Assembly (NCBI RefSeq): GCF_009720385.1
Contig: NZ_WARX01000001.1
Location: 1,116,001 to 1,180,000, forward strand
DNA length: 64,000 nt
Direction of reading: 5' to 3'
Source: Catellatospora vulcania
GTDB taxonomy: Bacteria > Actinomycetota > Actinomycetes > Mycobacteriales > Micromonosporaceae
How positions within the stretch are numbered: position 1 is the first letter of the stretch; every line of letters begins with the position of its first letter. The position numbers were made by a program, and so were the translations under genes. Under the pieces are notes generated by a model, which saw nothing but the letters and a program-made list of their open reading frames with translations, made no database searches and had not been told where the DNA came from. Of the stretch, positions 1-64,000 are shown piece by piece.

Positions 1-252
1 CCGGGCTTCGGCCGCCGCGGCGAGGACTGGTTCGGGTTCGTGTTCCGGGTCGACGAGTTCGCCGGCGAGCCGCACCAGGGCAACCACGAGGGCACGCTCG
101 GCTGGGTGCCCCGCGAGCGCCTGTACGAGGTGCCGATGTGGGCCAGCGACCACGAGTGGCTGCCGATGGTCTTCGACGACGACCCGCGCCCGTTCCACGG
201 AGTCATGCCCTACCGCGACGGCGAGATGGTGAGCTGGAGCTTCGTGCGCTGA
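1..252 (+). CDS. Nudix hydrolase, C-terminal part (5' end outside window)
   Basis: The frame is open from base 1 and stops at TGA 250-252, leaving the last 83 residues of a protein that begins outside the window. The segment around EGTLGWVPRERLYEVPMW, followed by the ending VSWSFVR, resembles the C-terminal half of MutT/YtkD-like Nudix hydrolases, which hydrolyse nucleoside diphosphate-linked substrates such as 8-oxo-dGTP. The Nudix box itself is not in the window, so neither catalytic residues nor substrate can be read. A family call is reasonable; a substrate call is not. Confidence 0.6.
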   Translation, partial: PGFGRRGEDWFGFVFRVDEFAGEPHQGNHEGTLGWVPRERLYEVPMWASDHEWLPMVFDDDPRPFHGVMPYRDGEMVSWSFVR

Positions 253-411
253 CCGCCGGTGCCCGACGCGGTTCACACAGTCGGATCGGTCAATATATCT
301 GCCGCTGTATGCGCCGCCGCCTACAGTGTGCTGATCGCGGCCCGGGTACGGGGGTGCGGTCGCGGGGAAGCGGTGATGGCCCGACCATCCCACGCTGGCA
401 GCGCGAGCTGC

Positions 412-3282
412 CTACGGAGGGTGTGGGAGGGTCGGGTCAGCACCGGTGAGAAACGTCTCCATCGGCTGCTCGTCCGGGGCGCCGTACAGGTCGAACAGCC
501 CGGTCGCCGTGTTGCGGCTGTGCGCGGCCGCCGCGTGGTCGCCGAGCGCCGCCTGCACCTTGCCCAGATGGCGCAGGGCCGAGCCCCGGCGGACGGGGTC
601 GTTGATCTCGATCGCCCGCTGCAGCGCTTCGGCGGCGTCGGCGTGGGCCAGCTCGGGCCGTCGCGCCCGCAGGAGAATCTCGGCCCGGCACAGCTTCATG
701 TCCAGCCAGTGCGCGTGATCGTGCAGCGCGGCCGACAGCGCCACGCTGCGGGTGCAGTAGTGGATCGCCGGTCGGACCCTGCCGAGCTGCGCGTACAGCA
801 CCCCGAGTTGGCCCAGCGCCATCATGCGGTGCGTGGTCGCGGCACCGGTGCCGATGAGACGCAGGCTGCGCCGGACGGACAGGACGGCCTCCTCGAAGCG
901 CCGCAACCCGGCGAGCGCCTCGGCGGCGTTGGTGATCACGATCGACTGCAGGCGTGCGTCGCCGGTGGCCTCCAGCGCTTCGCGGCTCATGTCGTACCAG
1001 CGCAGTGCCTCATCGAACTGCCCGATGCGTCCGTTGAGGATGCCCAGGCCGTTGGCCGCGGCGGCGACGCCGTCCAGGTCGCCGAGCGACTGCCAGGCGG
1101 CGAGCGCACGCATCAGGCCGACCCGGGACTCGTCGTAGCGGCGCTGGTAGTAGCGGGCCTGGCCGAGCGAGTTGTGGGCGATCGGCTCGGCGGCGAGGTC
1201 GTCGGGGGTGCGCAGGCGGAGCGCGGTCTCGGCCAGCCGGATGAACCCGTCGGTGTCGCGGCGCAGCGCGTAGTTGCTCGTGGCGCGCAGCAGCTGCGTC
1301 GGGTAGCGGCGAGCCGTGCCGGTGGCCTCGCCGGCCTGCTCGGCGGCGGCGAACGCGCACACCAGCTCCGCGTCGAGCCAGCGGCGGGCGTCCTGCGTCG
1401 TCGAGAGCTCGACCAGGTCGGTGCCCTCCGGACCGGTCAGCGCCGGATCGATGGGCCGGGCCACGCCGGCGAAGTGCTGCACCGCCCGGCGGGCCGTGCC
1501 CACGTAGTACACGAGCAGGCGGCGCAGCGCCTCGGCGCGCCAGGACGGTGAGTCCTCGGCCAGCGCGCACTCCGCGGCGTACAGCCGCAGCAGGTCGTGC
1601 AGCCGGAAGCGGCCGGCGTCGACCTCGACCATGCGCGCGTCGACGAGCCGGTCCAGCGCCGACGCGGCGGCCGACCGCGAGTCGCCCAGCAGCGCGGCCA
1701 TCGCCGCGACGCTCAGGTGCGGCACGCGGGCCAGGCCCGCCAGCCGGAACGCGCGCGCGGCCGCCGGGTCGAGGGCGTGGTAGCTGGCCTGGAAGCAGGA
1801 CCGGATCGCCATGTCGTCGGTGTGCAGCTCGTCGAGGCGGTGGCGCTCGTCGACCAGCCGGTCCACCAGGTCCTGCGCCGACCAGTCCGGGCGGGCGGCG
1901 AGCCGGGCGGCGGCGATGCGCAACGCGAGCGGGAGCCGGTCGCACATGGCCACCAGCCGCTGCGCGGCGGCCGCGTCGTCGGGGCGGCCCAGCATACGCA
2001 GCGCGTCCTGCTCGCCCAGCACGTCGAGGGCGAGCAGCGTCCCGCCGTCGAGCGAGGTCAGCGCGCGGCGGCTGGTCACCAGCACGAGGCTGTTCCCGGT
2101 GCCCGGCAGCAGCGTGCGGACCTGCGCGGCGTCGACGGCGTTGTCCAGCACGACCAGCATGTGGCGATCGGCCAGCAGGGTGCGGTACAGGTTGGTGGCC
2201 TCGGCCGCCTCGGCGGGCACGTCCGCGTCGCCCACGCCCAGCGCGCGGAGGAACCGGCCGAGCACGTCCGCGGGCGGGAGCGGGGTCAGCCGTGGATTGG
2301 ATCCCTGCAGGTCGAGGTAGAGCTGACCGTCCGGGTAGCGGTCCTGCAGCTGATGGGCGAGCCGGATCACCAGGGCGGACTTGCCGACGCCACCGGGGCC
2401 GTGGATGTTGCGCACCGGCGCGGTGGACGCGGCGAGCGCGGCCAGCTCGCCGTCGCGTCCGATGAGGGGCGTGAGGTCGGGCGGCAGCTGCCGCGGCACG
2501 ACCTCGGGCGTGGGCGAGGTGCGCACCAGTGCCGGATCGCGCCGCAGGATCGCCGCCTGCAGCTGGCGCAGCCGGGTGCCGGGCTCCAGGCCCAGCTCGT
2601 CACCGAGGGCCTGACGCGCCTGCTGGTAGACGTCGAGCGCGGCGGCGGCGTCGCCGGCCGCGTACAGCACGCGCATGAGCTGGTCGTAGGCGCGCTCGCG
2701 GGTGGGGTGCACGGCGATGTGCTCCCGGATGGGGGCGAGCAGGGTGGCGCCGTCGCCGACGAGCAGCCGGGCCTCGAACAGGTCCTCGGTGTGCACGGTG
2801 CGCAGGTCGTCGAGCGCGGAGGCGCGGGCGGCCAGGGTGGGTCCGACCGGGATGTCGGCCAGTGCCGCACCGCGCCAGCAGGACAGCGCCTGGCCGAGGC
2901 GGCGTACCGCCTCGTGGTGGCGGCCCTCGGCCAGTGCCGCCGACCCTGCCGCGGCGTGTGACTGCCACAGTTCGACGTCGCACTCGCCGGGTGCCACCTG
3001 TAGCCGGTAGCCGCCGGGCGTGGTGACCAGCCGTTCGGGCTCGATGCCGGCGGCGGCGAGGGCGCGGCGCAGCGTCGAGGCGTACGAGCGCAGGTTGGCG
3101 ACCGCAGAGCGGGGCGGCTCGTCGCCCCACAACTCGTCGGTGAGCCGGTCCAGGGTGACCGTGCGGTCGCCGTCGAGCAGCAGCACCGCCAGCATGCAGC
3201 GGATCTTGGGTACGTTCAGGCCGGTCACACGTTCGCCACCGCCCAGAGCCAGCGGCCCCAGCAGGCGGAACAGGACCGGCAT
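412..3282 (-). CDS. AfsR/SARP-family transcriptional regulator
   Basis: A 956-residue regulator with the full large-SARP layout. Residues about 1-95 form an OmpR-like winged-helix domain (FRLLGPLAL start). About 95-250 are the bacterial transcriptional activation domain. An NB-ARC ATPase follows, with P-loop GPGGVGKSAL near residue 295. The last about 350 residues are a TPR array. SARPs of this size usually activate secondary-metabolite or development genes by binding direct repeats near -35. It reads away from the adjacent Nudix gene and lies downstream of the MacAB-like efflux genes on the same strand, with a 96-bp gap, so it may or may not share their transcript. No biosynthetic cluster is visible here, so its target is unknown. 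Confidence 0.9.
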   Translation of the reverse strand: MPVLFRLLGPLALGGGERVTGLNVPKIRCMLAVLLLDGDRTVTLDRLTDELWGDEPPRSAVANLRSYASTLRRALAAAGIEPERLVTTPGGYRLQVAPGECDVELWQSHAAAGSAALAEGRHHEAVRRLGQALSCWRGAALADIPVGPTLAARASALDDLRTVHTEDLFEARLLVGDGATLLAPIREHIAVHPTRERAYDQLMRVLYAAGDAAAALDVYQQARQALGDELGLEPGTRLRQLQAAILRRDPALVRTSPTPEVVPRQLPPDLTPLIGRDGELAALAASTAPVRNIHGPGGVGKSALVIRLAHQLQDRYPDGQLYLDLQGSNPRLTPLPPADVLGRFLRALGVGDADVPAEAAEATNLYRTLLADRHMLVVLDNAVDAAQVRTLLPGTGNSLVLVTSRRALTSLDGGTLLALDVLGEQDALRMLGRPDDAAAAQRLVAMCDRLPLALRIAAARLAARPDWSAQDLVDRLVDERHRLDELHTDDMAIRSCFQASYHALDPAAARAFRLAGLARVPHLSVAAMAALLGDSRSAAASALDRLVDARMVEVDAGRFRLHDLLRLYAAECALAEDSPSWRAEALRRLLVYYVGTARRAVQHFAGVARPIDPALTGPEGTDLVELSTTQDARRWLDAELVCAFAAAEQAGEATGTARRYPTQLLRATSNYALRRDTDGFIRLAETALRLRTPDDLAAEPIAHNSLGQARYYQRRYDESRVGLMRALAAWQSLGDLDGVAAAANGLGILNGRIGQFDEALRWYDMSREALEATGDARLQSIVITNAAEALAGLRRFEEAVLSVRRSLRLIGTGAATTHRMMALGQLGVLYAQLGRVRPAIHYCTRSVALSAALHDHAHWLDMKLCRAEILLRARRPELAHADAAEALQRAIEINDPVRRGSALRHLGKVQAALGDHAAAAHSRNTATGLFDLYGAPDEQPMETFLTGADPTLPHPP

Positions 3283-3378
3283 GCGATCTTCACTCCCCGT
3301 GGTGCTCCGGTGGACGCCGAACAGATTACGAACCGGTCACCCTACCGGCCCGCCCCTTCCCGCCAGTCGGTATGCGGC

Positions 3379-4563
3379 TCAGTCGGTGCGCAGCGCGACG
3401 ACCGGGTCGAGCCTGCCGGCGCGCTGCGCGGGCACCACCCCGAACACGATGCCGACGGCGCACGAGACGCCGAACGCCAGCGCGATCGACCACCAGGTCA
3501 GCGCGGCGGGCACGGGGCTCAGCGCGGCCGTGGCCAGCGAAGCCCCCACGCCGAACGCGATGCCGAGCAGGCCGCCGATGGTGGTCAGCAGCACCGCCTC
3601 CAGCAGGAACTGCAGGCCGATGTCGCGCGGGCGCGCGCCCAGCGCCATGCGCAGCCCGATCTCGCGGGTGCGTTCGCGCACCGAGACCAGCATGATGTTG
3701 GACACGCCGACCCCGCCGACCAGCAGCGAGATGCCCGCGATCGCGGCGAGCACGGCGGTCAGCACGCCCAGGATGTCGCCGAGCACGCCGAGGATCTGCT
3801 CCTGCGTGACGGCGCTGAACTCCTCGTCGGGGTGGCGGCGCTGCAGTTCGGCCACGATGTCGCGGCCCAGCCGGTCGATGGTCTCGGCGTCGGGCGCCTT
3901 GACCGCGAACGCGTCCACCCGTTTCGTCGCCAGCAGCCGCTGCGCCGTGGACAGCGGGATGTGCACCTCGTTGTCGCGGTCCACACCCAGGCTCTGCCCC
4001 AGCGGGGCGAACACGCCGATCACCCGGAACCGCACCCCGGCGATGGTGACCTGCTGCCCGACCGGGTCGCGCTCGCCGAACAGGGTCCTGGCCACGGAGC
4101 TGCCGAGCACCGCGACGCGGCGTCCGGTCTCCACGTCGGTGCGGGTCAGGTACGCCCCGGCGCGCACGTCGCGCAGGAACACCTTCGGCGTCGTCTCCAG
4201 CACCCCGAGCAGGCTGGTGAACACCTGCTCCTTGCCCGCGCGCACGTTCTCGCCGGAGGTCAGCGACACGGCGACCCGGTCGCGGTCACCGGCGACGCGG
4301 ATGACCGCATCCAGATCGGACTGGTCCAGCCGCGACACCGCCGGGGCGGCGTTGAGGCTGACCTGGCCCGGCACGACCAGCAGCAGGTTCGAGCCCAGCC
4401 CTTCGACCTGCGCCTGCACCTCGTTCTTGGTGCCGGTGCCCAGCGCCACCAGGATCACCACCGCGCCGACGCCGATCACCATGCCCAGCATGGTCAGCCC
4501 GCTGCGCAGCCGGTTGGCCCGCAGCGCGTCCAGCGCCACCCGCCACGCCTCCGCCAGCCTCAT
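3379..4563 (-). CDS. MacB/FtsX-type ABC transporter permease
   Basis: A 394-residue permease. The first helix (residues about 20-42, GLTMLGMVIGVGAVVILVAL) is followed by a large extracytoplasmic MacB-type domain (about 45-260), then three C-terminal helices, the FtsX topology. Such permeases act with a separate ATPase and a membrane-fusion adaptor to move substrates out of the inner membrane or periplasmic face by a mechanotransmission mechanism. The start ATG overlaps the stop of the ATPase gene by 4 bases (4560-4563), showing translational coupling. In a Gram-positive envelope the likely role is export of a lipophilic compound or peptide; the substrate cannot be read. Confidence 0.9.
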   Translation of the reverse strand: MRLAEAWRVALDALRANRLRSGLTMLGMVIGVGAVVILVALGTGTKNEVQAQVEGLGSNLLLVVPGQVSLNAAPAVSRLDQSDLDAVIRVAGDRDRVAVSLTSGENVRAGKEQVFTSLLGVLETTPKVFLRDVRAGAYLTRTDVETGRRVAVLGSSVARTLFGERDPVGQQVTIAGVRFRVIGVFAPLGQSLGVDRDNEVHIPLSTAQRLLATKRVDAFAVKAPDAETIDRLGRDIVAELQRRHPDEEFSAVTQEQILGVLGDILGVLTAVLAAIAGISLLVGGVGVSNIMLVSVRERTREIGLRMALGARPRDIGLQFLLEAVLLTTIGGLLGIAFGVGASLATAALSPVPAALTWWSIALAFGVSCAVGIVFGVVPAQRAGRLDPVVALRTD

Positions 4564-5309
4564 CGCGGCACCTCCCCGGAGGCGTCGCCGGTCACCGGGC
4601 CGGTGCCGGCACCGTCGGCCGCGGCGCTGTCGTCGACGATCCGGCCGTCGCGCATGGTGATCTGGCGGCGGGCCCGCTCGGCGACCTCCCGGTCGTGCGT
4701 CACCAGCACCACCGCCACGCCCTCGGCCGTGTTGAGCTGCTCCAGCAGTTCCAGCACGGCTGCGCCGGTGGCCTGGTCGAGGTTGCCGGTCGGTTCGTCG
4801 GCCAGCAGCACCGCCGGTTCGGTGACCAGCGCCCGCGCGATCGCCACGCGCTGCTGCTCGCCGCCGGAGAGCTGATTGGGCTTGTGCCCGATGCGGTGGG
4901 ACAGGCCGACCCGCTCCAGCATCAGCGCGGCCCGCTCCCGGCGCTCGCGGGCGCCCTGCCCCCGGTAGACCAGCGGCAGCGCCACGTTGTCCAGCGCACT
5001 GGTGCGCGACAGCAGATGGAACGACTGGAACACGAACCCGATGGTGGCGTTGCGCAGGTGCGCCATCTCCGCCGGGGTCAGCCCCGCCACGTCGCGCCCG
5101 CCGATACGCAGCCGCCCCGACGTCGGCTGGTCCAGGCCGCCGAGCAGGTGCATCAGCGTGGACTTGCCCGAGCCCGACGGCCCGACGACGGCGACGTGCT
5201 CGCCGTGGGCGATGGTCAGGCTCACCCCACGCAGCGCCGACACGCTCACCCCGTCCAGGGCGTACGTGCGCGCCACGTCGATCGCCTCGATCGCGGCGTC
5301 GCCGGTCAT
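4560..5309 (-). CDS. ABC transporter ATP-binding protein (MacB/LolD type)
   Basis: A 249-residue ATPase with Walker A GPSGSGKS (about residue 43), the Q-loop in GFVFQSFHLL, signature LSGGEQQR, Walker B VLLADEPTGNLD and the H-loop VLVTHD. The EPTGNLD form and the length place it in the MacB/LolD/FtsE branch that partners with FtsX-like permeases. It overlaps both neighbours by 4 bases (adaptor gene upstream at 5306-5309, permease downstream at 4560-4563), so the three genes form one adaptor-ATPase-permease operon. The C-terminal about 25 residues are a low-complexity tail after the conserved core. Confidence 0.93.
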   Translation of the reverse strand: MTGDAAIEAIDVARTYALDGVSVSALRGVSLTIAHGEHVAVVGPSGSGKSTLMHLLGGLDQPTSGRLRIGGRDVAGLTPAEMAHLRNATIGFVFQSFHLLSRTSALDNVALPLVYRGQGARERRERAALMLERVGLSHRIGHKPNQLSGGEQQRVAIARALVTEPAVLLADEPTGNLDQATGAAVLELLEQLNTAEGVAVVLVTHDREVAERARRQITMRDGRIVDDSAAADGAGTGPVTGDASGEVPR

Positions 5310-6661
5310 GGCAGGTCCGTGCCTTCGGTGACCCGGTCCACGCCGCGCACCACGATCCGCTCGCCCTCGGCCAGCCCGTCGGTGATCTGCAAGGTGTCCA
5401 TCCCGGATGCGCCGACCACGACGGTGCGCCGCTGCGCCTTGCCGTCCGGGCCGCGCACCCAGACGCTGTCGCGGCCGTCGCCGGTGAACACGGCCGCGGC
5501 GGGCACCGCGATCACGCCGGCCTCCTCGCGTACCTTCAGCCGGGCCACCGCGCTCATGCCCGGCCGCGGCGTCGGCGCGCCCGACGGCGTCTCCAGCGTC
5601 AGGTGCACCCGGTACGCGACCGCGCCGCGGCTGTTCGGCGTCGGCAGCACGTCGACGGCGCCGACCCGGGCCGGATACAACACGCCGGGCGCGGCGTCGA
5701 GCTCCACCTCGGCGGCGATCCCGGTGCGCACCAACAGGATGTCGGTCTCGTCGACGTCGGCGACGATGCCGAGCACGCTCGTGTCGACCACGGTGACGAG
5801 CGCGGTGCCGGCGGCGACCGGAGCGCCGACGGCCGGCGCCGAGGCCACCCCGGCGGGCGCGGCGACGGGGCCGGACACCCCGGCCGGCACCCCCGTGCCC
5901 ATGCCGCCCAGCAGGCTGCTCAGATCCGGGGCGGCCGCCGCGGACGAGGTGCCGCCCAGCTGCACCACCCCGGCGATGGGGGCGCGCAGGGTCAGCGCGT
6001 CCACGCTCGCCTTCGCCAGGTCGTACGCCTGCTGCGCCTGCAGGCGCTGCGCCGAGCCGAGCGCCTGCATGGCCGAGCCGAGGCTCGCCACGCCGCGCTG
6101 CACCGCGTCGGCGGCCGCGCCGACCCCGGCCGAAGCCTGCCGGTAGCCCGCCTCCGCGGCGGTGATGTGCGCGAGCAGCGCATCCCTGGTCGACGGGTCG
6201 GACACCTGCTCGGCGGCGTCCCGCGCGTGGTCGAACGCCTCGCGGGCCGAACGGTCCAGCTTGCGCCGCGCGGCGGACAGGTCGACGCGAACCCCGCCGC
6301 CACCGGAGCGCTTCGAGGCGTCCAGCGCCTGCTTGGCCTGGCGCAGCCGGGTACGGGTGGCGGGGGAGTCGACGACGGCCAGCAGCTGGCCCTTGGCGAC
6401 CTGCTGGCCGGGTGTGACGGCGAGCCTGGCCAGGGTGCCCTCGGCGGGTGCGGTCACGGTCGCGGCGGCGCGCGCGGTGACCGAGGCGGGGGCGTCGACG
6501 ACCTCGCTGACGGTGGACCTGCCGACCTCGGCGACAGTCACGTCGACACTGTCCTCACAGGACGCCGCGGTCAGCGAGGTCAGCAGGAGCACGGTGCCGA
6601 TGGCGAGCGCGGGTCGTACGGTGCTGCGAAGAGGGGTGCGCACCTGGCGCAGCCTATCCAC
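5306..6661 (-). CDS. HlyD/MacA-family periplasmic adaptor lipoprotein
   Basis: I chose the GTG at 6661, giving 451 residues. The upstream open frame to 6784 would overlap the divergent gene and encode an unlikely arginine- and proline-rich leader. From this start a signal sequence ends at Cys35 (LTAASC), a plausible lipobox. Then come a biotinyl-lipoyl half motif (APAEGTLARLAVTPGQQVAKGQLL), a helical hairpin (about residues 90-215), the second lipoyl half and the beta-barrel (VDETDILLVRTG). This is the MacA-type adaptor layout. It is the first gene of the adaptor-ATPase-permease operon. The presumed promoter lies in the 74-bp gap shared with the divergent AI-2E transporter gene. Confidence 0.85.
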   Translation of the reverse strand: MDRLRQVRTPLRSTVRPALAIGTVLLLTSLTAASCEDSVDVTVAEVGRSTVSEVVDAPASVTARAAATVTAPAEGTLARLAVTPGQQVAKGQLLAVVDSPATRTRLRQAKQALDASKRSGGGGVRVDLSAARRKLDRSAREAFDHARDAAEQVSDPSTRDALLAHITAAEAGYRQASAGVGAAADAVQRGVASLGSAMQALGSAQRLQAQQAYDLAKASVDALTLRAPIAGVVQLGGTSSAAAAPDLSSLLGGMGTGVPAGVSGPVAAPAGVASAPAVGAPVAAGTALVTVVDTSVLGIVADVDETDILLVRTGIAAEVELDAAPGVLYPARVGAVDVLPTPNSRGAVAYRVHLTLETPSGAPTPRPGMSAVARLKVREEAGVIAVPAAAVFTGDGRDSVWVRGPDGKAQRRTVVVGASGMDTLQITDGLAEGERIVVRGVDRVTEGTDLP

Positions 6662-6735
6662 GACGGTCCACCCGTGGCCATCCGGGCGCTGCCGCGACAC
6701 CGGCCGGTGTGGCACGCTCTTGCCGGAGGTGCGTG

Positions 6736-7854
6736 ATGAGCGAGCAGGAAACGGCCCAGGACACCGGGAAGCCGGCCCCGGCACAGCGGCGGCCGGAAGT
6801 GGATCCGGACACCCCGGACGCGCAGGCAGCCCGCCGCAACCGGCACGTGTTCGTCGTCGGATTCCTGGGCGGGCTCGGCCTGATGTGTGCCGTCATCCTG
6901 ACCTGGGCGGTGCGCGAGACGCTGTCGGTGCTGCTGCTGATGCTCGCCGCGCTGTTCCTGGCGATCGGCCTGCACCCGGCGGTGGCGTGGCTGCAGCGGC
7001 GAGGGCTGCCCCGCGGCCTCGCGGTCGCGATCGTGGTGCTGGGCGTGGTGCTGGTGGGCTGCGGCGGGCTCGGCGCGCTGGCCCCGCCGCTGATCACGCA
7101 GACCGGCGAGCTGGTCACGAACCTGCCCACCTACCTCGACGACATCAACAAGAATCCGCAGGTCGCCGACTTCAGCGAGCGCTACCACCTGATCGACCGG
7201 CTCAAGGAGGCCGTCACCAACGAGAACATCACCAAGGCGCTCGGCGGGGCGCTGGGCGGGGTGCGGGCCGTGTTCGGCGCGATCTTCAACGTGCTGACCG
7301 TGTTCGTGCTCACCATCTACTTCCTGGCCGCGTGGACCCGGCTCAAGGCGGGCTTCTACAAGCTGTTCCCGGCCTCGCGCCGCGACACCGCCCGCGAGAT
7401 CGGCGACGAGATCTTCGAGAAGATCGGGGCCTACCTGCTCGGCTCGCTGGCCATCGCGTTCGTCGCCGGGGTGAGCACGTTCGTGTTCCTGCTGATCGTC
7501 GGGGTGTCGTACGCGTTCGCGCTGGCGATGGTGGTCGCGGTGTGCGACCTGATCCCGCAGATCGGCGCGACGCTGGGCGCGGTCGTCGTGGTCATCGCCG
7601 GGTTCGCGCACTCGCCGACGGCCGGCATCGCGTGCGTCGTCTTCTTCATCGTGTACCAGCAGCTGGAGAACTGGATCATCGCGCCGCGCGTGCTGAAGCG
7701 CTCGGTCGACGTGTCCGACCTGGCCGTGATCCTGTCCGCGTTGATCGGCGCGGTGCTGCTGGGCGCACTCGGCGCGCTGATCGCGATCCCGGTCGTCGCC
7801 GCCGTGCAACTGACCATGCGGAAGATCGCGATGCCGCACCTGGACCGCATCTGA
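6736..7854 (+). CDS. AI-2E family transporter
   Basis: A 372-residue membrane protein with the AI-2E/UPF0118 pattern: an N-terminal cytoplasmic tail of about 45 residues, paired helices (LLLMLAALFLAIGLHPAVAWL), a soluble loop (about 120-190) and a C-terminal helix cluster with DLIPQIGATLGAVVVV and QQLENWIIAPRVLKRSVDVS, the strongest family signature. The start ATG at 6736 follows GGAGGT by five bases and is preferred to an upstream ATG at 6709. Members export AI-2 or act as Na+/H+ antiporters; the function here is not determined. It is transcribed divergently from the MacA-like operon. Confidence 0.88.
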   Translation: MSEQETAQDTGKPAPAQRRPEVDPDTPDAQAARRNRHVFVVGFLGGLGLMCAVILTWAVRETLSVLLLMLAALFLAIGLHPAVAWLQRRGLPRGLAVAIVVLGVVLVGCGGLGALAPPLITQTGELVTNLPTYLDDINKNPQVADFSERYHLIDRLKEAVTNENITKALGGALGGVRAVFGAIFNVLTVFVLTIYFLAAWTRLKAGFYKLFPASRRDTAREIGDEIFEKIGAYLLGSLAIAFVAGVSTFVFLLIVGVSYAFALAMVVAVCDLIPQIGATLGAVVVVIAGFAHSPTAGIACVVFFIVYQQLENWIIAPRVLKRSVDVSDLAVILSALIGAVLLGALGALIAIPVVAAVQLTMRKIAMPHLDRI

Positions 7855-7906
7855 GGCGGGCGCGGCGGACGGGAGTCCGACACACCGCTGCGGCCAGGCA
7901 TGCGGT

Positions 7907-8473
7907 ATGACTGTCGGCATGCAACCCGACGGCATCCTCCCCTCCGCCGCGTCCACAGTCGACGGTGCGGATCCGCTGGCCAAGCTGATCGATTCGGCGC
8001 GCGGCTGGCACGGCATACAACTCGGCGTGCTCGGTTTCATCGGTTTCTGCGGCGTGCTGAAGATGGGCGCGGAAGCGCCCGGCCCCGCCTGGCTGCAGTG
8101 GCTGGCCACCGGCGGCACCGTCGGCGCGTTCGTCATGGCGCTGTGGTCGATCGTCACGGTCGGCAAGGTGGCCTGGCCGGTCGCCGACCCCACCGCGCCC
8201 GCCGACCCCGCCGAGATGGGCGGTCAGCTGCGCTCCGGCATCCGCACCACCATCGTCTCGGTGGCGCTGATGGCGTTCGCGGGCCTGTCCGCCTGGTGGC
8301 CCACCGAGCAGGCCCCGTCGGTCGAGGTCAGCCTCGGCAACGGCAGCAAGGCCTGCGGCCAGGTCGCCGAGGGCGCTCCCGCGGGCGCCATGTGGCTCAA
8401 CACCGCCACCGGCGAAACCCTGGAAGTCCACCTCACCACCGTCGCCAACCTCCGCCCCGTCGCCTCCTGCTGA
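7907..8473 (+). CDS. Membrane protein of unknown function
   Basis: I do not recognise this 188-residue protein. It has a short N-terminal segment and three hydrophobic stretches: about 37-52 (IQLGVLGFIGFCGVLK), about 65-85 (LATGGTVGAFVMALWSIVTVG) and about 112-130 (TTIVSVALMAFAGLSAWW). A small outside-type domain with two cysteines (KACGQ and the final SC) follows and could form a disulfide. A second ATG lies four codons in (7919). A long stem-loop sits 17 bases after the stop and may end the transcript. Confidence 0.65.
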   Translation: MTVGMQPDGILPSAASTVDGADPLAKLIDSARGWHGIQLGVLGFIGFCGVLKMGAEAPGPAWLQWLATGGTVGAFVMALWSIVTVGKVAWPVADPTAPADPAEMGGQLRSGIRTTIVSVALMAFAGLSAWWPTEQAPSVEVSLGNGSKACGQVAEGAPAGAMWLNTATGETLEVHLTTVANLRPVASC

Positions 8474-8490
8474 CCCCGCCGCCCCTTTCC

Positions 8491-8551
8491 GCAACTCTTA
8501 AAGACTTGCGCCGTCCACAGCTCGGTGAGGGCGCAGGTCTTTAAGAGTTGC
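8491..8551. repeat. 22-bp inverted repeat (stem-loop) between convergent genes
   Basis: The left arm 8491-8512 and right arm 8530-8551 are complementary over 22 bp with a single difference, a pair that would be G-U in one transcript strand. The loop is 17 bases. It lies exactly between the ends of two convergent genes (8473 and 8571), so a bidirectional terminator is the simplest reading. There is no following T-tract, as is usual in this GC-rich background. The stem includes the A/T-rich block CTTAAAGA, unlike most local terminators. Confidence 0.8.
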
Positions 8552-8570
8552 CGCAGGGCGGTGGTGGGGG

Positions 8571-10619
8571 TCAGACTTGCCAGACGTCGACGCAGGTGGT
8601 GTCTTCGGCGGACCAGCGGGCCAGCAGGTGGTGGCCGTCGGCGCTGAAGGCGGTACGCACTGAGCGGGCCGTGGCGATGTCGGTGCGGAACACCTCCTCG
8701 TCCGTGCCGGACTCGTGCAGCCAGACGGCGGTGCCCGCAGTGCCGGCGCGCAGCCGCCCGTCGGGGCTGTCGCACTGCGGCGCGAAGCCGTCGTACGGGC
8801 TGTGCTCGGTGTAGCCGTCATAGCGGCGGTGCAGGTCCTCGCCGACCATCTCCTCGACGACCGTGCCGGTGCCCAGGTCCCACATGGTCGCCACGTCGCG
8901 CACGTACCGTCCGACGTGGACCTTGCGGTCGGCTTCGGCGATCAGCCGCCACTGGCCCTCGTGCACCAGCACCTTCACCGGCCGGTTGTTCGACGCGGCC
9001 TTGAAACTGCTGGTCAGGTGCCCGCTGGCGACGTCCCACACGGAGAACTGCCCGTCCGGGTTCCAGGTCACCAGGGCCAGCCGCCCGCCGGGGCCGACGA
9101 ACACCTTGCCGGTGCCGTCGCCGAGTCCCTGCTTCGGGCGCACCTCGTTGACGACAGCCCCGGTGGCGATGGAGCGCATCCGCACGTACGCCCCGGAGCG
9201 CTCGCACTCGACCAGCAGCTCGTGGTCGGGGGTGAGCAGCCAGTCCCCGGCGACGCGCATCCGGTGGCGTTTGGCGGCCCGGTCGCCGCTGATCAGCTTC
9301 GCCGACCGCGTCACGGCCGCGACGGAGTCCGAGGTCAGGAACGCTCCGGCGGCGACGCGGTGCTCCATGAGGATGCCTTCGCGTTGCGCGGTCAGGTCGT
9401 ACACCCGGTCGTCGACGGTGCGCACCTGGGCCAGCGCCACCCCGGGGCCGTACTGTTCACCCTGGGCGACCAGCCAGCGCACCAGGCGGGCCCGGCCGTC
9501 GGGCAGGTCCCAGCTCAGCGGTTCCATCCGCCACGCCGGGGTGTTGGCCGGCACCCGGCGCGCGGCGACCCGGCCGGCCCAGCGGGCCGCGCCGCGGATC
9601 ACCGCGTACTCCGGTTCGGTCGGGTGCCGCACCGGGCGGCCCAGCTCGGCGCGCAGCACCGCACGGGCCGCGGGCAGCCGTGACGCGCCGCCGACCAGCA
9701 GCACGCCGCCGACATCGCTCAGGCTGAACCCGGACCGGGCCACCACCGCGCGGCAGCTCGCGACGAGCCAGCGCAGCGCCGGCTCGGCCAGCCGGTCCAG
9801 GCCGCTCCGGTTCAGCCGGTACGGCGGGGCGTGCGGGGTCATCCGGTCCACGACCTCGTCGGTCTCGGCGAGCCGGTGCTTGACCGAGCGGACGAAGTCG
9901 CCCGCCGCGTACCGGGCGTGCAGCCCCGTGTCGCCGCCGGACTGCAGGGCCGGGGCCAGCCAGTCGTGCAGCGCCGCCCGCAGGTCGTTGACGAGCAGCA
10001 GGTCGAAGTCCTGGCCGCTGCCCGAGGTCTCGTGTGCCAGCACGTCGGGGCGCTCGCCGTGCATCCGGGCCAGCGACACCGTCCACGACGCGCCCAGGTC
10101 GCAGACCAGCACCAGCGCGCCGTCAGGCTGGTCGCCGTGGGTGTAGGGGTCCATGACCGCGGCGGCGGCGTCGCCGACCAGTTCCACGTCGGGGAAACCG
10201 GCGTCGGCGGCCAGCGCGATGAGCAGGCTGCGGCGCGCGTCGTGCGGGGCGTACGCGGCGGGCACGGTCAGCGCCAGCCGGTCGATGGTGACGCCGAACC
10301 GGCGCTCGGCCTCGATACGTAGCGTGCGCAGGTACGCGGCCAGCACCTCCTGGCCTGAGGCCTGCCGGTCGCCCAGCCGGACCGGCTCGCCGCTGTCGAG
10401 CGACTGCCGCGGACCGGCGGCGAACGAGCGGGGCAGCGCCTCGCGCCGGCGCACTGCGGCCGTGCCGACGAGCAGGTCGTCGCCGTCGAGGCAGACCGCC
10501 GAGGGCCAGCTGAGCGCGCCGGTCATCGGGCACGGAACGGGATGGACCTGCGGCCCGACGACGAGCGCCGCCGTGGTCTGGTACGTGCCGAAGTCGACCA
10601 CCAGGAGATGCTGTGCCAT
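8571..10619 (-). CDS. Hsp70-family protein with C-terminal WD40-like propeller
   Basis: A 682-residue protein from ATG 10619; the upstream open frame adds 31 unlikely residues. The N-terminal about 350 residues are an actin/Hsp70-type ATPase: phosphate loop VVDFGTYQTTAALV, a second nucleotide loop LVCDLGASWTVSLA and the adenosine motif VLLVGGASRLPAAR. There is no recognisable DnaK substrate-binding domain. Instead residues about 430-680 show WD40-like units (VTWNPDGQFSVWDVASG, DVATMWDLGTGTV, TAFSADGHHLLARWS). Such fusions probably use the ATPase as a switch, with the propeller as a docking surface. Partners are not evident. It stands alone, with long noncoding gaps on both sides. Confidence 0.85.
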   Translation of the reverse strand: MAQHLLVVDFGTYQTTAALVVGPQVHPVPCPMTGALSWPSAVCLDGDDLLVGTAAVRRREALPRSFAAGPRQSLDSGEPVRLGDRQASGQEVLAAYLRTLRIEAERRFGVTIDRLALTVPAAYAPHDARRSLLIALAADAGFPDVELVGDAAAAVMDPYTHGDQPDGALVLVCDLGASWTVSLARMHGERPDVLAHETSGSGQDFDLLLVNDLRAALHDWLAPALQSGGDTGLHARYAAGDFVRSVKHRLAETDEVVDRMTPHAPPYRLNRSGLDRLAEPALRWLVASCRAVVARSGFSLSDVGGVLLVGGASRLPAARAVLRAELGRPVRHPTEPEYAVIRGAARWAGRVAARRVPANTPAWRMEPLSWDLPDGRARLVRWLVAQGEQYGPGVALAQVRTVDDRVYDLTAQREGILMEHRVAAGAFLTSDSVAAVTRSAKLISGDRAAKRHRMRVAGDWLLTPDHELLVECERSGAYVRMRSIATGAVVNEVRPKQGLGDGTGKVFVGPGGRLALVTWNPDGQFSVWDVASGHLTSSFKAASNNRPVKVLVHEGQWRLIAEADRKVHVGRYVRDVATMWDLGTGTVVEEMVGEDLHRRYDGYTEHSPYDGFAPQCDSPDGRLRAGTAGTAVWLHESGTDEEVFRTDIATARSVRTAFSADGHHLLARWSAEDTTCVDVWQV

Positions 10620-10765
10620 AGCGGAACTCCCGAGTTTGCCTAGAAGCGACCCGAAGTGACGCCGTCGTCTGCCGCGTTGATGGTCGCCGATGCTAGTGAC
10701 CGGCTGTTGCAAGCGGGTTAACCGTTCGCGTGTCGGCGTTAACGATGCGCGCCCCGGGACGCCGG

Positions 10766-11458
10766 TCAGGCGGTGAGGAATTCGAGCTGTTCCAGCGCGT
10801 GGGCGTACCAGCCCGCCGCCTGCGGGTCGTCGGTCGCCAGGAACGCCGCCTCCAGCCGGCCCGCGGGGACGCCGGTGCGCAGCCAGGCGCGGACCTCCCG
10901 GTGGTAGCGGTCGTCGCGGGAGGAGGTCCAGCCGAAGTCCTCGATGAGGCTGGTCAGGTGTTCAGTCGCGGCCTCGCCGGGTTCCCGCGCCCAGACCGCC
11001 AGATACGGCTCGACCGTGTGCCGGTTCTCGCCGGCGCCCTTCAGCAGCGCGGCGACCTGGAGGGGTGAGTCGTGGTCGGTGAGGATCTGCCGCATCAGCG
11101 CCAGCAGGTAGCGTTCGACGGCCGCCAGCTCGTCCGGCCCCCAGGCTGCCCCGTAGTAGCGGACGTTGCTGAGCGTCTTGGTCAGCAGGTGGCCGTCGCG
11201 CTGCTCGCCGGTGGCGAACAGCTCCAGGATGCGCGGCAGGAAGTGCCGGAGATCGGCCTCGTCGCCCCAGGTGGACATCAGTTTGAAGGTGAACCGCTCC
11301 AGGTCGGCCGCGGTGAGCCGGTGCAGCGGAATCCGTTGCAGGACCAAGGCCTCCGCCTCGTCGACGCAGTGGCCGCAGTAGTCGATCCGCTCTGCCCGCG
11401 GGTGCCGCGCGTACACGGCGTAGAGCTCCGTGACGGCGGCCTGCAGATCGGGATGCAT
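10766..11458 (-). CDS. Conserved protein of unknown function, paralogue 1
   Basis: A 230-residue soluble protein starting at ATG 11458. I do not recognise the family. It is largely helical and acidic and carries the segment DEADLRHFLPRILELFATGE, which the next gene has almost unchanged (DEADFSHFLPRILELFATGE). The N-terminus (TELYAVYARHPRAE) and C-terminal repeat-like part (AAFLATDDPQAAGWYAHALEQLEF) also align with the neighbour, so the two genes are a tandem duplication. Paralogue 1 keeps a Cys pair (CGHC near residue 27) that paralogue 2 lacks. Nothing in the sequence gives a catalytic or binding role. Confidence 0.75.
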   Translation of the reverse strand: MHPDLQAAVTELYAVYARHPRAERIDYCGHCVDEAEALVLQRIPLHRLTAADLERFTFKLMSTWGDEADLRHFLPRILELFATGEQRDGHLLTKTLSNVRYYGAAWGPDELAAVERYLLALMRQILTDHDSPLQVAALLKGAGENRHTVEPYLAVWAREPGEAATEHLTSLIEDFGWTSSRDDRYHREVRAWLRTGVPAGRLEAAFLATDDPQAAGWYAHALEQLEFLTA

Positions 11459-11538
11459 GGCCGCGATCTTAGGCGAAACGGGAGCGCCCGCTCCTGCCGT
11501 TTCTCGCGGCTTCCGGAACGCTGCCGGAGCCGAATGGT

Positions 11539-12249
11539 CTACATCGGAGGGACGCGGGTCATTGCGGCGTGCGGAGTGCTCGGCGCATGCCAGTCGAGGT
11601 CCAGCACTGCGATGGCCCAGTCCAACTCGGCGCGTATGGCCGGGTCGGTGGTGGTGGCCAGGGCTGCGGTCAGTGCGGCGGTGGGCGCGCCGCTGCTGAG
11701 CCAGTCGCCGACATCGTCCAGGAAGCGCTGCCGGGCCCAGCTCGGCGGGCCGGCTTCGATGACGAACCGGGCCAGCAGCAGGACGGCGGTCGGCGACGGG
11801 TCCTCGGCCCAGTCCGCCAGGTACGGCAGGACGCTGTGGTCGTGCAGGCTGCACGCGCCGAGCACGTCCGCGACCGTGAAGACGGGGTCGGCTGCGGAGC
11901 GTGTGTGCCGCCACAGGGCCCGGTGGTAGCGCTGCAGGGCGTCGCGCTCGTCGGCGGGCCGGTCGGCGTGGTGGGCCTCGCCGAGGTTCTTGCGCAGCAG
12001 GGTGCCCTCGCGGTGCTCGCCGGTGGCGAACAGTTCCAGGATGCGGGGCAGGAAATGGCTGAAGTCGGCCTCGTCGCGCCAGCCCAGGAACAGGTGCGGG
12101 TCGAGCTGGTATGCGGTCAGCTCGCGCAGCGGGGTCGAGGCCAGCTCGGGCGCGGGCCGCCGCAGGCGCTGCTCGACACCCGGGGCGAGCGGGTGGCGGG
12201 CGAAGACGGTGTACAGCTCGGCCACTGCTGCGGCGAGTTCCGGATCCAT
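11539..12249 (-). CDS. Conserved protein of unknown function, paralogue 2
   Basis: A 236-residue soluble protein, ATG at 12249, homologous along its length to the downstream gene and 80 bp from it. The shared core is HFLPRILELFATGE followed by a variable helical region. Its C-terminal segment (LATTTDPAIRAELDWAIAVLDLDW) matches the LATDDPQAAGWYAHALEQLEF region of the partner. The last 15 residues are an unrelated extension. No catalytic motif, signal peptide or membrane segment is visible. A perfect hairpin of the AAGGAAGGGCACCTTC family lies about 65 bp upstream of its start. Confidence 0.75.
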   Translation of the reverse strand: MDPELAAAVAELYTVFARHPLAPGVEQRLRRPAPELASTPLRELTAYQLDPHLFLGWRDEADFSHFLPRILELFATGEHREGTLLRKNLGEAHHADRPADERDALQRYHRALWRHTRSAADPVFTVADVLGACSLHDHSVLPYLADWAEDPSPTAVLLLARFVIEAGPPSWARQRFLDDVGDWLSSGAPTAALTAALATTTDPAIRAELDWAIAVLDLDWHAPSTPHAAMTRVPPM

Positions 12250-12313
12250 GCCGGTGAGCGTAGGCCGGCGCGCATTTTCGATGTGCCCGCTCCTGTTCCA
12301 GGGCCTGGGGTGT

Positions 12314-12363
12314 AAGGAAGGGCACCTTCTACAACGCGGAGCGTTGTGAAGGTGCCCTTCCTT
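12314..12363. repeat. AAGGAAGGGCACCTTC-family hairpin, long form
   Basis: The arms 12314-12337 and 12341-12363 pair over 23 bp with one bulged T; the loop is GGA. Its outer part, AAGGAAGGGCACCTTC, recurs at 14783 and 32403 and in a G-for-A variant near 16938. It lies downstream of the membrane-protein gene of the two-component operon (stop at 12370) and so may act as its terminator. Confidence 0.85.
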
Positions 12364-12369
12364 TCGCTC

Positions 12370-12903
12370 TCAGATGGGGGCGCCGGTTCTGCCCCAGGGT
12401 TTGTAGACGGACAGCACGGTGGCGACGGTCAGCACGATCACCGACGCGATGGACCCGTCCAGAACCTGCTGGGCAGGCTCGGCGAGCAATCCGGCGCGAG
12501 CGGCGTCGACGGCGTCGACCAGGGCCGGGTGGCGGGTCAGCATCGGCACCACCAGCACCGCGATGTTGAGCACGAGTTTCACGGCGACCCACCAGTGCCG
12601 GATCACGCCCCAGTGGCTGCCCACGCCCAGGATCACGCCGGTGACCAGGGCGGCCAGGCCCAGCGGCAGCATCGCGGCGTTGTCGAAGGACAGCATCAGG
12701 GCGTACGTCGTCTCGCGGGTGCCCGGGTCGGCGGAGGCCTGCGCGCTCAGCGCTATGACCAGCAGCGCGTAGGCGACGCCGAGCCAGCCGACGGACGTGA
12801 CGACGTGTGCGGTGAGCAGGAAGCGGCGGGCGTTGCGGGGCAGCCGCGGCGGGCCGGGCCGGGTGCGCGGGGCGCGGCGCACAGGGGTGTCGGTGGCGGT
12901 CAT
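12370..12903 (-). CDS. DUF2269-like integral membrane protein
   Basis: A 177-residue protein with four hydrophobic segments (about 28-50, 70-92, 104-122 and 145-165). The pattern LLTAHVVTSVGWLGVAYALLVI, GLAALVTGVILGVGSHWG and HWWVAVKLVLNIAVLV resembles the DUF2269 group of small membrane proteins; that family name is a moderate call. Its start overlaps the stop of the response-regulator gene by 4 bases (12900-12903). It is therefore in the same operon and may be a target or accessory of the two-component system. Confidence 0.7.
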   Translation of the reverse strand: MTATDTPVRRAPRTRPGPPRLPRNARRFLLTAHVVTSVGWLGVAYALLVIALSAQASADPGTRETTYALMLSFDNAAMLPLGLAALVTGVILGVGSHWGVIRHWWVAVKLVLNIAVLVVPMLTRHPALVDAVDAARAGLLAEPAQQVLDGSIASVIVLTVATVLSVYKPWGRTGAPI

Positions 12904-13583
12904 GCGTCTTCTCCTGTCCAGCCGGGCCGGACCAGGCCCGACTCGTACGCCTCGACGACCAGGTGGGCGCGGTCGCGGGCGCCGAGTTTCACCATGGCCC
13001 GGCTGACGTGGGTCTTGGCGGTGGCGGGGCTGACGAACAGCCGCTCGCCGATCTCGTCGTTGGACAGCCCGGCGGCGACCAGCGCCATCACCTCGCGTTC
13101 GCGGTCGGTGAGCGCGTCGAGCGCGGCGAGCCGACCGGAGTCCTTGGGCCGCCGCGAGCGCTGGGCGTACTCGGCGATGAGCCGCCGGGTCACGCCGGGC
13201 GACAGCAGCGCGTCACCGCGGGCGACGACCCGGACGGCCTGGATCAGGTCGGCGGGTTCGGTGTCCTTGACCAGGAAGCCGCTGGCCCCGTCGCGCAGCG
13301 CGTCGAACACGTACTCGTCGAGGTCGAACGTGGTCAGGATGACGACCTTCACGTCGGCCAGCGCCGGGTCGGCGGCGATGCGGCGGGTGGCCTCGATGCC
13401 GTCCAGGCGCGGCATGCGGATGTCCATGAGCACGACGTCGGGGCGCAGGGCTGCGGTCTGGCGTACGCCGTCCTCGCCGTCGGCGGCCTCGCCCACCACG
13501 GTGATGTCGTCCTGCGCGGACAGCAGGGCCCGGAACCCGGCGCGGACCAGCGCCTGGTCGTCCACCAGCAACACGTTGATCAT
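12900..13583 (-). CDS. NarL/LuxR-family response regulator
   Basis: A 227-residue protein from ATG 13583. The receiver domain (1-120) has the acidic pair in LLVDDQ, phospho-acceptor Asp54 in VVLMDIRMP, the Thr in VILTTFD and the Lys in FLVKD. The C-terminal LuxR helix-turn-helix is LTDREREVMALVAAGLSNDEIGERLFVSPATAKTHV. The start overlaps the histidine kinase stop by 4 bases, so kinase and regulator are coupled. This is the DesR/LiaR-like class of actinobacterial regulators. The signal and targets cannot be read from the sequence. Confidence 0.95.
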   Translation of the reverse strand: MINVLLVDDQALVRAGFRALLSAQDDITVVGEAADGEDGVRQTAALRPDVVLMDIRMPRLDGIEATRRIAADPALADVKVVILTTFDLDEYVFDALRDGASGFLVKDTEPADLIQAVRVVARGDALLSPGVTRRLIAEYAQRSRRPKDSGRLAALDALTDREREVMALVAAGLSNDEIGERLFVSPATAKTHVSRAMVKLGARDRAHLVVEAYESGLVRPGWTGEDA

Positions 13584-14704
13584 GAGGTTCCCCCGGTGGG
13601 CAGGACCGCGCAGACGGTGAACCCGCCCTCGGCGCGCGGGCCGATCGCGACCGTACCGCCCAGTGAGGCGACCCGCTCGCGAATGCCGGACAGCCCGTTG
13701 CCGTCGGCGGTGTCGCCGCCGCGGCCCCGGTCGGTGATGTCGAGGACCAGCTCGTCGGTGTCGTAGCCGATCGTCACCTGCGCGTTGTCGACGCCGGCGT
13801 GGCGGTGCACGTTGGTCAGCGACTCCTGCACGATCCGGTACGCGGCCAGGTCCACCGGCGTGGGCAGCTCCCGCGGCGTCCCGGTCACCCGGACGTCGAC
13901 CCGCAGCCCGGCCCCGGCGAACCGCTCGACCAGCTCGTCGAGGCGGCCGATGCTCGGCGCGGGGCTGCGCGGGGCCTGCTCGTCGACGGCGCGCAGCACG
14001 CCGAGGGTGGCGCGAAGCTCGCGCAGGGTGTCGCGGCTGGCCGTCTTGATCGCGGCGAGCGCGGTGCGGGCCTGCTCCGGGTCGTCGTCGAGCAGGTGCA
14101 GCGCCACGCCGGCCTGCACGTTGATGACGGAGATGTGGTGGGCGACGACGTCGTGCACCTCGCGGGCGATGCGCAGCCGCTCGTCGCCGACGCGGCGGCG
14201 GCGCAGTTCCATCATCCGGTCCCGGTTGCTGCGGATCACCTGCGCGACGAGCAGCACGCCCGTCAGCACGGCGGCGACCGCGACCCAGTGCCAGGACAGC
14301 AGCGCCTCGTCGCGCAGCCGCCAGCCGACGAGCACGAACAGGGTGTACCCGAGCCCGGCGGTGACCCACGCCGCGGTCCGGTGCCCGAGCACCACCGCGG
14401 CGATCAGCGTGAACAGGAACGCGAGGAAGAACGGCCCCCACGGGTAGCCGAGCGTGACATAGGTGAGGGTGATGGCGGTGACCGCGCCGAGGGCGGCGTA
14501 CACGTGCACGCGGGCCAGCCACATCGCCGCTGCGGACCCGGCCAGCAGCAGGTAGCCGAACCAGTCGAGCGAGCGGGGCGCGGCGATGTCGCCGTGGCTG
14601 CCGGCGACCGTCGCGGCGAAGGTGACCCCGACCATCTGGATCAGGGCGATGAGCACCGGGAAGAACCTGCGTCCCCGGACTCGTTGAGGGTGCTCCCAGG
14701 TCAT
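13580..14704 (-). CDS. Sensor histidine kinase, HisKA_3 type
   Basis: A 374-residue kinase from ATG 14704. The first half holds four to five transmembrane segments (residues about 15-145). The dimerisation and phospho-acceptor helix follows with RIAREVHDVVAHHISVI (His about 205), then the HATPase domain with N-box QESLTNVHRHAG and G-box GLSGIRERVASLGG. This is the NarL-partner class (HPK7). It lies in an operon with the regulator and a DUF2269-like protein. The compact membrane domain without a large outside loop suggests sensing of membrane state or of a membrane-borne ligand, an inference only. Confidence 0.93.
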   Translation of the reverse strand: MTWEHPQRVRGRRFFPVLIALIQMVGVTFAATVAGSHGDIAAPRSLDWFGYLLLAGSAAAMWLARVHVYAALGAVTAITLTYVTLGYPWGPFFLAFLFTLIAAVVLGHRTAAWVTAGLGYTLFVLVGWRLRDEALLSWHWVAVAAVLTGVLLVAQVIRSNRDRMMELRRRRVGDERLRIAREVHDVVAHHISVINVQAGVALHLLDDDPEQARTALAAIKTASRDTLRELRATLGVLRAVDEQAPRSPAPSIGRLDELVERFAGAGLRVDVRVTGTPRELPTPVDLAAYRIVQESLTNVHRHAGVDNAQVTIGYDTDELVLDITDRGRGGDTADGNGLSGIRERVASLGGTVAIGPRAEGGFTVCAVLPTGGTS

Positions 14705-14782
14705 GCCCACCACGCTAGGCGCGGCGGCGCCCTCCCGTCGTCGCACACCGGGAGTGACCCCGTCTACTCCCCGCGGAGTACG

Positions 14783-14816
14783 AAGGAAGGGCACCTTGAC
14801 ATCGCTATGGGTGGAG
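14783..14816. repeat. AAGGAAGGGCACCTTC-family element, degenerate copy
   Basis: AAGGAAGGGCACCTT at 14783-14797 is followed by GACATCGCTATGG, the same loop segment seen in the intact copy at 32419 (ACATCGCTATGC). The right arm is decayed to GGAGGAAGGCGCC. It lies in the gap between divergently placed gene ends (14704 start and 14859 stop, both minus strand). The shared loop shows this is one dispersed family and not independent terminators. Confidence 0.65.
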
Positions 14817-14858
14817 GAAGGCGCCCCGGTCAATGCCGCAGTGGCGGTGGCCTGTGGT

Positions 14859-15278
14859 TCAGGCGTTGACGGGGCGGGTGGCGGTGGACAGCCCGGCGAG
14901 CACGGCCATCGCCTGGTCGGCGTCGGCGCAGCCGACGAACAGGTGGTCGTGGAAGTAGCCGGCCACCACGTTGCAGCTGATGCCGACGTCGGCCAGTGCG
15001 GTGGACACGGCCGCGGTCAGCCCGACGGCGTCCAGCGCCGAGTGCACCCGCAGGGTGATCCACGCGGCGACGAAGTCGTAGGGCAGCCCGGCCGCGTCGG
15101 CCTCCGCGCGCATCACCACCAGGGTGGTGCCCTCCGGTTCGGCGACGATGACGACCGGGTGCACCCCCGGCGGGACGGCGCCCGTGACCGTGGTGAAGAC
15201 GTATTCGTACGGGTGGCGCTGCGGCTGCAGCCCATGCAGCAGCGCGCCCAGGTCGCGTTCTCCGGTCACGACTGCCAT
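14859..15278 (-). CDS. ACT-domain-like protein
   Basis: A 139-residue protein from ATG 15278, preceded by GAGGAGCTGAGAGG. It appears to hold two small alpha/beta units; the second (about 75-135) contains LTAAVSTALADVGISCNVVAGYFHDHLFVG, which matches the ACT fold as found in the small standalone ACT proteins of actinobacteria. ACT domains bind amino acids or other small ligands and regulate enzymes. No partner enzyme is adjacent: the upstream gene is an oxidoreductase on the same strand with a 22-bp gap, which may only be fortuitous. Ligand unknown. Confidence 0.65.
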   Translation of the reverse strand: MAVVTGERDLGALLHGLQPQRHPYEYVFTTVTGAVPPGVHPVVIVAEPEGTTLVVMRAEADAAGLPYDFVAAWITLRVHSALDAVGLTAAVSTALADVGISCNVVAGYFHDHLFVGCADADQAMAVLAGLSTATRPVNA

Positions 15279-15300
15279 CCTCTCAGCTCCTCGGGTCAAC

Positions 15301-16917
15301 TCAGGTCACCGTGACCACGAGCGTCTGCCAACCTGTCGCGCCGTCGGGGAACGGCTCGGCCCGCTGCTCGGTCTGCACCGCGCCGGTGCCGTCGATCGCG
15401 CGTACCCGCAGCGTGTGGCTGCCGGCGGCGGTGGCGGGCCAGTCCCAGGTCCACTGCACCCAGGTGTCGGTAGACGGCACCGGCAGCAGCTTGGCCTGCT
15501 GCCACGGCGTGTCGTCGACCTGTACCTCGACCGCGCTGATGCCGCGGTGCTGCGCCCAGGCGACCCCGGCGACGGTCACCGTGCCCGCCGGGAGCTGGGC
15601 GAAGGCCTTGGGCCGGTCGATGCGGGAGGCGGTCTTGACCGGTCCCGTCGCACCCCAGCCGCGTTGCACCCAGTACGCGTCGAAGCTGCTGAACGTGGAC
15701 AGCTCCAGTGCGGTGATCCATTTGGCGGCGCCGACGTAGCCGTACAGGCCTGGGGTGATCATGCGGACCGGGAAACCGTGCTCCAGTGGCAGGGGTTGGC
15801 CGTTCATGGCGATGGCGAGCATCGCGTCGCGGCCGTCGAGCACGGTGGCGACCGGGGTGCCGATGGTGATGCCGTCCGCGGCCCTGGCGACGATCTGGTC
15901 CGCGCCGGCCTGCACGCCCGCGGCGCGCAGCAGTGGGGCGAGCGGCACCCCGAGCCAGCGCGCGTTGCCGACGTAGGGTCCGCCGACCTCGTTGGACACG
16001 CAGTTGAGCGTGATGTCGCGTTGGATCAGGGGCTGTTTGAGCAGGTCGTCGAAGGTCAGTTCGACGGGTTTGTCGACCATGCCGGTGATCTGCAGGGTCC
16101 ACTGGCGCGGGTCGACGCGCGGCACGGTCAGCGCGATGTCGACGCGGTAGAAATCCTGGTTGGGCGTGTAGAAGCCGGGTGTGACCAGCGGCGGCGGTCC
16201 CGGGTCGGTGGGCGCGGGCAGGGTGATCGCGTCGCGGGCGTCGTCGGCGGCCTGCGTGCCGCTGCGCCGGATGATCGCGGCGAGCCCGCCGGCGAGCGCG
16301 GTGCCGAGTGCGACCAGCCCGGCCGCGATCAGGAACGAGCGCCGCCCGGCGCGGCCGGCCGGAGTCGCGGCCGCTGGGCCGGCCGGCCCTGCGGCAGCCG
16401 GGCTGCCGCTTCCGGCAGCGGGGACGGTGTCTGACCCGGCCGGGTTCGCGGCGCCGGGCGCTTCGGGTGCCGGGGATGGGGGCGGGGGTGCGGTGGCGGC
16501 TTTCGGGGCCAGCCAGGCCAGCAGCCCGGCGGACACGGCTCCGGCGAGCAGGGCGGGCAGAGCGTCGAGCGGGCGGGCGGTGGGGCGGGTCAGCGCGGCG
16601 GCCGCGCCGACCAGGCCGAGTGCGCCGATCGCGAGCAGGGCTGCGGTGCGGTGGTGGACCGCGAGCACGCCGACGGCGGCGGCCAGTGCTGCGAGCACGA
16701 TCAGGATGGTGCCGATGAGCAAGGGCTTGTCGTACGTGCCGAAGGTCGCGACCGCGTACTCCTTGACCGGGGTCGGGGTCGCGTCGATGACGGTGCCGCC
16801 GATGGCGACCAGTGGCGAGGACTCGGGCCGCACCAGTGAGGCGACGAGTTCCGCGGTGGCGATGCCGCCGGCGGCTGCCAGCAGCCCGCTGAGCGCGGGA
16901 CGGATCAGGCGTCGCAT
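15301..16917 (-). CDS. Sulfite-oxidase-type molybdopterin oxidoreductase
   Basis: A 538-residue membrane protein. Residues 1-200 hold about five hydrophobic helices and a Pro/Ala-rich linker. The outside domain (about 250-430) is the oxidoreductase molybdopterin-binding fold, with the Mo-ligand cysteine in DITLNCVSNEVGGP and the pterin contacts HGFPVRMITPGLYG. The last about 100 residues are a Mo-co dimerisation/immunoglobulin-like domain (VAWAQHRGISAVEVQVDD). It lies downstream of the fasciclin, anti-sigma and sigma genes on the same strand. This gene order is common in actinobacterial SigK loci, where the redox enzyme is thought to relate to envelope methionine or sulfur oxidation states. 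The substrate here is unproven. Confidence 0.88.
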   Translation of the reverse strand: MRRLIRPALSGLLAAAGGIATAELVASLVRPESSPLVAIGGTVIDATPTPVKEYAVATFGTYDKPLLIGTILIVLAALAAAVGVLAVHHRTAALLAIGALGLVGAAAALTRPTARPLDALPALLAGAVSAGLLAWLAPKAATAPPPPSPAPEAPGAANPAGSDTVPAAGSGSPAAAGPAGPAAATPAGRAGRRSFLIAAGLVALGTALAGGLAAIIRRSGTQAADDARDAITLPAPTDPGPPPLVTPGFYTPNQDFYRVDIALTVPRVDPRQWTLQITGMVDKPVELTFDDLLKQPLIQRDITLNCVSNEVGGPYVGNARWLGVPLAPLLRAAGVQAGADQIVARAADGITIGTPVATVLDGRDAMLAIAMNGQPLPLEHGFPVRMITPGLYGYVGAAKWITALELSTFSSFDAYWVQRGWGATGPVKTASRIDRPKAFAQLPAGTVTVAGVAWAQHRGISAVEVQVDDTPWQQAKLLPVPSTDTWVQWTWDWPATAAGSHTLRVRAIDGTGAVQTEQRAEPFPDGATGWQTLVVTVT

Positions 16918-16937
16918 GGGAGTCCCCCTCAGGGAGT

Positions 16938-17012
16938 CAGGAAGGGCGCCTTCCGTACGGAAAGCGGGAGCAGCCGGTGCTCGTGCCGCCGACCCGGCGG
17001 GCGCCCTTCCTG
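16938..17012. terminator. Inverted repeat between fasciclin and oxidoreductase genes
   Basis: CAGGAAGGGCGCC at 16938-16950 pairs with GGCGCCCTTCCTG at 17000-17012, 13 bp perfect. Inside lies a separate 12-bp palindrome TTCCGTACGGAA (16951-16962). It is a GC variant of the AAGGAAGGGCACCTTC family. It lies between two genes on the same strand, so it may be an intercistronic attenuator or stabiliser that lets the fasciclin mRNA exceed the downstream one. Confidence 0.65.
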
Positions 17013-17020
17013 CCCGTCCG

Positions 17021-17674
17021 TCAGGACGGAGGCATGAGCACGCTGTCGACGAGGTAGACCACGCCGTTGCGGGTCTGGATGTTGCCGCAGACGATCATCG
17101 CGGTGTCGTTGACCTTGAATTCGGTGCCGCTGCCGGTGACCGTGATGTCCTGGCCTTCGAGGGTCTTGTGGGTGCCGGCGAGCGCGTCGGGCGCGGTCTT
17201 CCCGTCCACCACGTGGTAGGTCAGGATCTTCTTGAGCAGTTCCTTGTCGGCGAGCACCTTGTCCAGATCGGCCTTCGGGATCTTGGTGAAGGCCTCGTTG
17301 GTCGGCGCGAAGACGGTGACGGCTTCGGCGTTGTTGAGCGTGTCGCCCAGCTCACCGGCCTGGATCGCGGCGGCCAGCGTGGACAGCTGCGGGTTCGCCG
17401 CCGCCGCCGTGGCCACCGGCTGCTGGGCCATCATCTCCAGGCTGCCCGGGTTTGCCGGGTCCTTGGGGATGGTGGCGCAGGCAGGCCCGAACTCGCCGCC
17501 GGCGGTGCCGGGCATGGACGGCAGGGCCGTCGGGACCGTGGTGGGCACGGCGGTCGGCAGAGCGGTCGGCTGCGTGGTCGCCGCCGTGGTCCCGCCACCG
17601 CAGGCGCTGAGCGCCAGCGAGAGCGAGAACGCGGCGACGGCCGCGAGCGCGGTGAGCTTCCTCTTCCCGTACAT
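17021..17674 (-). CDS. Fasciclin-domain lipoprotein
   Basis: A 217-residue protein with a lipoprotein signal ending at Cys25 (SLALSAC), a Thr/Pro linker (about 28-55) and one FAS1 domain (about 75-215). The H1 and H2 boxes are visible as AVTVFAPTNEAF and LTYHVVDGK. It is the same type as the mycobacterial MPT70/MPT83 antigens, which belong to the SigK regulon. The two cysteines at about 66 and 192 may form a disulfide. It lies 99 bp downstream of the anti-sigma gene, with a possible SigK promoter in the gap. It is probably surface-anchored with an adhesive or matrix role. Confidence 0.92.
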   Translation of the reverse strand: MYGKRKLTALAAVAAFSLSLALSACGGGTTAATTQPTALPTAVPTTVPTALPSMPGTAGGEFGPACATIPKDPANPGSLEMMAQQPVATAAAANPQLSTLAAAIQAGELGDTLNNAEAVTVFAPTNEAFTKIPKADLDKVLADKELLKKILTYHVVDGKTAPDALAGTHKTLEGQDITVTGSGTEFKVNDTAMIVCGNIQTRNGVVYLVDSVLMPPS

Positions 17675-17714
17675 GACGGTGGTTCCTTTCCTCCGGTTAA
17701 AACCTCCACCGGTG

Positions 17715-17741
17715 ATTCGACACTGAATCCGTCATGGTTTG
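17715..17741 (-). promoter_or_regulatory. Possible SigK-type promoter of the fasciclin gene
   Basis: On the minus strand TCGAAT (17715-17720) lies 15 bases downstream of CAAACC (17736-17741). Against CCGAAT and CCATCC, recalled as the mycobacterial SigK consensus, these match 5/6 and 4/6. The site is 41 bp upstream of the fasciclin start and follows the anti-sigma stop. It is weaker than the site before sigK; the call depends on the locus context. Confidence 0.35.
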
Positions 17742-17773
17742 GAGCGATTAGCGCGATTTTTGTCGGTTTTTTT

Positions 17774-18514
17774 CTATTTCATGGGGATCTCGGCGATGAT
17801 GGGAAGTGTGGGACTGGCCGAACCACCGGCCGGTTCCACGGTCAGGCCCATCGCGTCCGCGGCGTTGACCCCGCTGACCAGGTGCGTGGCGGTGCCCTGA
17901 CCGGCGGCGAGCACCCCGGCCGAGTGCGGTGTCGTGCCCTCCATCAGCCAGAACTGGTACGCCTTCTGCGCCCCGGGCGAGTGCGTGGCCAGCAGGATGA
18001 CCGCGGCGTCCTGGCTGGGCGAGGCCACCACGGTGACCTTGCCGCCACCGGCCACGTTGGAGGTGCGCACCGTCGCGTCCTGCGCGGTCAGCACCGACTG
18101 CGTACGCGCCAGCTCCTGCTGGGCCGCCAGCGTCGCGGCCCGCTCGTCCCGCAGCCGCTGCTCCTGCACCGCGAACGTCGCCCCACCGACCAGCGCCGCG
18201 ACCAGCAGGCAAGCGGCCGCCGTCAGCGCCGCCGGATGCCGCCACCAGCGGGCCGGCTCCCGGCGCTGGGTCCGCACCGGCCGGGCCGGCGGGATCTGCC
18301 GGGTACGCCGCACCGCGGCGAGCACGTTGTCCCGCAGCACGGGTGGCGGCACCGACCAGGCGTCGTCGGCCAGCCGCGCCACGGTCTCGTTCAGCTCGGC
18401 CACCTCGGCCGCGCACGTCTGGCACCCGCGCAGATGCTGGATGAACGTCTCGCGCTCGGACTCGTCCAGCGCGTGCAGCACATACGGGCCCGCCAACGAG
18501 TGGATCTCGCTCAT
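17774..18514 (-). CDS. rskA: Anti-sigma-K factor RskA family
   Basis: A 246-residue single-pass membrane protein. The N-terminal about 85 residues are a zinc-binding anti-sigma domain with HLRGCQTCAAEVAEL (HxxxCxxC, His about 27). A transmembrane helix follows (about 102-120, AALTAAACLLVAALVGGATFAV), then an outside RskA domain whose core YQFWLMEGTTPHSAGVL is typical of the family. RskA holds SigK inactive and releases it after regulated proteolysis. It is placed 55 bp downstream of the sigma gene, so the two are co-transcribed. The region between them carries a short near-repeat of CGCTCATGCCG around each gene boundary. Confidence 0.92.
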   Translation of the reverse strand: MSEIHSLAGPYVLHALDESERETFIQHLRGCQTCAAEVAELNETVARLADDAWSVPPPVLRDNVLAAVRRTRQIPPARPVRTQRREPARWWRHPAALTAAACLLVAALVGGATFAVQEQRLRDERAATLAAQQELARTQSVLTAQDATVRTSNVAGGGKVTVVASPSQDAAVILLATHSPGAQKAYQFWLMEGTTPHSAGVLAAGQGTATHLVSGVNAADAMGLTVEPAGGSASPTLPIIAEIPMK

Positions 18515-18569
18515 GCCGGCACCTCGCTCCGCGCGCCGCGGGCACCCGCCGGGCCGATGAATCGCTCGC

Positions 18570-19187
18570 TCATGCCGACACCTCCACGCCGAGGCAGTCG
18601 CGCAGCCGGATCAGGCCGTCGCGCATGCGGGTCTTCACGGTGGGCAGCCCGGCGCCCAGCAACTGGGCGACCTGCTGGTAGGTGTAACCGCCGTAGTAGG
18701 CCAGGGTGATCGCCTCACGCTGCAGGTCGGTCAACGTCTTGATGCACCGGCGCACCTGCTGGCGCTGCAGCCGGGCGGTGGCCTGCTCGACCACCTCGTC
18801 GGCGGGCGTCTGCGTCGGCTCCGGGGCCATCCGCTGCACCCGGTCCAGTGCCGCCTGCTCGGAGCGCACCCGGTCGACGGCCCGCCGGTGGGTGATGGTG
18901 AAGACCCAGCCGGTGGCCGAGCCGCGGGCCGGGTCGAAGCGGCTCGCTGTACGCCACACCTCGACCAGCGCCTCCTGCGCCACCTCCTCGGCCTGCGCCG
19001 GATCGCGCACGACGCGGCGGGCCAGGCCGTAGACGCGCGGCGCGACCAGCTCGTAGAGCCTGGTGAACGCGGCCTCGTCGCCGCGGGCCACGGCCCGCAG
19101 CAGGCTCTCGGCGTCCGTGGGCGCGGCCGGTTCCGGCACGCTGGCCAGCCGGTCGGGCCGTTGGTACGGCTGTTCGTCACCGTTCAC
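18570..19187 (-). CDS. sigK: ECF RNA polymerase sigma factor SigK
   Basis: A 205-residue ECF sigma factor starting at GTG 19187 after GGAGGGG. Sigma-2 spans about 40-105 (RVVRDPAQAEEVAQEALVEVWR) and sigma-4 about 145-200 (LTDLQREAITLAYYGGYTYQQVAQLLGAGLPTVKTRMRDGLIRLR). The adjacent RskA-type anti-sigma and fasciclin genes make SigK the best assignment. A near-perfect SigK-like promoter lies 55 bases upstream of the start, suggesting positive autoregulation. Confidence 0.92.
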   Translation of the reverse strand: MNGDEQPYQRPDRLASVPEPAAPTDAESLLRAVARGDEAAFTRLYELVAPRVYGLARRVVRDPAQAEEVAQEALVEVWRTASRFDPARGSATGWVFTITHRRAVDRVRSEQAALDRVQRMAPEPTQTPADEVVEQATARLQRQQVRRCIKTLTDLQREAITLAYYGGYTYQQVAQLLGAGLPTVKTRMRDGLIRLRDCLGVEVSA

Positions 19188-19241
19188 AGTTGCGCCCCTC
19201 CGGTGCGGATCTGTTCACCCGTCACTTGCGTATCACCGATG

Positions 19242-19268
19242 ATTCGGCGCCGACGCCGTTACGGATGG
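19242..19268 (-). promoter_or_regulatory. SigK-type autoregulatory promoter upstream of sigK
   Basis: Reading the minus strand, CCATCC (19263-19268) and CCGAAT (19242-19247) are separated by 15 bases. Both hexamers are identical to the -35 and -10 elements I recall for mycobacterial SigK promoters. The -10 lies 55 bases upstream of the sigK GTG. Two exact hexamers at nearly the expected spacing are unlikely by chance, but the spacing is at the short end of what I would expect. Confidence 0.7.
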
Positions 19269-19423
19269 GTCCGATCGTCTACCACCTTCTGCGATCATCT
19301 CGCCTGTCCTGTCGCCGGTGCGACAGGACGGCCACCGCGAACACGTGAAAGGCGATCGTCGATCGGGTGATCCGTCTCTCAGGGGAGCGCGCCTGACCAG
19401 GTCAGCTGCGTATGGTCGGGAAA

Positions 19424-19441
19424 CGGAACCGTACCGTTCCG
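19424..19441. promoter_or_regulatory. Probable TetR operator (imperfect 18-bp palindrome)
   Basis: CGGAACCGTACCGTTCCG is an 18-bp palindrome with two symmetric mismatches, ending 25 bp before the tetR start. Position, length and symmetry fit a binding site for the TetR-family product of the next gene, which probably represses itself and the MFS gene behind it. Confidence 0.6.
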
Positions 19442-19466
19442 CATCTCCCTTCCCCCGGAGCCTGTC

Positions 19467-20027
19467 ATGAGCCGTGCCCGCGTGCCCGCCGGAGCGCCCC
19501 TGTGCGCCGCCGTGCGCGAGCTGCTGTGCGAGGTCGGCTACGACAAGATGACCATGGACGCGATCGCGGCCCGCGCCCACATGAGCAAGGCCACGCTCTA
19601 CCGGCACTGGCCCGGCAAGCCCGACCTGGTCGCCCAGGTGCTGCGCCAACAGCAGGCCGAGGACGTCGCCCCCGCCGACACCGGCAGCCTGCGCGGCGAC
19701 CTGATCGAGCTGCTCGCCGCCGCGGCCCGCTGCGTGGTCGACGAGGGTCCGCTGATCCACGCGCTGTCCTTCGCGATGCAGACCGACCCCGAACTCGCCG
19801 GCATCGTCCGCGGCCAGGTGTACCCCGAGATCCACCGGTACACCGAGGCGCTGCTGGAGCGGGCCGTGCAGCGCGGCGAGATCAAGCCGCAGCCCTACGA
19901 CACGCTCTTCCCCGACCTCGTCACGGCACTGCTGATGGCAAGGCACCTCGGACACGGCCGGCCGCTCGACGACGAGTACCTGGCCCGGGTCTGCGACGAG
20001 GTCCTGCTCCCCGTCCTGGCCCGCTGA
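19467..20027 (+). CDS. TetR-family transcriptional regulator
   Basis: A 186-residue repressor. The N-terminal helix-turn-helix (about 20-62) reads MTMDAIAARAHMSKATLYRHWPGKPDLV, the TetR hallmark. The C-terminal ligand domain contains VDEGPLIHALSFAMQTDPELAGIVRGQVYPEIHRYTEALLERAVQRGEI, like the TetR_C_16/AcrR group linked with DHA2 exporters. It lies 27 bp before the MFS gene on the same strand and has a palindromic site upstream, so it probably controls that pump. Confidence 0.92.
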   Translation: MSRARVPAGAPLCAAVRELLCEVGYDKMTMDAIAARAHMSKATLYRHWPGKPDLVAQVLRQQQAEDVAPADTGSLRGDLIELLAAAARCVVDEGPLIHALSFAMQTDPELAGIVRGQVYPEIHRYTEALLERAVQRGEIKPQPYDTLFPDLVTALLMARHLGHGRPLDDEYLARVCDEVLLPVLAR

Positions 20028-20054
20028 AACACCCTCCACCCGAAAGGCACCACG

Positions 20055-21566
20055 ATGACCACCACGGTCTCCCGACCCGAGGCAGCGGAGCCCTCCGCCG
20101 CCGCCCCGAATCCGCGGCGCTGGCTCGCCCTGACGATCATCGCCATCGCGCAGCTGATGGTGGTGCTCGACGCGACCATCGTGAACATCGCCCTGCCCGC
20201 CATGCAGGGCGACCTCGGCATCACCGACGCCGAGCGGCAGTGGGTGCTCACCGCGTACACGCTGACCTTCGGTGGCCTGCTGCTGCTCGGCGGCCGCATC
20301 GCCGACTACTGGGGCCGCAAGCGCACCTTCATCGCCGGTGCGATCGGCTTCGCGGCCGCGTCCGCGCTGGGCGGCCTGGCCTGGGACGGCCTGAGCCTGT
20401 TCGCCGCGCGCGGCCTGCAGGGCGCGTTCGGCGCGCTGCTCGCCCCGGCCGGCCTGGCCCTGCTGACGGTGCTGTTCACCGACGCCAAGGAGCGCGCCAA
20501 GGCGTTCGCCGTGTACGGCGCCATCGCCGGCGGCGGCGCTGCGGTCGGCCTGCTGCTGGGCGGCGTGCTCACCGAGTACGCCGACTGGCGCTGGTGCCTG
20601 CTGGTCAACATCCCGATCGCGATCATCGCCATCGCGGCGGCGATCCCGTTCGTGCCGGAGAGCAAGGCCGAGGGCAACACCCGCTACGACATCCCCGGCG
20701 CGATCGCGGTCACCCTGGGCCTGGTCGCCCTGGTGTACGGCCTGACCAAGGCCGCCGAGCCGGAGCACGGCTGGGACTCCCCGGAGGCGCTGGCCTACAT
20801 GGGCGGCGGCGTCGCGCTGCTGGTCGTGTTCGTGGTCATCCAGAAGTTCTCGAAGAACCCGCTGCTGCCGCTGCGCATCCTGCTCGACCGCAACCGTGGC
20901 GGGGCTTACCTGTCCAGCACCCTGACCGGTGCCGGCCTGATGGGCGCGTTCTTCTTCCTGACGTTCTACTTCCAGGGCGTGCTCGGCTACACCCCGATCG
21001 AGGCCGGTCTGGCCTCGCTGCCGATCTCGGCGGGCGTGTTCATCTCCGCCGGCATCGCCAGCCAGCTGCTGCCCAAGCTGGGCGCGAAGCCGCTGATGAT
21101 CGCCGGTGCGGTGCTGGCCGCGGGCTCGATGCTGTTCCTCACCCAGATCGGCGTGACCACGTCGTACGCCAGCCACGTGCTGCCCGGCGCGATCGTGCTC
21201 GGCCTGGGCCTCGGCTTCACGTTCGTGCCGCTGTCCAGCCTCGCGCTGGTCGGGGTGCCGCAGCACGACGCCGGCGCGGCCAGCGCCACGCTGAACGCCA
21301 CCCAGCAGGTGGGCGGCTCGCTGGGCGCGGCGCTGCTGAGCACGTTCGCGCTCAACGCGACCACGGACTACGCGGCCGAGCACCTCAAGCCGGGGATGGA
21401 TCCGCAGGTGGCCGGGTTCGTGCAGGCTGAGGCGGCGGTGCACGGGTTCGCCACGGCGTTCGCGTGGGGTGGTGGGCTGCTGGTGGTGTCCGCGATCGTG
21501 ATCACGGTGCTGATCAAGGTCCGCAAGTCGGATCTGCCGACGGAGGGCGCGGTCCACGTCGGCTGA
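20055..21566 (+). CDS. DHA2-family MFS drug efflux transporter (EmrB/QacA type)
   Basis: A 503-residue, 14-helix transporter. Motif A is GGRIADYWGRKRTFIAGA; motif B/D1 is AQLMVVLDATIVNIALPAMQGDLG, the standard DHA2 signature. Motif C lies in GAIAGGGAAVGLLLGGVLTEYADWRW (GxxxGPxxGG-like). It exports drugs or toxic compounds by proton antiport. It follows tetR by 27 bp, with GAAAGG before the ATG. A long stem-loop follows the stop. Confidence 0.95.
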   Translation: MTTTVSRPEAAEPSAAAPNPRRWLALTIIAIAQLMVVLDATIVNIALPAMQGDLGITDAERQWVLTAYTLTFGGLLLLGGRIADYWGRKRTFIAGAIGFAAASALGGLAWDGLSLFAARGLQGAFGALLAPAGLALLTVLFTDAKERAKAFAVYGAIAGGGAAVGLLLGGVLTEYADWRWCLLVNIPIAIIAIAAAIPFVPESKAEGNTRYDIPGAIAVTLGLVALVYGLTKAAEPEHGWDSPEALAYMGGGVALLVVFVVIQKFSKNPLLPLRILLDRNRGGAYLSSTLTGAGLMGAFFFLTFYFQGVLGYTPIEAGLASLPISAGVFISAGIASQLLPKLGAKPLMIAGAVLAAGSMLFLTQIGVTTSYASHVLPGAIVLGLGLGFTFVPLSSLALVGVPQHDAGAASATLNATQQVGGSLGAALLSTFALNATTDYAAEHLKPGMDPQVAGFVQAEAAVHGFATAFAWGGGLLVVSAIVITVLIKVRKSDLPTEGAVHVG

Positions 21567-21588
21567 CGCCTGACACCCCGCTTTTTAT

Positions 21589-21649
21589 AGACGTTGGCCT
21601 ACCTGGATGAGTTCGATCGCCGAATTTCCATCCAGATAGGCCAACGTCT
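21589..21649. repeat. 21-bp inverted repeat (stem-loop) between convergent genes
   Basis: The arms 21589-21609 and 21629-21649 are complementary over 21 bp with a single transition that would still pair as G-U. The loop is 19 bases and contains CGATCG. A run TTTTT precedes the left arm. The element sits between the convergent MFS gene and the M23 peptidase gene and resembles in size and design, but not in sequence, the element at 8491-8551. A bidirectional terminator is likely. Confidence 0.8.
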
Positions 21650-21681
21650 TTGCGTGGGTGGGGGTGGGGCGGGCCCGCGTG

Positions 21682-22362
21682 TCAGGCGCCCTTGGGAGGT
21701 TTGGTGGAGCAGCCGTTCTTGCGTTGCCAGGCGGCCAGCTCGGTGACGGGGGACTTGGCGGTGCCCTTGCGCCAGGCGTCGAGGTAGCGCCAGGGCCAGA
21801 TCACGCCGCGGCGGATCCACCAGTCGCCGGTGCTCGCACACTCCGGCGACATGCCGAAGTGCAGGTGGCAGGCGCTGGCCAGACCGGTGCGGCCGACCTT
21901 GCCGAGCGGCTGGCCGGCTTTGACGCGTACCCCGGCACGGATCTTCGCGTCGATCGCGGAGAAGTGCGAGCCGTAGTAGCGCACGCCGTCGTCGCCGAGC
22001 AGCGACACGGACTTGCCGCCGCGGAGCGCGCCGTCGTCGGTCTTCGGGTCGTACAGGTCCACCGGCGAGATCTCCAGCACGACGCCGTCGATGGCCGCGA
22101 CGATGGTCGCGCCGCACGGCGCCATGATGTCGGTCGCCTGGTAGTCGTGGTGGGTGCGCCCGTACGAGCTCTTGCCGAGCACGGGGAAGACGTGGCGCAG
22201 CGCGGCCGCGGACGGGGACGCGGCAGCCGACGGCGTGGGCGAGGCCGACGGTGGCGTGGTGGGGGCGGCGACCGGCACGAAGGCGGGCTGGGGCGTCGGC
22301 CCGGAACAGGCGGCGAGCGCGAGCGCGGTCGCCAGGCCGGCCGCTACGAGGGGGGAACGCAC
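21682..22362 (-). CDS. M23-family peptidoglycan metallopeptidase lipoprotein
   Basis: A 226-residue protein with a lipoprotein signal ending at Cys19 (LALAAC), a Ser/Pro/Ala linker and an LytM/M23 domain. Zinc ligands are the HHDYQATD segment (HxxxD) and HLHFG near the C-terminus. LVDLYDPK-like insertions and extra cysteines at about 83, 168 and 178 set it apart from the minimal fold. It probably cleaves peptidoglycan cross-bridges outside the membrane, or is an inactive activator of amidases. The two metal motifs appear intact, so activity is plausible. Confidence 0.88.
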   Translation of the reverse strand: MRSPLVAAGLATALALAACSGPTPQPAFVPVAAPTTPPSASPTPSAAASPSAAALRHVFPVLGKSSYGRTHHDYQATDIMAPCGATIVAAIDGVVLEISPVDLYDPKTDDGALRGGKSVSLLGDDGVRYYGSHFSAIDAKIRAGVRVKAGQPLGKVGRTGLASACHLHFGMSPECASTGDWWIRRGVIWPWRYLDAWRKGTAKSPVTELAAWQRKNGCSTKPPKGA

Positions 22363-22552
22363 CCGCCGACCCTACTCCCGCGCACCGGGCGCGGCCGCCC
22401 GCGTCAGACCCGGGGCATCGGCTAACGGATGCCGGAGGCGTCCACATGGCATTCCAGCGGTCGGAAGCCCGACGGCACCCGGCCGGTCCCTGCGCTGGAC
22501 CCGCCGACCCCGCCCTGCCGCGCAGCGGGGCAGGAAGGTGCCCTCGTCTCGG

Positions 22553-22999
22553 TCAGGGGCCGCGGTCGATGTAGCGGACCACGGTGCCGAAGAGGCGGTC
22601 GTGCCAGGCGCGGCGCTTGTCGTCGGTGAGGACGCCGATCAGGCCGATCAGCCAGAGGACGGGGATGGCCAGGCCGACGAGGGCGCGCAGCAGGGCGCGG
22701 CACAGGCCGACGTGGCGGCCGTCGGTGCGGCGTACGACGGTGCCGAAGAGCAGGGAGCCCAAGGTCTGGCCGGTCATCCACCAGCAGCCGGTGAAGTAGA
22801 CGACCGGCAGGACCGCGGCGACGACCGCCGAGGCGGCCTTGAGCCAGCCGGGAGGCTCCCCGGCCAGCGCGGACCAGACCGCGGGCACGCCGGACACGGC
22901 CAGCGACGAAGCGACGGCGAGCAGGCCGGCGTCGATGGCCAGTCCTGAGAGCCGGGAGACCATGCCTGCGTACGGCGGGTGTTGGCCAGCCGCGGTCAC
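22553..22999 (-). CDS. RDD-family membrane protein
   Basis: A 148-residue protein with three hydrophobic helices (about 20-45, 55-75 and 105-125). Motifs typical of RDD are RLSGLAIDAGLLAV (Arg-Asp in helix 1), GQTLGSLLFGTVVRRTDG and a closing KRRAWHDRLFGTVV, where WHD is the usual C-terminal signature. RDD proteins are of uncertain function, with some acting in ion transport. Its start overlaps the stop of the upstream gene by 4 bases, so the two form a unit. A weak 6-bp hairpin lies downstream in the 190-bp gap before the M23 gene. Confidence 0.85.
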   Translation of the reverse strand: MTAAGQHPPYAGMVSRLSGLAIDAGLLAVASSLAVSGVPAVWSALAGEPPGWLKAASAVVAAVLPVVYFTGCWWMTGQTLGSLLFGTVVRRTDGRHVGLCRALLRALVGLAIPVLWLIGLIGVLTDDKRRAWHDRLFGTVVRYIDRGP

Positions 23000-23727
23000 C
23001 GCTCACCGTTCGTGTGGTGGCGGTGGAAGACCCGCCGGAACGAGGATTCGATCCGGTCGTCGGCGGTCGCGGAGGTCTCCCGCAGTTCGTCGGTGGCGTT
23101 GGCGAGCACGCCGCGGCTCTGCTCGGTGATCAGTTCCTGGAGCCGGGGGTCGCGGGTCATGTCGTCGATCACGACGGGGATGACCTTGCGTCTGATCTCG
23201 GGGATGGCGCCCTCGACGAGCCGTGGCACCACGCTGTTGATCAGGTATGGCATGAGGTTGTCCATCATCCGGGGCACGATCGACTTCTCGACCCAGGTCA
23301 GGCTCTCGTCGACGGTGTCGCGCAGCGCGACGGCCGCGGCGGCGCGGCTGGAGATCAGGGTGTCGCGGCCGCGCAGCCCGGCGGCGGTGACGACGTCGCG
23401 GGCGGTGTCGATGGGGGAGTTGACGGGCAGCGCGGCGCGGGTCGCGCCGGCGAGTCGCCGGGCCTGGCTGCGGCCGGCCTCACCGACCCGCGCTCCGGCG
23501 CGTCTGGCGAGGTCGTAGCTCTGCTGGGTGAGCCCGACGGCGATGGCGACCGGGGAGTGGGCGTCGGCGGGGGACGGCTCGACGCCGCTGGTGAGCAGGT
23601 CCTCGACGCGGGCCTGCTCCGCAGGGTCGACCGGGCGGGTGAGCCGGCGGAGTCGTTCGGCGACGAGCATCGCGGCGCCGAGGGCGAGTTCCGGCACGCC
23701 ATGCCGCGCCCTCGCGGGATCGGTCAT
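22996..23727 (-). CDS. Conserved protein of unknown function, in a unit with the RDD gene
   Basis: A 243-residue protein from ATG 23727. I do not recognise it. It is amphipathic and helical, rich in Ala and Arg, without transmembrane segments. Residues about 130-205 contain a regular block (VDESLTWVEKSIVPRMMDNLMPYLINSVVPRLVEGAIPEIRRKVIPVVIDDM) with Pro/Ile/Val periodicity, suggesting a membrane- or protein-binding helical repeat. Coupling to an RDD protein suggests a membrane-associated role. Confidence 0.75.
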   Translation of the reverse strand: MTDPARARHGVPELALGAAMLVAERLRRLTRPVDPAEQARVEDLLTSGVEPSPADAHSPVAIAVGLTQQSYDLARRAGARVGEAGRSQARRLAGATRAALPVNSPIDTARDVVTAAGLRGRDTLISSRAAAAVALRDTVDESLTWVEKSIVPRMMDNLMPYLINSVVPRLVEGAIPEIRRKVIPVVIDDMTRDPRLQELITEQSRGVLANATDELRETSATADDRIESSFRRVFHRHHTNGER

Positions 23728-23877
23728 TACTTGAATTTACGGCAACCAGCTCGTAAAGCGGGTCCAATGCCTCTAAATCGAGCAGGGGCCCGCGCGGTCC
23801 GGCAGGGGGCGGAGAAAACGCCCGGTCGGGGCGGCCCGTTTCCGCTCGCCCGCCGGTTTACAGCGGTGGAGCGGGCC

Positions 23878-25212
23878 GTGGCGGCCCGCCCGGAACGCTG
23901 GAGGCGGCCCTTGTCCCGGTTCTTCGACGGTGCCTGGTCGTGGCTGGTCGCCGCGGCCGCCGAGACCTCGTGGCGCGAGCTGATGCCGCTGGGCCTGGCC
24001 GGCGCGTTCGTGTGGGGGCTGTGGTTCTACCGGGTGCTGCTGTCCCGGCTGGACCGGCCGATCCTCAACGACTTCCGCACCTCGGTGTCGGTGGTGGTGC
24101 CGTCCTACCGGGAGGACCCGGACATCCTGCTCGAATGCCTGCGCAGCTGGCTCGGCCAGGACCCCGACGAGGTCGTCATCGTGCCCGACGTCGGCGACAC
24201 CGAGGTGCTGCGGCGGCTGGCCGCCGTCGAGGACCCGCGGCTGCGGGTGCTGCCGTTCGCCCACCGCGGCAAGCGCTCGGCGCTGGGCGTCGGCATCCGC
24301 GCCGCCCGGGGCGAGCTGGTGGTGCTGGTGGACTCCGACACGCGCTGGCAGCGCGGGCTGCTGGCGGCCGTGCAGATGCCGTTCGCCGACCCGACCGTCG
24401 GCGGCGTCGGCACCCAGCAGAACGTGCACCAGCGCAGCACCAGCGTCTGGCGGCGCGTCGCGGACTGGCTGGTCAACCTGCGCTACTACGACTACGTGCC
24501 GGCGATGGGCCGGGCCGGGGCGGTGGCCTGCCTGTCCGGGCGCACCGCGGCGTACCGGCGCTCGGTGGTCATGCCGGTGCTCGACCACCTGGAGAACGAG
24601 TTCTTCCTGGGCCGGCGCTGCGTGGCCGGCGACGACGGCAGGCTGACCTGGCTGGTGCTGGCGTCGGGCTACCGCACCGTGCACCAGTCCTCGGCGCGGG
24701 CGATGTCGATGTTCCCGGCGACGCTCTCGGCGTTCGTCAAGCAGCGGGTGCGCTGGAGCCGCAACTCCTACCGCTGCTACCTGACCGCGCTGTGGAAGGG
24801 CTGGCTGTGGCGCACCCCGCTGGTCACGAAGATCACCGTGCTGCAGATCCTGCTGACCCCGGTGACCATGGGCATGGCCCTGGGCTACCTGCTGCTGTCG
24901 CGCCTGGAGCTGAGCCCGCGCGGCGCGGTGGTGGTGCTGTTCTGGCTGCTGGCCGGGCGCGGCATCCGCGGCTGGTCGCACCTGCGCCGCCATCCCCGGG
25001 AACTGCTGATGCTGCCGCTGGTCGCGGCGGTCGTCATCACGATCTCGCTGCCGATCAAGCTGTACGCGTTCGCGACCATGAACCGGCAGGGCTGGCTCAC
25101 CCGCGGCGCCGACCGCATCGGCGGCGACGGCCAGGGCGCGAGCACGCTGTCGTCGTCCCCGCCCACCCCCGCCGGGCGGCGGGCCGTGCCCGTGCCGTCG
25201 GAGGTGGCGTAA
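23878..25212 (+). CDS. Processive family-2 glycosyltransferase (hyaluronan/alginate-synthase-like)
   Basis: The open frame reaches back to 23014. I prefer GTG 23878 because GGTGGAG sits six bases before it and because 23728-23780 is AT-richer promoter-like DNA; ATG 23767 and GTG 23866 are alternatives. That gives 444 residues. An N-terminal helix (about 35-52) precedes the GT-A domain, with SVVVPSYREDPD, the DSDT of the metal site, the acceptor Asp in AGDDGRLTWL, and the processive motif QRVRW. Three C-terminal helices follow. Processive GT2 enzymes polymerise and extrude beta-linked polysaccharide. The next two genes encode beta-helix proteins, so a modified uronic-acid-type polymer is plausible. 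Confidence 0.85.
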   Translation: MAARPERWRRPLSRFFDGAWSWLVAAAAETSWRELMPLGLAGAFVWGLWFYRVLLSRLDRPILNDFRTSVSVVVPSYREDPDILLECLRSWLGQDPDEVVIVPDVGDTEVLRRLAAVEDPRLRVLPFAHRGKRSALGVGIRAARGELVVLVDSDTRWQRGLLAAVQMPFADPTVGGVGTQQNVHQRSTSVWRRVADWLVNLRYYDYVPAMGRAGAVACLSGRTAAYRRSVVMPVLDHLENEFFLGRRCVAGDDGRLTWLVLASGYRTVHQSSARAMSMFPATLSAFVKQRVRWSRNSYRCYLTALWKGWLWRTPLVTKITVLQILLTPVTMGMALGYLLLSRLELSPRGAVVVLFWLLAGRGIRGWSHLRRHPRELLMLPLVAAVVITISLPIKLYAFATMNRQGWLTRGADRIGGDGQGASTLSSSPPTPAGRRAVPVPSEVA

Positions 25213-27128
25213 TGCGGCCCGTCCGCACGGCAGTGGCCGTGCTCGCCCTGCTGCTCACCGCGCTGCTGCTCACCGCGGCCGGCACACCGGGCGCGGCCGC
25301 CGCGTCCGCGTCCCCGGCCTGGACCGCGGCCCACCGCGCCGCCACCGCCGACGCCGCGGCGGCCGACGCCGAGCGGCAGGCCGCGCTGGTGGCCGCCGAG
25401 GACCGCTGGCTGAACCAGGTCCGGGCGGTCACCGCGGTGGCCCCGCTGCGCGACCTGCTCAGCCGCCCGCCGGGCAGCACCACGCAGAAATGGGACAAGC
25501 CCTACCGGCTCGACACCGCCGGCGGGTACACGCTGGTGCTGACCGCGCGCACGGCCTCGTACACGGTCGACGACCTGCTGCGTCTCGCGCCGCAGACCTT
25601 CGTCCGCCAGCAGCAGGGCGCCTACCTGCTCACCGAGAACATCTACGTCAACTCCGGGGCCCGGCTGAAGCTGGCCCACCCGGGCGGCCTGGAACTGCGC
25701 CTGGCCAGCCGCAGCAGCGGCTTCGTGGCGATCGTGTCGTTCGGCGGCGGCCTGACCCTGGCCGGCACCAAGCAGGCGCCGGTCCGGGTGACCAGCTGGG
25801 ATCCGCGTACCGGCAAACCCGACACCGAGGTCGGCGACGGCCGGGCCTACCTGCGGGCCATCGGCGGCACCTTCGCCATGAGCCACACCCGCGTGTCCCA
25901 CCTGGGGTTCTGGAGCGGCCGGACCGGCGGGGTCAGCCTGACCGGCACGGACCGGCCCGACACCGGCGCGGTCGAGGGTCCCGACGCCGCGACGCCCGGC
26001 AGGCTGCTGCCCGGCGAGGTACGCGTGCTGTCCGAAGGGCGCGTCGCCAGCCCCGACAGCCGCTTCACCGTGCCGAGCCTGTCCTACGTCTCCGGCACGA
26101 TCAGCGACAGCGAGCTCATCGGCAACGCGTACGGGCTGTTCGTGTCCAGCGCCGACGGCATCAAGATCACCGACACGAAGGTGCGGGACAGCCTCCAGCA
26201 CGGGGTGGTGCTGCACCGCTTCGCCACCAACGCGGTCATCGAACGGACCGTGTCAGCCCACAACGGCGGCGACGGATTCCTGCTGTCCCGCGCCACCCAG
26301 CAGGTGCGCATCACCAACACCACCGCCGAGCACAACGGCGGCAACGGCTTCACCCTCAGCGGCCGCCCGCTCGCCGACGGCCCCTCGGCGTCCGGGCAGT
26401 CGACCGCGGCTTACGGCGCGAACACCGTCTCGCACAGCACCGCCCGCGGCAACGGCCACTACGGCTTCGAGATCCTCGGCGGCATCGCCGTCAGCATCCA
26501 GGAGAACCAGATCGAGGGCGGCGACATGGGCATCGTGGCCCGGCTCGGCGCGCGCGACCTCACCATCAGCACGAACCGGCTCAAGAACCAGAGCCGCCAG
26601 GCGATCGCGATCCGCGACGGCGTCGCCAAGGCCCGCATCACCGGCAACCTCATCGAGAGCACCGAGACCGGGGTGTACGTGCGTGACTCCGTCGCCGAGG
26701 TCCGCGGCAACACCGTCCACGACGCGAACAGCCACGGCGTCACCTTCGTCGGCGCGGTCGGCGGCTCGGTCGCCGCGGGCAACGCGATCACCGGCATCGG
26801 ACCCAGCGCGCTGGACACCGGCCGCGCCGAAGGGAAGGTCACCTTGCGCGACAACCAGACCGACGCCTGGCTGGACACCAGCACGCTCTGGGCGAGGGTA
26901 CGCCACTACGCCAGCCCGATGACGCTGCTGTGGGCCGCGATCCTGCTGCTGATCGTCGTGCTGGCGTTCCGCCGCCGCCGCGACGACCACGGCCACCCGT
27001 ACGCGGGAACGAAACCGCTCTTCCCCCGCGACGGCGGGGAGCCGTCCGGGGCGCGGCCCGAGCCCGGCCGGCCGGGCCCGCGCGACGTGGCCCGCGGCCG
27101 GGCCAGGGTGCCGGTGATGGCCGAGTGA
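25212..27128 (+). CDS. Secreted, membrane-anchored right-handed beta-helix protein
   Basis: A 638-residue protein whose ATG shares bases with the TAA of the synthase gene. It has a signal sequence (1-33), a coiled-coil-like Ala-rich section (about 35-70), then parallel beta-helix rungs from about 280 to 545, with recurrent N/G turns such as AHNGGDGFLLSRATQQVRITNTTAEHNGGNGF. A C-terminal helix (about 572-592, LLWAAILLLIVVLAFRRRR) anchors it. The fold is used by mannuronan C5-epimerases, pectate lyases and NosD. Its genetic coupling to a GT2 synthase suggests it epimerises or trims the nascent polymer. No catalytic residue can be assigned with confidence. Confidence 0.85.
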   Translation: MRPVRTAVAVLALLLTALLLTAAGTPGAAAASASPAWTAAHRAATADAAAADAERQAALVAAEDRWLNQVRAVTAVAPLRDLLSRPPGSTTQKWDKPYRLDTAGGYTLVLTARTASYTVDDLLRLAPQTFVRQQQGAYLLTENIYVNSGARLKLAHPGGLELRLASRSSGFVAIVSFGGGLTLAGTKQAPVRVTSWDPRTGKPDTEVGDGRAYLRAIGGTFAMSHTRVSHLGFWSGRTGGVSLTGTDRPDTGAVEGPDAATPGRLLPGEVRVLSEGRVASPDSRFTVPSLSYVSGTISDSELIGNAYGLFVSSADGIKITDTKVRDSLQHGVVLHRFATNAVIERTVSAHNGGDGFLLSRATQQVRITNTTAEHNGGNGFTLSGRPLADGPSASGQSTAAYGANTVSHSTARGNGHYGFEILGGIAVSIQENQIEGGDMGIVARLGARDLTISTNRLKNQSRQAIAIRDGVAKARITGNLIESTETGVYVRDSVAEVRGNTVHDANSHGVTFVGAVGGSVAAGNAITGIGPSALDTGRAEGKVTLRDNQTDAWLDTSTLWARVRHYASPMTLLWAAILLLIVVLAFRRRRDDHGHPYAGTKPLFPRDGGEPSGARPEPGRPGPRDVARGRARVPVMAE

Positions 27129-28330
27129 GACAGGCATACCCGCCGCTCGACGACGAGCAGGCGCGGACCGCGGCGTGCCCCGGGCGTCCGCGCCCGCGCG
27201 GGCTCGCGCTGCTGCTGCCGTTCGCGGCCACGTCGCTGCTGGCCGGAATGCTCGTCCTGCTGCTCATGGCCCTGACCGCGTGCCAGGGACCGCAGCCGGA
27301 CGACAGCGCCGGTTCCGGTCCGTCACCGTCCACCGCTGCCGGTTCCGCCATCTCCGGGGCGACGACGGCCGGTGTGCCCGGCACCCCCGCACCGTCGGCG
27401 AGCGGCGCCTCGGGCCGGAGCCCGGCCCAGCGCGCCTGCCCACCCGCCACCGTGACCGTGGGCGACGCGCGCGCTCTGGTCGCTGCGCTGGCACGGGCCC
27501 GGCCCGGCGACAGCATCAGACTCGAAGACGGGGTGTACGAGGGCCGTTTCGCCGTCACCGCCCCCGGCACCGCGGCGAGACCCGTGCACCTGTGCGGCGG
27601 TCCCGCCGCGGTGCTCGACGGCGGGGGCACCGGTCACGGGTACGCCCTGCACCTCGACGGTGCGGACCACTGGCGGCTGACCGGGTTCACGGTCCGCAAC
27701 GCACAGAAGGGCGTCATGCTCGACCGCACCATCCACACCGTGCTCACCGGCCTGACCGTGGAACACGTCGGCGACGAGGCGGTCCACCTGCGCGCCTTCA
27801 GCTCCGACAACGTGGTGCAACACAGCGTGATCCGCGACACCGGCCTGCGCAAGGCGCAGTTCGGCGAGGGCGTCTACGTCGGCACCGCGAACAGCAACTG
27901 GTGCGACGTCACCTCATGCGAGCCGGACCGCAGCGACCGCAACGTGATCCGCGGCAACCGGATCAGCGCCGTGACCGCCGAACCCGTCGACGTGAAGGAG
28001 GGCACCACCGGCGGGACCGTCGAGGCCAACACGTTCGACGGCGCGGCCATGACCGGCTCGTTCGCCGACTCGTGGGTCGACGTGAAGGGCAACGGCTGGC
28101 TGATCAAAGGCAACACCGGCCGGCACTCGCGCGGCGACGGCTTCCAGACCCACCGCGTCGCCGACGGCTGGGGCGACCGCAACGTGTTCACCGCCAACAC
28201 CGCCGACGTCGGCGGGCCCGGCTGGGGCTTCCACCTCGCGCCCGTCGCCGCGAACGTGGTCGCCTGCGACAACACCGTCACCGCAGCGGCGAAGGGCCTG
28301 GCCAACACCGCCTGCCGCGGCACATGGTGA
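27125..28330 (+). CDS. Right-handed beta-helix lipoprotein
   Basis: A 401-residue protein starting at GTG 27125, overlapping the upstream stop by 4 bases. A cytoplasmic stretch of about 27 residues precedes a hydrophobic segment ending in LTAC at Cys53, so it may be a lipoprotein or a type-II anchored protein. After a Ser/Pro/Gly linker comes a beta-helix of about 270 residues: DSIRLEDGVYEGRF, GYALHLDGADHWRLTGFTVRNAQKG, VIRDTGLRKAQFGEGVYVG. The pattern is that of the pectate-lyase/chondroitinase-B superfamily. A 9-bp hairpin follows the stop directly. Confidence 0.83.
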   Translation: MRQAYPPLDDEQARTAACPGRPRPRGLALLLPFAATSLLAGMLVLLLMALTACQGPQPDDSAGSGPSPSTAAGSAISGATTAGVPGTPAPSASGASGRSPAQRACPPATVTVGDARALVAALARARPGDSIRLEDGVYEGRFAVTAPGTAARPVHLCGGPAAVLDGGGTGHGYALHLDGADHWRLTGFTVRNAQKGVMLDRTIHTVLTGLTVEHVGDEAVHLRAFSSDNVVQHSVIRDTGLRKAQFGEGVYVGTANSNWCDVTSCEPDRSDRNVIRGNRISAVTAEPVDVKEGTTGGTVEANTFDGAAMTGSFADSWVDVKGNGWLIKGNTGRHSRGDGFQTHRVADGWGDRNVFTANTADVGGPGWGFHLAPVAANVVACDNTVTAAAKGLANTACRGTW

Positions 28331-28331
28331 A

Positions 28332-28358
28332 GCCCGGGAGCATGTCCATCTCCCGGGC
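28332..28358 (+). terminator. Terminator of the polysaccharide operon
   Basis: GCCCGGGAG (28332-28340) pairs with CTCCCGGGC (28350-28358) across a 9-base loop, 2 bases after the TGA of the last beta-helix gene. The stem is strong and GC-rich, with no T-tract. It also separates the operon from the tRNA-like RNAs on the other strand; a smaller hairpin at 28363-28383 (GTGTGC/GCACAC) may serve those. Confidence 0.8.
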
Positions 28359-28395
28359 CTCGGTGTGCCACCGAATTGCACACGCCAGCACGTTT

Positions 28396-28510
28396 AAGCG
28401 CACAGGTCAGTCTGATCATCCCCTGCGTCCTGCCTTTTGGACTACCGCGCCGTGAAGAGGCGCGGGCCGGACTCGAACCGGCAACTCAGGGGCCTATGCC
28501 CGTACGCGTT
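28396..28510 (-). ncRNA. Circularly permuted tRNA-like RNA, copy B (Y-RNA-like)
   Basis: On the minus strand the core 28420-28492 reads in permuted order. The 3' half comes first: anticodon-stem strand CCCCTG, variable AGTT, T-arm GCCGG-TTCGAGT-CCGGC and acceptor strand CCGCGCC. Then a 7-nt loop TCTTCAC, then the 5' half: acceptor GGCGCGG, TA (U8, A9), D-arm GTCC-AAAAGGCA-GGAC, G26 and CAGGGG. Acceptor (7 bp), D (4 bp), anticodon (6 bp) and T (5 bp) stems are all perfect. Outside the core 28502-28510 can pair with 28396-28403 with one bulge and one G-U. This matches the bacterial Y RNA plan, in which a tRNA mimic has a closed acceptor and the anticodon stem runs on. A permuted tRNA gene is the alternative. 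No anticodon is readable. Confidence 0.72.
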
Positions 28511-28542
28511 CGATCTGGCGATCGGCGGCGAATGCTGAGCCT

Positions 28543-28679
28543 GGAGCGAGAGTCTGAGATTGATACGCGGCTGCCTCTGCCGATTTGGGCCACCTCCGCA
28601 TGTGGTGCGGAGGGCGGGAGTCGAACCCGCACCTTTTACCGCGTTCGTCAGCTTCAGCTTCAGCTTCAGCTTGCGCTCC
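28543..28679 (-). ncRNA. Circularly permuted tRNA-like RNA, copy A (Y-RNA-like)
   Basis: The core 28566-28643 has the same permuted order as copy B, 32 bases upstream of it on the minus strand. The 3' half is CGCGGT, a 7-nt variable loop, T-arm GCGGG-TTCGACT-CCCGC and acceptor CCTCCGC followed by ACCA. After ACCACAT (7 nt) comes the 5' half: GCGGAGG, TG, D-arm GCCCAAATCGGCAGAGGC (3-bp stem, GG in loop) and GCCGCG. Acceptor and T stems are perfect; the anticodon stem is 6 bp with one G-U. Outer pairing GGAGCG/CGCTCC (28674-28679 with 28543-28548) and CTGA/TCAG extends the stem. The encoded ACCA would suit a true tRNA end. Sequence differs fully from copy B while structure is kept, which argues for selection on structure. 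Confidence 0.72.
28648..28671. repeat. Hexanucleotide tandem repeat (TCAGCT)4 within RNA copy A
   Basis: Four perfect TCAGCT units lie in the 5' extension of RNA copy A, between the outer helix and the tRNA-like core. Such short tandem repeats can change in number by slippage and would alter the length of that stem side. Confidence 0.85.
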
Positions 28680-28717
28680 TCGCGCACCCCCGCCCTCCGG
28701 CGGGGGAGTCTGTGGGG

Positions 28718-29449
28718 TCAGGCGAACAGGTAGCCGAACACCCGGTCGCCGACGTGCTTGTCGACCGCCTCGGCGTTGTTGGCCTCCTCGCGGGCGAACT
28801 TGACCGCCTGCTGCAGCTTCTCCACCCGCTCCAGCAGCGTCGACACCCGCTTGGCCGGCAGCGCGCCGGAGAACTTCACCGTGGTCCAGTAGCCCACCGC
28901 GATGTCCTCGTAGTACACCTCGACCTGCGCCGGGTGCTTCTCGGTCGCCTCGGCCTTGACGTGATTGCGGGGCACCTTCTTGGTGCGGATGGTGCGCACC
29001 GGCTCGGTGGACCAGCAGTCCGCGGAGTCGCTGAACACCCACGACTCGGCGGCGTCCAGCACCGGCAGCTTCTTGACGAAGGTGTGCAGATCGGTGAGCT
29101 GCTTCTCCAGGAACAGCAGGTAGGTCACCGGCACGTCGGACACCAGCACCCGGTCGTCGACGACCACGTCGGCGCGGGCCACGCAGTTGGTCGCGTCCTT
29201 GGTCGCGGTCACGTCGAACAGCCGGGTCAGGGTGGTGCCGATCTGGCGCAGCACGTCCTCGGCGCGGGTCTGCACCTTCGTGGACTCCGGCGGCAGCTGC
29301 TCGCCCTCCTCGTCCTTGGCCTGGTAGGTCCGCGAGATGCCCGACAGCAGCGCCGGCTTCTGCACGGCGTGGTGGGCCTCGGTCAGGTCCTGGAACGAGC
29401 GGCTCTTGATGCCCTTCTCGACCGCGATGATCTGGTTCAGCTTCGCCAT
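28718..29449 (-). CDS. Conserved actinobacterial protein of unknown function, next to the tRNA-like RNAs
   Basis: A 243-residue soluble protein from ATG 29449, preceded by GGGAGGAA. I do not recognise a named function. The start MAKLNQIIAVEKGIKSRSF, a mid segment VPVTYLLFLEKQLTDLHTFVKKLPVLDAAESW and the basic run RTIRTKKVPRNHVKAEATEKHPAQVEVYYEDI look like a strongly conserved family. It is rich in charged residues, with no membrane segment, signal or obvious nuclease motif. The stop is 38 bases from RNA copy A, same strand, so protein and both RNAs could share one transcript or a ribonucleoprotein. That link is inferred from position only. Confidence 0.8.
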   Translation of the reverse strand: MAKLNQIIAVEKGIKSRSFQDLTEAHHAVQKPALLSGISRTYQAKDEEGEQLPPESTKVQTRAEDVLRQIGTTLTRLFDVTATKDATNCVARADVVVDDRVLVSDVPVTYLLFLEKQLTDLHTFVKKLPVLDAAESWVFSDSADCWSTEPVRTIRTKKVPRNHVKAEATEKHPAQVEVYYEDIAVGYWTTVKFSGALPAKRVSTLLERVEKLQQAVKFAREEANNAEAVDKHVGDRVFGYLFA

Positions 29450-29539
29450 TGATGTTCCTCCCACCGAGTGACGCTAGAGGATCACCCGGTCGAGCGGCAA
29501 TCCGGATTCCGACCGTCCGAACTCTGTTGATCAAGTACG

Positions 29540-30541
29540 GTGAACTCCTGGCGGAGTCGGGGGTGGTCGGCCGTGGTGATCGGCTTTGCGATGCTGGCCA
29601 CCGGGTTCGTCTTCGTCTGCGGAGCCAACGACGGCGCGGCGCTGCTCGCCCTGGCCCTGCGCCAGCGCGAACTGCCGCTCTACGGGGTGCTGGCCGTGCT
29701 GCTCGCCGCGATCATCGCCGGTCCCGCGCTGTTCGGGCTGGCCGTCGCGCACACCTTCACCGACCGGCTGGTCGACTCCGGCGGCTCCCGCGGGCCGCTG
29801 GTCGTGCTCGCCGGCGTCGGCGTCGCCCTGGCCCTGGTGCTTACCCTGGCCTGGCGCGGCGTGCCGACCAGCGTCACGCTCGCCGTGCTCGGCGGGCTCG
29901 CGGGTGTCGGCGCGGGGCTCGGCGTGCCGCCGGCCTGGTCCACCCTGGCCGTCGTGCTCGCGGTCGCCGCGGTCGCGCCGCTGCTCGGCGGCGGCCTGGG
30001 TTACCTGCTGGGAATGGCCGCCCGCCGCCTGCCGACCACCTCCCGGCTGCCCCGCGCGATGCGGTACGCGCATGTCACCGCGTTCGCCGGGCAGAGCCTC
30101 GCCTACGCCGCCAACGACGGTCAGAAGATGTTCGCCGTGGTCGGGGTCGCGCTCGGGGTCGCCCACCGGGCCCCCGGCATGCAGGCCCCGCCGCTGCTGC
30201 TGCTGTGCGCGACGGCAATGGTCTTCGCCGCAGGCGCCGTGCTGAGCCTGCGGCGCATGGCCCAGGGCGCCACCGGCGGGCTGACCCCGCAACGCCCGTG
30301 GACGCTGATCACGGCCGGTGTCGCGTCCGCGACCGCGGTGTTCGGCAGCGCGGGCATAGGCGTGCCCGTCAGCATGACCCAGTCCGCCACGGCAGGGCTG
30401 GTCGGGGCGGGAGCCAGCACCGGCGTGCGCCGCATCCGCTGGCAGTTCGCCACCCCGGTGCTCACCGCCTGGCTGGTCACCGTCCCCGCGAGCCTCACCC
30501 TCGGGTACGCCGCGGGCCTCGCGCTGCGGAGCACGCTGTGA
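29540..30541 (+). CDS. PiT-family inorganic phosphate transporter
   Basis: A 333-residue membrane protein with the PiT signature twice: FVFCGANDGAALLALAL near the N-terminus and QSLAYAANDGQKMFAVVG in the second half, each followed by helices. It takes up phosphate, or metal-phosphate, by ion symport at low affinity. GTG 29540 gives 333 residues; GTG 29573 or 29576 are equally possible starts because no strong ribosome site distinguishes them. The stop overlaps the start of the DUF47/PhoU-like gene by 4 bases, the usual PiT accessory arrangement. Confidence 0.92.
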   Translation: MNSWRSRGWSAVVIGFAMLATGFVFVCGANDGAALLALALRQRELPLYGVLAVLLAAIIAGPALFGLAVAHTFTDRLVDSGGSRGPLVVLAGVGVALALVLTLAWRGVPTSVTLAVLGGLAGVGAGLGVPPAWSTLAVVLAVAAVAPLLGGGLGYLLGMAARRLPTTSRLPRAMRYAHVTAFAGQSLAYAANDGQKMFAVVGVALGVAHRAPGMQAPPLLLLCATAMVFAAGAVLSLRRMAQGATGGLTPQRPWTLITAGVASATAVFGSAGIGVPVSMTQSATAGLVGAGASTGVRRIRWQFATPVLTAWLVTVPASLTLGYAAGLALRSTL

Positions 30542-31176
30542 TCCGGCTGCGGCGGGTGCTGGACGACCTCGCGGGACGCGCCCCGAAGCGGGTGCTGGCG
30601 ATCGTGATCGCCCAGATCGACGCCGCCCTCGAAGGCGTGGCACTGGCGGTGACGGTGACCATCGGCGAGATCGAGCCGCCGCTGGCCCGGCTGCGCATCG
30701 CGGAGATCGAGCACGACGGCGACGCCCACCGCGGGCGGCTGGTCGCCGAGCTGGCCGCGACGCTGACCACCCCGATCGACCGGGAGGACCTGTTCCGGCT
30801 GTCGCGCTCCGTCGACGACGTGCTCGACCACCTGCGCGACTACGTACGCGAGACGGACCTCTACGGCGTTCGCCTGGACCACAACGCGGTGGCGATGCTG
30901 GAGCAGGTCGCCATCGGCCTGCGTGACCTGCGCCGGGCGCTGGACCGCCTGGTGGACCGCCCGGCCGAGGCCGCCGAAGCCGCCCTGGCCGCGCACAAAC
31001 GCTCCGGCCGGGTACGCCACCTCTACGCCCAGGGCCTGGCCGAGCTGCTCAGCGGCGAGGTCACCGGCCCGGTGCTCAAGCAGCGCGAGCTGCTGCGCCG
31101 CCTGGACGTGGTGGGGCTGCGGCTGGCCGAGTGCGCCGACGCGCTGGCCGACGCGATGCTCAAACGCAGCCTGTGA
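30538..31176 (+). CDS. DUF47/PhoU-like phosphate transport accessory protein
   Basis: A 212-residue all-helical protein from GTG 30538, overlapping the PiT stop (GTGA). It has the DUF47 pattern of two three-helix halves, with IEHDGDAHRGRLVAELAATLTTPIDREDLFRLSRSVDDVLDHLRDYVRE, where the D-R-E-D segment and the HD pair are the metal-binding family hallmark. Such proteins pair with PiT and are thought to control its activity. A 14-bp stem-loop ends the transcript. Confidence 0.9.
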   Translation: MIRLRRVLDDLAGRAPKRVLAIVIAQIDAALEGVALAVTVTIGEIEPPLARLRIAEIEHDGDAHRGRLVAELAATLTTPIDREDLFRLSRSVDDVLDHLRDYVRETDLYGVRLDHNAVAMLEQVAIGLRDLRRALDRLVDRPAEAAEAALAAHKRSGRVRHLYAQGLAELLSGEVTGPVLKQRELLRRLDVVGLRLAECADALADAMLKRSL

Positions 31177-31185
31177 AGCATGCCG

Positions 31186-31219
31186 CCGGGGTTCCGTCCC
31201 TGCTCGGACGGAACCCCGG
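31186..31219. terminator. Bidirectional terminator
   Basis: A perfect 14-bp stem (31186-31199 with 31206-31219) closes a 6-base loop. It lies 10 bases after the DUF47 stop and 24 bases from the stop of the convergent small gene at 31243. Strong and symmetrical, without a T-tract. Confidence 0.85.
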
Positions 31220-31242
31220 TCACGGAACCTAGATCAGGTACG

Positions 31243-31557
31243 TCACTTGTCGTTCGCGCCCGGCCCGACCCAGCGCCCCAGCGGGCGGCCGGTGGCGTCC
31301 TCGTCGTCGTCCTTCTTGGACTTGTCGACGGCCGCCAGCAGCCCGGCCAGCCCGCCGCTGCCGATCCCGCTCTTGGACAGGCGCTGGTCGAGCTCGGTCG
31401 GGCCACCCACACCGGCGTCGGTCAACGCCAGCATCTGGGCAGCCTCCTCTGGGCTCAGGCCGTACTCGGCGCTGACCTCGTCTGGGTTGTTCCGGGCGTG
31501 CGCGGCGAACTCCGGGTCGATCGCCATCCGCTCGACGACCTCAGGGAACCGGGACAT
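31243..31557 (-). CDS. Small protein resembling a RiPP leader-type precursor
   Basis: A 104-residue protein from ATG 31557. Its first about 50 residues (FPEVVERMAIDPEFAAHARNNPDEVSAEYGLSPEEAAQMLAL) follow the pattern 'xPEFxxxxxxNPxxxxxxxGLSPEE' seen in leader regions of Nif11/Franean1_4349-type RiPP precursors. A glycine-rich stretch (GIGSGGLAGLLAAV) and a charged tail (KSKKDDDEDATG) then follow. No modifying enzyme is adjacent. It is divergent from an MBL-fold hydrolase gene with 131 bp between. The precursor reading is tentative; it may equally be a small acidic regulatory protein. Confidence 0.6.
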   Translation of the reverse strand: MSRFPEVVERMAIDPEFAAHARNNPDEVSAEYGLSPEEAAQMLALTDAGVGGPTELDQRLSKSGIGSGGLAGLLAAVDKSKKDDDEDATGRPLGRWVGPGANDK

Positions 31558-31688
31558 GATCTAGGTCCTTTCGCTGGGTGGTCCATTGTGCGGCGTTGGT
31601 GCGACATCGTCCACACCCGGTCACGATGACGACGGTCACGTGACAGCGCGGCTTGCGGCATCATGATGTTCCGACGGGGAGGTCGAAG

Positions 31689-32390
31689 ATGTTGCTGACA
31701 GTGGTGGGATGCGCGGGTTCGGTGCCCGGCCCGGACAGTGCCGGGTCCTGTTACCTGGTGGAGCAGGACGGGCACCGGTTGCTGCTGGACGTGGGCACCG
31801 GCGCGGCCGGGCCGTTGCAGCGCCACTGCGACCCGGCGCTGTTGGACGCGGTGCTGATCTCGCACGCGCACGGCGACCACTGCTCCGACCTGGCTTCGAT
31901 CGCGTACCTGCGGGACCGGGTCAAGGCCGCGCCGCTGGACGTGTACGGGCCGTCGAACCTGCGTGACGAGCTGAACTGGCGGCACCCGGCACCGCAGTTC
32001 GTCTTCCACGGGCTGCCGACGGCGCCGCTGCGCTCAGGGCCGCATACGGTCACCGTCGCACCGGTCGAGCACGGCATCGAGGCGTACGCCTTCCGGGTCG
32101 GCGACGCGCTGTGCTACACCGGCGACACCGCGCCCTGCGAGTCTCTGGACAAGCTGGCTCAGGGCTGTGAGGTGCTGCTGGCCGAGGGCGCGGGCTTCGA
32201 CGACACGGGTGTGCCGCGGCACCTCACCGCGGGCGACGCGGGGCGGCTCGCGGCCCGGTCCGGTGCACGGCTGCTGGTGCTGACGCACCTGCGTTCCTGG
32301 TTGGACCACGGCCGCCTGCTCGACGAAGCCGCCCGCCACGCCGGCTGCCCGGTGGTGCTGGCCCACCCGGGCCTTCGCCTGCGCCTGTAA
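31689..32390 (+). CDS. MBL-fold metallohydrolase
   Basis: A 233-residue protein from ATG 31689, with GGGGAGG upstream. The metallo-beta-lactamase motif HAHGDH (about residue 61), the Asp in YTGDTAPCESL and the final His in VLTHLRSW are in place, giving two metal sites. The short N-terminal CAGSVPGPDSAGSCYLVE is like RNase Z/ElaC and phosphonate PhnP relatives. Substrate cannot be set. The 31557 precursor-like gene is divergent from it. Confidence 0.9.
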   Translation: MLLTVVGCAGSVPGPDSAGSCYLVEQDGHRLLLDVGTGAAGPLQRHCDPALLDAVLISHAHGDHCSDLASIAYLRDRVKAAPLDVYGPSNLRDELNWRHPAPQFVFHGLPTAPLRSGPHTVTVAPVEHGIEAYAFRVGDALCYTGDTAPCESLDKLAQGCEVLLAEGAGFDDTGVPRHLTAGDAGRLAARSGARLLVLTHLRSWLDHGRLLDEAARHAGCPVVLAHPGLRLRL

Positions 32391-32404
32391 CCGCACTGCA
32401 GAAA

Positions 32405-32450
32405 GGAAGGGCACCTTCACATCGCTATGCGTTGTAGAAGGTGCCCTTCC
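32405..32450. repeat. AAGGAAGGGCACCTTC-family hairpin, intact
   Basis: GGAAGGGCACCTTC (32405-32418) and its complement GAAGGTGCCCTTCC (32437-32450) are perfect 14-bp arms; AA precedes the left arm. The 18-base loop holds ACATCGCTATGC, shared with the degenerate copy at 14798. It lies between the convergent MBL gene and FAD-monooxygenase gene. Confidence 0.85.
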
Positions 32451-32533
32451 CAACCTCGGGCATGTCCTGGAGTGCCCGGGAGCGTCGCGAAGGCGTGCCG
32501 CTCGCCCGGGTGCCGGCCGGGCCCCGGCGCGGG

Positions 32534-33679
32534 TCACCGGCGGCGATCCAGGCCGGCGAGCTGCCAGGCCAGGCGGCGGCGGAAGGCGGCGTTGCGGCCG
32601 AGCAGGCCGAGCACCAGGTTGCGCAGCGGGCGCCAGAATGCGGGCACGGTGGCCAGGGTGGTGAGCCGGTCGGCCAGCGCGACGACCTTGCCGGCGTGTG
32701 CGCGGTGTGTGGCGGCGTACTCGTCGAGCACGTCGGGTGACGCGCCGTCGAGGACCCGGGCGAGGCGCTCGCCGAGGGCGGCCGCGTCGTCGATGCCGAG
32801 ATTCATGCCCTGCCCGCCGGCGGGGGAGTGGACGTGGGCGGCGTCGCCGGCCAGCAGCACCCGGCGGTCGCGGAAGGTGTCGGCGATGCGGTGGTGCACC
32901 CGGAACCGCGAGCCCCAGACGACCTCGCGGACGGTGATCGGTGTGGTGTTCGGCCCGCGGGTGTCGAGCAGGTGCTGCACGAACGCTACGTCGGGCTGTT
33001 CGGGTGCGCTGTCGACGGTGGCGACGATGCGGTGCGTGCCGTCGGGCAGCGGTGCGACGACCACCATGCCGGCCGGGGAGAAGTAGAGGACCACCTCGGT
33101 GTCCGGGACGCCGCCGTCGAGCCGGACGTCGGCCAGCGAGAACGACTCGGCGTACGTGCTGCCGGTGAAGCCGATGCCGGCGCTCTGGCGGACCGTGCTG
33201 TGCATGCCGTCGGCGCCGATGAGGTAGGCCGCGCGGATCTGCCGGCCGTCGGCGAGGGTCGCGGTGACCCCATTGCTGTCCTGCTCGACGGTGGTGACCG
33301 TGGCGGGGCGCAGCACGGTGCCGCCGAGTTCGTGCAGGCGGGCCAGTAGCGCGGCCTCGGTCTGCGCCTGGGAGATCATCAGCGTGTACGGGAACGGCGT
33401 GGGCAGCCCGCCGAAGGGCACCGGGACGAGCAGCCGGTCCCGGTCGCGGATGGTGAACCGCGACGCGCGGATGCCCTGGGCGTCGAGTGCCGCGGCGATG
33501 CCGTATGGCTGGAGCACTTCGAGGGTGCGGGCGTGCACGACGGCGGCGCGGGAGGTGTTGGCGCCCTCGGCCTGCGTGTCGACGACGGTGACGGTGTGTC
33601 CGCGCTGGGTCAGCACGACCGCGGCGGTGAGGCCGGCGGGGCCGGCTCCGACGATCAGGACGTCGGGGGTGGTGGACAT
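32534..33679 (-). CDS. FAD-dependent monooxygenase (PHBH/rifampicin-monooxygenase-like)
   Basis: A 381-residue flavoprotein: dinucleotide-binding motif VLIVGAGPAGLTAAVVL at residues about 7-23, DG motif YLIGADGMHSTVR (about 151) and GD motif VLLAGDAAHVHSPAGGQGMNLGIDDA (about 277). This is the group-A aromatic hydroxylase arrangement (PHBH, TetX/Rox-type). These enzymes hydroxylate aromatic rings with NAD(P)H and O2, often in catabolism, antibiotic biosynthesis or resistance. The divergent TetR gene and the operators between them point to substrate-induced expression, typical of a detoxifying enzyme. Substrate unknown. Confidence 0.9.
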   Translation of the reverse strand: MSTTPDVLIVGAGPAGLTAAVVLTQRGHTVTVVDTQAEGANTSRAAVVHARTLEVLQPYGIAAALDAQGIRASRFTIRDRDRLLVPVPFGGLPTPFPYTLMISQAQTEAALLARLHELGGTVLRPATVTTVEQDSNGVTATLADGRQIRAAYLIGADGMHSTVRQSAGIGFTGSTYAESFSLADVRLDGGVPDTEVVLYFSPAGMVVVAPLPDGTHRIVATVDSAPEQPDVAFVQHLLDTRGPNTTPITVREVVWGSRFRVHHRIADTFRDRRVLLAGDAAHVHSPAGGQGMNLGIDDAAALGERLARVLDGASPDVLDEYAATHRAHAGKVVALADRLTTLATVPAFWRPLRNLVLGLLGRNAAFRRRLAWQLAGLDRRR

Positions 33680-33693
33680 GGCTTCCTCCAGGT

Positions 33694-33778
33694 CAACGAT
33701 TGTTGGCCAACGCTTGTTGACTCAGACCGTAGACCCGGCCGGAGTTGATTGTCAACAGGTGTTGGCCTACAGTTGTTG
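33694..33778. promoter_or_regulatory. Two double-palindrome operators (CAACNNNTGTTG) in the TetR/monooxygenase gap
   Basis: Three near-perfect 12-bp palindromes and one degenerate copy occur: CAACGATTGTTG (33694-33705), CAACGCTTGTTG (33708-33719), CAACAGGTGTTG (33753-33764) and CTACAGTTGTTG (33767-33778). They form two pairs, each with 14-base offset between units, one close to the monooxygenase start at 33679 and one abutting the tetR start at 33781. This looks like a cooperative TetR dimer-pair site at each promoter. Confidence 0.8.
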
Positions 33779-33780
33779 GC

Positions 33781-34338
33781 ATGCGGCGTACCTCGACGGA
33801 AACCAAGTCGATCATCCTCTCGGCGGCTCGTGAGCGGTTCGCCGCCGACGGCTACGAGCGCGCCACCATCCGGTCCATCGCCGCAGACGCGAAGATCGAC
33901 CCGGCCATGGTCATGCGCTACTTCGGCAGCAAGGAGAAGCTGTTCGCCGCCGCGGCCGAGTTCGACCTGCGCTTCGACGCTCTCGCCGACGTCCCGCGTG
34001 AGCAGCTCGGATCGGCCTTCGTCCGGCACTTCCTGCGCCAGTGGGAAGCCGGCGAGGCGCTGCAGGTGCTGCTGCGCACCGGCATCACCAACGACGGGGC
34101 TGCCGAGCGCATGCGCGAGATCTTCGCCGGGCAGCTCGCGCCGAGGATCGCCGCGCTCACCGGCGACCCGCAGACCGCGCCCGTACGCGCCGCGATGATC
34201 AGCGCACAGATGCTCGGCATCGGCCTGGCCCGCTACATCCTGCAGTTCCCGCCGGTCGTGGCCATGTCCGAGGAGGACCTCGTGTCCTGGCTCGGCCCCA
34301 CGATCCAGCGCTACCTCATCGAGGAACGGCCGAGCTGA
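33781..34338 (+). CDS. TetR-family regulator of the monooxygenase
   Basis: A 185-residue regulator; ATG 33781 is chosen because an upstream ATG at 33745 would read through the operator. The DNA-binding domain (about 1-55) reads TKSIILSAARERFAADGYERATIRSIAADAKIDPAMVMRYFGSKEKLF. The C-terminal domain has the TetR_C_33-like segment VRHFLRQWEAGEALQVLLRTGITNDGAAERMREIFAGQL. It is divergent from the monooxygenase gene and flanked by the palindromes, so it is probably their repressor, released by the substrate. Confidence 0.93.
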   Translation: MRRTSTETKSIILSAARERFAADGYERATIRSIAADAKIDPAMVMRYFGSKEKLFAAAAEFDLRFDALADVPREQLGSAFVRHFLRQWEAGEALQVLLRTGITNDGAAERMREIFAGQLAPRIAALTGDPQTAPVRAAMISAQMLGIGLARYILQFPPVVAMSEEDLVSWLGPTIQRYLIEERPS

Positions 34339-34345
34339 CGCGGAC

Positions 34346-35317
34346 TCACCGCATCATGTCCAGCCACGGCGCGCTCGCCTTGCCGAACGGCTCGGCGTGC
34401 GCGCGTACCGCCGCGAGCAGCTCCTCGGCGGTGCGCCGGGCCCCGGCGACGACGTCGTCGGGGTAGCCGAACATGACCCGGTGCTCGTCGAACTCGTCCT
34501 CGTCGAGCAGCAGCACCTCGCCGCCCTGGCGGCGGCGTACCACGTCCAGGTCCAGGTCGATGGAGACGACCTCGTCCGTGCCGTGCCACACCGGCCGGTC
34601 GGAGACGTCGATGTAGATCTCGGTGCGGTGCGGGAACGCGTTGAACGCGGCCACCCAGTCGCCCTCGTGCGGGATCAGCACCACGTGGGTCGCCGGGATG
34701 AACACGGCCGGCTCGGCGCCGCGCCGCCACGGCGTGTGCGCCGTCGCGCCCAGCCACACCCCGTGCTCGTCCTCGCCGAGCCGGGGCAGGGTGGCGTGCC
34801 AGTGCAGGCGGCCGTCGTACTTGCGGGCCACCACCCGCACGTCACCCGGCCGCGCCGCGAGGTCCTTCTCCAACCAGTGCCGGGCGTACGGGTTGCCGTT
34901 GTAGTCGGCGATCTCCTGGTAGCCGCCGGTCCGGTAGAGGCGCAGCGCCTCGGGCTGGCGGTCGCCGGTGTCGAGCCGGATGCGCCGGTAGCCGCGCCGC
35001 CGGGCGACGTCCTCCAGCTCGGCCATCATGGTGCGGGCCAGGTTGCGGCCGCGCGCGGCGGGGCGCACGAACACCCGCCGCACCTCGGCGGTGTGGTCGT
35101 CGCACCGGCGCAGGCCGCCGCAGCCGATCGGTGCGTCACCGTCGTACATCACCAGCCAGGTGCCGTCCGGCGCGCGCAGCTCCGCGAGGTCGAGCGAAGG
35201 GGCCGAGCCGGCGCCGAAGCGCTCGTACCGGTTGCCGATGTCGGCGAGGAATTCGGCGGTGAGCGCCCGCGACACGTCGTCGTCGGGGTCCTGCACCGTG
35301 ATGCGCACCTGCGGCAC
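34346..35317 (-). CDS. GNAT acetyltransferase fused to a DUF402 domain (copy 1)
   Basis: A 323-residue protein from GTG 35317 with GGAGA five bases upstream; an ATG at 35362 is less likely. Residues about 1-155 form a GNAT domain (VRRVFVRPAARGRNLARTMMAELEDVARRRGYRRIRLDTGDRQPEALRLY, acetyl-CoA loop RxxxRG/N). Residues about 155-310 resemble the DUF402/FomD-like fold: KYDGRLHWHATLPRLGEDEHGVWLG and HRTEIYIDVSDRPVWHGTDEVVSIDLDLDVV. In that fold the D-x-D-x-D line binds metal for nucleotide or nucleoside diphosphate hydrolysis. Substrates unknown. A second copy lies at 38566-39558. Confidence 0.78.
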   Translation of the reverse strand: MPQVRITVQDPDDDVSRALTAEFLADIGNRYERFGAGSAPSLDLAELRAPDGTWLVMYDGDAPIGCGGLRRCDDHTAEVRRVFVRPAARGRNLARTMMAELEDVARRRGYRRIRLDTGDRQPEALRLYRTGGYQEIADYNGNPYARHWLEKDLAARPGDVRVVARKYDGRLHWHATLPRLGEDEHGVWLGATAHTPWRRGAEPAVFIPATHVVLIPHEGDWVAAFNAFPHRTEIYIDVSDRPVWHGTDEVVSIDLDLDVVRRRQGGEVLLLDEDEFDEHRVMFGYPDDVVAGARRTAEELLAAVRAHAEPFGKASAPWLDMMR

Positions 35318-35493
35318 GTCGCTCTCCTTCGTCCGGCTCCAGGTCGAGGATGCCGTATTCACGCCGGTCAGCCCCCGCCGCCCCGGCGTTCCGGTGTGGA
35401 CGGAATCTTTTCCGGACTCGCGGGCAACGTCTGACGGTGGTGTGCCCGTCCTGAGGTGGAGCAGGCGGCGCCTCGCCGTCGAGAGGAGCGACC

Positions 35494-36657
35494 GTGTCCA
35501 AGCGCCGCCGGAGTGCCTCCACGCAAGCCGCCCCGTCCGCCGCGCGCCGCCGTCGCGCGCCGCTGTGGAGCAAGCTCGCCGTGACGGTCGGGGCGCTGCT
35601 GATGATGGTCTCCGGGGGGAGCCTGATCGCGGTCAAGTCCTTCGCCGACACGCTGCGCGACAGCGTCAAACTGGCCGAACCGGGCGTGCTCGCCGGGCCT
35701 TCCGAGCAGGCCGCGCCCGGTGCCACGGCGCTCAAGGGCGCGTTCGACATCCTGCTGCTCGGCATCGACACCCGGCCGGGCCAGAAGGCCAGTGACGCGC
35801 GTTCGGACACCATCATCATCGTGCACGTGTCCGGTACACACCGGGAGGCGTACATGATGTCGGTGCCGCGTGACCTGCGGGTGAACGTGCCGGGCCACGG
35901 CTACACCAAGGTCACCGGCGCGTTCACGGCAGGAGTGGGACCCAAGGGCGACTGGGCGGGCGGCCTGAAGGTCGCCTCGAAGACGATCAGCACCCTGACC
36001 GGGATCACGTTCGAGGCTGCGGCGGTCGTGGACTTCAGCGGGTTCAACAAGGTCATCAAGGCGCTGGGCAGCGTGCGCATGTGCGTGGAGGCCGACACGA
36101 AGTCCATCCACCACTTCTTCGTGAACGGCAAACCGAGGTACGTCGGCGGCATGCAGGACGCCAAGGAGGCCGACGCGTACTCCGCCCGCACCGGAAACCG
36201 GCGTTTCGTGCACAAGAAGGGCTGCCGGAACATGCAGGACTGGGAGGCGCTGGACTTCGCCCGCCAGCGCTACCTGCCCGACAATTCGACAGACTACGGC
36301 CGCCAGCGCCACCAGCAGCAGCTCATCCAGGCGATGGTGGCGAAGGCGACCTCGGCCGGGGTGCTGACCGACGTCGGCAAGGTGAACAACCTGATCCGGG
36401 CGGCAGGGGAGTCCATGCTGCTGAGCCTGCCGCGGGGCATGGACGTCATCGACTTCTTCTTCGCCATGCAGGACATCGCCGCGGCCGACCTGCTGTCGCT
36501 GAAGACGAACTCCGGCTGGTTCAACGGCTTCGAGATCGACGGCGAGTCGTTCGAGGACCTCAACGACCGGTCCAAGCTGATGTTCAAGGCCGCCTCGGTC
36601 GACAAACTCGGCGAGTTCGTCCTGATGAACCCGGACTTCGTCAACAAGAAGGTCTGA
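35494..36657 (+). CDS. LytR-CpsA-Psr (LCP) family ligase
   Basis: A 387-residue type-II membrane protein starting at GTG 35494 after GAGAGGAG. A basic N-terminus and a helix (about 26-48) precede the LCP domain: FDILLLGIDTRPGQKASDARSDTIIIVHV with the ARSDT box, SVPRDLRVN (Arg for pyrophosphate) and YGRQRHQQQLIQAM. These residues bind a polyprenyl-pyrophosphate glycan. LCP enzymes transfer cell-wall glycopolymers onto peptidoglycan. The glycopolymer here is unknown; in actinobacteria it is usually teichoic acid-like or arabinogalactan. Confidence 0.93.
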   Translation: MSKRRRSASTQAAPSAARRRRAPLWSKLAVTVGALLMMVSGGSLIAVKSFADTLRDSVKLAEPGVLAGPSEQAAPGATALKGAFDILLLGIDTRPGQKASDARSDTIIIVHVSGTHREAYMMSVPRDLRVNVPGHGYTKVTGAFTAGVGPKGDWAGGLKVASKTISTLTGITFEAAAVVDFSGFNKVIKALGSVRMCVEADTKSIHHFFVNGKPRYVGGMQDAKEADAYSARTGNRRFVHKKGCRNMQDWEALDFARQRYLPDNSTDYGRQRHQQQLIQAMVAKATSAGVLTDVGKVNNLIRAAGESMLLSLPRGMDVIDFFFAMQDIAAADLLSLKTNSGWFNGFEIDGESFEDLNDRSKLMFKAASVDKLGEFVLMNPDFVNKKV

Positions 36658-36690
36658 CCCGGCGTGGCACCCACTGGTACGGTCGCCGCC

Positions 36691-37413
36691 ATGCGCCTAC
36701 GGCACTGGCCACTCGTCGCCCTGGTCGGGTTCGCGATCGGCGGAGCTCTCGCCGCGGTCGGCAACTGGGCGGGCTGGCGTACCGAAACGCCCCCGCCGGT
36801 GACCATGGCCGAAGCTCAGGCGGCCATCCGGGCAGGTCTTCCCGACCGGCCCGCCGAGCCGCTCGGCTGGCACGACGACGCCCACGACTTCGGCCTGCCG
36901 GACGACATCCCGCTCACGGCCTACAACCTGCCCGCCCAGCTCACCGGCGGCAGCTATCCCGACCAGCTCGGCGAGCAGGAGTTCACCCGGGCCCGGGACC
37001 GCCTCGCCGCGGCAGGCTGGGAGATCGGCGACGTCACCACCCGCGATGGTCGAGGCCACTTCTTCGTTGCCAGCCGAGACGGGGTCAACGGAGAGTGGAC
37101 CCTGGAGGACGGCCTGGTGGGGTGGTGGTTCTGGCGTCACGAACCGCTGCGGATCTCGGTCTTCACCGTGCTGGGCTGGCTCGCCGGAGCGGCAGCAGGC
37201 TGGGGCCTGATCCGGCTGCTGCTGCGTCGAGCCCCGTCGCGGGGTCGGCTGGCCGTGCTCGTGCTGGTGGCGCTGCTGGCGCTCGCGGGATCCTTCCCGG
37301 CGGGCTGGGCTGCCCTGATGACCGGGCACAATCTCGCCCATCGGGAGGTCGCCAACGGCCAACCGCAGCCCGTGTGGTTCTTCTACGCCGTGGTCACCGG
37401 CGATGTGGGCTGA
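36691..37413 (+). CDS. Membrane protein of unknown function
   Basis: A 240-residue protein from ATG 36691, 33 bp after the LCP gene. It has an N-terminal helix (about 6-28), an outside domain (about 30-135), then two or three helices (about 145-170, 185-210 and 220-235). The outside part, with SYPDQLGEQEFTRARDRLAAAGWEIG, resembles peptide-like sensor or accessory domains but I do not recognise it. Adjacent placement after the LCP gene is the only functional clue. Confidence 0.7.
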   Translation: MRLRHWPLVALVGFAIGGALAAVGNWAGWRTETPPPVTMAEAQAAIRAGLPDRPAEPLGWHDDAHDFGLPDDIPLTAYNLPAQLTGGSYPDQLGEQEFTRARDRLAAAGWEIGDVTTRDGRGHFFVASRDGVNGEWTLEDGLVGWWFWRHEPLRISVFTVLGWLAGAAAGWGLIRLLLRRAPSRGRLAVLVLVALLALAGSFPAGWAALMTGHNLAHREVANGQPQPVWFFYAVVTGDVG

Positions 37414-37427
37414 GCCTGCACCGGACG

Positions 37428-38342
37428 TCAGCGGTAGCCGGTGACGTCGGCGGGCTTGCCTGCGTCCTGCACCTCCACCAGGTAGCGCCAGCAGTCCGGG
37501 CGGCTGCCGTCGAGGTCGGTGAACCCGTACTCCTGCGCCAGCTGCCCACTGGACACCGAGCGACCGTTCCAGCGCGCCACCTCGGGGTCGGCGGCGAGCG
37601 CGGCGACGGCCCGGCCGACGTACGCCGGTGACTCCGAGATCGCGAAGTGGGGCTCCTTGGCGAGCGCGTCGCGCCAGTTCGCCTCGGTCACGCCGAAGTG
37701 CTCCAGCATGATCTCCGAGCGCATCCAGCCGGGCGTGAGCGCGACCGCGGTGGCGCCGTACGACTCCAGTTCCTTGGCCTGGGCGAAGGCCATCCGCAGC
37801 ACGGACGTCTTGGCCAGGTCGTAGAAGAAGGAGACCCGGTAGTTGGTCCGGTTGTACTCCTCGGTGCCGTCGGTCATCCCGACGACCAGGCCGCCCGGCC
37901 GCCGGATCAGCAGCGGCAGCGCGTAGTGGCTGGTGATGATGTGGGTGTCCACCGCCAGCCGCAGGATGTGCCGGCCCGTCTCCAGCGAGTCCTCCCACAG
38001 CTTCTTGTCCCAGCTGAACAGCGTCTCGGCACCCCAGATCGCGTTGACGAGCACATCGAGGCGGCCCTGTTCGGCGTCGATCTGCGCGACCAGCCGCTCC
38101 ACCTGCTCCGGCACCAGATGGTCGACCTGCACCGGGACCGCGGTGCCACCGGCGGCGCGGACCAGTTCCGCGGTCTGCTCGATCGTCTCGTCGCGGTCCA
38201 TCTCCGAGCGATGAGCGCGGGTGCTGCGCCCGGTGAGGTAGACGGTCGCGCCCTGCGCGCCCAGCTGAACCGCGATCTGCCGCCCCGCACCCCGCGTCGC
38301 ACCCGCGACCAGGGCGACCTTGCCTGTCAACGTGTCGTCCAT
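37428..38342 (-). CDS. SDR-family oxidoreductase
   Basis: A 304-residue Rossmann enzyme with TGxxxGxG-type motif LVAGATRGAGRQIAVQLGAQGA (about 9-30), an NAG-like strand LDVLVNAIWGAETLF, and a catalytic region with the Tyr/Lys around NYRVSFFYDLAKTSVLRMAFA. The Ser-Tyr-Lys geometry is not the textbook YxxxK: Tyr-D-L-A-K fits it, with Asp between. The C-terminus has an atypical tail, DLDGSRPDCWRYLVEVQDAG. Atypical or 'dehydrogenase/reductase SDR family member 1-like' enzymes share these features. It is convergent with the LCP unit and has no clear partner. Confidence 0.85.
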   Translation of the reverse strand: MDDTLTGKVALVAGATRGAGRQIAVQLGAQGATVYLTGRSTRAHRSEMDRDETIEQTAELVRAAGGTAVPVQVDHLVPEQVERLVAQIDAEQGRLDVLVNAIWGAETLFSWDKKLWEDSLETGRHILRLAVDTHIITSHYALPLLIRRPGGLVVGMTDGTEEYNRTNYRVSFFYDLAKTSVLRMAFAQAKELESYGATAVALTPGWMRSEIMLEHFGVTEANWRDALAKEPHFAISESPAYVGRAVAALAADPEVARWNGRSVSSGQLAQEYGFTDLDGSRPDCWRYLVEVQDAGKPADVTGYR

Positions 38343-38565
38343 GAGATCAATCCTGGCAGCGAACCCTGACAGATCCTGTCATGTTTTCCAGCGCACGATC
38401 TGCGGAGCACTTCAGTTCAGGTTGAGGACGTCGTAATCGTCGAGGTCGCCGCGTACTGCGCCGGGGTCGAAGGTCGCCGGCGACGCTGCATGCCTGCGGG
38501 TCTGCGTGACCGATGCGATAGGTATCGGCGAAGACGGGCGCGGGAACGCCGACCGAGCCGTAACT

Positions 38566-39558
38566 TCATGCTACATCTTCATAACCGCGGTGCGGGTCTG
38601 TCAGCCGCGCCAGCCAGGGCAGGTGGGCGGTGCCGAAGGGTTCGCGGGCGGCGGTCACCGCGGCCAGTAGTTCGTCGGCGGCACGCAGGGCCTCGGCGAC
38701 CACGTCGTCGGGGTACCCGTGGCCGGCCCGTCGATCGGTGAACCCGTTGCGGTCGCGCAGTAGGACCGCGCCGGTGTCGCGGGGGCGGACCACGCCGAGG
38801 TCCAGGTCGTGGATGGTGATGTGCGCTGGTCCGGTCCACACCGGGGGAAGGGTGACGTCGACGTACACGGCGGTTCGCCGGGGTGGCGCGCGGAAGTCGG
38901 CGACCCAGCCGCCCTCGTGCGGCACGAGTGTCACATGCGCCGCCGGTGCGAAGTGCGCCGCGCGGCGGCCGTGCCGCCACGGTGTGTGCGGGGTGGCGCC
39001 CAGCCATGTCCCGTGCTCATCGGTGCCGAGACGGCGAAGGATGGTGTTCCAGTACCTGCAGCCGTCGTACTTGTAGACGTCCACGTGAACGTCGTCCGGC
39101 CGCGGACTCAGATCCTTCTCCAGCCGGTGCGGGGTGGGCACGCCGTCGTCGATGGGCCGGTAGCCCGCGGAGAGGTACAGGCCCAGCGCCTCGGGCTGGC
39201 GGTCGCCGGTGCTCAGCCGCAGCCGGGTGTAGCCGAACCCGCGTGCGGTGTCCTCCAGCTCGGCCAGCAGCGAGCGGCCCACCTGACGGCCCCGGGCAGC
39301 GGTGCGCAGGTACACCCATTTGATCTCGCCGGTGTGCGCGTCGAGGCCGCGCAGACCGCCGCAGCCGATCGGGTGCTTGCCGTCGTACACCACGAACCAG
39401 GCCGCCCCCGGCGCGTCCAGCACCGGCAACTCGTCGGTCACCGCGTCGGCGCTGAAGTCCTGCTCCGGGTAGCGGCGGGCCAGCTCGGCGACGAACTCCC
39501 GGCGCAGCTCGCGGGACTCGACGCTGCCGGTGTGGTGCCGCCGGATGCGCAGGTGCAC
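38566..39558 (-). CDS. GNAT acetyltransferase fused to a DUF402 domain (copy 2)
   Basis: A 330-residue paralogue of the 34346-35317 gene. GTG 39558 is preferred because GAGGAGG lies eight bases before it. The GNAT half shows GEIKWVYLRTAARGRQVGRSLLAELEDTARGFGYTRLRLSTGDRQPEALGLYLSAGY. The C-terminal half keeps KYDGCRYWNTILRRLGTDEHGTWLGATPHTPWRHG and HGYPDDVV, with ITIHDLDLGVVRPRDTGAVLLRDRNGF. The two copies share domain order but about half their residues. It is located near proS. Confidence 0.78.
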   Translation of the reverse strand: MHLRIRRHHTGSVESRELRREFVAELARRYPEQDFSADAVTDELPVLDAPGAAWFVVYDGKHPIGCGGLRGLDAHTGEIKWVYLRTAARGRQVGRSLLAELEDTARGFGYTRLRLSTGDRQPEALGLYLSAGYRPIDDGVPTPHRLEKDLSPRPDDVHVDVYKYDGCRYWNTILRRLGTDEHGTWLGATPHTPWRHGRRAAHFAPAAHVTLVPHEGGWVADFRAPPRRTAVYVDVTLPPVWTGPAHITIHDLDLGVVRPRDTGAVLLRDRNGFTDRRAGHGYPDDVVAEALRAADELLAAVTAAREPFGTAHLPWLARLTDPHRGYEDVA

Positions 39559-39631
39559 GGCAGGTGCCTCCTCGTGGCCGGATGCGCGCCGCCCGTTCAG
39601 TATGAACGGCACGGCGCGCTCGGGCTCGTGG

Positions 39632-41332
39632 TCAGTCGGTGGCGCGGACCGCGGCGGTGACGTGGGCGATCGCGCCGGACAGCGGGATGCGCTCGGTGTG
39701 GCCGGTGCCCCGGTCGGTGAACTCGACGGTGCCCTCGGCCAGGCCGCGGGCGGCGACCGTGATCCGGTACGGCACCCCGATCAGCTCGATGTCGCTGAAC
39801 TTCACCCCGGGCCGCTCGGCCCGGTCGTCGAGCAGCACGTCCATGCGCTGCCCGCGCAGCCCGGCGTAGAGCGACTCCGCGGCGGCGACGACGTCGTCGG
39901 CGTTGCCGAGCACCGCGATCGCGACCTCGAACGGCGCGACCGCGACCGGCCACACGATGCCCTTGTCGTCGTGGTGCGTCTCGACGATCGCGGCCAGGGC
40001 GCGTTCGACGCCGATGCCATAGCTGCCCATCACCGGGTTGACCCGTTCGCCGTCCGCGCCGAGCACGGTGACGCCGAGGGTCTCGGTGTAGCGGCGGCCG
40101 AGTTTGAAGATGTGCCCGATCTCGACGGTGCGCAGCACGTCCAGGGGCTGCTCGCAGCGGGGGCAGGGTTCGCCGGCGACGACTTCGCGCAGGTCGGCCC
40201 AGCGGTCCACGGTGAGGTCGCGGGCGACGTCGACGCCGCGCAGGTGTACGCCGTCGCGGTTGGCGCCCGTGGTCATGTCGCGTCGGTCGCGCAGCGCGAG
40301 GTCGGCGAGGATCGGCAGCCCGGTGACGCCGACGCCGCCGAGGCTGCCCGGCAGCGCGCCGAGGGCTTCGCGGATCTCCTCCGGGTGGGCGGGGCGCACT
40401 TCGACGGCGGCGAGGGTGTCGATGAGCTTCTGCTCGACCAGGGCGTGGTCGCCGCGCATCAGGACGAGGGTGAGCTGGCCGTCGACGACGTACACCAGGG
40501 TCTTGACCTGGCGGTCGGCGGTGACGCCGAAGCCGGTGACCAGGTCCTCGATGGTGCGCACGTCGGGGGTGTCGAACGCCTCGGGTGCGGGCAGGCCGTC
40601 GCCGTCGGCGATCGCCGGCAGGTGCGAGGTGGCCTTCTCGACGTTCGCGGCGTACCCGCAGGCGCAGTGCACGACGAGGTCCTCGCCGGCGGCGGTCGGG
40701 GACATGAACTCGACCGAGTCGCTGCCGCCCATGATGCCGCTGGACGCTTCGACGGCGATGGCCGGGATGCCGAGCCGGGCGAAGATCCGCGTGTACGCCT
40801 CGTGGTGCAGGTCGAAGGAGCGGTCGAGCCCGGCGGTGTCGACGTCGAAGCTGTAGGAGTCCTTCATGGTGAACTCGCGGACCCGGATCAGGCCGCTCTT
40901 GGGGCGGGGCTCGTCGCGGAACTTGGTCTGGAACTGGTACCAGCGCTGGGGCAGGTCGCGGTAGGAGCGCAGCTCCTGGGCGACGGTCGTGAAGATCTCC
41001 TCGTGGGTCATGCCCAGGGCGAGGTCGGCGCCCTTGCGGTCGGTCAGGCGGAACATCTCCGCGCCGATCTTGTCCCAGCGGCCGCTCTTCTGCCACACCT
41101 CGGCCGGCTGCATGGTGGGCAGCAGGAACTCCTGCGCGCCGATGCGCGACATCTCCTCGCGGATCACTTCGATGATCTTCGCGCGGACCTTCACGGCCAG
41201 CGGCAGCAGCGAGTAGTGCCCTGCCATGAGCTGGCGGATGTAGCCCGCGCGCAGGAGCAGCCGGTGGCTGACGGCGTCCGCCCCCGCCGGGTCCTGGCGG
41301 AGGGTCGGGACGTAGAGCTCTGACCAGCGCAT
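39632..41332 (-). CDS. proS: Prolyl-tRNA synthetase (proline--tRNA ligase)
   Basis: A 566-residue class-II synthetase from ATG 41332; upstream codons in the open frame are not supported. Bacterial-type ProRS with class-II motif 1 (LPTMQPAEVWQKSGRW), motif 2 (FRDEPRPKSGLIRVREFTMKDSYSF), the editing insertion (about 225-385) and motif 3 (GSYGIGVERALAAIVE). The C-terminal anticodon-binding domain begins near PFEVAIAVLGN and ends LSGAIAHVTAAVRATD. It charges tRNA-Pro and removes mis-charged alanine. The family is essential. It overlaps no neighbour. Confidence 0.98.
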   Translation of the reverse strand: MRWSELYVPTLRQDPAGADAVSHRLLLRAGYIRQLMAGHYSLLPLAVKVRAKIIEVIREEMSRIGAQEFLLPTMQPAEVWQKSGRWDKIGAEMFRLTDRKGADLALGMTHEEIFTTVAQELRSYRDLPQRWYQFQTKFRDEPRPKSGLIRVREFTMKDSYSFDVDTAGLDRSFDLHHEAYTRIFARLGIPAIAVEASSGIMGGSDSVEFMSPTAAGEDLVVHCACGYAANVEKATSHLPAIADGDGLPAPEAFDTPDVRTIEDLVTGFGVTADRQVKTLVYVVDGQLTLVLMRGDHALVEQKLIDTLAAVEVRPAHPEEIREALGALPGSLGGVGVTGLPILADLALRDRRDMTTGANRDGVHLRGVDVARDLTVDRWADLREVVAGEPCPRCEQPLDVLRTVEIGHIFKLGRRYTETLGVTVLGADGERVNPVMGSYGIGVERALAAIVETHHDDKGIVWPVAVAPFEVAIAVLGNADDVVAAAESLYAGLRGQRMDVLLDDRAERPGVKFSDIELIGVPYRITVAARGLAEGTVEFTDRGTGHTERIPLSGAIAHVTAAVRATD

Positions 41333-41427
41333 GACACGTACACCTGCACTCTCTGCCGTCGGACCGGCGGTGAGTCCGCCGGGCGATCCGCCGATCCTAT
41401 GAGCAGCGGGTATGCGGCACGAGCGGT

Positions 41428-42069
41428 TTACGGCGTGGCGCGGTCCTGCATCTCCCAGGCGTGGTCGAGCACGTGCCACGCGATGCGCCGGGCCGCGTAC
41501 GCCGGGGGCCAGCCGCCACGTGGCGGCGGTGTGCCGTCCGACGGCGCGGCGAGCACGTCCAGGATGTCCGTGCGCAGGGCCGCGATCGCGGCGGTGTCGC
41601 CGGGGGCGGGCGCGGCGTGCTTGATCCCGAGTTTGCGGGCGTAGGCCGCCTCGGCGCCGATCACGTGGTCGATCATCTTGTCCCGGTCCCGCCCGCCGCC
41701 GCGCGGACCTTTGCGCAGCTCGGCTGGGGTCGTCGTGGCGACCTGGGCGAGGACGTCCCAGGCGGCCTGCACGAGGGTGGCCTGCCGCTGCGCCGTGTCG
41801 GCGTCGCGGGGCGCGAAGTCGGCGGTCGCGGGCCGTTCCGGCGCGCCGAAGTCGGTCGTCGAGCCGCCGCGGACCCGTTCGACGACGCGTACGTCACCGG
41901 GCTCGAACGGGATCTTCGCCTGCTCGGCGACGACCGCGTACCGCTGCGCGTAGGAGGTCAGTGCGGCGAGGGCCCGCTCCGCGTCGCGGCCGGAGCGGCA
42001 CCAGCCGGGCCACTCCAGCGCGCACGCGAAGATCCGTTTTGAGCCGAGTTCCAGGTATACCGACGTCAC
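41428..42069 (-). CDS. HicB-like plus DinB-like fusion protein
   Basis: A 213-residue protein from GTG 42069; a TTG at 42099 would overlap the upstream gene. The first about 45 residues (VYLELGSKRIFACALEWPGWCRSGRDAERALAALTSY) match the HicB antitoxin fold. The C-terminal part (MIDHVIGAEAAYARKLGIKHAAPAPGDTAAIAALRTDILDVL... RRIAWHVLDHAWEMQDR) resembles a DinB/maleylpyruvate isomerase helical bundle with candidate His ligands. No toxin gene is beside it. The domain combination looks like an actinobacterial thiol-dependent enzyme family, but no substrate is known to me. Confidence 0.65.
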   Translation of the reverse strand: MTSVYLELGSKRIFACALEWPGWCRSGRDAERALAALTSYAQRYAVVAEQAKIPFEPGDVRVVERVRGGSTTDFGAPERPATADFAPRDADTAQRQATLVQAAWDVLAQVATTTPAELRKGPRGGGRDRDKMIDHVIGAEAAYARKLGIKHAAPAPGDTAAIAALRTDILDVLAAPSDGTPPPRGGWPPAYAARRIAWHVLDHAWEMQDRATP

Positions 42070-42095
42070 ATAGACATCCTGGCATGTCCGAACGG

Positions 42096-42656
42096 TCAAG
42101 CGAGGATGTCGTACCGGACAGTCGTCACTCCGCTGCTCAGGTTGGCGATCTCGGCGAAGGCGGCCCGGGACAGGTCCAGGCAGCGGCCGCTGATGTAGGG
42201 GCCGCGGTCGTTGATGCGTACCACGACGGACTTGCCGTTGGCGGTGTTGGTGACCCGGACCCGGGTGTTGAACTTCAGCGACTTGTGCGCCGCGGTCAGC
42301 GCGTCCGGGTCGAAGGTCTCGCCGTTGGCGGTGCCCTGCGGCTCGTCGTAGAAGGACGCCTTGCAGGTGCCGGTGTCGAGCACCGTGACGGTCTCGGTCG
42401 GCGCGGCGGGGGCGTTGCGGTTGCCGCGCGACGGGCGCTGCGGCGCGGCGCGGCGGGCGGCGGTTACATCCGGTGACGGCGACGCGGTCGCGGTGGACTC
42501 TCCGGCGGTCGCGGTCGGGTCGGTCTGCTGGGGTTCGGCGGCCACCTCGGCGGCGATCAGGCCGCCTCCGACCAGGACGGCCGTGGCGACGGTGGCGGTG
42601 GCGAACGGGGCGAGCTTGCGACGGGGCTTACGGGGCAGTGAATGTCGGCCGGGCAA
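42096..42656 (-). CDS. RlpA-like / 3D-type secreted protein
   Basis: A 186-residue protein. I favour TTG 42656, eight bases after GGAAGG, because the basic-plus-hydrophobic signal ([23 protein letters not shown]) then sits at the N-terminus; the open frame continues up to ATG 42770. A Ser/Thr linker precedes a double-psi beta-barrel domain, [69 protein letters not shown]. The NDRGPY motif is the RlpA hallmark. RlpA enzymes trim glycan strands lacking stem peptides; in Gram-positive bacteria they may be resuscitation-related. The catalytic Asp is within NDRGP and appears intact. Confidence 0.83.
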
Positions 42657-42813
42657 GGCGCTGACCTTCCGTAGGCAACAGGGTCGGGCACCGGTCGCCA
42701 CGTTCGCGCGGACCGGGGCCGCCTCGAACCTATCGAGGGGTGCACATGCCATGTCAAAAGGATCGTGCATATTGGGCCGATTTGCCCCACAAGGTTCGCC
42801 CGATCGAACGACA

Positions 42814-42844
42814 CCGCCCCCGCAGCCGGAGCTTGCGGGGGCGG
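42814..42844 (-). terminator. Terminator of the SigE-type operon
   Basis: CCGCCCCCGCA (42814-42824) and TGCGGGGGCGG (42834-42844) form a perfect 11-bp stem with a 9-base loop, beginning 17 bases after the stop at 42861 of the membrane protein gene. It also precedes the RlpA-like gene on the same strand, so read-through could be controlled. Confidence 0.82.
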
Positions 42845-42860
42845 AGTCGTCGCACGACGG

Positions 42861-44033
42861 TCACGGCCGGATCGGCCGGTCCGTCCACTTGCTCTCGTCC
42901 CCGTGCGCACCGTCGACGATCCGCACCGATCGTGCGTACGCCAGCAGCGCGTCCCGGCCCAGCGGCGCACTGACCTCCAGCGCGAACCCGTCCAGCCCGT
43001 GCAGCATCACGAAGGCGTCGCCGACCACCGCAGGACGGCCGTCGACCTGCTCGTTGGCCTGGCCGGGCTTGTCCGCCGGGGTCGCCACCGAGTCCGCGAT
43101 CACCGTCGTCGTCACGTCCGGAGGGAACAGCAGCGGGTCGGTGTTGTCCGCCCGGCTGAACACCAGACCGGGCCGGACGAACGGGGTCCCGTTGGCGTGG
43201 GTGCCCCGGTAGACGGTGGTTCCGGTAAGCCGCGAGCACTCCGGCACGCCCGGGACCGTGAACGGCATGGTCACCGCGGTCCCACGCCCGATCACCAGTT
43301 GCCCGGCGGCCTGCGCCGCGATGGCCCGCAGCACGGCCATGGCCTCGCCCGTCGGCGGCGAGCCGGGCTCCTGCCTGCTGTCGGCCGCCGCGACGAACGC
43401 CCACCCGCCGTCGGCCCACTGCCAGCCCAGCCGTGCCGCGTCCCGGCCGACCACGCCCTGCCCACCGGGCAGCCACGACGCGGGCCTGCCGCCGACCTGG
43501 CCGGCGCTCTCCGCCCCGGTCAAGTCGACCGGTGCGAAGTCGTCGGCGGCGGCCGACGAGAACACGGGCTTGCCGCCCGCGGCGAACACGATCACCTCGA
43601 CGGTGAACCGCTCGGCCGCGTCGTAGAGGGTGACGGACTGCCAGTACCGCGCCGTGCTGAAGTCCTGCACGTGCATGCCGGACACGCCGCTGACGTCCAC
43701 CCAGTGCCGCATGACGTCGAACTCGACCGGTGCGGTCCCGGCCGGGCGGGGAGAGGTCGACACCGACGGCGTCGGCTCGGGGGTCGGGCAGGGCGGCGGC
43801 GGAGGTCCCAGCGTGACCGCCGGACTCGCCCCCAGGTTCGCCGGGCCGTTCGCAGCGGTGAACCAGGCGGGCACCGCAGCACTGCCCGCCAGCAGCAGCG
43901 CCAGCGCCCCGGCCGCGCCCGCCGCGCGCACCCGGCGCTGCCGGCGGCCGGTGCGCACCGCCCGTGCCACGTCCACGCCCGAGGGCGGCAGCGGGTCCTC
44001 CCGGAACGCGTTCAGCACATCCTCGTCATTCAT
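42861..44033 (-). CDS. Membrane-anchored outer-face protein coupled to a SigE-type sigma factor
   Basis: A 390-residue protein from ATG 44033, overlapping the sigma gene stop by 4 bases. A cytoplasmic start of about 35 residues (NDEDVLNAFREDPLPPSGVDVARAVRTGRRQRR) is followed by a helix (about 37-58), a Pro/Thr linker and an outside domain of about 270 residues with scattered cysteines. No zinc anti-sigma motif is seen in the short cytoplasmic part. Such genes accompany SigE-family sigma factors in actinomycetes and may act as the sensor or anti-sigma partner. I do not recognise the outside domain. Confidence 0.75.
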   Translation of the reverse strand: MNDEDVLNAFREDPLPPSGVDVARAVRTGRRQRRVRAAGAAGALALLLAGSAAVPAWFTAANGPANLGASPAVTLGPPPPPCPTPEPTPSVSTSPRPAGTAPVEFDVMRHWVDVSGVSGMHVQDFSTARYWQSVTLYDAAERFTVEVIVFAAGGKPVFSSAAADDFAPVDLTGAESAGQVGGRPASWLPGGQGVVGRDAARLGWQWADGGWAFVAAADSRQEPGSPPTGEAMAVLRAIAAQAAGQLVIGRGTAVTMPFTVPGVPECSRLTGTTVYRGTHANGTPFVRPGLVFSRADNTDPLLFPPDVTTTVIADSVATPADKPGQANEQVDGRPAVVGDAFVMLHGLDGFALEVSAPLGRDALLAYARSVRIVDGAHGDESKWTDRPIRP

Positions 44034-44551
44034 CGGTCCGCTCCCTTCGCTGTGGTCGCCGTGGCGGGGTGCTCGCCGAGCAGCCGCCGCAGGGTCGCCA
44101 GGCCGTCGGAGGTCTGGCTCTTCACCGTCCCCGGCGAGACCTGGAGGATCTCCGCGACCTCCTCGACCGAGCGGTCGGCGAGGAAGCGGAGCACCACCGC
44201 GGCACGCTGCCGCGGCGGCATCTGGCCGAGTGCCACCTGCAGCACCATCCGGGTGTCGGAGTCCGTGGCGGCGGCCACCCGGTCGCTGCCCGCGTCCGAG
44301 GCCAGGGCGACCCGGCTCCAGGCGAGGCGGCGGTCGTCCAGGAAGGCCCGCACCAGGATCGTGTGCAGGTACGCGTCGAGGTTGCGGGCCTGGCTCGCCT
44401 GCCGCCACTTCACATACAGCCTGGTGATGGCCTGCTGCACCAGGTCGTCGCCCCGATGCGGGTCGCCTGCCAGCTGCGCGGCGATCCGCCGCAGCGCGGG
44501 CAGCCGGGCGGTCACGTACGCGACGTACTCCCGCTCGTGTTCCCCGTTCAT
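44030..44551 (-). CDS. SigE-family RNA polymerase sigma factor
   Basis: A 173-residue ECF sigma factor (group 41/SigE-type) from ATG 44551, preceded by GGAGGTGG. Sigma-2 (about 12-75) has RIAAQLAGDPHRGDDLVQQAITRLYVKW; sigma-4 (about 105-155) has LGQMPPRQRAAVVLRFLADRSVEEVAEILQVSPGTVKSQTSDGLATLRRLL, typical of the group that lacks a classic anti-sigma gene. It is the first gene of a two-gene operon with an outside-domain membrane protein. Targets unknown. Confidence 0.92.
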   Translation of the reverse strand: MNGEHEREYVAYVTARLPALRRIAAQLAGDPHRGDDLVQQAITRLYVKWRQASQARNLDAYLHTILVRAFLDDRRLAWSRVALASDAGSDRVAAATDSDTRMVLQVALGQMPPRQRAAVVLRFLADRSVEEVAEILQVSPGTVKSQTSDGLATLRRLLGEHPATATTAKGADR

Positions 44552-44633
44552 TCCACCTCCGTAGTCGCACTCATCCGGTCGACGGGCGCGGCGACGGCTC
44601 CGGTTGGGTGGACGGTGTGACCAAGGGCGGGGC

Positions 44634-45989
44634 TTACCGGCTACCGGCTGATTCCGGCAGCGAGACGTCGTCGCCCTGGCGGGGCGACGGTGCACCGGTT
44701 CCGTCTTCGGCGTCGCCGCCGGAGGCGCGGGCGTCGGCGAGCGCGTCCGCGGGGACGTGCCGTTCGAGGAAGCGCCGGGCCAGCCGGGTCGACGGGTGGA
44801 TGCCGATGGTGGCCGCCACGATGATGCCGGCGATCACCAGCCAGCCGGCAGCTCCCCAGTTCAACGCGAGGAAGGTGTACAGCGCCGGTGCCCAGACCTT
44901 GCCCAGCGTGCCGCTCAGCTCGGCCGCGCCCTGGTAGGCGCCGCGCTGGCGCGGGTCCATCAGCTCCGCTTCGAAGGACCAGCTCGCCGCCGAGAGGTAG
45001 AGCTCGGCCCCCGTCACCGTGACGTGGCCCAGCCAGACCAGGAAGATCGTCACCCAGCCGACGGTGTCGTGCGTCGCGAGCGTGATCAGGCAGGAGAGCA
45101 CGAAGAAGGTCGCGGACAGCCGGGTCGCCTTGAGCGCGGTGGGCAGGTCCTTGACGCCGCGGGAGGTGACCATCGGCAGGAAGATGCACATCACCGTGTT
45201 GGTGGCGAACAGGAAGGCCAGCACGACGCGCGGGGCGTCGGTCTGCTCGACCAGCCAGAGCGGGATGACGACGTTCAGCAGCACCTGGTTGGTCCAGAAC
45301 ACCCCGCCGAAGAAGGTGGTGAGCAGCCAACCGGGGTTGCGCAGCGGACCCGGGCCGGGGATGCGCACCTTGCGCTCCTGCGGGCTGCGTTCGTCGTGCG
45401 GGGCCCGCGGCAGGCGGGTGACCGAGGCCGCGTTGACCAGGAATACCGCGGCGGTGAACCAGGGCAGCGCATGCAGCACGTCGTCGGAGTGGAACGCGAG
45501 CGCGATGCCGCCCATCACGGAGCCGAGGGTGAAGCCGAGGTTGAGCGCGGAGTACATGTAAGCCCGTGATTTCACCCGCTCGTCCGGTGGCAGCACGTCG
45601 ATCGTGTACGCCCCGTACGCGGCGCCGCCGAGGGCGCCGATCACCTCCATCCCGACGGCCATGACGACGTAGCCCTGGAAATCGGTGACGAACGGCCAGA
45701 CCGCGAACATCGCCGCCTGCCCGGCGGCGCTCACCGCCCACATCCGCTTCGGCCCGTAGCGGTCGACCAGCTTGCCCATCGGCACGGCGGCCAGGAAGGC
45801 GGCGATGCCGGCGAACGTCAGTCCGAGACCGACCTGGGCAGCCGACAGCCCGACGATCTTGGTGAAGAACACCGCCGATCCGGTCATGAACGAGCCCTGG
45901 CCGAGGGCGAACAGCAGCGACTGCACGGATAGGCGGCCGGCCAGCGGCGACGGTGGGCGGGCACGGCGCAGGAGGGAGGAGAGCGTCAC
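44634..45989 (-). CDS. MFS transporter
   Basis: A 451-residue protein with 12 hydrophobic helices. Motif A-like PMGKLVDRYGPKRMW follows helix 2; the central loop is about 60 residues. I prefer GTG 45989 (VTLSSLLRRARPPSPLAGR); the ATG at 46031 adds 14 unlikely residues. No substrate motif is seen; the family includes drug and sugar transporters. It is transcribed toward the sigma unit, but a separate promoter is likely. Confidence 0.88.
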   Translation of the reverse strand: MTLSSLLRRARPPSPLAGRLSVQSLLFALGQGSFMTGSAVFFTKIVGLSAAQVGLGLTFAGIAAFLAAVPMGKLVDRYGPKRMWAVSAAGQAAMFAVWPFVTDFQGYVVMAVGMEVIGALGGAAYGAYTIDVLPPDERVKSRAYMYSALNLGFTLGSVMGGIALAFHSDDVLHALPWFTAAVFLVNAASVTRLPRAPHDERSPQERKVRIPGPGPLRNPGWLLTTFFGGVFWTNQVLLNVVIPLWLVEQTDAPRVVLAFLFATNTVMCIFLPMVTSRGVKDLPTALKATRLSATFFVLSCLITLATHDTVGWVTIFLVWLGHVTVTGAELYLSAASWSFEAELMDPRQRGAYQGAAELSGTLGKVWAPALYTFLALNWGAAGWLVIAGIIVAATIGIHPSTRLARRFLERHVPADALADARASGGDAEDGTGAPSPRQGDDVSLPESAGSR

Positions 45990-46059
45990 CCGGGGGATTC
46001 TGTAGGGATGGTACGACGGTTGTCGCCCCATTTACCCCCGCGCGACAGCGGGGAGAGGG

Positions 46060-46563
46060 TCAGCTGCCGCGGCGCTCGCGTACCCGGGCGGAGATCTGCT
46101 TGGACAGCACGGACAGCCCGGTGGCGATGATGACGGCGTTGAACAGCATCTGCAGGCACAGCAGGCCACGCGCGGCCTGGCCCTGGGCGTGCACGTCGCC
46201 GAAACCGACCGTGGCCAGCGTGGAGATCGCGAAGTACAGCGCGTCGATGCGGGTGTTCAGGTCGACGAACTGGCCCGGGGCGTTGATCGCGACGAGGTAG
46301 TCGGCGAGTGCGAAGAACAGCACCCCGGCGACCAGTGCGGTGAGCAGCCCGGTCAGCGGGGCCTGATCCGCGTTGATCTGGCGGCTGACCTGCCGCAGGA
46401 TCAGCGCCACCGCGACGGTCAGCCCGATGAGTGTCGCGATGGTCCGGGCGAGCAGCGACCAGGTGCCGTGGCCGATGTCGGTGGGGATGACGAAGTACAC
46501 GGCCAGCAGCAGCGCGCTGTTGAGCAGCGCCTGCGCGAGCGGGTGCAGCCGAACGACCGACAT
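46060..46563 (-). CDS. Ion channel of the two-TM potassium channel type
   Basis: A 167-residue protein with an N-terminal helix group (about 10-85) and a pore pair: ALYFAISTLATVGFGDVHAQG contains the selectivity filter TVGFGD, followed by the last helix (LLCLQMLFNAVIIATGLSVLSKQI). The filter has F for the usual Y, as in some potassium channels (GFGD). No RCK or cyclic-nucleotide domain follows. Probably a K+ channel. Confidence 0.85.
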   Translation of the reverse strand: MSVVRLHPLAQALLNSALLLAVYFVIPTDIGHGTWSLLARTIATLIGLTVAVALILRQVSRQINADQAPLTGLLTALVAGVLFFALADYLVAINAPGQFVDLNTRIDALYFAISTLATVGFGDVHAQGQAARGLLCLQMLFNAVIIATGLSVLSKQISARVRERRGS

Positions 46564-46660
46564 GTCGGTATTGTCGCCGACGGCCCGGCGTCCCGGGGTG
46601 CGCTGCGGCGGGGCGCGCCGACGCCGCGGGTGGGCTGCGCGACGGCGACCGGCGGGTTCG

Positions 46661-47626
46661 TCAGCCCGCGGCGACCCGGAAGCCGACGTTGCCCGCGGAG
46701 CTGTCGGGCGTGTTCGAGGAGCGCGCCGCGATGCGGTAGCGGTTGCAGTACGACTCGTGGCACATGTGCGAGCCGCCGCGCATCACCCGCGCGCTGCCGT
46801 CGGGCGGCCCGGCCGGGTCCACGCGCGGGCCGGTGACGTGGAAGTCGACGCTGAACCAGTCGGCGCACCACTCCCACACGTTGCCCGCGACGTTGTACAG
46901 GCCGTAGCCGTTGGGGCGGTACGACTTCACCGGGGCGGTGCCCAGGTGCCCGTCGGCGGCGGTGTTGCGGGTCGGGAACTCGCCCTGCCAGATGTTGCAC
47001 AGGTGCCGCCCGCCGGGGGTCAGCTCGTCGCCCCACGGGTAGCGGGCCTGCGCCAGGCCGCCGCGGGCGGCGTGCTCCCATTCGGCCTCGGTCGGCAGCC
47101 GGGTCCCCGACCAGTCGCAGTAGGCCTGGGCGTCGTGCCAGGACACGTGCACCACGGGATGGTTCTGCAACGCGCCGACGTCGGAGCCGGGCCCGTGCGG
47201 GCGCCGCCAGTCGGCCCCGGGCACTCCGGCCCACCACGGCGCGCCCTGCACCCGCTGCGCCTGCCGGGCCAACTGCGGCGACAGGAACCCTTCGAACACG
47301 AACGAGAAGCCGAACCGCTCGGCGTCGGTGACGTGCCCGGTGGCCTTCACGAACGTGGCGAACTGGGCGTTGGTGACCGTGGTCGGGTCGATGCGGAAGG
47401 GGCGCAGCTCGATCTCGCGGACCGGGCCCTCGCCGTCGGCGGGGAAGCCTTCGGCGTCGTCGGTGCCCATCAGGAACCGGCCGCCGGGTATGGCGACGGT
47501 GCGCGCGGCGGCCCGCGACGGAGTGCGGGGTGCAGCGGTGGCCGCGGGCCGTGCAGCCAGCGTGAGCAGGGCCGGTCCGCTGCTGTCGGCCGACGGCGCG
47601 CAGCAGGCCTGAGGGTGTGCGGTCAT
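46661..47626 (-). CDS. Formylglycine-generating enzyme (SUMF1-type)
   Basis: A 321-residue enzyme with the FGE-sulfatase fold: MGTDDAEGFPADGEGPVREIELRPFRIDPTTVTNAQFATFVKATGHVTDAERFG at the start of the core, LPTEAEWEHAARGGL, and VAGNVWEWCADWF. The catalytic cysteine pair lies in RGGSHMCHESYCNRYRIAARSSNTP (C-x4-C). FGE binds copper and converts a sulfatase Cys to formylglycine. The next gene downstream is a Cys-type sulfatase, so the pair forms a maturation unit. A loop of about 40 residues precedes the core at the N-terminus. Confidence 0.95.
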   Translation of the reverse strand: MTAHPQACCAPSADSSGPALLTLAARPAATAAPRTPSRAAARTVAIPGGRFLMGTDDAEGFPADGEGPVREIELRPFRIDPTTVTNAQFATFVKATGHVTDAERFGFSFVFEGFLSPQLARQAQRVQGAPWWAGVPGADWRRPHGPGSDVGALQNHPVVHVSWHDAQAYCDWSGTRLPTEAEWEHAARGGLAQARYPWGDELTPGGRHLCNIWQGEFPTRNTAADGHLGTAPVKSYRPNGYGLYNVAGNVWEWCADWFSVDFHVTGPRVDPAGPPDGSARVMRGGSHMCHESYCNRYRIAARSSNTPDSSAGNVGFRVAAG

Positions 47627-47644
47627 GGTGGTCCCTTCGTGGTG

Positions 47645-47672
47645 CCCGGCGGCGGAAGAGCCCGCCGCCGGG
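47645..47672. terminator. GC hairpin between the FGE and sulfatase genes
   Basis: CCCGGCGGCGG (47645-47655) pairs with CCGCCGCCGGG (47662-47672), 11 bp, with a 6-base loop. It is downstream of the sulfatase stop (47685) and 19 bp upstream of the FGE start, so it probably ends most sulfatase transcripts and limits read-through to FGE. Confidence 0.78.
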
Positions 47673-47684
47673 CGGCCGGTCAGG

Positions 47685-49100
47685 TCAGGGGGCGGTGCTG
47701 CCGGAGCTGACGCGGTCGGCGGCCAGCTGCGCCGCCAGCGCGGGGATGCCCAGTGCCTGCTCCTGGGCGGGGGTGGCGTTGTGGAGTTTGTTGACCAGCT
47801 GGTGCGGGTCGTTGGCCAGGTCGTAGTACTCGCGGAACAGGACCGCTCCCGAGCCGGTCGGCAGGCCGTTGGCGTCGGTGTGCAGCTGGTAGTACTCGGT
47901 GTACTGCTTGTTCGCGCCGATGTAGGAGGCCCAGGTGTGCGGGCCGCCCGCGCCGGTGCCGTGCTTGAAGAATTCTGTCAGCACGCGGGTGCGGCGGTGG
48001 GAGCCGAGCAGCGAGTGCCCGTCCTGCGGGTACTGCGCATCCGGGGTGATCCCGGCCGCGTCGAGGATGGTCGGCGCGATGTCGATGTTGGCGGCGAGCC
48101 GGCTGTCGTTCGTGCCGGTGTCCAGGCCGCCGGCCGGCCAGGACACGAAGAACGGCACCTCGACGACGGGGGTGTAGGGCACCGACTTCTTGGTCCAGCC
48201 GTGGTCGGCCCAGGCGAAGCCGTTGTCGCCGATGAAGAACACCAGCGTGTTGTCGAGCTGGCCGAGGGCTTCGAGCTTGTCGTGCACGGCCTGCACGGCG
48301 TCGTCGACCGACAGCAGGGTGCGCAGCTGGTTGGTGCGGATGTTGCGGCCGTCGGCCAGGGTGCCGGTGGCGTCCTGGATGAAGCCGGGCTTGTCGGAGC
48401 GGTCGGCCTCGGGCACCGACGGGCGGCCGTCCCACGCCGGGACGGGGGTGTCGGCGTACTTGCCCTCGGGGGTGTTCGGGCCGTGCGAGGCGTAGGGGGC
48501 GAGGTAGAGGAACCAGGGGCGGGTGTCGGCGGTGCTGCGGTCGAGGAAGCTCAGCGCCCGGTTCTTCACCACGGTGGTGGTGTAGTTGTTGATCGTCTGC
48601 ACGGTGCCGTCGACGTTCCAGGTGCCGTTGGTGTAGGTCGGCGGGGCGAGCACGGCGAACTCGTCGAAGTAGGGCGGGTTGTCGTCGACGTCCCAGCCGT
48701 TGAGGTACTTGCCGTACAGGCCGGTGCGGTAGCCGGCCTGCTGCAGGTAGCGCTGCACGGTGGAGTGGTGGTTGAGGTTCGCGGCGTGCTGGTTGCCGCG
48801 TACGCCGTGGTTGTGCGCGTACTGGCCGGTGAAGATCGAGGAGCGGCCCGGCGCGCACAGCGGGGTGGTCGCGTGCCCGCGGGTGAACTCGACGCCGCCG
48901 CCGGTCAGCCAGGCCCGGGTCTTCGGGATCGCCCAGGCGGTCTGCTTCGGATGGTCGTCGGTGACGATCACGAGGACGTTGGGCCTGGTGTCGGCGGCCT
49001 GCGCGGCGGCCGCGGGCCAGCCGGCCGCCGCGGTCGCGCCCGCCGCGGCGGACGCCGCGAGGAACGTGCGCCGCTTGAGCGAGGGGGTGGTCTCGGACAT
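47685..49100 (-). CDS. Cys-type sulfatase, Tat-exported
   Basis: A 471-residue enzyme with a twin-arginine signal (LKRRTFLAASAAAGATAAAG). The metal/nucleophile site is TPLCAPGRSSIFTGQ, with Cys82 in CxPxR, the site for conversion to formylglycine. VLVIVTDDHPKQT supplies the two Asp metal ligands and VFFIGDNGFAWADHGW the others. It resembles arylsulfatase A/N-acetylglucosamine-6-sulfatase. It acts outside the cell on sulfated substrates. Downstream FGE (same strand, 58 bp) matures it. A leader peptide gene lies upstream. Confidence 0.95.
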   Translation of the reverse strand: MSETTPSLKRRTFLAASAAAGATAAAGWPAAAAQAADTRPNVLVIVTDDHPKQTAWAIPKTRAWLTGGGVEFTRGHATTPLCAPGRSSIFTGQYAHNHGVRGNQHAANLNHHSTVQRYLQQAGYRTGLYGKYLNGWDVDDNPPYFDEFAVLAPPTYTNGTWNVDGTVQTINNYTTTVVKNRALSFLDRSTADTRPWFLYLAPYASHGPNTPEGKYADTPVPAWDGRPSVPEADRSDKPGFIQDATGTLADGRNIRTNQLRTLLSVDDAVQAVHDKLEALGQLDNTLVFFIGDNGFAWADHGWTKKSVPYTPVVEVPFFVSWPAGGLDTGTNDSRLAANIDIAPTILDAAGITPDAQYPQDGHSLLGSHRRTRVLTEFFKHGTGAGGPHTWASYIGANKQYTEYYQLHTDANGLPTGSGAVLFREYYDLANDPHQLVNKLHNATPAQEQALGIPALAAQLAADRVSSGSTAP

Positions 49101-49261
49101 GGACCTTCCTTTCGTACGCGCACGGCAGCCTCACGCCGCGCAGCAGGAACCGCCCGGCGTGCCGCCGGTCGGGTGGGGGAGCGGGCGGCGGTGGCGGTGC
49201 CACGCGGCCGCGAAACGCAGCGCGGTAGGTCAGCCGCCCGTGGGCGGCCGGAGCGCGCGGG

Positions 49262-49339
49262 TCAGCGCAGACAGAGCGAGCTCGCCTGCCGTCGGAGATC
49301 GACGTGCCGGCGGGCCGTGAACAAGGGCCTGCGCTCCAT
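49262..49339 (-). CDS. Actinobacterial leader peptide of the RRHVDL type, upstream of the sulfatase
   Basis: A 25-codon gene (ATG 49339, TGA 49262-49264). The protein starts MERRPLFTARRHVDL and ends SSLCLR. RRHVDL plus a late Cys is the hallmark of the short leader peptides that precede sulfur-acquisition genes in actinobacteria, where ribosome progress over Cys codons is thought to govern expression of the genes behind. It lies 161 bp upstream of the sulfatase start, in a 326-bp gap (49101-49426). That gap also holds the conserved-looking segment around 49222-49246 (CAGCCGCCC...GGGCGGCCG), a possible attenuator hairpin. I see nothing else there. Confidence 0.8.
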   Translation of the reverse strand: MERRPLFTARRHVDLRRQASSLCLR

Positions 49340-49426
49340 GTCCCCGAGCCTAGGAAAGGCTTTCGAGGATCTCAAGAAACTCGATATTTCGTCTTCCGAA
49401 ACCGTGTTAACTAAACGGCCGCGGGC

Positions 49427-50146
49427 TCACTCCCCATGGCCGGCGAGCCGCGCCTGCAGGTGCTGGAGCCCGGCCCTGGTCCCGATGGCGGGCCGGTCGT
49501 GCGGGTGGTCGACGTACCAGCGGATCGTGTCGGCGACGAACCACGGGTCGGCCTCCCAGCCGAGCGGGAGACGCGGGTACTTCGCGAACGACGGCGCGAC
49601 CAGGTCGGGGCGGTCCAGGAGGAGGGCCAGGTGCTGATCGTTGCGGCGCGGCCGCAGCGGGGTGCCGCGGCGCAGCGCGTCCCAGGGCGTGGTCACTGAC
49701 CGCATGTTCCGCACGCGCACGCCCTCGGCTCGCAGCTCCAGCCGGGGCAGGTCGAACCAGGCCAGCAGCGCGCCCCCGACCGCGACCAGCATGAGCGGAA
49801 TGTCGACCAGAACCTCGAACAGCCCGAGCTCAGCCCATGTGTCACCGGTGGCGGGACCAACCATGATTCCGCAGATCAGGATCCAGAAGAGGCTGAACCC
49901 CAGCCACATCCGCGACGACACGGTGAAAGCGCCAGCCCTGACATCGAACGTGGTCCGTTCCCCGCTGGGACGCAGCACCATCAGCAGCAGAAACGCGCAG
50001 GCCACGCCGAGCTGGGCCAGCTCCATCAGGAGTCCGACGGGCACCGGCCGGTCCGGGACGGCGGCGGCGATCACGCGCCAGCCGATCGTCAGCACGACGG
50101 TCAGCACGATCAGGCCGCGGACGCGGGCGAGCCGGGAGATGTGCAT
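49427..50146 (-). CDS. Membrane protein of unknown function
   Basis: A 239-residue protein from ATG 50146. It has four hydrophobic helices (about 11-30, 39-58, 80-98 and 110-135), then a cytoplasmic part of about 100 residues. The ending ADPWFVADTIRWYVDHPHDRPAIG is similar to C-terminal segments of PH-like domain membrane proteins in actinomycetes. The part LELRAEGVRVRNMRSVTTPWDALRRG has the shape of a PH-domain beta-strand pair. I do not recognise a function. It lies in its own unit between two noncoding gaps. Confidence 0.7.
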   Translation of the reverse strand: MHISRLARVRGLIVLTVVLTIGWRVIAAAVPDRPVPVGLLMELAQLGVACAFLLLMVLRPSGERTTFDVRAGAFTVSSRMWLGFSLFWILICGIMVGPATGDTWAELGLFEVLVDIPLMLVAVGGALLAWFDLPRLELRAEGVRVRNMRSVTTPWDALRRGTPLRPRRNDQHLALLLDRPDLVAPSFAKYPRLPLGWEADPWFVADTIRWYVDHPHDRPAIGTRAGLQHLQARLAGHGE

Positions 50147-50228
50147 GGCTCGGCATCGTACGTGCCGTGCCCGCCTCCCGGCGGCCGGTGTGCTCCCGCC
50201 GTCTGCCGGGGCCGGGTGCTGCGCGGCC

Positions 50229-51029
50229 TCACCCCGTGACCTGCTCCAGGCCGTCGAGCAGCAGGCGCAGGCCGCCGTCGAGGGCTTGTCTGGCCTGGCG
50301 GACCGGGTCGTAGTCGGTGTCGGTCGACGAGCCCGCCAGGTGAGTCGAGTGCGGGAAGCGCTGCGCGAAGTCGGGGGCGAGCCGGGCGAGCAGCGCGGAG
50401 CGTTCGGTCCACCACTGCTGGTCGGAGGTGCCGGTCGCGGCCGCGGCGGCCCGGCCCTCGGCGGCGGTCTGCGCGGCGCCGCGCACGAGGTGGAACAGCG
50501 CGCTGACGGTGGGCCGCAGCCGCCGCGCCGGCAGGTCGGCCGGGTGCAGGACGGCCAGCAGCGATTCGAGGACGGCCTGCTCGTGCGGGCCGAGCACCGG
50601 CCGGGCGTAGGAGACCTGCAGCAGCCAGGGGTGGCGCAGGTAGCAGTTCCAGAGGTCGTCGGCCCAGGCCAGCACCGCGGGCCGGAGGCCGCCGTCGCGG
50701 GGGTACGCGTGCGACAGGTCCGCGTGGGCGTGGTCGTACATCAGGTCGACGAGTTCGCGCTTGCTCGGCACGTAGGTGTAGAGGGCCATCGCCGAAGCGC
50801 CCAGCCGCTCGCCGACGGCACGCATGGACAGCCGCTCCATCCCGTCGGTGTCGGCGAGCCCGATGGCGGCCTCGATGATCGCGTCGACGGTCAGGCCCTG
50901 CTTAGGGCCGGGTGCGGTGCGCCCGGTCCGGCGGCCGGTCGCCTGCTCGGCGGCGGCCTCGGGGGAGTGGGCCCGCCACAGCAGGGCCAGGGTTCGGGCC
51001 GGGTCGCCCTGGCCGCCGTACAACGTCAT
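50229..51029 (-). CDS. TetR-family regulator (TetR/TetR_C class)
   Basis: A 266-residue repressor with an unusual N-terminal extension of about 45 residues before the helix-turn-helix (TVDAIIEAAIGLADTDGMERLSMRAVGERLGASAMALYTYVPSKRELVDLMYD). The C-terminal domain resembles TetR_C_1. The extension contains LALLWRAHSPEAAAEQATGRR and may help dimerisation or ligand entry. It is divergent from an alpha/beta hydrolase, with an inverted repeat between the two genes, a typical repressor-target arrangement. Confidence 0.9.
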   Translation of the reverse strand: MTLYGGQGDPARTLALLWRAHSPEAAAEQATGRRTGRTAPGPKQGLTVDAIIEAAIGLADTDGMERLSMRAVGERLGASAMALYTYVPSKRELVDLMYDHAHADLSHAYPRDGGLRPAVLAWADDLWNCYLRHPWLLQVSYARPVLGPHEQAVLESLLAVLHPADLPARRLRPTVSALFHLVRGAAQTAAEGRAAAAATGTSDQQWWTERSALLARLAPDFAQRFPHSTHLAGSSTDTDYDPVRQARQALDGGLRLLLDGLEQVTG

Positions 51030-51036
51030 ATGGCAA

Positions 51037-51091
51037 CTCCGTACGCCGTAAGCTAATGTCTGGGTCCCGGATCACTTTACGGCATACGGAG
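51037..51091. promoter_or_regulatory. Operator with inverted 16-bp arms between tetR and hydrolase genes
   Basis: CTCCGTACGCCGTAAG (51037-51052) and CTTTACGGCATACGGAG (51075-51091) are inverted copies differing at one base and one inserted T. The left arm lies close to the tetR start (51029), the right arm ends at the hydrolase start (51092), so binding there would block both promoters or the hydrolase ribosome site. Confidence 0.72.
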
Positions 51092-51937
51092 ATGATGTTG
51101 GCGAGCGTGGAGCTGCACGACGGCAGCACGATCCAATTCGAGGCGCACGGCGACGGGCCCGTCGTGCTGCTGCCGGTCGACCCGGCCCCGGCCCAGGGCC
51201 CCAAAGCCGACGCGATGCGCGCCTGGGGCGCAGACCCGGCACTGGGCCAGTCGCTGATCGACGGGCTGCGCGACCGGTTCCGGGTCGTCGCCGTCGACTA
51301 CGAGGGCCACGTCATGGCACACCCCAAGCCGGGCACCCTCACCCCCGGCAACGCCGCCCTCGACCTGCTGGCCGTCGCCGACGCGGCCGGAGCCGACCGG
51401 TTCGCCTACTACGGATACTCCTGGCTCGGCCTGCTCGGCCAGCAGCTCGCGCTGCGCACCGACCGGCTGTCCGCACTGGTCATGGGCGGCTACCCGCCGG
51501 TCGGCGGCCCGTACCCGGCGATGCTCGCGGTGACCCGCGCCGCCCACGCGGCGTCCCTGGCGGCCGTGGCGAACCCGCCCGCGCCGACCGAGACCGTGCC
51601 CGGCGACTGGTCGACCGTCTCGGTCACCACGACCGTCGACCAGACCAGGCAGTTCGTCACCCTCTACGAGGCGTTGCGCGACTTCGACGACCGCGCCGCC
51701 CAGCCGTCGCTGAGCTGCCCGCGGCTGTGCGTCGTCGGCTCCGCCGACACCATCTCCTACGACGAGCAGTGGGGCGGCGTCACCGTCGACATCGCCGGCC
51801 CCGTGCGACGCGAGCGGGCCGCCCTCGAAGCGCTCGGCTGGGACGTGGCCGTCCTCGACGGTCTCGACCACATGCAGGCCATGCAGGCCGCGGCCGTACT
51901 GCCGGTGCTGCGCCCGTGGCTGGAATCCCGCCTCTGA
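51092..51937 (+). CDS. Alpha/beta-hydrolase fold protein
   Basis: A 281-residue protein from ATG 51092 (a second ATG follows at 51095). The nucleophile elbow is in FAYYGYSWLGLLGQQLAL, where the expected GxSxG reads GYSWL, so the Ser is in place with a Leu in the last position. The acid and the final His lie in CVVGSADTISYDEQWG and LDGLDHMQAM. Substrate unknown; with a divergent TetR it may be an inducible esterase or lactonase. Confidence 0.85.
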   Translation: MMLASVELHDGSTIQFEAHGDGPVVLLPVDPAPAQGPKADAMRAWGADPALGQSLIDGLRDRFRVVAVDYEGHVMAHPKPGTLTPGNAALDLLAVADAAGADRFAYYGYSWLGLLGQQLALRTDRLSALVMGGYPPVGGPYPAMLAVTRAAHAASLAAVANPPAPTETVPGDWSTVSVTTTVDQTRQFVTLYEALRDFDDRAAQPSLSCPRLCVVGSADTISYDEQWGGVTVDIAGPVRRERAALEALGWDVAVLDGLDHMQAMQAAAVLPVLRPWLESRL

Positions 51938-51950
51938 CGGCCGGAGCCGA

Positions 51951-52541
51951 TCAGTCCTCCTCCACCCGGCGGGGCCGTCCCGCGAGCAGGCACAGCACCG
52001 CGGTGGCCAGATACAGCACGGTGACCGCGAGCCAGCTCTGCCGGTGCTCGGTCAGCTCACTCGGCAGCATCGGATGCGCCAGCCCGTCCGGGTCCTCGAC
52101 CACCGTCACCGACTCGCCGATGCGGTAGGCGTCGGAGTCGGCGGTGAGTTCGCCGCCGACGGCGCGCCCGGAATGGGCGGCCAGCGCGTAGTGGTAACGG
52201 TCGGTAGGCCCGCTGCTCTCCCGCACCGACATGACCTGCGCCTCCGCCTGGCCGCCGCGCAGCTGCAGCAGGCTCGGACCGGTCTCGCGCGCCACGATCA
52301 CGACGAAAAGAAAACCGATCACCGCGGCGACTGCCGTCCACACCGGACGAAACCCGGACACCGCGAACCAGCCCGCGGCCAGGCCCGCGGCGAGGATCAG
52401 CCCGACGGCCAGCCCTCGGTGCTCGGCGGGCAGCAGCGCGGAGCCCGCCAGCCCCGCCGCGAGGGCGGCCACGGTGATGACGAGGAACAGCCGAAGGCCG
52501 CGCAGTTGCCGGGGGTGCAGCGCCCGGAGGGGGTTTCGCAT
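51951..52541 (-). CDS. Membrane protein of unknown function (DUF3592-like)
   Basis: A 196-residue protein with three N-terminal helices (about 18-40, 46-60 and 66-85), an outside beta domain (about 95-155, YHYALAAHSGRAVGGELTADSDAYRIGESVTVVEDPDGLAHP) and one C-terminal helix (about 168-188). The arrangement and the 'beta-strand plus G-E-x-V-x-V' pattern match the DUF3592 group. No function is known to me. It is convergent with the hydrolase gene. Confidence 0.65.
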   Translation of the reverse strand: MRNPLRALHPRQLRGLRLFLVITVAALAAGLAGSALLPAEHRGLAVGLILAAGLAAGWFAVSGFRPVWTAVAAVIGFLFVVIVARETGPSLLQLRGGQAEAQVMSVRESSGPTDRYHYALAAHSGRAVGGELTADSDAYRIGESVTVVEDPDGLAHPMLPSELTEHRQSWLAVTVLYLATAVLCLLAGRPRRVEED

Positions 52542-52618
52542 GGCGTGAGGGTAAGGCCCCGGGCCCGATCACGTGCCCTGGCCGGACGTGCAGTCTTTCC
52601 ACCTGCGAGTACGCAGGA

Positions 52619-52653
52619 AAGGTGGGCTCCCCGACAAGCGGGGAGCCCACCTT
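52619..52653. terminator. Strong GC terminator
   Basis: AAGGTGGGCTCCCCG (52619-52633) pairs with CGGGGAGCCCACCTT (52639-52653) over 15 bp with a 5-base loop ACAAG. It lies 17 bases after the stop of the LPXTG gene (minus) and after no gene on the plus strand. It is the longest perfect stem of the usual terminator kind in the window. Confidence 0.88.
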
Positions 52654-52670
52654 CAGCCGAAGGTGACGGC

Positions 52671-53702
52671 TCAGCCGATGCGCTCGCGGCGGCGACGCGA
52701 CATCACCAGCAGGACCGCGCCCAGCCCGACCATCGCCACACCGGCCAGCGCGACGCCGGCCAGCGGCGCACCGGTGCGCGGCAGCGTGCCGGACTCCGGC
52801 GACGGGCTCGCCGAGGTCGTGACGACCTGCGACGGGCTGCTCTGCGGCGAGTCACTGACCTGCGCCGACGGCGAGGCGCTGACCTGCGCGGAGGGCGACG
52901 TGCTCACCTCCGGCGAAGGCGAGCTGCTCGGCTCGGGGGACTGCTCGGGCTCCGGGGTGATCTCCGGCGAGGTCTCGGGCGACGGGGACGTCTCCGGCGA
53001 CGGGCTGATCTCGGCCGACGGCGACTCCTCGGGCTGCGGCGTGACCTCGGCCGACGGGGTGGCCTCCGGCGACGCGCCGGTCTCGGCCGACGGCGAGGCG
53101 CTCGCCTCCGCTGACGGCGAGAGGGTGGCCTGCGGCGACGCCGACGCGGAGACGCTCGGCTGCGGCGCGGGGGAGGGCGACGGGCTCGGCGCCGGCGGCG
53201 GCACGTCCTTGCCGGCACACGTGTGCGTGACCACCAGCTTCAGCTTGTCCTGGCCGTTGTCGCCCTTGCCCTTGCCGTTCGTCTTGGCGGTCAGCTTGGC
53301 CTGGGCGGTCACCAGTTCCCAGCCGTGCGGCACGACGACCCACGCCAGGTGCGGGTTCGCGGCGTTGGCGAAGCCGTCCGGGTAGGCGTCGGCATCGCCG
53401 GTGCGGATGAACGTCTCGATCTCGCCGTCGCCGTCGGAGAACGTCGCCTTCACGCCCACGACCTGGTCGAACTCGGTCGCCGGCGAGTTGAAGACCCAGC
53501 CGTCCTTGGTGTCGCCGATGGCACCGACCTCGGTGCAGTCCCGGGTGAAGTCCTCGGCCGCGCTGCCCCGGTGAGACTCCTGCAACACGACGTTGTAGGG
53601 AGCATCTGGCTGATCGTCGGCCAGCGCCGGGATCGCGGCGAAGCCGGTGCCGGTGGCGAGCACCGCGCCCGCGATGATCGCGATGCGCCCGCGCTTGTTC
53701 AT
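52671..53702 (-). CDS. LPXTG-anchored surface protein with Ser/Pro-rich repeats
   Basis: A 343-residue protein from ATG 53702. A signal sequence (1-29) leads to a beta-rich domain (about 30-165) with a Cys pair (DCTEV and THTCAG). Residues about 170-300 are low complexity with PSP/ETSP/SAQVS units. The end carries LPRTG, a hydrophobic segment (LAGVALAGVAMVGLGAVLLV) and RRRRERIG, a complete sortase signal. The outside domain is not one I recognise; the Ser/Pro spacer projects it from the wall. A sortase is not in the window. Confidence 0.85.
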   Translation of the reverse strand: MNKRGRIAIIAGAVLATGTGFAAIPALADDQPDAPYNVVLQESHRGSAAEDFTRDCTEVGAIGDTKDGWVFNSPATEFDQVVGVKATFSDGDGEIETFIRTGDADAYPDGFANAANPHLAWVVVPHGWELVTAQAKLTAKTNGKGKGDNGQDKLKLVVTHTCAGKDVPPPAPSPSPSPAPQPSVSASASPQATLSPSAEASASPSAETGASPEATPSAEVTPQPEESPSAEISPSPETSPSPETSPEITPEPEQSPEPSSSPSPEVSTSPSAQVSASPSAQVSDSPQSSPSQVVTTSASPSPESGTLPRTGAPLAGVALAGVAMVGLGAVLLVMSRRRRERIG

Positions 53703-53880
53703 TGTTGCTCCGAGGGTCTGGTCAGCAGTGTGCACGGTGATCCTGCCCGGTCGGCGACCCCGGTAGATCACGTCGACGGACCGACCTCGCGGACCGACAG
53801 GCCGCCCTGCCCGACCGTTCGGCCAGCTCAGGCAACATGCAGCTCGACCGACGGTTGACCCGGGCTCATACCATCCGCGC

Positions 53881-55371
53881 ATGCGGCGGGCAGAAATCGA
53901 CACCGTACGGGTGCTCTGGCAGGAGATGCCGGGTGACTTCACCGCGACCCTGACGTTCGCGGTGGGCTGCCGGGACGAGGACGTCGACCAGCTCGGCATC
54001 ACCCTTCTGGTCACCCGGCACCTGCTGCTGAGCCTGCTCGCCGAGCCCGACGAGTCGGCCGGACTGCTGCAGACGTCGTTCACCCTGACCGGTGAGCCGA
54101 CCCGGGTCGCCGAAGACCTCGCCGACCTCGCGGCGCTCGTCGCGAACCCCGACCTGGCCGGTCTCGTACTGACCGCGCAGCAGCTCGACGCCGCCGACCG
54201 GCCGACCGAGCTGGGGCTGGACGTCGACGACGCGGTCCGCGACCCGTGGGGGTCGCTGCTGGCCCGCCGCCTCGGCCCGACCGGCCCCGGACTGCTGCGC
54301 TGGCCGCCCGTCGACCCGCGCCGGCACACCGCCGACGAGGTCCGCGCCCACCTGGCCCGCTGGTTCACCGCCGGCAACGCCGTGCTCACCTGCACCGGCC
54401 CGCCCCCGGCCGGGCTGCGGCTGCCGCTGCCGGCCGGCCCGCGCGCCGAACACGCGTCGTGCCCGCCAGGTGCCGCCACCGGACCGGCCTGGTATGCCGA
54501 CGAGGTGGTCGCGCCCGGCATCGCCGTCAGCGCCACCGCCGGCCCGCACGCGTTCCTGCTGCTGCGCCTGCTCGGCACACGGGTCGACGCGGCACTGGAA
54601 CAGGCCGGGGTGAAATCCTGGTCCAACGAGTGGTCCACACCGGTCGGCGGCGACCGCCTGGAACTCGGGCTGAGCCTGCACCTGCTGGGCAAGGCCCGGC
54701 AGCGCGACAGCACGACCGCGGCTCGGATCCTGTGGCAGCAGCTGCAACGGCTGGCCGCCGACGAGCCGACACCTGCCGAACTGGACGACATCGTCACCCG
54801 CTACCTGCGGCACCCGGCCGATGACCCGCAGCTGCGGGGCCACCTGGAACGGGCCGGTGCCCTCACCGCCGCCGAGCAGGCCCACGCCCAGGCGCCGCTG
54901 GTCGACGCCGGGCACCGGGAGCTGTTCGACGTGCCCGACGAGTTCGGCGAGGCCGAGGTGACCGCCGCGGCCCGGCTCAGCCCGGCGGAGGTGCGGGCGG
55001 CGGCGTCGTCGTGGCTGCCGTCGGCGCTGCTGGTGGTACCCACCGGCGTGGAGGTGGCCGGGCTGGCCCGCACGGGCTGCCCGGTCAGCTCGTACACCCC
55101 GCAGGGCGAGCCGCTGCGGCCGTCGCTGGCCCGGCGTTTGCGCGGCGCCAAGGACCGCCTCGTGCTCGGCGACTACGCTTGCCACCACGTCGCGGCCGAC
55201 GGCACGGTGCACACCTTTCCGATGCGCGATGTCATGCTGGTCCAGCGCCGGGGCGAGACCCTGCTCGGCAACATCGGTCACGGCTGCCTGGTCGACGTCA
55301 GCGGGTTCACCGGCGTCGACAAGCTGGTCACCCGGGTGCCGGCGCAGCGCCACCGGATCGCCCACGACTGA
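53881..55371 (+). CDS. M16-like (insulinase-fold) protein, probably inactive
   Basis: A 496-residue protein. It looks like an M16 peptidase half-molecule: two alpha/beta segments with LADLAALVANPDLAGLVLTAQQLDAADRP and DEVRAHLARWFTAGNAVLTCTGPPPAGLRL, typical of M16 subunits, and a last part (GDYACHHVAADGTVHTFPMRDVMLVQRRGETLLGNIGHGCLVDVSGF) unrelated to M16. The HxxEH zinc site is absent, so it cannot be a standard M16 enzyme. Non-catalytic M16 subunits pair with an active one, but none is in the window. The family call is tentative. Confidence 0.5.
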   Translation: MRRAEIDTVRVLWQEMPGDFTATLTFAVGCRDEDVDQLGITLLVTRHLLLSLLAEPDESAGLLQTSFTLTGEPTRVAEDLADLAALVANPDLAGLVLTAQQLDAADRPTELGLDVDDAVRDPWGSLLARRLGPTGPGLLRWPPVDPRRHTADEVRAHLARWFTAGNAVLTCTGPPPAGLRLPLPAGPRAEHASCPPGAATGPAWYADEVVAPGIAVSATAGPHAFLLLRLLGTRVDAALEQAGVKSWSNEWSTPVGGDRLELGLSLHLLGKARQRDSTTAARILWQQLQRLAADEPTPAELDDIVTRYLRHPADDPQLRGHLERAGALTAAEQAHAQAPLVDAGHRELFDVPDEFGEAEVTAAARLSPAEVRAAASSWLPSALLVVPTGVEVAGLARTGCPVSSYTPQGEPLRPSLARRLRGAKDRLVLGDYACHHVAADGTVHTFPMRDVMLVQRRGETLLGNIGHGCLVDVSGFTGVDKLVTRVPAQRHRIAHD

Positions 55372-55433
55372 GCCCAGCCGCAGCTCAGCCCGGCTGCGCG
55401 GGCCGCCGAGGATTTGACATCGTTCGTACGATC

Positions 55434-55922
55434 ATGCCCGTGACCTCGACAAACATCACCTGGCTGTATCGCGCCTCGGTCGCGGCGGCCGCCGTAAGCG
55501 CCGCGCTGGCAGTGTGGAGCTGGTGGCCGACGCGCACGGGCGGCGACAGCCTGATGATCTTCCTGCCGATGTGTCTCGTCATCATGGTGATCCTGCCTGG
55601 AATGCTCGTGTCGAGCCGTCGCCAGCCGAACCGGAACAGCCCGCTGGCCATGTGGCACCACGTGCGCTGGTTCCTGCGCGACGCGCCGCGCTGGGCGGCG
55701 GCAGTCTGGTTCCTCGCGCTGGCCGCTGCGGTCGCATCCATGCTGACCGTGCTGGAGCCCGGTATCCCCGGTCCGGATGTCGCCGTCCGCATGTTTCCTG
55801 CGGCGGCCTTCTACTTCGCTGTCACCGGGGCCCTCACGTACCGGGCACTGGCCCGGGACCAGCAGGCCGACGTAGCCGGCCCGCTTCGCCCGGCCACGAC
55901 TGGCGGCCGGGTTCCGTCGTAG
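55434..55922 (+). CDS. Small membrane protein of unknown function
   Basis: A 162-residue protein from ATG 55434, with four helices (about 10-30, 40-60, 88-108 and 120-140). The loops are basic toward the inside (SSRRQPNRN, ARDQQADVAG). I do not recognise it. It is 62 bp after the M16-like gene and 34 bp before the DNA repair gene, all on the plus strand. Confidence 0.65.
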   Translation: MPVTSTNITWLYRASVAAAAVSAALAVWSWWPTRTGGDSLMIFLPMCLVIMVILPGMLVSSRRQPNRNSPLAMWHHVRWFLRDAPRWAAAVWFLALAAAVASMLTVLEPGIPGPDVAVRMFPAAAFYFAVTGALTYRALARDQQADVAGPLRPATTGGRVPS

Positions 55923-55956
55923 GCTGCATCGCGCACGTGATGGACAGGAGGCTGCG

Positions 55957-56631
55957 GTGACTGAGACGACGGTGGCTGAGGTGATGGCCGAGCTGGCCGC
56001 GCTGGAGGACCCGAAGGCGCGCGTGGTGAACGAGCGGCACGGCGACGATCACGGTGTGAATCTCGGCAAGCTGCGCGCGATCGCGAAGCGGCTCAAGACG
56101 CAGCAGGAACTCGCGCGCGGGCTCTGGGCGACCGGTGACACCGCGGCACGGCTGCTGGCCCTGCTGGTCTGCCGCCCGAAGGCGTTCGGGCGCGATGAGC
56201 TGGACGCCATGCTGCGCGAGGCGCGCACCCCCAAGGTGCACGACTGGCTCGTCAACTACGTGGTGAAGAAGAGCCCGCACGCCGAAGAGCTGCGCGTGGC
56301 CTGGTCGGCCGATCCGGATCCGGTCGTCGCCAGCGCGGGCTGGGCGCTGACCACCGAACGGGTCGCCAAGCAGCCCGCGGGCCTTGACCTGGCGGGACTG
56401 CTCGACGTCATCGAGGCGCAGATGAAAGACGCCCCCGACCGGCTGCAGTGGGCGATGAACCACTGCCTGGCCCAGATCGGCATCGAGCACGCCGGTCTCC
56501 GTGCCCGTGCCATCGGCATCGGCGAGCGCCTGCAGGTGCTCAAGGACTACCCGACCCCGCCGGGCTGCACGTCTCCGTTCGCGCCCGTCTGGATCACCGA
56601 GATGGTTCGCCGAGCTGCAGCACCGTCGTGA
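55957..56631 (+). CDS. DNA alkylation repair protein (AlkD-like HEAT repeat)
   Basis: A 224-residue all-helical protein from GTG 55957. The pattern of paired helices with LGKLRAIAKRLKTQQELARGLWATGDTAARLLALLVCRPKAF and TPKVHDWLVNYVVKKSPHAEELRVAWSADPDPVVASAGWALTTERV matches the HEAT-like repeats of AlkD DNA glycosylases, which excise alkylated bases. The DNA-binding Trp/Asp positions cannot be judged from sequence alone. It lies alone, with separate promoter space of about 34 bp. Confidence 0.75.
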   Translation: MTETTVAEVMAELAALEDPKARVVNERHGDDHGVNLGKLRAIAKRLKTQQELARGLWATGDTAARLLALLVCRPKAFGRDELDAMLREARTPKVHDWLVNYVVKKSPHAEELRVAWSADPDPVVASAGWALTTERVAKQPAGLDLAGLLDVIEAQMKDAPDRLQWAMNHCLAQIGIEHAGLRARAIGIGERLQVLKDYPTPPGCTSPFAPVWITEMVRRAAAPS

Positions 56632-56743
56632 TCGGATTGCTTTTGTCCGCGCGTGCACAGTATTCATTTGCGGGTCATCGGGTTGGGTTTACCTCTTCGT
56701 GACCGGCCAGTAGGGTCTTCCTCCTAACCCCAGGAGGAAATCG

Positions 56744-59700
56744 ATGCGTCGCACTTTGCGCGCCGCTGTTGTGCTTGCCGTGCTGGCCGGATTCACCGCG
56801 GCGTCACCCGCCGCCCTGGCCGCGCCGACCGACCTGCTCATTTCCGAGTATGTCGAGGGCAGCTCCAACAACAAGGCACTGGAGTTCTACAACGGCACCG
56901 GTTCGGCCGTGGACCTGGCCGCCGGGCAGTACGTCGTGCAGTTCTATTTCAACGGCGCGACCACCGCCGGCGGGACCATCGCGCTGACCGGCTCGGTCGC
57001 CGACGGTGACGTGTTCGTGCTGGCCCACGCCAGCGCCAACGCCGCGATCCTGGCGCAGGCCGACCTGACCAGCGCGGCCAGCTTTTACAACGGCGACGAC
57101 GCGATCGTGCTGCGCAAGGGCGGCGCGTCCGGGACGGTCGTGGACTCCCTCGGGCAGATCGGCACCGACCCCGGCACCGAGTGGGGCACGGGCCTTTCCA
57201 GCACCGCCGACAACACGATCCGCCGCGACGCGGCCGTGTCGCTCGGCGACACCGAGCCCGGCGACGCGTTCGACCCGGCGACCGGCTGGGTCGGGTATGC
57301 CACCGACACGGTCGACGGCCTGGGCGCGCACAGCTCCGGCGGCGGCCCTGTCGACGCCCCCGCGACTCTGACCTGTGGCGGAGCGCTCACGGTCGGCCAG
57401 GGCGAGGTAGGCACGCGCGCGGTGACCGCGACCGACGCCGACGACACGATCGTCGACCTCGCCGTCACGAACGTCGTCCCGGCCCCGGCCGCGGGTTCGA
57501 TCACGCGCACCGCGTTCACCCCGGCCACCGCCGCGGGCGGCACCGCGACCGCGACGGTCACCGCCGACGCGGGCCTGCCGTCCGGGTCGTACGCGGTCAC
57601 CATGACCGCGACCGACCTCGACGGCACCACCTCGACGTGCGGGTTCACCGTCACCGTCAACCGGGTGCTGACCGTCGGCGAGGTGCAGGGCCCGACCACC
57701 GACGCCGAGAACGGCGTGACCGACCGGTCGCCGCTGGCCCCGGCCTCGGGCACCAGCGGCCTGGTCGACGTGCAGGGCGTCATCACCCAGCGGACCCTGG
57801 CGCGCACCGCCGCCGGTGTGGCCCAGTACGGCTTCTACCTGCAGTCGCGCACCGGCGCCACCGATGGTGACCCGACCAGCTCCGACGGCATCTTCGTGTT
57901 CATGGGCGGCTTCAGCTCGCTGATCGGCGGCTACGTGCCGACCGTCGGCGACGAGGTCGTGCTGCGGGCCCGGGTGTCGGAGTACTTCTTCATGACCCAG
58001 CTCTCCTCGGCGTCGCTGGTGCGCGTGATCGCCTCCGGCGTCACCGACACCGCGGTCACCAACGCCACGCCGCCGCAGGACCTCACCGCGGCGAACCGGT
58101 TCTGGGAGCGCCACGAGGGCGAGCAGCTGCGCGTGCGTGCGGGCAGTGTCGCGGCCAGCGGCCGTGACGTGTTCGCCTCGACCGCCGACTCCGAGGTGTA
58201 CGTCCTCGACGTCGACGACGCGCTGCTGGACCGCACGGACCCGCTGACCCGGCGGGTGTACCGCGACGCGCACCCGATGGACAACGACACGGCCCACGTC
58301 TTCGACGACGGCAACGGCACCCGGATCATGCTGGGCACCACCGGTGTGAAGTGGACCGCGCAGGACACCGCGGCGATGCTGCCGCCGGCGCACACGTTCG
58401 ACGTGCTGGCCGCAGACGCGGTCGGTGGTCTGAACTTCTCGTTCGACAAGTACGGCATCCAGGTCGCTTCCGCGGACTTCGGCGCGGGCGCTGACCCGTC
58501 GGCGAACAACCCGCCGGCGCCGATCAACCGCGACCGTGAGCTGGCCGTGGCGACGTACAACGTGGAGAACCTGTACGACTTCCGCGACGACCCGTTCGAC
58601 GGCTGCGACTACCTGGGCAACTCCGGCTGCCCGGGGGTGTCGCCGCCGTTCGACTACGTGCCGCTCAACGAGGCCGACTACCAGGCGCACCTGGGCGCGC
58701 TGGCGTCGCAGATCGCCGGCGACCTGCACGCCCCGGACCTGCTGCTCGTGCAGGAGGCCGAGGACCAGGACATCTGCGCGGTCACCGGCGGCGCGCTGGT
58801 CTGCGGCGATGTGAACAACGCCGACGGCAAGCCGGACACGTTGCAGGAGCTGGCGCTTGCGGTCGCGGCCGCGGGCGGTCCGGCCTACGACGCGGCGTAC
58901 GACCGTGACGGCGCGGACGTGCGCGGCATCGTCGCCGGGTTCCTGTACCGCACGGACCGGCTCACCCTGGCCGCCCCGTCGGCGGTGCTGACGGCCACGC
59001 CGGGGGTGGAGTTCCGTTCGGCGGCGCTGGACTACAACGCCGACGTCCAGAACCCGAAGTCGCTCAACGCGGTGCTCCCGTCGGATGTGGACAAGTCCAC
59101 CGGTGTGGACGGGTCGAACGTGTTCACCCGTGCCCCGCAGGTGGCCCGGTTCACGGTCGCGGCCCAGCCGGGCGGCGCCGAGTCCTACGAGCTGTGGGCG
59201 GTGTCGAACCACTACTCGTCGACGCCGCAGGCGCGGGTCGGTCAGCGTACCGAGCAGGCCCGTTACGGCGCGGCGATCGTCGCCGCGATCGAGGCGGCGT
59301 CCCCGCACGCCCGCGTGGTCTACGGCGGCGACCTGAACGTGTTCCCGCGTCCGGACGACCCGATCGCGATGTCCGACGCAGACACCCCGTCCGACCAGCT
59401 CAAGCCGCTGTACGACCTGGGTCTGCACAACCTGTGGAACGACCTGGCGGCGCAGGTCCCCGGCAGCGCGTACTCGTACGTGTTCCAGGGCTCGGCGCAG
59501 ACGCTGGACCACCTGTTCGTCAACGACGAGCTCTACGGTGACCTGGTCAAGATCCGGGCGGCGCACATCAACGCCGACTGGGCCGCCGATTACGAGGGCG
59601 ACGGCGCCCGCGGCGCCAGCGACCACGACCCGCAGGTGGCCGTGTTCCGTACCCGTGCTTCGCTGCGGGTCTCGGACACGACCGCCGTCGAGGGCCAGCC

Positions 59701-59974
59701 GCTGGCGTTCACGGTGACGCTGTCGCGGCCGCTGTCCCAGGATCTGAGCGTTTGTGCCGCGACGGTCCCCGACACTGCCAAACTCCTGCTGGACTTCACG
59801 CCGTACCTGGGTTGCCGGACCATCCCGGCGGGCCAGGTGTCGGTGGTCTTCCCGGTCGAGACCAGGACGGACAAGGTGAGCGAGCCGGCTGAGAAGCTGT
59901 GGCTCGGCGTCGTGGCCGATCCGCGGGTCGTCGACCTGGCCGACATCACCGGCCAGGGCACGATCACAGGCTAG
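56744..59974 (+). CDS. Secreted NucH/ExeM-type endonuclease with LTD and Calx-beta domains
   Basis: A 1076-residue protein, ATG 56744 after CCCAGGAGGAA. Domains in order: signal (1-27), lamin-tail domain (about 28-155, DLLISEYVEGSSNNKALEFYNGTG), an Ig-like and an OB-like section (about 200-580), an endonuclease/exonuclease/phosphatase domain (about 600-965; ATYNVENLYDF, QEAEDQD, YGGDLNVFP, GASDHDPQVAVF supply the Asn, Glu, Asp and His metal and catalytic residues) and a Calx-beta-like end (TAVEGQPLAFTVTLSRPLS). It degrades DNA outside the cell, for phosphate or nutrients. A short hairpin follows. The C-terminus ends without a sorting signal. Confidence 0.92.
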   Translation: MRRTLRAAVVLAVLAGFTAASPAALAAPTDLLISEYVEGSSNNKALEFYNGTGSAVDLAAGQYVVQFYFNGATTAGGTIALTGSVADGDVFVLAHASANAAILAQADLTSAASFYNGDDAIVLRKGGASGTVVDSLGQIGTDPGTEWGTGLSSTADNTIRRDAAVSLGDTEPGDAFDPATGWVGYATDTVDGLGAHSSGGGPVDAPATLTCGGALTVGQGEVGTRAVTATDADDTIVDLAVTNVVPAPAAGSITRTAFTPATAAGGTATATVTADAGLPSGSYAVTMTATDLDGTTSTCGFTVTVNRVLTVGEVQGPTTDAENGVTDRSPLAPASGTSGLVDVQGVITQRTLARTAAGVAQYGFYLQSRTGATDGDPTSSDGIFVFMGGFSSLIGGYVPTVGDEVVLRARVSEYFFMTQLSSASLVRVIASGVTDTAVTNATPPQDLTAANRFWERHEGEQLRVRAGSVAASGRDVFASTADSEVYVLDVDDALLDRTDPLTRRVYRDAHPMDNDTAHVFDDGNGTRIMLGTTGVKWTAQDTAAMLPPAHTFDVLAADAVGGLNFSFDKYGIQVASADFGAGADPSANNPPAPINRDRELAVATYNVENLYDFRDDPFDGCDYLGNSGCPGVSPPFDYVPLNEADYQAHLGALASQIAGDLHAPDLLLVQEAEDQDICAVTGGALVCGDVNNADGKPDTLQELALAVAAAGGPAYDAAYDRDGADVRGIVAGFLYRTDRLTLAAPSAVLTATPGVEFRSAALDYNADVQNPKSLNAVLPSDVDKSTGVDGSNVFTRAPQVARFTVAAQPGGAESYELWAVSNHYSSTPQARVGQRTEQARYGAAIVAAIEAASPHARVVYGGDLNVFPRPDDPIAMSDADTPSDQLKPLYDLGLHNLWNDLAAQVPGSAYSYVFQGSAQTLDHLFVNDELYGDLVKIRAAHINADWAADYEGDGARGASDHDPQVAVFRTRASLRVSDTTAVEGQPLAFTVTLSRPLSQDLSVCAATVPDTAKLLLDFTPYLGCRTIPAGQVSVVFPVETRTDKVSEPAEKLWLGVVADPRVVDLADITGQGTITG

Positions 59975-59983
59975 CGGTGGGGC

Positions 59984-60022
59984 ACGTGGGGCCGGGTGCG
60001 CGCGAGCGCCCCGGCCCCACGT
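59984..60022 (+). terminator. Terminator of the secreted nuclease gene
   Basis: ACGTGGGGCCGGG (59984-59996) pairs with CCCGGCCCCACGT (60010-60022), 13 bp perfect, ten bases after the TAG of the nuclease gene. Strong GC stem; no T-run. Confidence 0.85.
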
Positions 60023-60077
60023 CGTATCCGCCGTCGACGGGTCGGACAGGACCGGCCGCGACGCCTACGATCCGCTC

Positions 60078-60830
60078 GTGCACAAGCTGATCGCGGGTTC
60101 GCTCGCCGGTTCCGGGTTGTTCCTCCTCATGGTGCTGGACACGCTGCTGCCGGGCGGTCCGCACATCCCGATGGGCGTGGTGTTCGTGCCGTTCGCCCTG
60201 GCCTTCGTCTGCTTCCTCGGCGTGATGAACGCGCTGACCGGCAGCTACTTCGGTCGGCTGCCGATGTCCAGGATGTGGCCGCTGCTGCGGCTGCTGCCGC
60301 CGCCGGTCAAGGCGGCCGGGGCGGTGCTGCTGATCGGGGCGCTGGTCAACTTCTTCGTCTCGAGTGGGGGCGTGACGGACGAGGCGGACTTCCAGCGCAC
60401 GTTCGCCGGTAACGGTGTGTGGATCAGCGCGGCCGCGGCGATTCTGGGGTACGCCGTGCTGCGACGCGACCGGATGCCCGTCGATGCGCGGCCGGTGGAG
60501 TCCGTGGCGGCACGCCGGTGGTGGATGGCCGGCTCGGTCGTCTTCGGCGCTGCCCTGGTCGCGACCTGGCTGTTCGTCCCGCACGTGTTCGATGAGCGGG
60601 CGACGCACGAGGACCTGCAGGCGCGCTTCGGGTCCAGCGGGTGGGTGTCGCACCTGGTCGCCGCCGACACCTCGCACGGCTCCTTCCGCGTGTATTTGGA
60701 CAGCGAAGACTCTGCGGTGGCGGCCGAAGCCTGCGCCTCGTTGCGCCAGTACGCCGCCGACCTCGGCCGGTCCGCGAACCTGTACTTCTTCGACGGTGCA
60801 CACCAACCGAGCCGGCTGCCCTCCTGCTGA
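60078..60830 (+). CDS. Membrane protein of unknown function
   Basis: A 250-residue protein from GTG 60078. Five hydrophobic segments (about 8-24, 32-52, 75-95, 110-128 and 148-170) precede an outside-type C-terminal part (VSHLVAADTSHGSFRVYLDSEDSAVAAEACASLRQYAADLG). I do not recognise it. It is convergent with the Clp_N gene; a 13-bp hairpin lies between. Confidence 0.65.
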   Translation: MHKLIAGSLAGSGLFLLMVLDTLLPGGPHIPMGVVFVPFALAFVCFLGVMNALTGSYFGRLPMSRMWPLLRLLPPPVKAAGAVLLIGALVNFFVSSGGVTDEADFQRTFAGNGVWISAAAAILGYAVLRRDRMPVDARPVESVAARRWWMAGSVVFGAALVATWLFVPHVFDERATHEDLQARFGSSGWVSHLVAADTSHGSFRVYLDSEDSAVAAEACASLRQYAADLGRSANLYFFDGAHQPSRLPSC

Positions 60831-60836
60831 TGCCTA

Positions 60837-60872
60837 CGACGTCCGGCCCTGCGTGGGACGGGCCGGACGTCG
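60837..60872. terminator. Bidirectional terminator
   Basis: CGACGTCCGGCCC (60837-60849) and GGGCCGGACGTCG (60860-60872) form a perfect 13-bp stem with a 10-base loop, between convergent genes ending at 60830 and 60902. Confidence 0.85.
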
Positions 60873-60901
60873 CCGCTGCTTCGGCGGCGTGCCTGCGGGG
60901 G

Positions 60902-61600
60902 TCAGCGGAGCCCGGCGAGCGCGGCCTCGGCGCTGTCGCGGGTGACGCCGCAGCGGGTGAGCAGGCCGACGGTGTCGCCGTCGGCCAGGTCGAGGATGCC
61001 GAGCAGCAGGTGTTCGGTGCCGATGTGCTCGTCGCCCAGGCGCAGGGCCTCGCGATGGGTGAGTTCGAGGGCCTTCTTGCCCTGGGGCGCGAACGGCACG
61101 GGGCCGGTGCCGGGGGCGCCGGTGGCGGGGAAGTGTTCGGCCAGCGCGGCGCGTACCGCCTCGACGGTGCCGGTGGCCTCGACGGCCCGGGTGCCCAGGG
61201 CCGCGGGGTTGCGCAGCATCGCCGACAGCAGGTGCTGCGGGCCGATGTGCTCGTGCCCTGCGGCGATGGCCTCCTGCTGGGCGAGCACCAGGGCCTGGCG
61301 GGCGGCGTCGTCGTAGCGGGCGAAGGTCCGCAGGTCCGACTCGGAGCTGTTGTCGGACTCCTTGGCCACGAAGCGCTTCTGGGCGGCCTGCTTGGTGACG
61401 CCCATGCTCTGGCCGATGTCGGTCCAGGACGCGCCGGAGTGCCGGGCCCGGTCGACGAAGTGCCCGATGAGGTGGTCGGCCAGCTCGCCGAGGTGCTGGC
61501 CCAGCACGACGGCGTCGCTGAGCTGCTCCAGCGTGTCGCCGTCGGGGTGGCGCTTCTTGATGACGTCGATGAGGTCGTCGAGTCGAGGTGTCTCAGCCAT
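60902..61600 (-). CDS. HTH plus double Clp_N-domain protein (Clp regulator-like)
   Basis: A 232-residue protein with an N-terminal DNA-binding helix-turn-helix (SWTDIGQSMGVTKQAAQKRF, about 58-77) followed by two Clp N-terminal repeats (YDDAARQALVLAQQEAIAAGHEHIGPQHLLSAML and ALELTHREALRLGDEHIGTEHLLLGIL). It is ClpC-like in the N-repeats but has no AAA+ module. Such proteins may bind ClpC substrates or act as transcriptional regulators. Two matching 19-bp palindromes lie directly upstream and probably mediate autoregulation. The nearest -10 fits a leaderless transcript starting at the ATG. Confidence 0.85.
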   Translation of the reverse strand: MAETPRLDDLIDVIKKRHPDGDTLEQLSDAVVLGQHLGELADHLIGHFVDRARHSGASWTDIGQSMGVTKQAAQKRFVAKESDNSSESDLRTFARYDDAARQALVLAQQEAIAAGHEHIGPQHLLSAMLRNPAALGTRAVEATGTVEAVRAALAEHFPATGAPGTGPVPFAPQGKKALELTHREALRLGDEHIGTEHLLLGILDLADGDTVGLLTRCGVTRDSAEAALAGLR

Positions 61601-61601
61601 G

Positions 61602-61649
61602 CGTCAACCTTAGGTTGACGGTCCCTAGGGCGTCAACCTTGGGTTGACG
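61602..61649 (-). promoter_or_regulatory. Twin operators and leaderless promoter of the Clp_N gene
   Basis: CGTCAACCTTAGGTTGACG (61602-61620) and CGTCAACCTTGGGTTGACG (61631-61649) are near-perfect palindromes, 29 bases apart. On the minus strand the upstream one supplies TTGACG (61631-61636) as a -35 and, 18 bases on, the second supplies TAAGGT (61607-61612) as a -10. The transcript would then start at or beside the ATG at 61600. Confidence 0.78.
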
Positions 61650-61730
61650 GTGGCCGTTCGGCCGATCTTGTGGTGAGTGGACGACCGGCTTACGGTTTGG
61701 CGACCGCGCCGCCCTATCCGGGAGCTCTCG

Positions 61731-62357
61731 ATGACCGACCCCGCCCGCCGACCGGTGGCTCCCGCCCTGCGCAACACGCTCATCGGCGTCGCGGCACTAC
61801 TGATCCTGCTCACGGGTGCGGGCGGCGGATACGCCGTGTGGGCCGTGACCGGAGCCGGCAGCCCCGCCGCCGACCCGGCGGCCGTCGCCGCGGTGTCGCC
61901 GAGCCCGACCGGCGACTCCTCGCCGAGTCCGACCCCGAGTGCCGTGTCGAGCCCGACCGCCAAGCCCTCACCGAGCCCGTCGAAGACGCCCGCGGCCAAG
62001 CCCACCCCCAAGCCCAGCCCCAAGCCCACGGCGAAGCTGAAGGCGCTCTCGTTGCAGGTCGCCGTCAACGGCTCGAAGTTCACCGCCACGCTCACCGCGA
62101 CCGTCACCGGCACGGGGCCGGTCCGCATCCGGGTCGACTTCAACTACCCGACGGGCGGCGTGGGCACCGGCGACATCGTCCGCTACGTCACCGTCAACGG
62201 CACCGGCAGCCAGTCCGTGAAGACCGTCTCGACCAGCGTCGGCCTCAGCACGGTCTGCGCGCACCCGGACACCCCGCTCGGCCGGGGCATCAGCGCCAGC
62301 GTCCAGGTTCCGCCGCACGGCGATTTCTACCGCACCGAGCTGGCCGACTGCCCGTGA
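61731..62357 (+). CDS. Type-II membrane protein with Ser/Pro-rich stalk
   Basis: A 208-residue protein from ATG 61731 (GGGAGCTCTCG upstream). A helix at about 16-38 (LIGVAALLILLTGAGGGYAVWAV) leads to a Ser/Pro/Lys stalk (about 45-95) and an Ig-like beta domain (about 100-205, LSLQVAVNGSKFTATLTATVTGTGPVRIRVDFNYPTGG) with a Cys pair. I do not recognise the family; similar stalked proteins are common cell-surface proteins in actinomycetes. Confidence 0.7.
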   Translation: MTDPARRPVAPALRNTLIGVAALLILLTGAGGGYAVWAVTGAGSPAADPAAVAAVSPSPTGDSSPSPTPSAVSSPTAKPSPSPSKTPAAKPTPKPSPKPTAKLKALSLQVAVNGSKFTATLTATVTGTGPVRIRVDFNYPTGGVGTGDIVRYVTVNGTGSQSVKTVSTSVGLSTVCAHPDTPLGRGISASVQVPPHGDFYRTELADCP

Positions 62358-62501
62358 CCCGGCCCGTCGGCCGCTGACGCCGCCCACGGCATTTCGGTGC
62401 CGGACACGACACTCGCCACGGTCGTCCGGTGGCCGGTGTGCGCCATGCTAGGCGCAGCCGCGTCCTGGGTAGGGCAGGGCCGACGACCTAAGGATGTGAC
62501 C

Positions 62502-62780
62502 ATGCCCGAGATGCACGTGTCGCTCGACAGCGACGACCTCAACGCCGTGGAGCGCAAGCTCCAGGTGCCCCTGGAGGCGCAGCTGACCTCCGCGCTGGAG
62601 CAGGCCGCCAACCGCGTCGCCGACCAGTACGACGGGCAGGGCGAGGCCGAGGTCGCGGACTGGATCCTCCGCGAGGCCCGCGCGGGCCTGCACCCCGACA
62701 TCGCCGAGGGCTTCCAGCCCGACGAGGCGAAGCTGCGCGAGGTGGCGCGGGCCGTGATGCGCGGGGAACGGTTCGCCTGA
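62502..62780 (+). CDS. Small acidic protein of unknown function
   Basis: A 92-residue helical protein from ATG 62502, preceded by AAGGATGTGACC. It starts MPEMHVSLDSDDLNAVERKLQVPLEAQLTSALEQAANRVA and has a predicted helix pair with no membrane segment. I do not recognise it; size and helical profile are those of small regulatory proteins. An upstream ATG at 62397 in the same frame is an alternative start but would run through a low-coding stretch. Confidence 0.65.
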   Translation: MPEMHVSLDSDDLNAVERKLQVPLEAQLTSALEQAANRVADQYDGQGEAEVADWILREARAGLHPDIAEGFQPDEAKLREVARAVMRGERFA

Positions 62781-62905
62781 GGCTGCTGCGGCGTGATGGG
62801 GCCTGTGGTGGGAATGGGCAGGCCCCGAGCCGGTGCGGTCTGCGGCCGAGGCGAGGACGATATGGAGGAAGGGGCAATCGTTCGGTCTCGGACAAAGGGG
62901 AAGCG

Positions 62906-63763
62906 ATGTCCTACACAGATCAGCTAATCAGGGCAGGCACGTGGGTTGAGGTACCAGGAGGGGGACGCACGATCGCCGGACCGGGCGTCACGGTCTCCGG
63001 CGCCAACGTGCTCGAACTCTTCGTGCGCGGCACCGACAGCCGCATCTACCGCAACCGGACCGGCAACTTCCCGTTCGGGCCCTGGACCAAGGTCGAGGGC
63101 GACGGCAAGACCGAGTCGACCCCGAACGCCGTCAACTTCAACGGCGAGTTGAACCTGTTCGTGCGCGGCACCGACGACCGCATCCTCCGCAACCGCTCCG
63201 GCGGTGCGGGCTTCGGCACGTGGCTCAAGGTCGAGGGCGGGGGCCTCACCTTCTCCGCACCCGCGCCGGTCGTCTTCGGCAACCGGCTGCACCTGTTCGT
63301 GCGCGGGACGGACCAGGGAATCCACCGTAACAGCAGCTCCGGCGGGTCCTTCGGCAACCGGTGGCGGGAGATCGGCGGCAAGACGCTGTCCGCACCCTGC
63401 GCGGTGGTGTTCCAGAACCGGCTCAATCTGTTCGTGCGCGGCACGGACAACCGCATCTACCGCAACGTCAGCGCCGACGGCAGCACGTTCGGCGGCTGGC
63501 TGGAGGTCGAAGGCGGCGGGCTCACGCATGACGGCCCCTGCGCCGTCGTCCTGAACAACCAGCTGCACCTGTTCGTGCAGGGCACCGACGACCGCATCTA
63601 CCGCAACAGGTCCGCCGGTAGCGGGTTCGCCGACCGGTGGCAGGAGGTCGAGGGCGGCGGCAGGACGCTGTCCGGGCCGGGCGCCACCGTCTTCGGCAAC
63701 GCGATCGAGCTGTTCGTGCGGGGCACCGACGACCGCATCTACCGGCAGTTCGCGTCCGCCTGA
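62906..63763 (+). CDS. Six-bladed lectin-like repeat protein (PLL/tachylectin-like)
   Basis: A 285-residue protein made of six repeats of about 46 residues. Each carries a version of LFVRGTDDRIYRN, with small variations (LFVRGTDQGIHRN, LFVQGTDDRIYRN), separated by a G-rich turn and W-x-E-V-E-G-G-G. The pattern agrees with beta-propeller lectins of the PLL/PHL type that bind fucose or O-methylated sugars. No signal peptide is visible, so it is cytoplasmic or released by other means. Start ATG 62906 follows AAAGGGGAAGCG. The repeats make it internally duplicated by recent expansion. Confidence 0.85.
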   Translation: MSYTDQLIRAGTWVEVPGGGRTIAGPGVTVSGANVLELFVRGTDSRIYRNRTGNFPFGPWTKVEGDGKTESTPNAVNFNGELNLFVRGTDDRILRNRSGGAGFGTWLKVEGGGLTFSAPAPVVFGNRLHLFVRGTDQGIHRNSSSGGSFGNRWREIGGKTLSAPCAVVFQNRLNLFVRGTDNRIYRNVSADGSTFGGWLEVEGGGLTHDGPCAVVLNNQLHLFVQGTDDRIYRNRSAGSGFADRWQEVEGGGRTLSGPGATVFGNAIELFVRGTDDRIYRQFASA

Positions 63764-63774
63764 CGAGCGGGTCC

Positions 63775-63810
63775 CGGGCCGGCAGGCGGCGGTGCCGCGG
63801 TGCCGGCCCG
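63775..63810. terminator. Terminator of the lectin gene
   Basis: CGGGCCGGCA (63775-63784) pairs with TGCCGGCCCG (63801-63810), 10 bp perfect, 12 bases after the lectin stop. It also lies downstream of the gene ending at 63827 on the minus strand, so it can serve both. Confidence 0.75.
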
Positions 63811-63826
63811 AGACCAGGTTCCTGCG

Positions 63827-64000
63827 CTAGCGGCGGGGCCGCCGCCAGCGCAGCGGGCCCGGGTGCAGTGTCCACAGCAGCCGCCGCCACCACGAGCGGC
63901 GGGCCTTCAGCTCATCGATGTATGCCACCGCCCGGCCGCGGGCCGCCTCTGCTTCGGCGTCACCGGCCGTGCCCGGCCCGAACACCGTCTGGTTGACCGC
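63827..64000 (-). CDS. Partial CDS, C-terminal end (transglutaminase-like TgpA-type possible)
   Basis: The minus-strand frame is open from the window edge to TAG at 63827-63829, giving 57 residues. They read ...NQTVFGPGTAGDAEAEAARG RAVAYIDELKARRSWWRRLLW... The segment NxxVFGP with an acidic-Ala helix and a basic end after a Trp pair recalls the C-terminus of TgpA-like transglutaminase proteins (DUF3488 type), but with the rest missing this is only a suggestion. The upstream part is outside the window. Confidence 0.45.
   Translation of the reverse strand, partial: AVNQTVFGPGTAGDAEAEAARGRAVAYIDELKARRSWWRRLLWTLHPGPLRWRRPRR

Follow-up and report, generated by a model that had tools for sequence, protein, structure and literature searches.

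A putative RNA with two circularly permuted tRNA-like modules encoded beside DUF7873 genes of actinomycetes and phages

Introduction

Why does a bacterial genome encode, on the minus strand of one short region, two tRNA-like cores whose halves stand in the wrong order, and to which protein do they belong? In both cores, the T-arm and the 3' acceptor strand precede the 5' acceptor strand and the D-arm, which is the order of a circularly permuted tRNA. The initial annotation of the window (the whole 64-kb stretch of DNA analysed here) described two tandem RNAs of this kind, likened them to the bacterial Y RNA YrlA, and pointed out that no Ro60 gene lies in the window. The key fact missing from it is the adjacent gene: the RNA begins 11 nt past the stop codon of a DUF7873 gene. 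I performed a computational analysis of the RNA, of its neighbour, and of their distribution.

Results

Layout of the RNA element

A descriptor composed of a T-arm with TTCRA, a 7-bp acceptor stem, U8, and a D-arm with GG matched exactly two places on both strands of the 64 kb, namely cores A and B, and it had no match in 20 mononucleotide shuffles (one strand). Thus, the permuted cores and the positions of their stems are confirmed in the sequence. A relaxed descriptor (loops of up to 79 nt) also gave two matches in the window, while 5, 7, and 8 matches were obtained per 120 simulated 64-kb windows, both strands, with Markov orders 1, 2, and 3, respectively; the chance rate is about 0.04-0.07 per window. 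Neither a tRNA by ARAGORN nor any Rfam match at gathering thresholds was found in the 64-kb window. The features are as follows.

28718-29464, minus strand: DUF7873 gene, 248 aa, GTG start, the proposed protein partner (Pfam PF25283, 398.8 bits)
28687-28706, minus strand: 5' hairpin (sequence and MFE fold)
28645-28670, minus strand: outer helix A, 5' strand, with CUGAAR repeats (short helices with 28534-28559 in the MFE fold)
28565-28644, minus strand: core A, permuted tRNA-like module (descriptor, covariation, fold)
28638-28644 with 28565-28571, minus strand: core A anticodon-like stem
28614-28630, minus strand: core A T-arm
28607-28613 (3' strand) with 28593-28599 (5' strand), minus strand: core A acceptor
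28600-28606, minus strand: core A acceptor loop, 7 nt, starting with ACCA
28573-28590, minus strand: core A D-arm
28534-28563, minus strand: conserved middle linker (UCAAUCUCAGACUCUCGCUCCAG onward), containing the 3' strand of outer helix A
28509-28513, minus strand: conserved AUCGA ahead of the 5' strand of outer helix B
28499-28507, minus strand: outer helix B, 5' strand (covariation and fold)
28420-28492, minus strand: core B, permuted tRNA-like module (descriptor, covariation, fold, sub-threshold YrlA match)
28487-28492 with 28420-28425, minus strand: core B anticodon-like stem
28466-28482, minus strand: core B T-arm
28459-28465 (3' strand) with 28445-28451 (5' strand), minus strand: core B acceptor
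28452-28458, minus strand: core B acceptor loop
28427-28442, minus strand: core B D-arm
28398-28406, minus strand: outer helix B, 3' strand (placed via sequence anchors)
28391-28397, minus strand: conserved motif UUAAACG, past outer helix B
28325-28361, minus strand: 3' hairpin, 12 bp, with the loop AUGGACAUG, followed by ACCA at 28325-28328 (fold and comparison)

Read from 28706 down to 28325, the order is therefore 5' hairpin, CUGAAR-repeat linker, core A, conserved linker, core B on its outer helix, UUAAACG, 3' hairpin, and ACCA. The ACCA noted earlier in copy A opens its acceptor loop, as had been described; that at 28325-28328 is possibly the mature 3' end of the RNA.

The 382-nt element has an MFE of -193 kcal/mol (z -5.4), and none of 100 shuffles was as low. 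The tRNA-like stems lie where they had been reported; in one detail, the MFE fold differs and pairs the D-stem of core A with a GGC other than the tRNA-like one. In the predicted fold, the anticodon-like stem continues towards the outer helix and leaves no free anticodon loop. Since the element is conserved as a unit (see below) and folds as one molecule, the two cores probably belong to a single RNA of about 380 nt (minus strand, 28325-28706) rather than to two. The two cores of the initial annotation thus stand, while its separate RNAs give way to one modelled element with a 5' hairpin, linkers, and a 3' hairpin. On the plus strand, ORFs with beta-helix (NosD-like) matches at 23940-28330 of the window are candidate genes convergent on the 3' end of the RNA.

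Linkage to DUF7873

Is the neighbourhood of the cores and DUF7873 common? Loci were fetched by the DUF7873 protein alone, which gave 80 genome loci (the best 80 of 557) and 31 viral contigs, and linkage was counted on 109 of them, the truncated loci L146 and L147 being left out. Among the matches listed, at least one core lies within 800 nt downstream of DUF7873 in 106 of the 109 loci (79 of the 80 from genomes and 27 of the 29 viral ones), and 81 of the 109 have two. In all, 187 cores fall in the 86,662 nt downstream of DUF7873, versus 5 in the 1,213,952 nt that make up the rest of these loci on both strands, three of these five being in one viral contig, L138. The coreless exceptions are L041, which still matches the RNA model (34.5 bits), and L124 and L125, where DUF7873 is present with neither a core nor an RNA-model match. 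Two other viral contigs, L128 (2001-2726) and L134 (2001-2738), have one in-frame stop within each DUF7873 match.

The initial annotation had proposed searching relatives with a model built from the element. A covariance model built from the B module (R1) was used for this purpose in 61 relatives and in a 396-genome draw of the phylum, with stricter filters under which weak matches are lost. DUF7873 is present in 24 of the 61 relatives, and in all 24 the best R1 match lies beside the gene (53.9-115 bits; 23 of the 24 matches are full length). The 37 relatives without DUF7873 reach no more than 51 bits, with a partial match that lies close to a TROVE gene (G030). The draw gave the same picture: beside DUF7873, the seven genomes that have it reach 53.4-121 bits, and the 389 genomes without DUF7873 score at most 50.2 bits. 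One genome without DUF7873 has a tRNA with an apparently duplicated 3' half just upstream (L183 3493-3571, minus strand), an arrangement that mimics a permuted core.

In a comparison of the DUF7873 protein with Pfam, PF25283 alone is above the cut-off, and PF05731 (Ro60/TROVE) is thus not among the matches. Comparison with PDB sequences gave no match at E below 0.29, the fold comparison gave no solved-fold match at E <= 0.001, and no paper naming DUF7873 was found in the open literature.

Conservation of the structure

The initial annotation had supposed that the structure is selected, and compensatory changes were sought in relatives and found. For the B module, 28 sequences with acceptor loops of at most 13 nt and both anchors (including UUAAACG) were chosen. 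Standard pairs fill 97.2% of the pair cells, versus 33-46% when the partner is slid by 1-3 columns as a control. Because 22 of the 24 pairs of the B module changed on both sides across the 28 sequences, the base pairing of the RNA is under selection. For core A, RNAalifold independently recovers the T, acceptor, and D stems, with both-side changes in 12 of 15 pairs. The acceptor stems form 7.0 pairs with their own partner versus 5.22 with swapped partners in A, and 6.97 versus 4.61 in B, among cores preselected for at least six of seven acceptor pairs (106 of 109 loci have such a core); here, A and B were assigned by order, or by D-stem length where a single core was found. Support for the anticodon-like stems is weaker than for the other stems. 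The D-arms of core A presumably resemble those of leucine tRNAs, and many D-arms of core B those of glycine tRNAs.

The outer helices beyond the anticodon stem, which had also been claimed, are supported by own-versus-swapped comparisons, helix A by energy and helix B by pairs. The helix A duplex has -20.2 kcal/mol with its own strand versus -16.5 with swapped strands (lowest of 200 swaps, -18.5; 27 nonredundant loci of 103). Outer helix B was assessed in the 112 of 139 loci that have both anchors, UUAAACG together with an AUCRA-type motif. With a single register, chosen as the best of 24 and applied to every locus and to the swaps alike, the own partner forms 6.66 of 8 pairs versus 4.36 for swapped partners, with a maximum of 4.84 in 500 swaps (62 unique stems).

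The flanking parts recur as well. Of 84 unique middle linkers, 73 have the motif. A search whose score favoured GGMYA loops found a 3' hairpin with such a loop in 115 of 128 loci; 53 of the 66 unique hairpins have 12 or 13 bp. Judged by eye and uncounted, a 5' hairpin stands at the equivalent place in many relatives, often with GAGC in the loop.

DUF7873 and the RNA in phages

At E 1e-5 or better, DUF7873 matches occur in 73 phage records, whose names refer to Vibrio, Gordonia, Rhizobium, Klebsiella, Serratia, Arthrobacter, Pseudanabaena, Rhodococcus, and Microcoleus. Nine of these, from seven host groups, were examined in detail, and every one has an RNA-model match, in some cases a weak one. 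As the matches of the Vibrio (26.5 bits), Klebsiella (33.2 bits), and Rhizobium (39.6 bits) phages are weak, it is mainly the descriptor and the position that support the claim in these three. Cores lie downstream of DUF7873 in eight of the nine phages, two cores in six phages and one core in two. In the ninth, a Microcoleus phage with a partial genome, the descriptor finds no core near DUF7873, and the RNA-model match lies about 2 kb away. A HEARO RNA (L113 5950-6159, 129 bits) and an ORF are located between them, as if a mobile element had been inserted. In Gordonia phage Keelan, DUF7873 and the RNA are separated by a small ORF and a tRNA gene.

Some phage and viral loci hold further RNAs. 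Gordonia phage GodonK has a tmRNA match (L108 2384-2912, 90 bits) among tRNA genes, where the record annotates only a tRNA-His inside. The viral contig L132 has a permuted tmRNA match (4552-4741; 42.7 bits, gathering 47) which is cut by the end of the stretch and lies about 1.5 kb beyond the DUF7873 RNA. In L138, three more permuted tRNA-like cores (4118-4575) are found about 1-1.5 kb beyond the DUF7873 RNA, with sub-threshold YrlA scores of 30.2-38.3 bits.

Ro60 genes and YrlA

The absence of Ro60 holds within the window and does not hold genome-wide: contigs C16 and C6 each have a TROVE gene, while the window is on C1. On C6, three permuted YrlA-like cores (L184 1589, 1969, and 2116) stand ahead of the TROVE gene (3000-4571), and by its sequence L184 is the genome's own Ro60-Y RNA locus. 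Near the other TROVE gene (L001), neither YrlA nor a permuted core was found to a distance of about 1.5 kb. TROVE is present in 19 of the 61 relatives: 15 have both TROVE and DUF7873, nine have DUF7873 only, and four have TROVE only. A TROVE match (E 0.001) is therefore absent in nine of the 24 DUF7873 genomes, which are genomes of stated completeness; at the same E value it is also absent in eight of the nine DUF7873 phages (one a partial genome). Rhizobium phage RHph_TM30 (NC_070966 139662-141332; L169 and L170) has a TROVE gene with its own permuted RNAs about 5 kb from DUF7873 and its RNA. Since TROVE loci have permuted RNAs of their own and there are DUF7873 genomes with no TROVE match, two systems exist side by side, and the present RNA belongs with DUF7873. 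By these comparisons, the RNA travels with DUF7873 and not with Ro60: its neighbour is DUF7873, and it is not encoded beside a Ro60/TROVE gene.

The likeness to YrlA is borne out by the same permuted plan and, in the Rfam search that had been suggested, by matches of the YrlA model (RF02553) to both cores, 31.5 bits for core B and 26.7 bits for core A. Both are below the gathering score of 69, which no YrlA match reaches in the window or in any of 16 DUF7873 sources. Sub-threshold matches to core B were found in six of ten DUF7873 sources (28.4-38.2 bits). TROVE-linked YrlA RNAs of relatives, found in four of six TROVE loci scanned, also score only 25.9-38.5 bits, and thus the threshold alone does not decide membership.

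Discussion

Possible roles of the RNA

What may such an RNA do? The best explanation, which I favour on balance, is that a two-module RNA of about 380 nt is made together with the DUF7873 protein encoded just upstream, is bound by it, and acts as a tether or adaptor particle. Most likely, this would be a second, Y-like ribonucleoprotein, and its biochemical job is read here from analogy. DUF7873 would hold the conserved linkers and the outer helices in the way that Ro60 holds the stem of a Y RNA, while the two tRNA mimics would dock tRNA-binding enzymes, either a ribonuclease such as PNPase or enzymes that process or modify tRNAs. Such a particle might thereby be a tether or adaptor for the turnover of RNA or tRNA. 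In phages, which often carry it close to tRNA genes, it could help the phage to handle tRNAs during infection. The tether is proposed because of the analogy with the Rsr-Y RNA-PNPase complex: according to PMC8058203, a Deinococcus Y RNA tethers Rsr to PNPase, and PMC7790460 also treats this complex.

A broader proposition appears to me evenly balanced. It holds that the pair is an undescribed class of ribonucleoprotein, made of DUF7873, which has no recognised fold, and a single RNA in which two permuted tRNA mimics are followed by a 3' hairpin, often standing before CCA, and that it has spread in phages of unrelated hosts and been kept in actinomycete genomes. If tRNA-processing enzymes cut the acceptor loops, as they may, the RNA would consist of several pieces, and its true CCA ends could be charged.

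Alternatively, the tRNA mimics may be decoys that engage enzymes of tRNA cleavage, modification, or degradation, such as tRNA-targeting nucleases of defence or stress responses, while DUF7873 protects or presents the RNA. The surroundings in phages would suit this role, as 2-25 tRNA genes lie within 5 kb in seven of the nine phage DUF7873 loci, and YrlA has been proposed to inhibit an anticodon nuclease (PMC7790460). However, the absence of a free anticodon loop in the predicted fold means that anticodon nucleases would miss their target, and the DUF7873 gene is kept outside phages, in 11 of 11 searched genomes of the genus of the window. A decoy is therefore unlikely.

It is decidedly unlikely, too, that the element is mainly the precursor of a split molecule, in which RNase P and tRNA 3'-end enzymes would cut the acceptor loops to yield an RNA of two or three pieces whose CCA ends are real and perhaps aminoacylated, like the products of permuted tmRNA and tRNA genes. 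Several features are as expected for such cutting. The acceptor loops vary widely, from 4 to 78 nt in A and from 6 to 76 nt in B, some with inserts; 76 of the 86 unique A cores have A at residue 73 (among the 91 B cores, 65 have U there and 22 have G); positions 74-76 encode CCA in 40 of these A cores and 28 of these B cores; and ACCA or GCCA directly follows the 3' hairpin in 27 of 66 unique cases. On the other hand, over half of the cores lack CCA. In the three frames of the middle linker, the first stop lies within 45 nt in 10, 9, and 8 of 73 cases, and no nearer in any frame; no conserved reading frame was found in this linker, and hence it does not encode a tmRNA-like tag. In the window, neither ARAGORN nor any Rfam tmRNA model gives a match at threshold, and the only tmRNA-model hit is a 17-nt T-arm match of 13.8 bits. 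In the 16 DUF7873 sources, the only tmRNA at threshold is the separate gene in L108.

Could the RNA be a cis-regulatory 3' UTR of DUF7873, sensing free tRNA-binding proteins or binding DUF7873 and so controlling the stability of the messenger? The tight linkage would fit this reading as well, and the distance from the stop codon to the T-arm of core A has a median of 96 nt (1100 nt downstream examined). Yet the intervening features of phage Keelan and of the Microcoleus phage separate the RNA from DUF7873, and the two-module build seems to far exceed what a simple UTR signal needs, which makes this role quite improbable. Finally, that a Ro60-bound Y RNA merely adjoins DUF7873 is very improbable: the permuted plan is that of YrlA, the genome has TROVE genes (one, L001, without a nearby YrlA), and TROVE accompanies DUF7873 in 15 of 24 genomes, but TROVE matches are missing from the other nine and from eight of nine phages (one partial), TROVE loci of this genome, of relatives, and of RHph_TM30 own separate permuted RNAs, and the YrlA score is far under gathering.

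With the tether or adaptor particle as the preferred reading, the results suggest that Ro60-Y RNA has a counterpart, a second family of RNA-protein particles that mimic tRNA, whose protein has no recognised fold. That a bacterial genome and many unrelated phages share the DUF7873-RNA pair suggests a new protein-RNA machine, related to yet distinct from Ro60-Y RNA. DUF7873 gains a functional context. The frequent location near phage tRNA genes makes the question of why phages carry so much tRNA-related machinery directly testable, and the RNA, being compact and encoded together with its proposed partner, offers through its two tRNA mimics a handle for finding the enzymes that they recruit. In mainly open literature on Streptomyces, bacteria, and phages, no description of permuted or tRNA-mimic RNAs like this one was recognised; an earlier description is possible.

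Comparison with known systems

Circularly permuted tRNA genes exist in algae and archaea, and the order of the tRNA halves is the same as in the present RNA. In contrast, the present RNA has no anticodon loop in its predicted fold, and its tandem pair of cores is kept with one protein gene.

Permuted two-piece tmRNAs (RF04321, RF01849, and RF01850) also have the tRNA-like 3' half before the 5' half with a loop between them, and in permuted tmRNA this loop is cut out. Core B of L116 even has a partial beta_tmRNA match, although at 24.8 bits versus a gathering score of 84. The present RNA differs in having two tRNA-like domains and a middle linker without a conserved tag frame.

YrlA shares most with the present RNA. 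Both carry a permuted tRNA-like module (T-arm, joined acceptor, and D-arm) on an outer stem, and both are present in bacteria and in phages, each linked to one protein gene. However, the protein linked to the present RNA is DUF7873 and not TROVE, and its score is under the Rfam threshold. It has two modules in what is apparently one RNA of about 380 nt, long and variable acceptor loops, many of which begin with NCCA, and additional 5' and 3' hairpins, together with linkers that have conserved motifs of their own.
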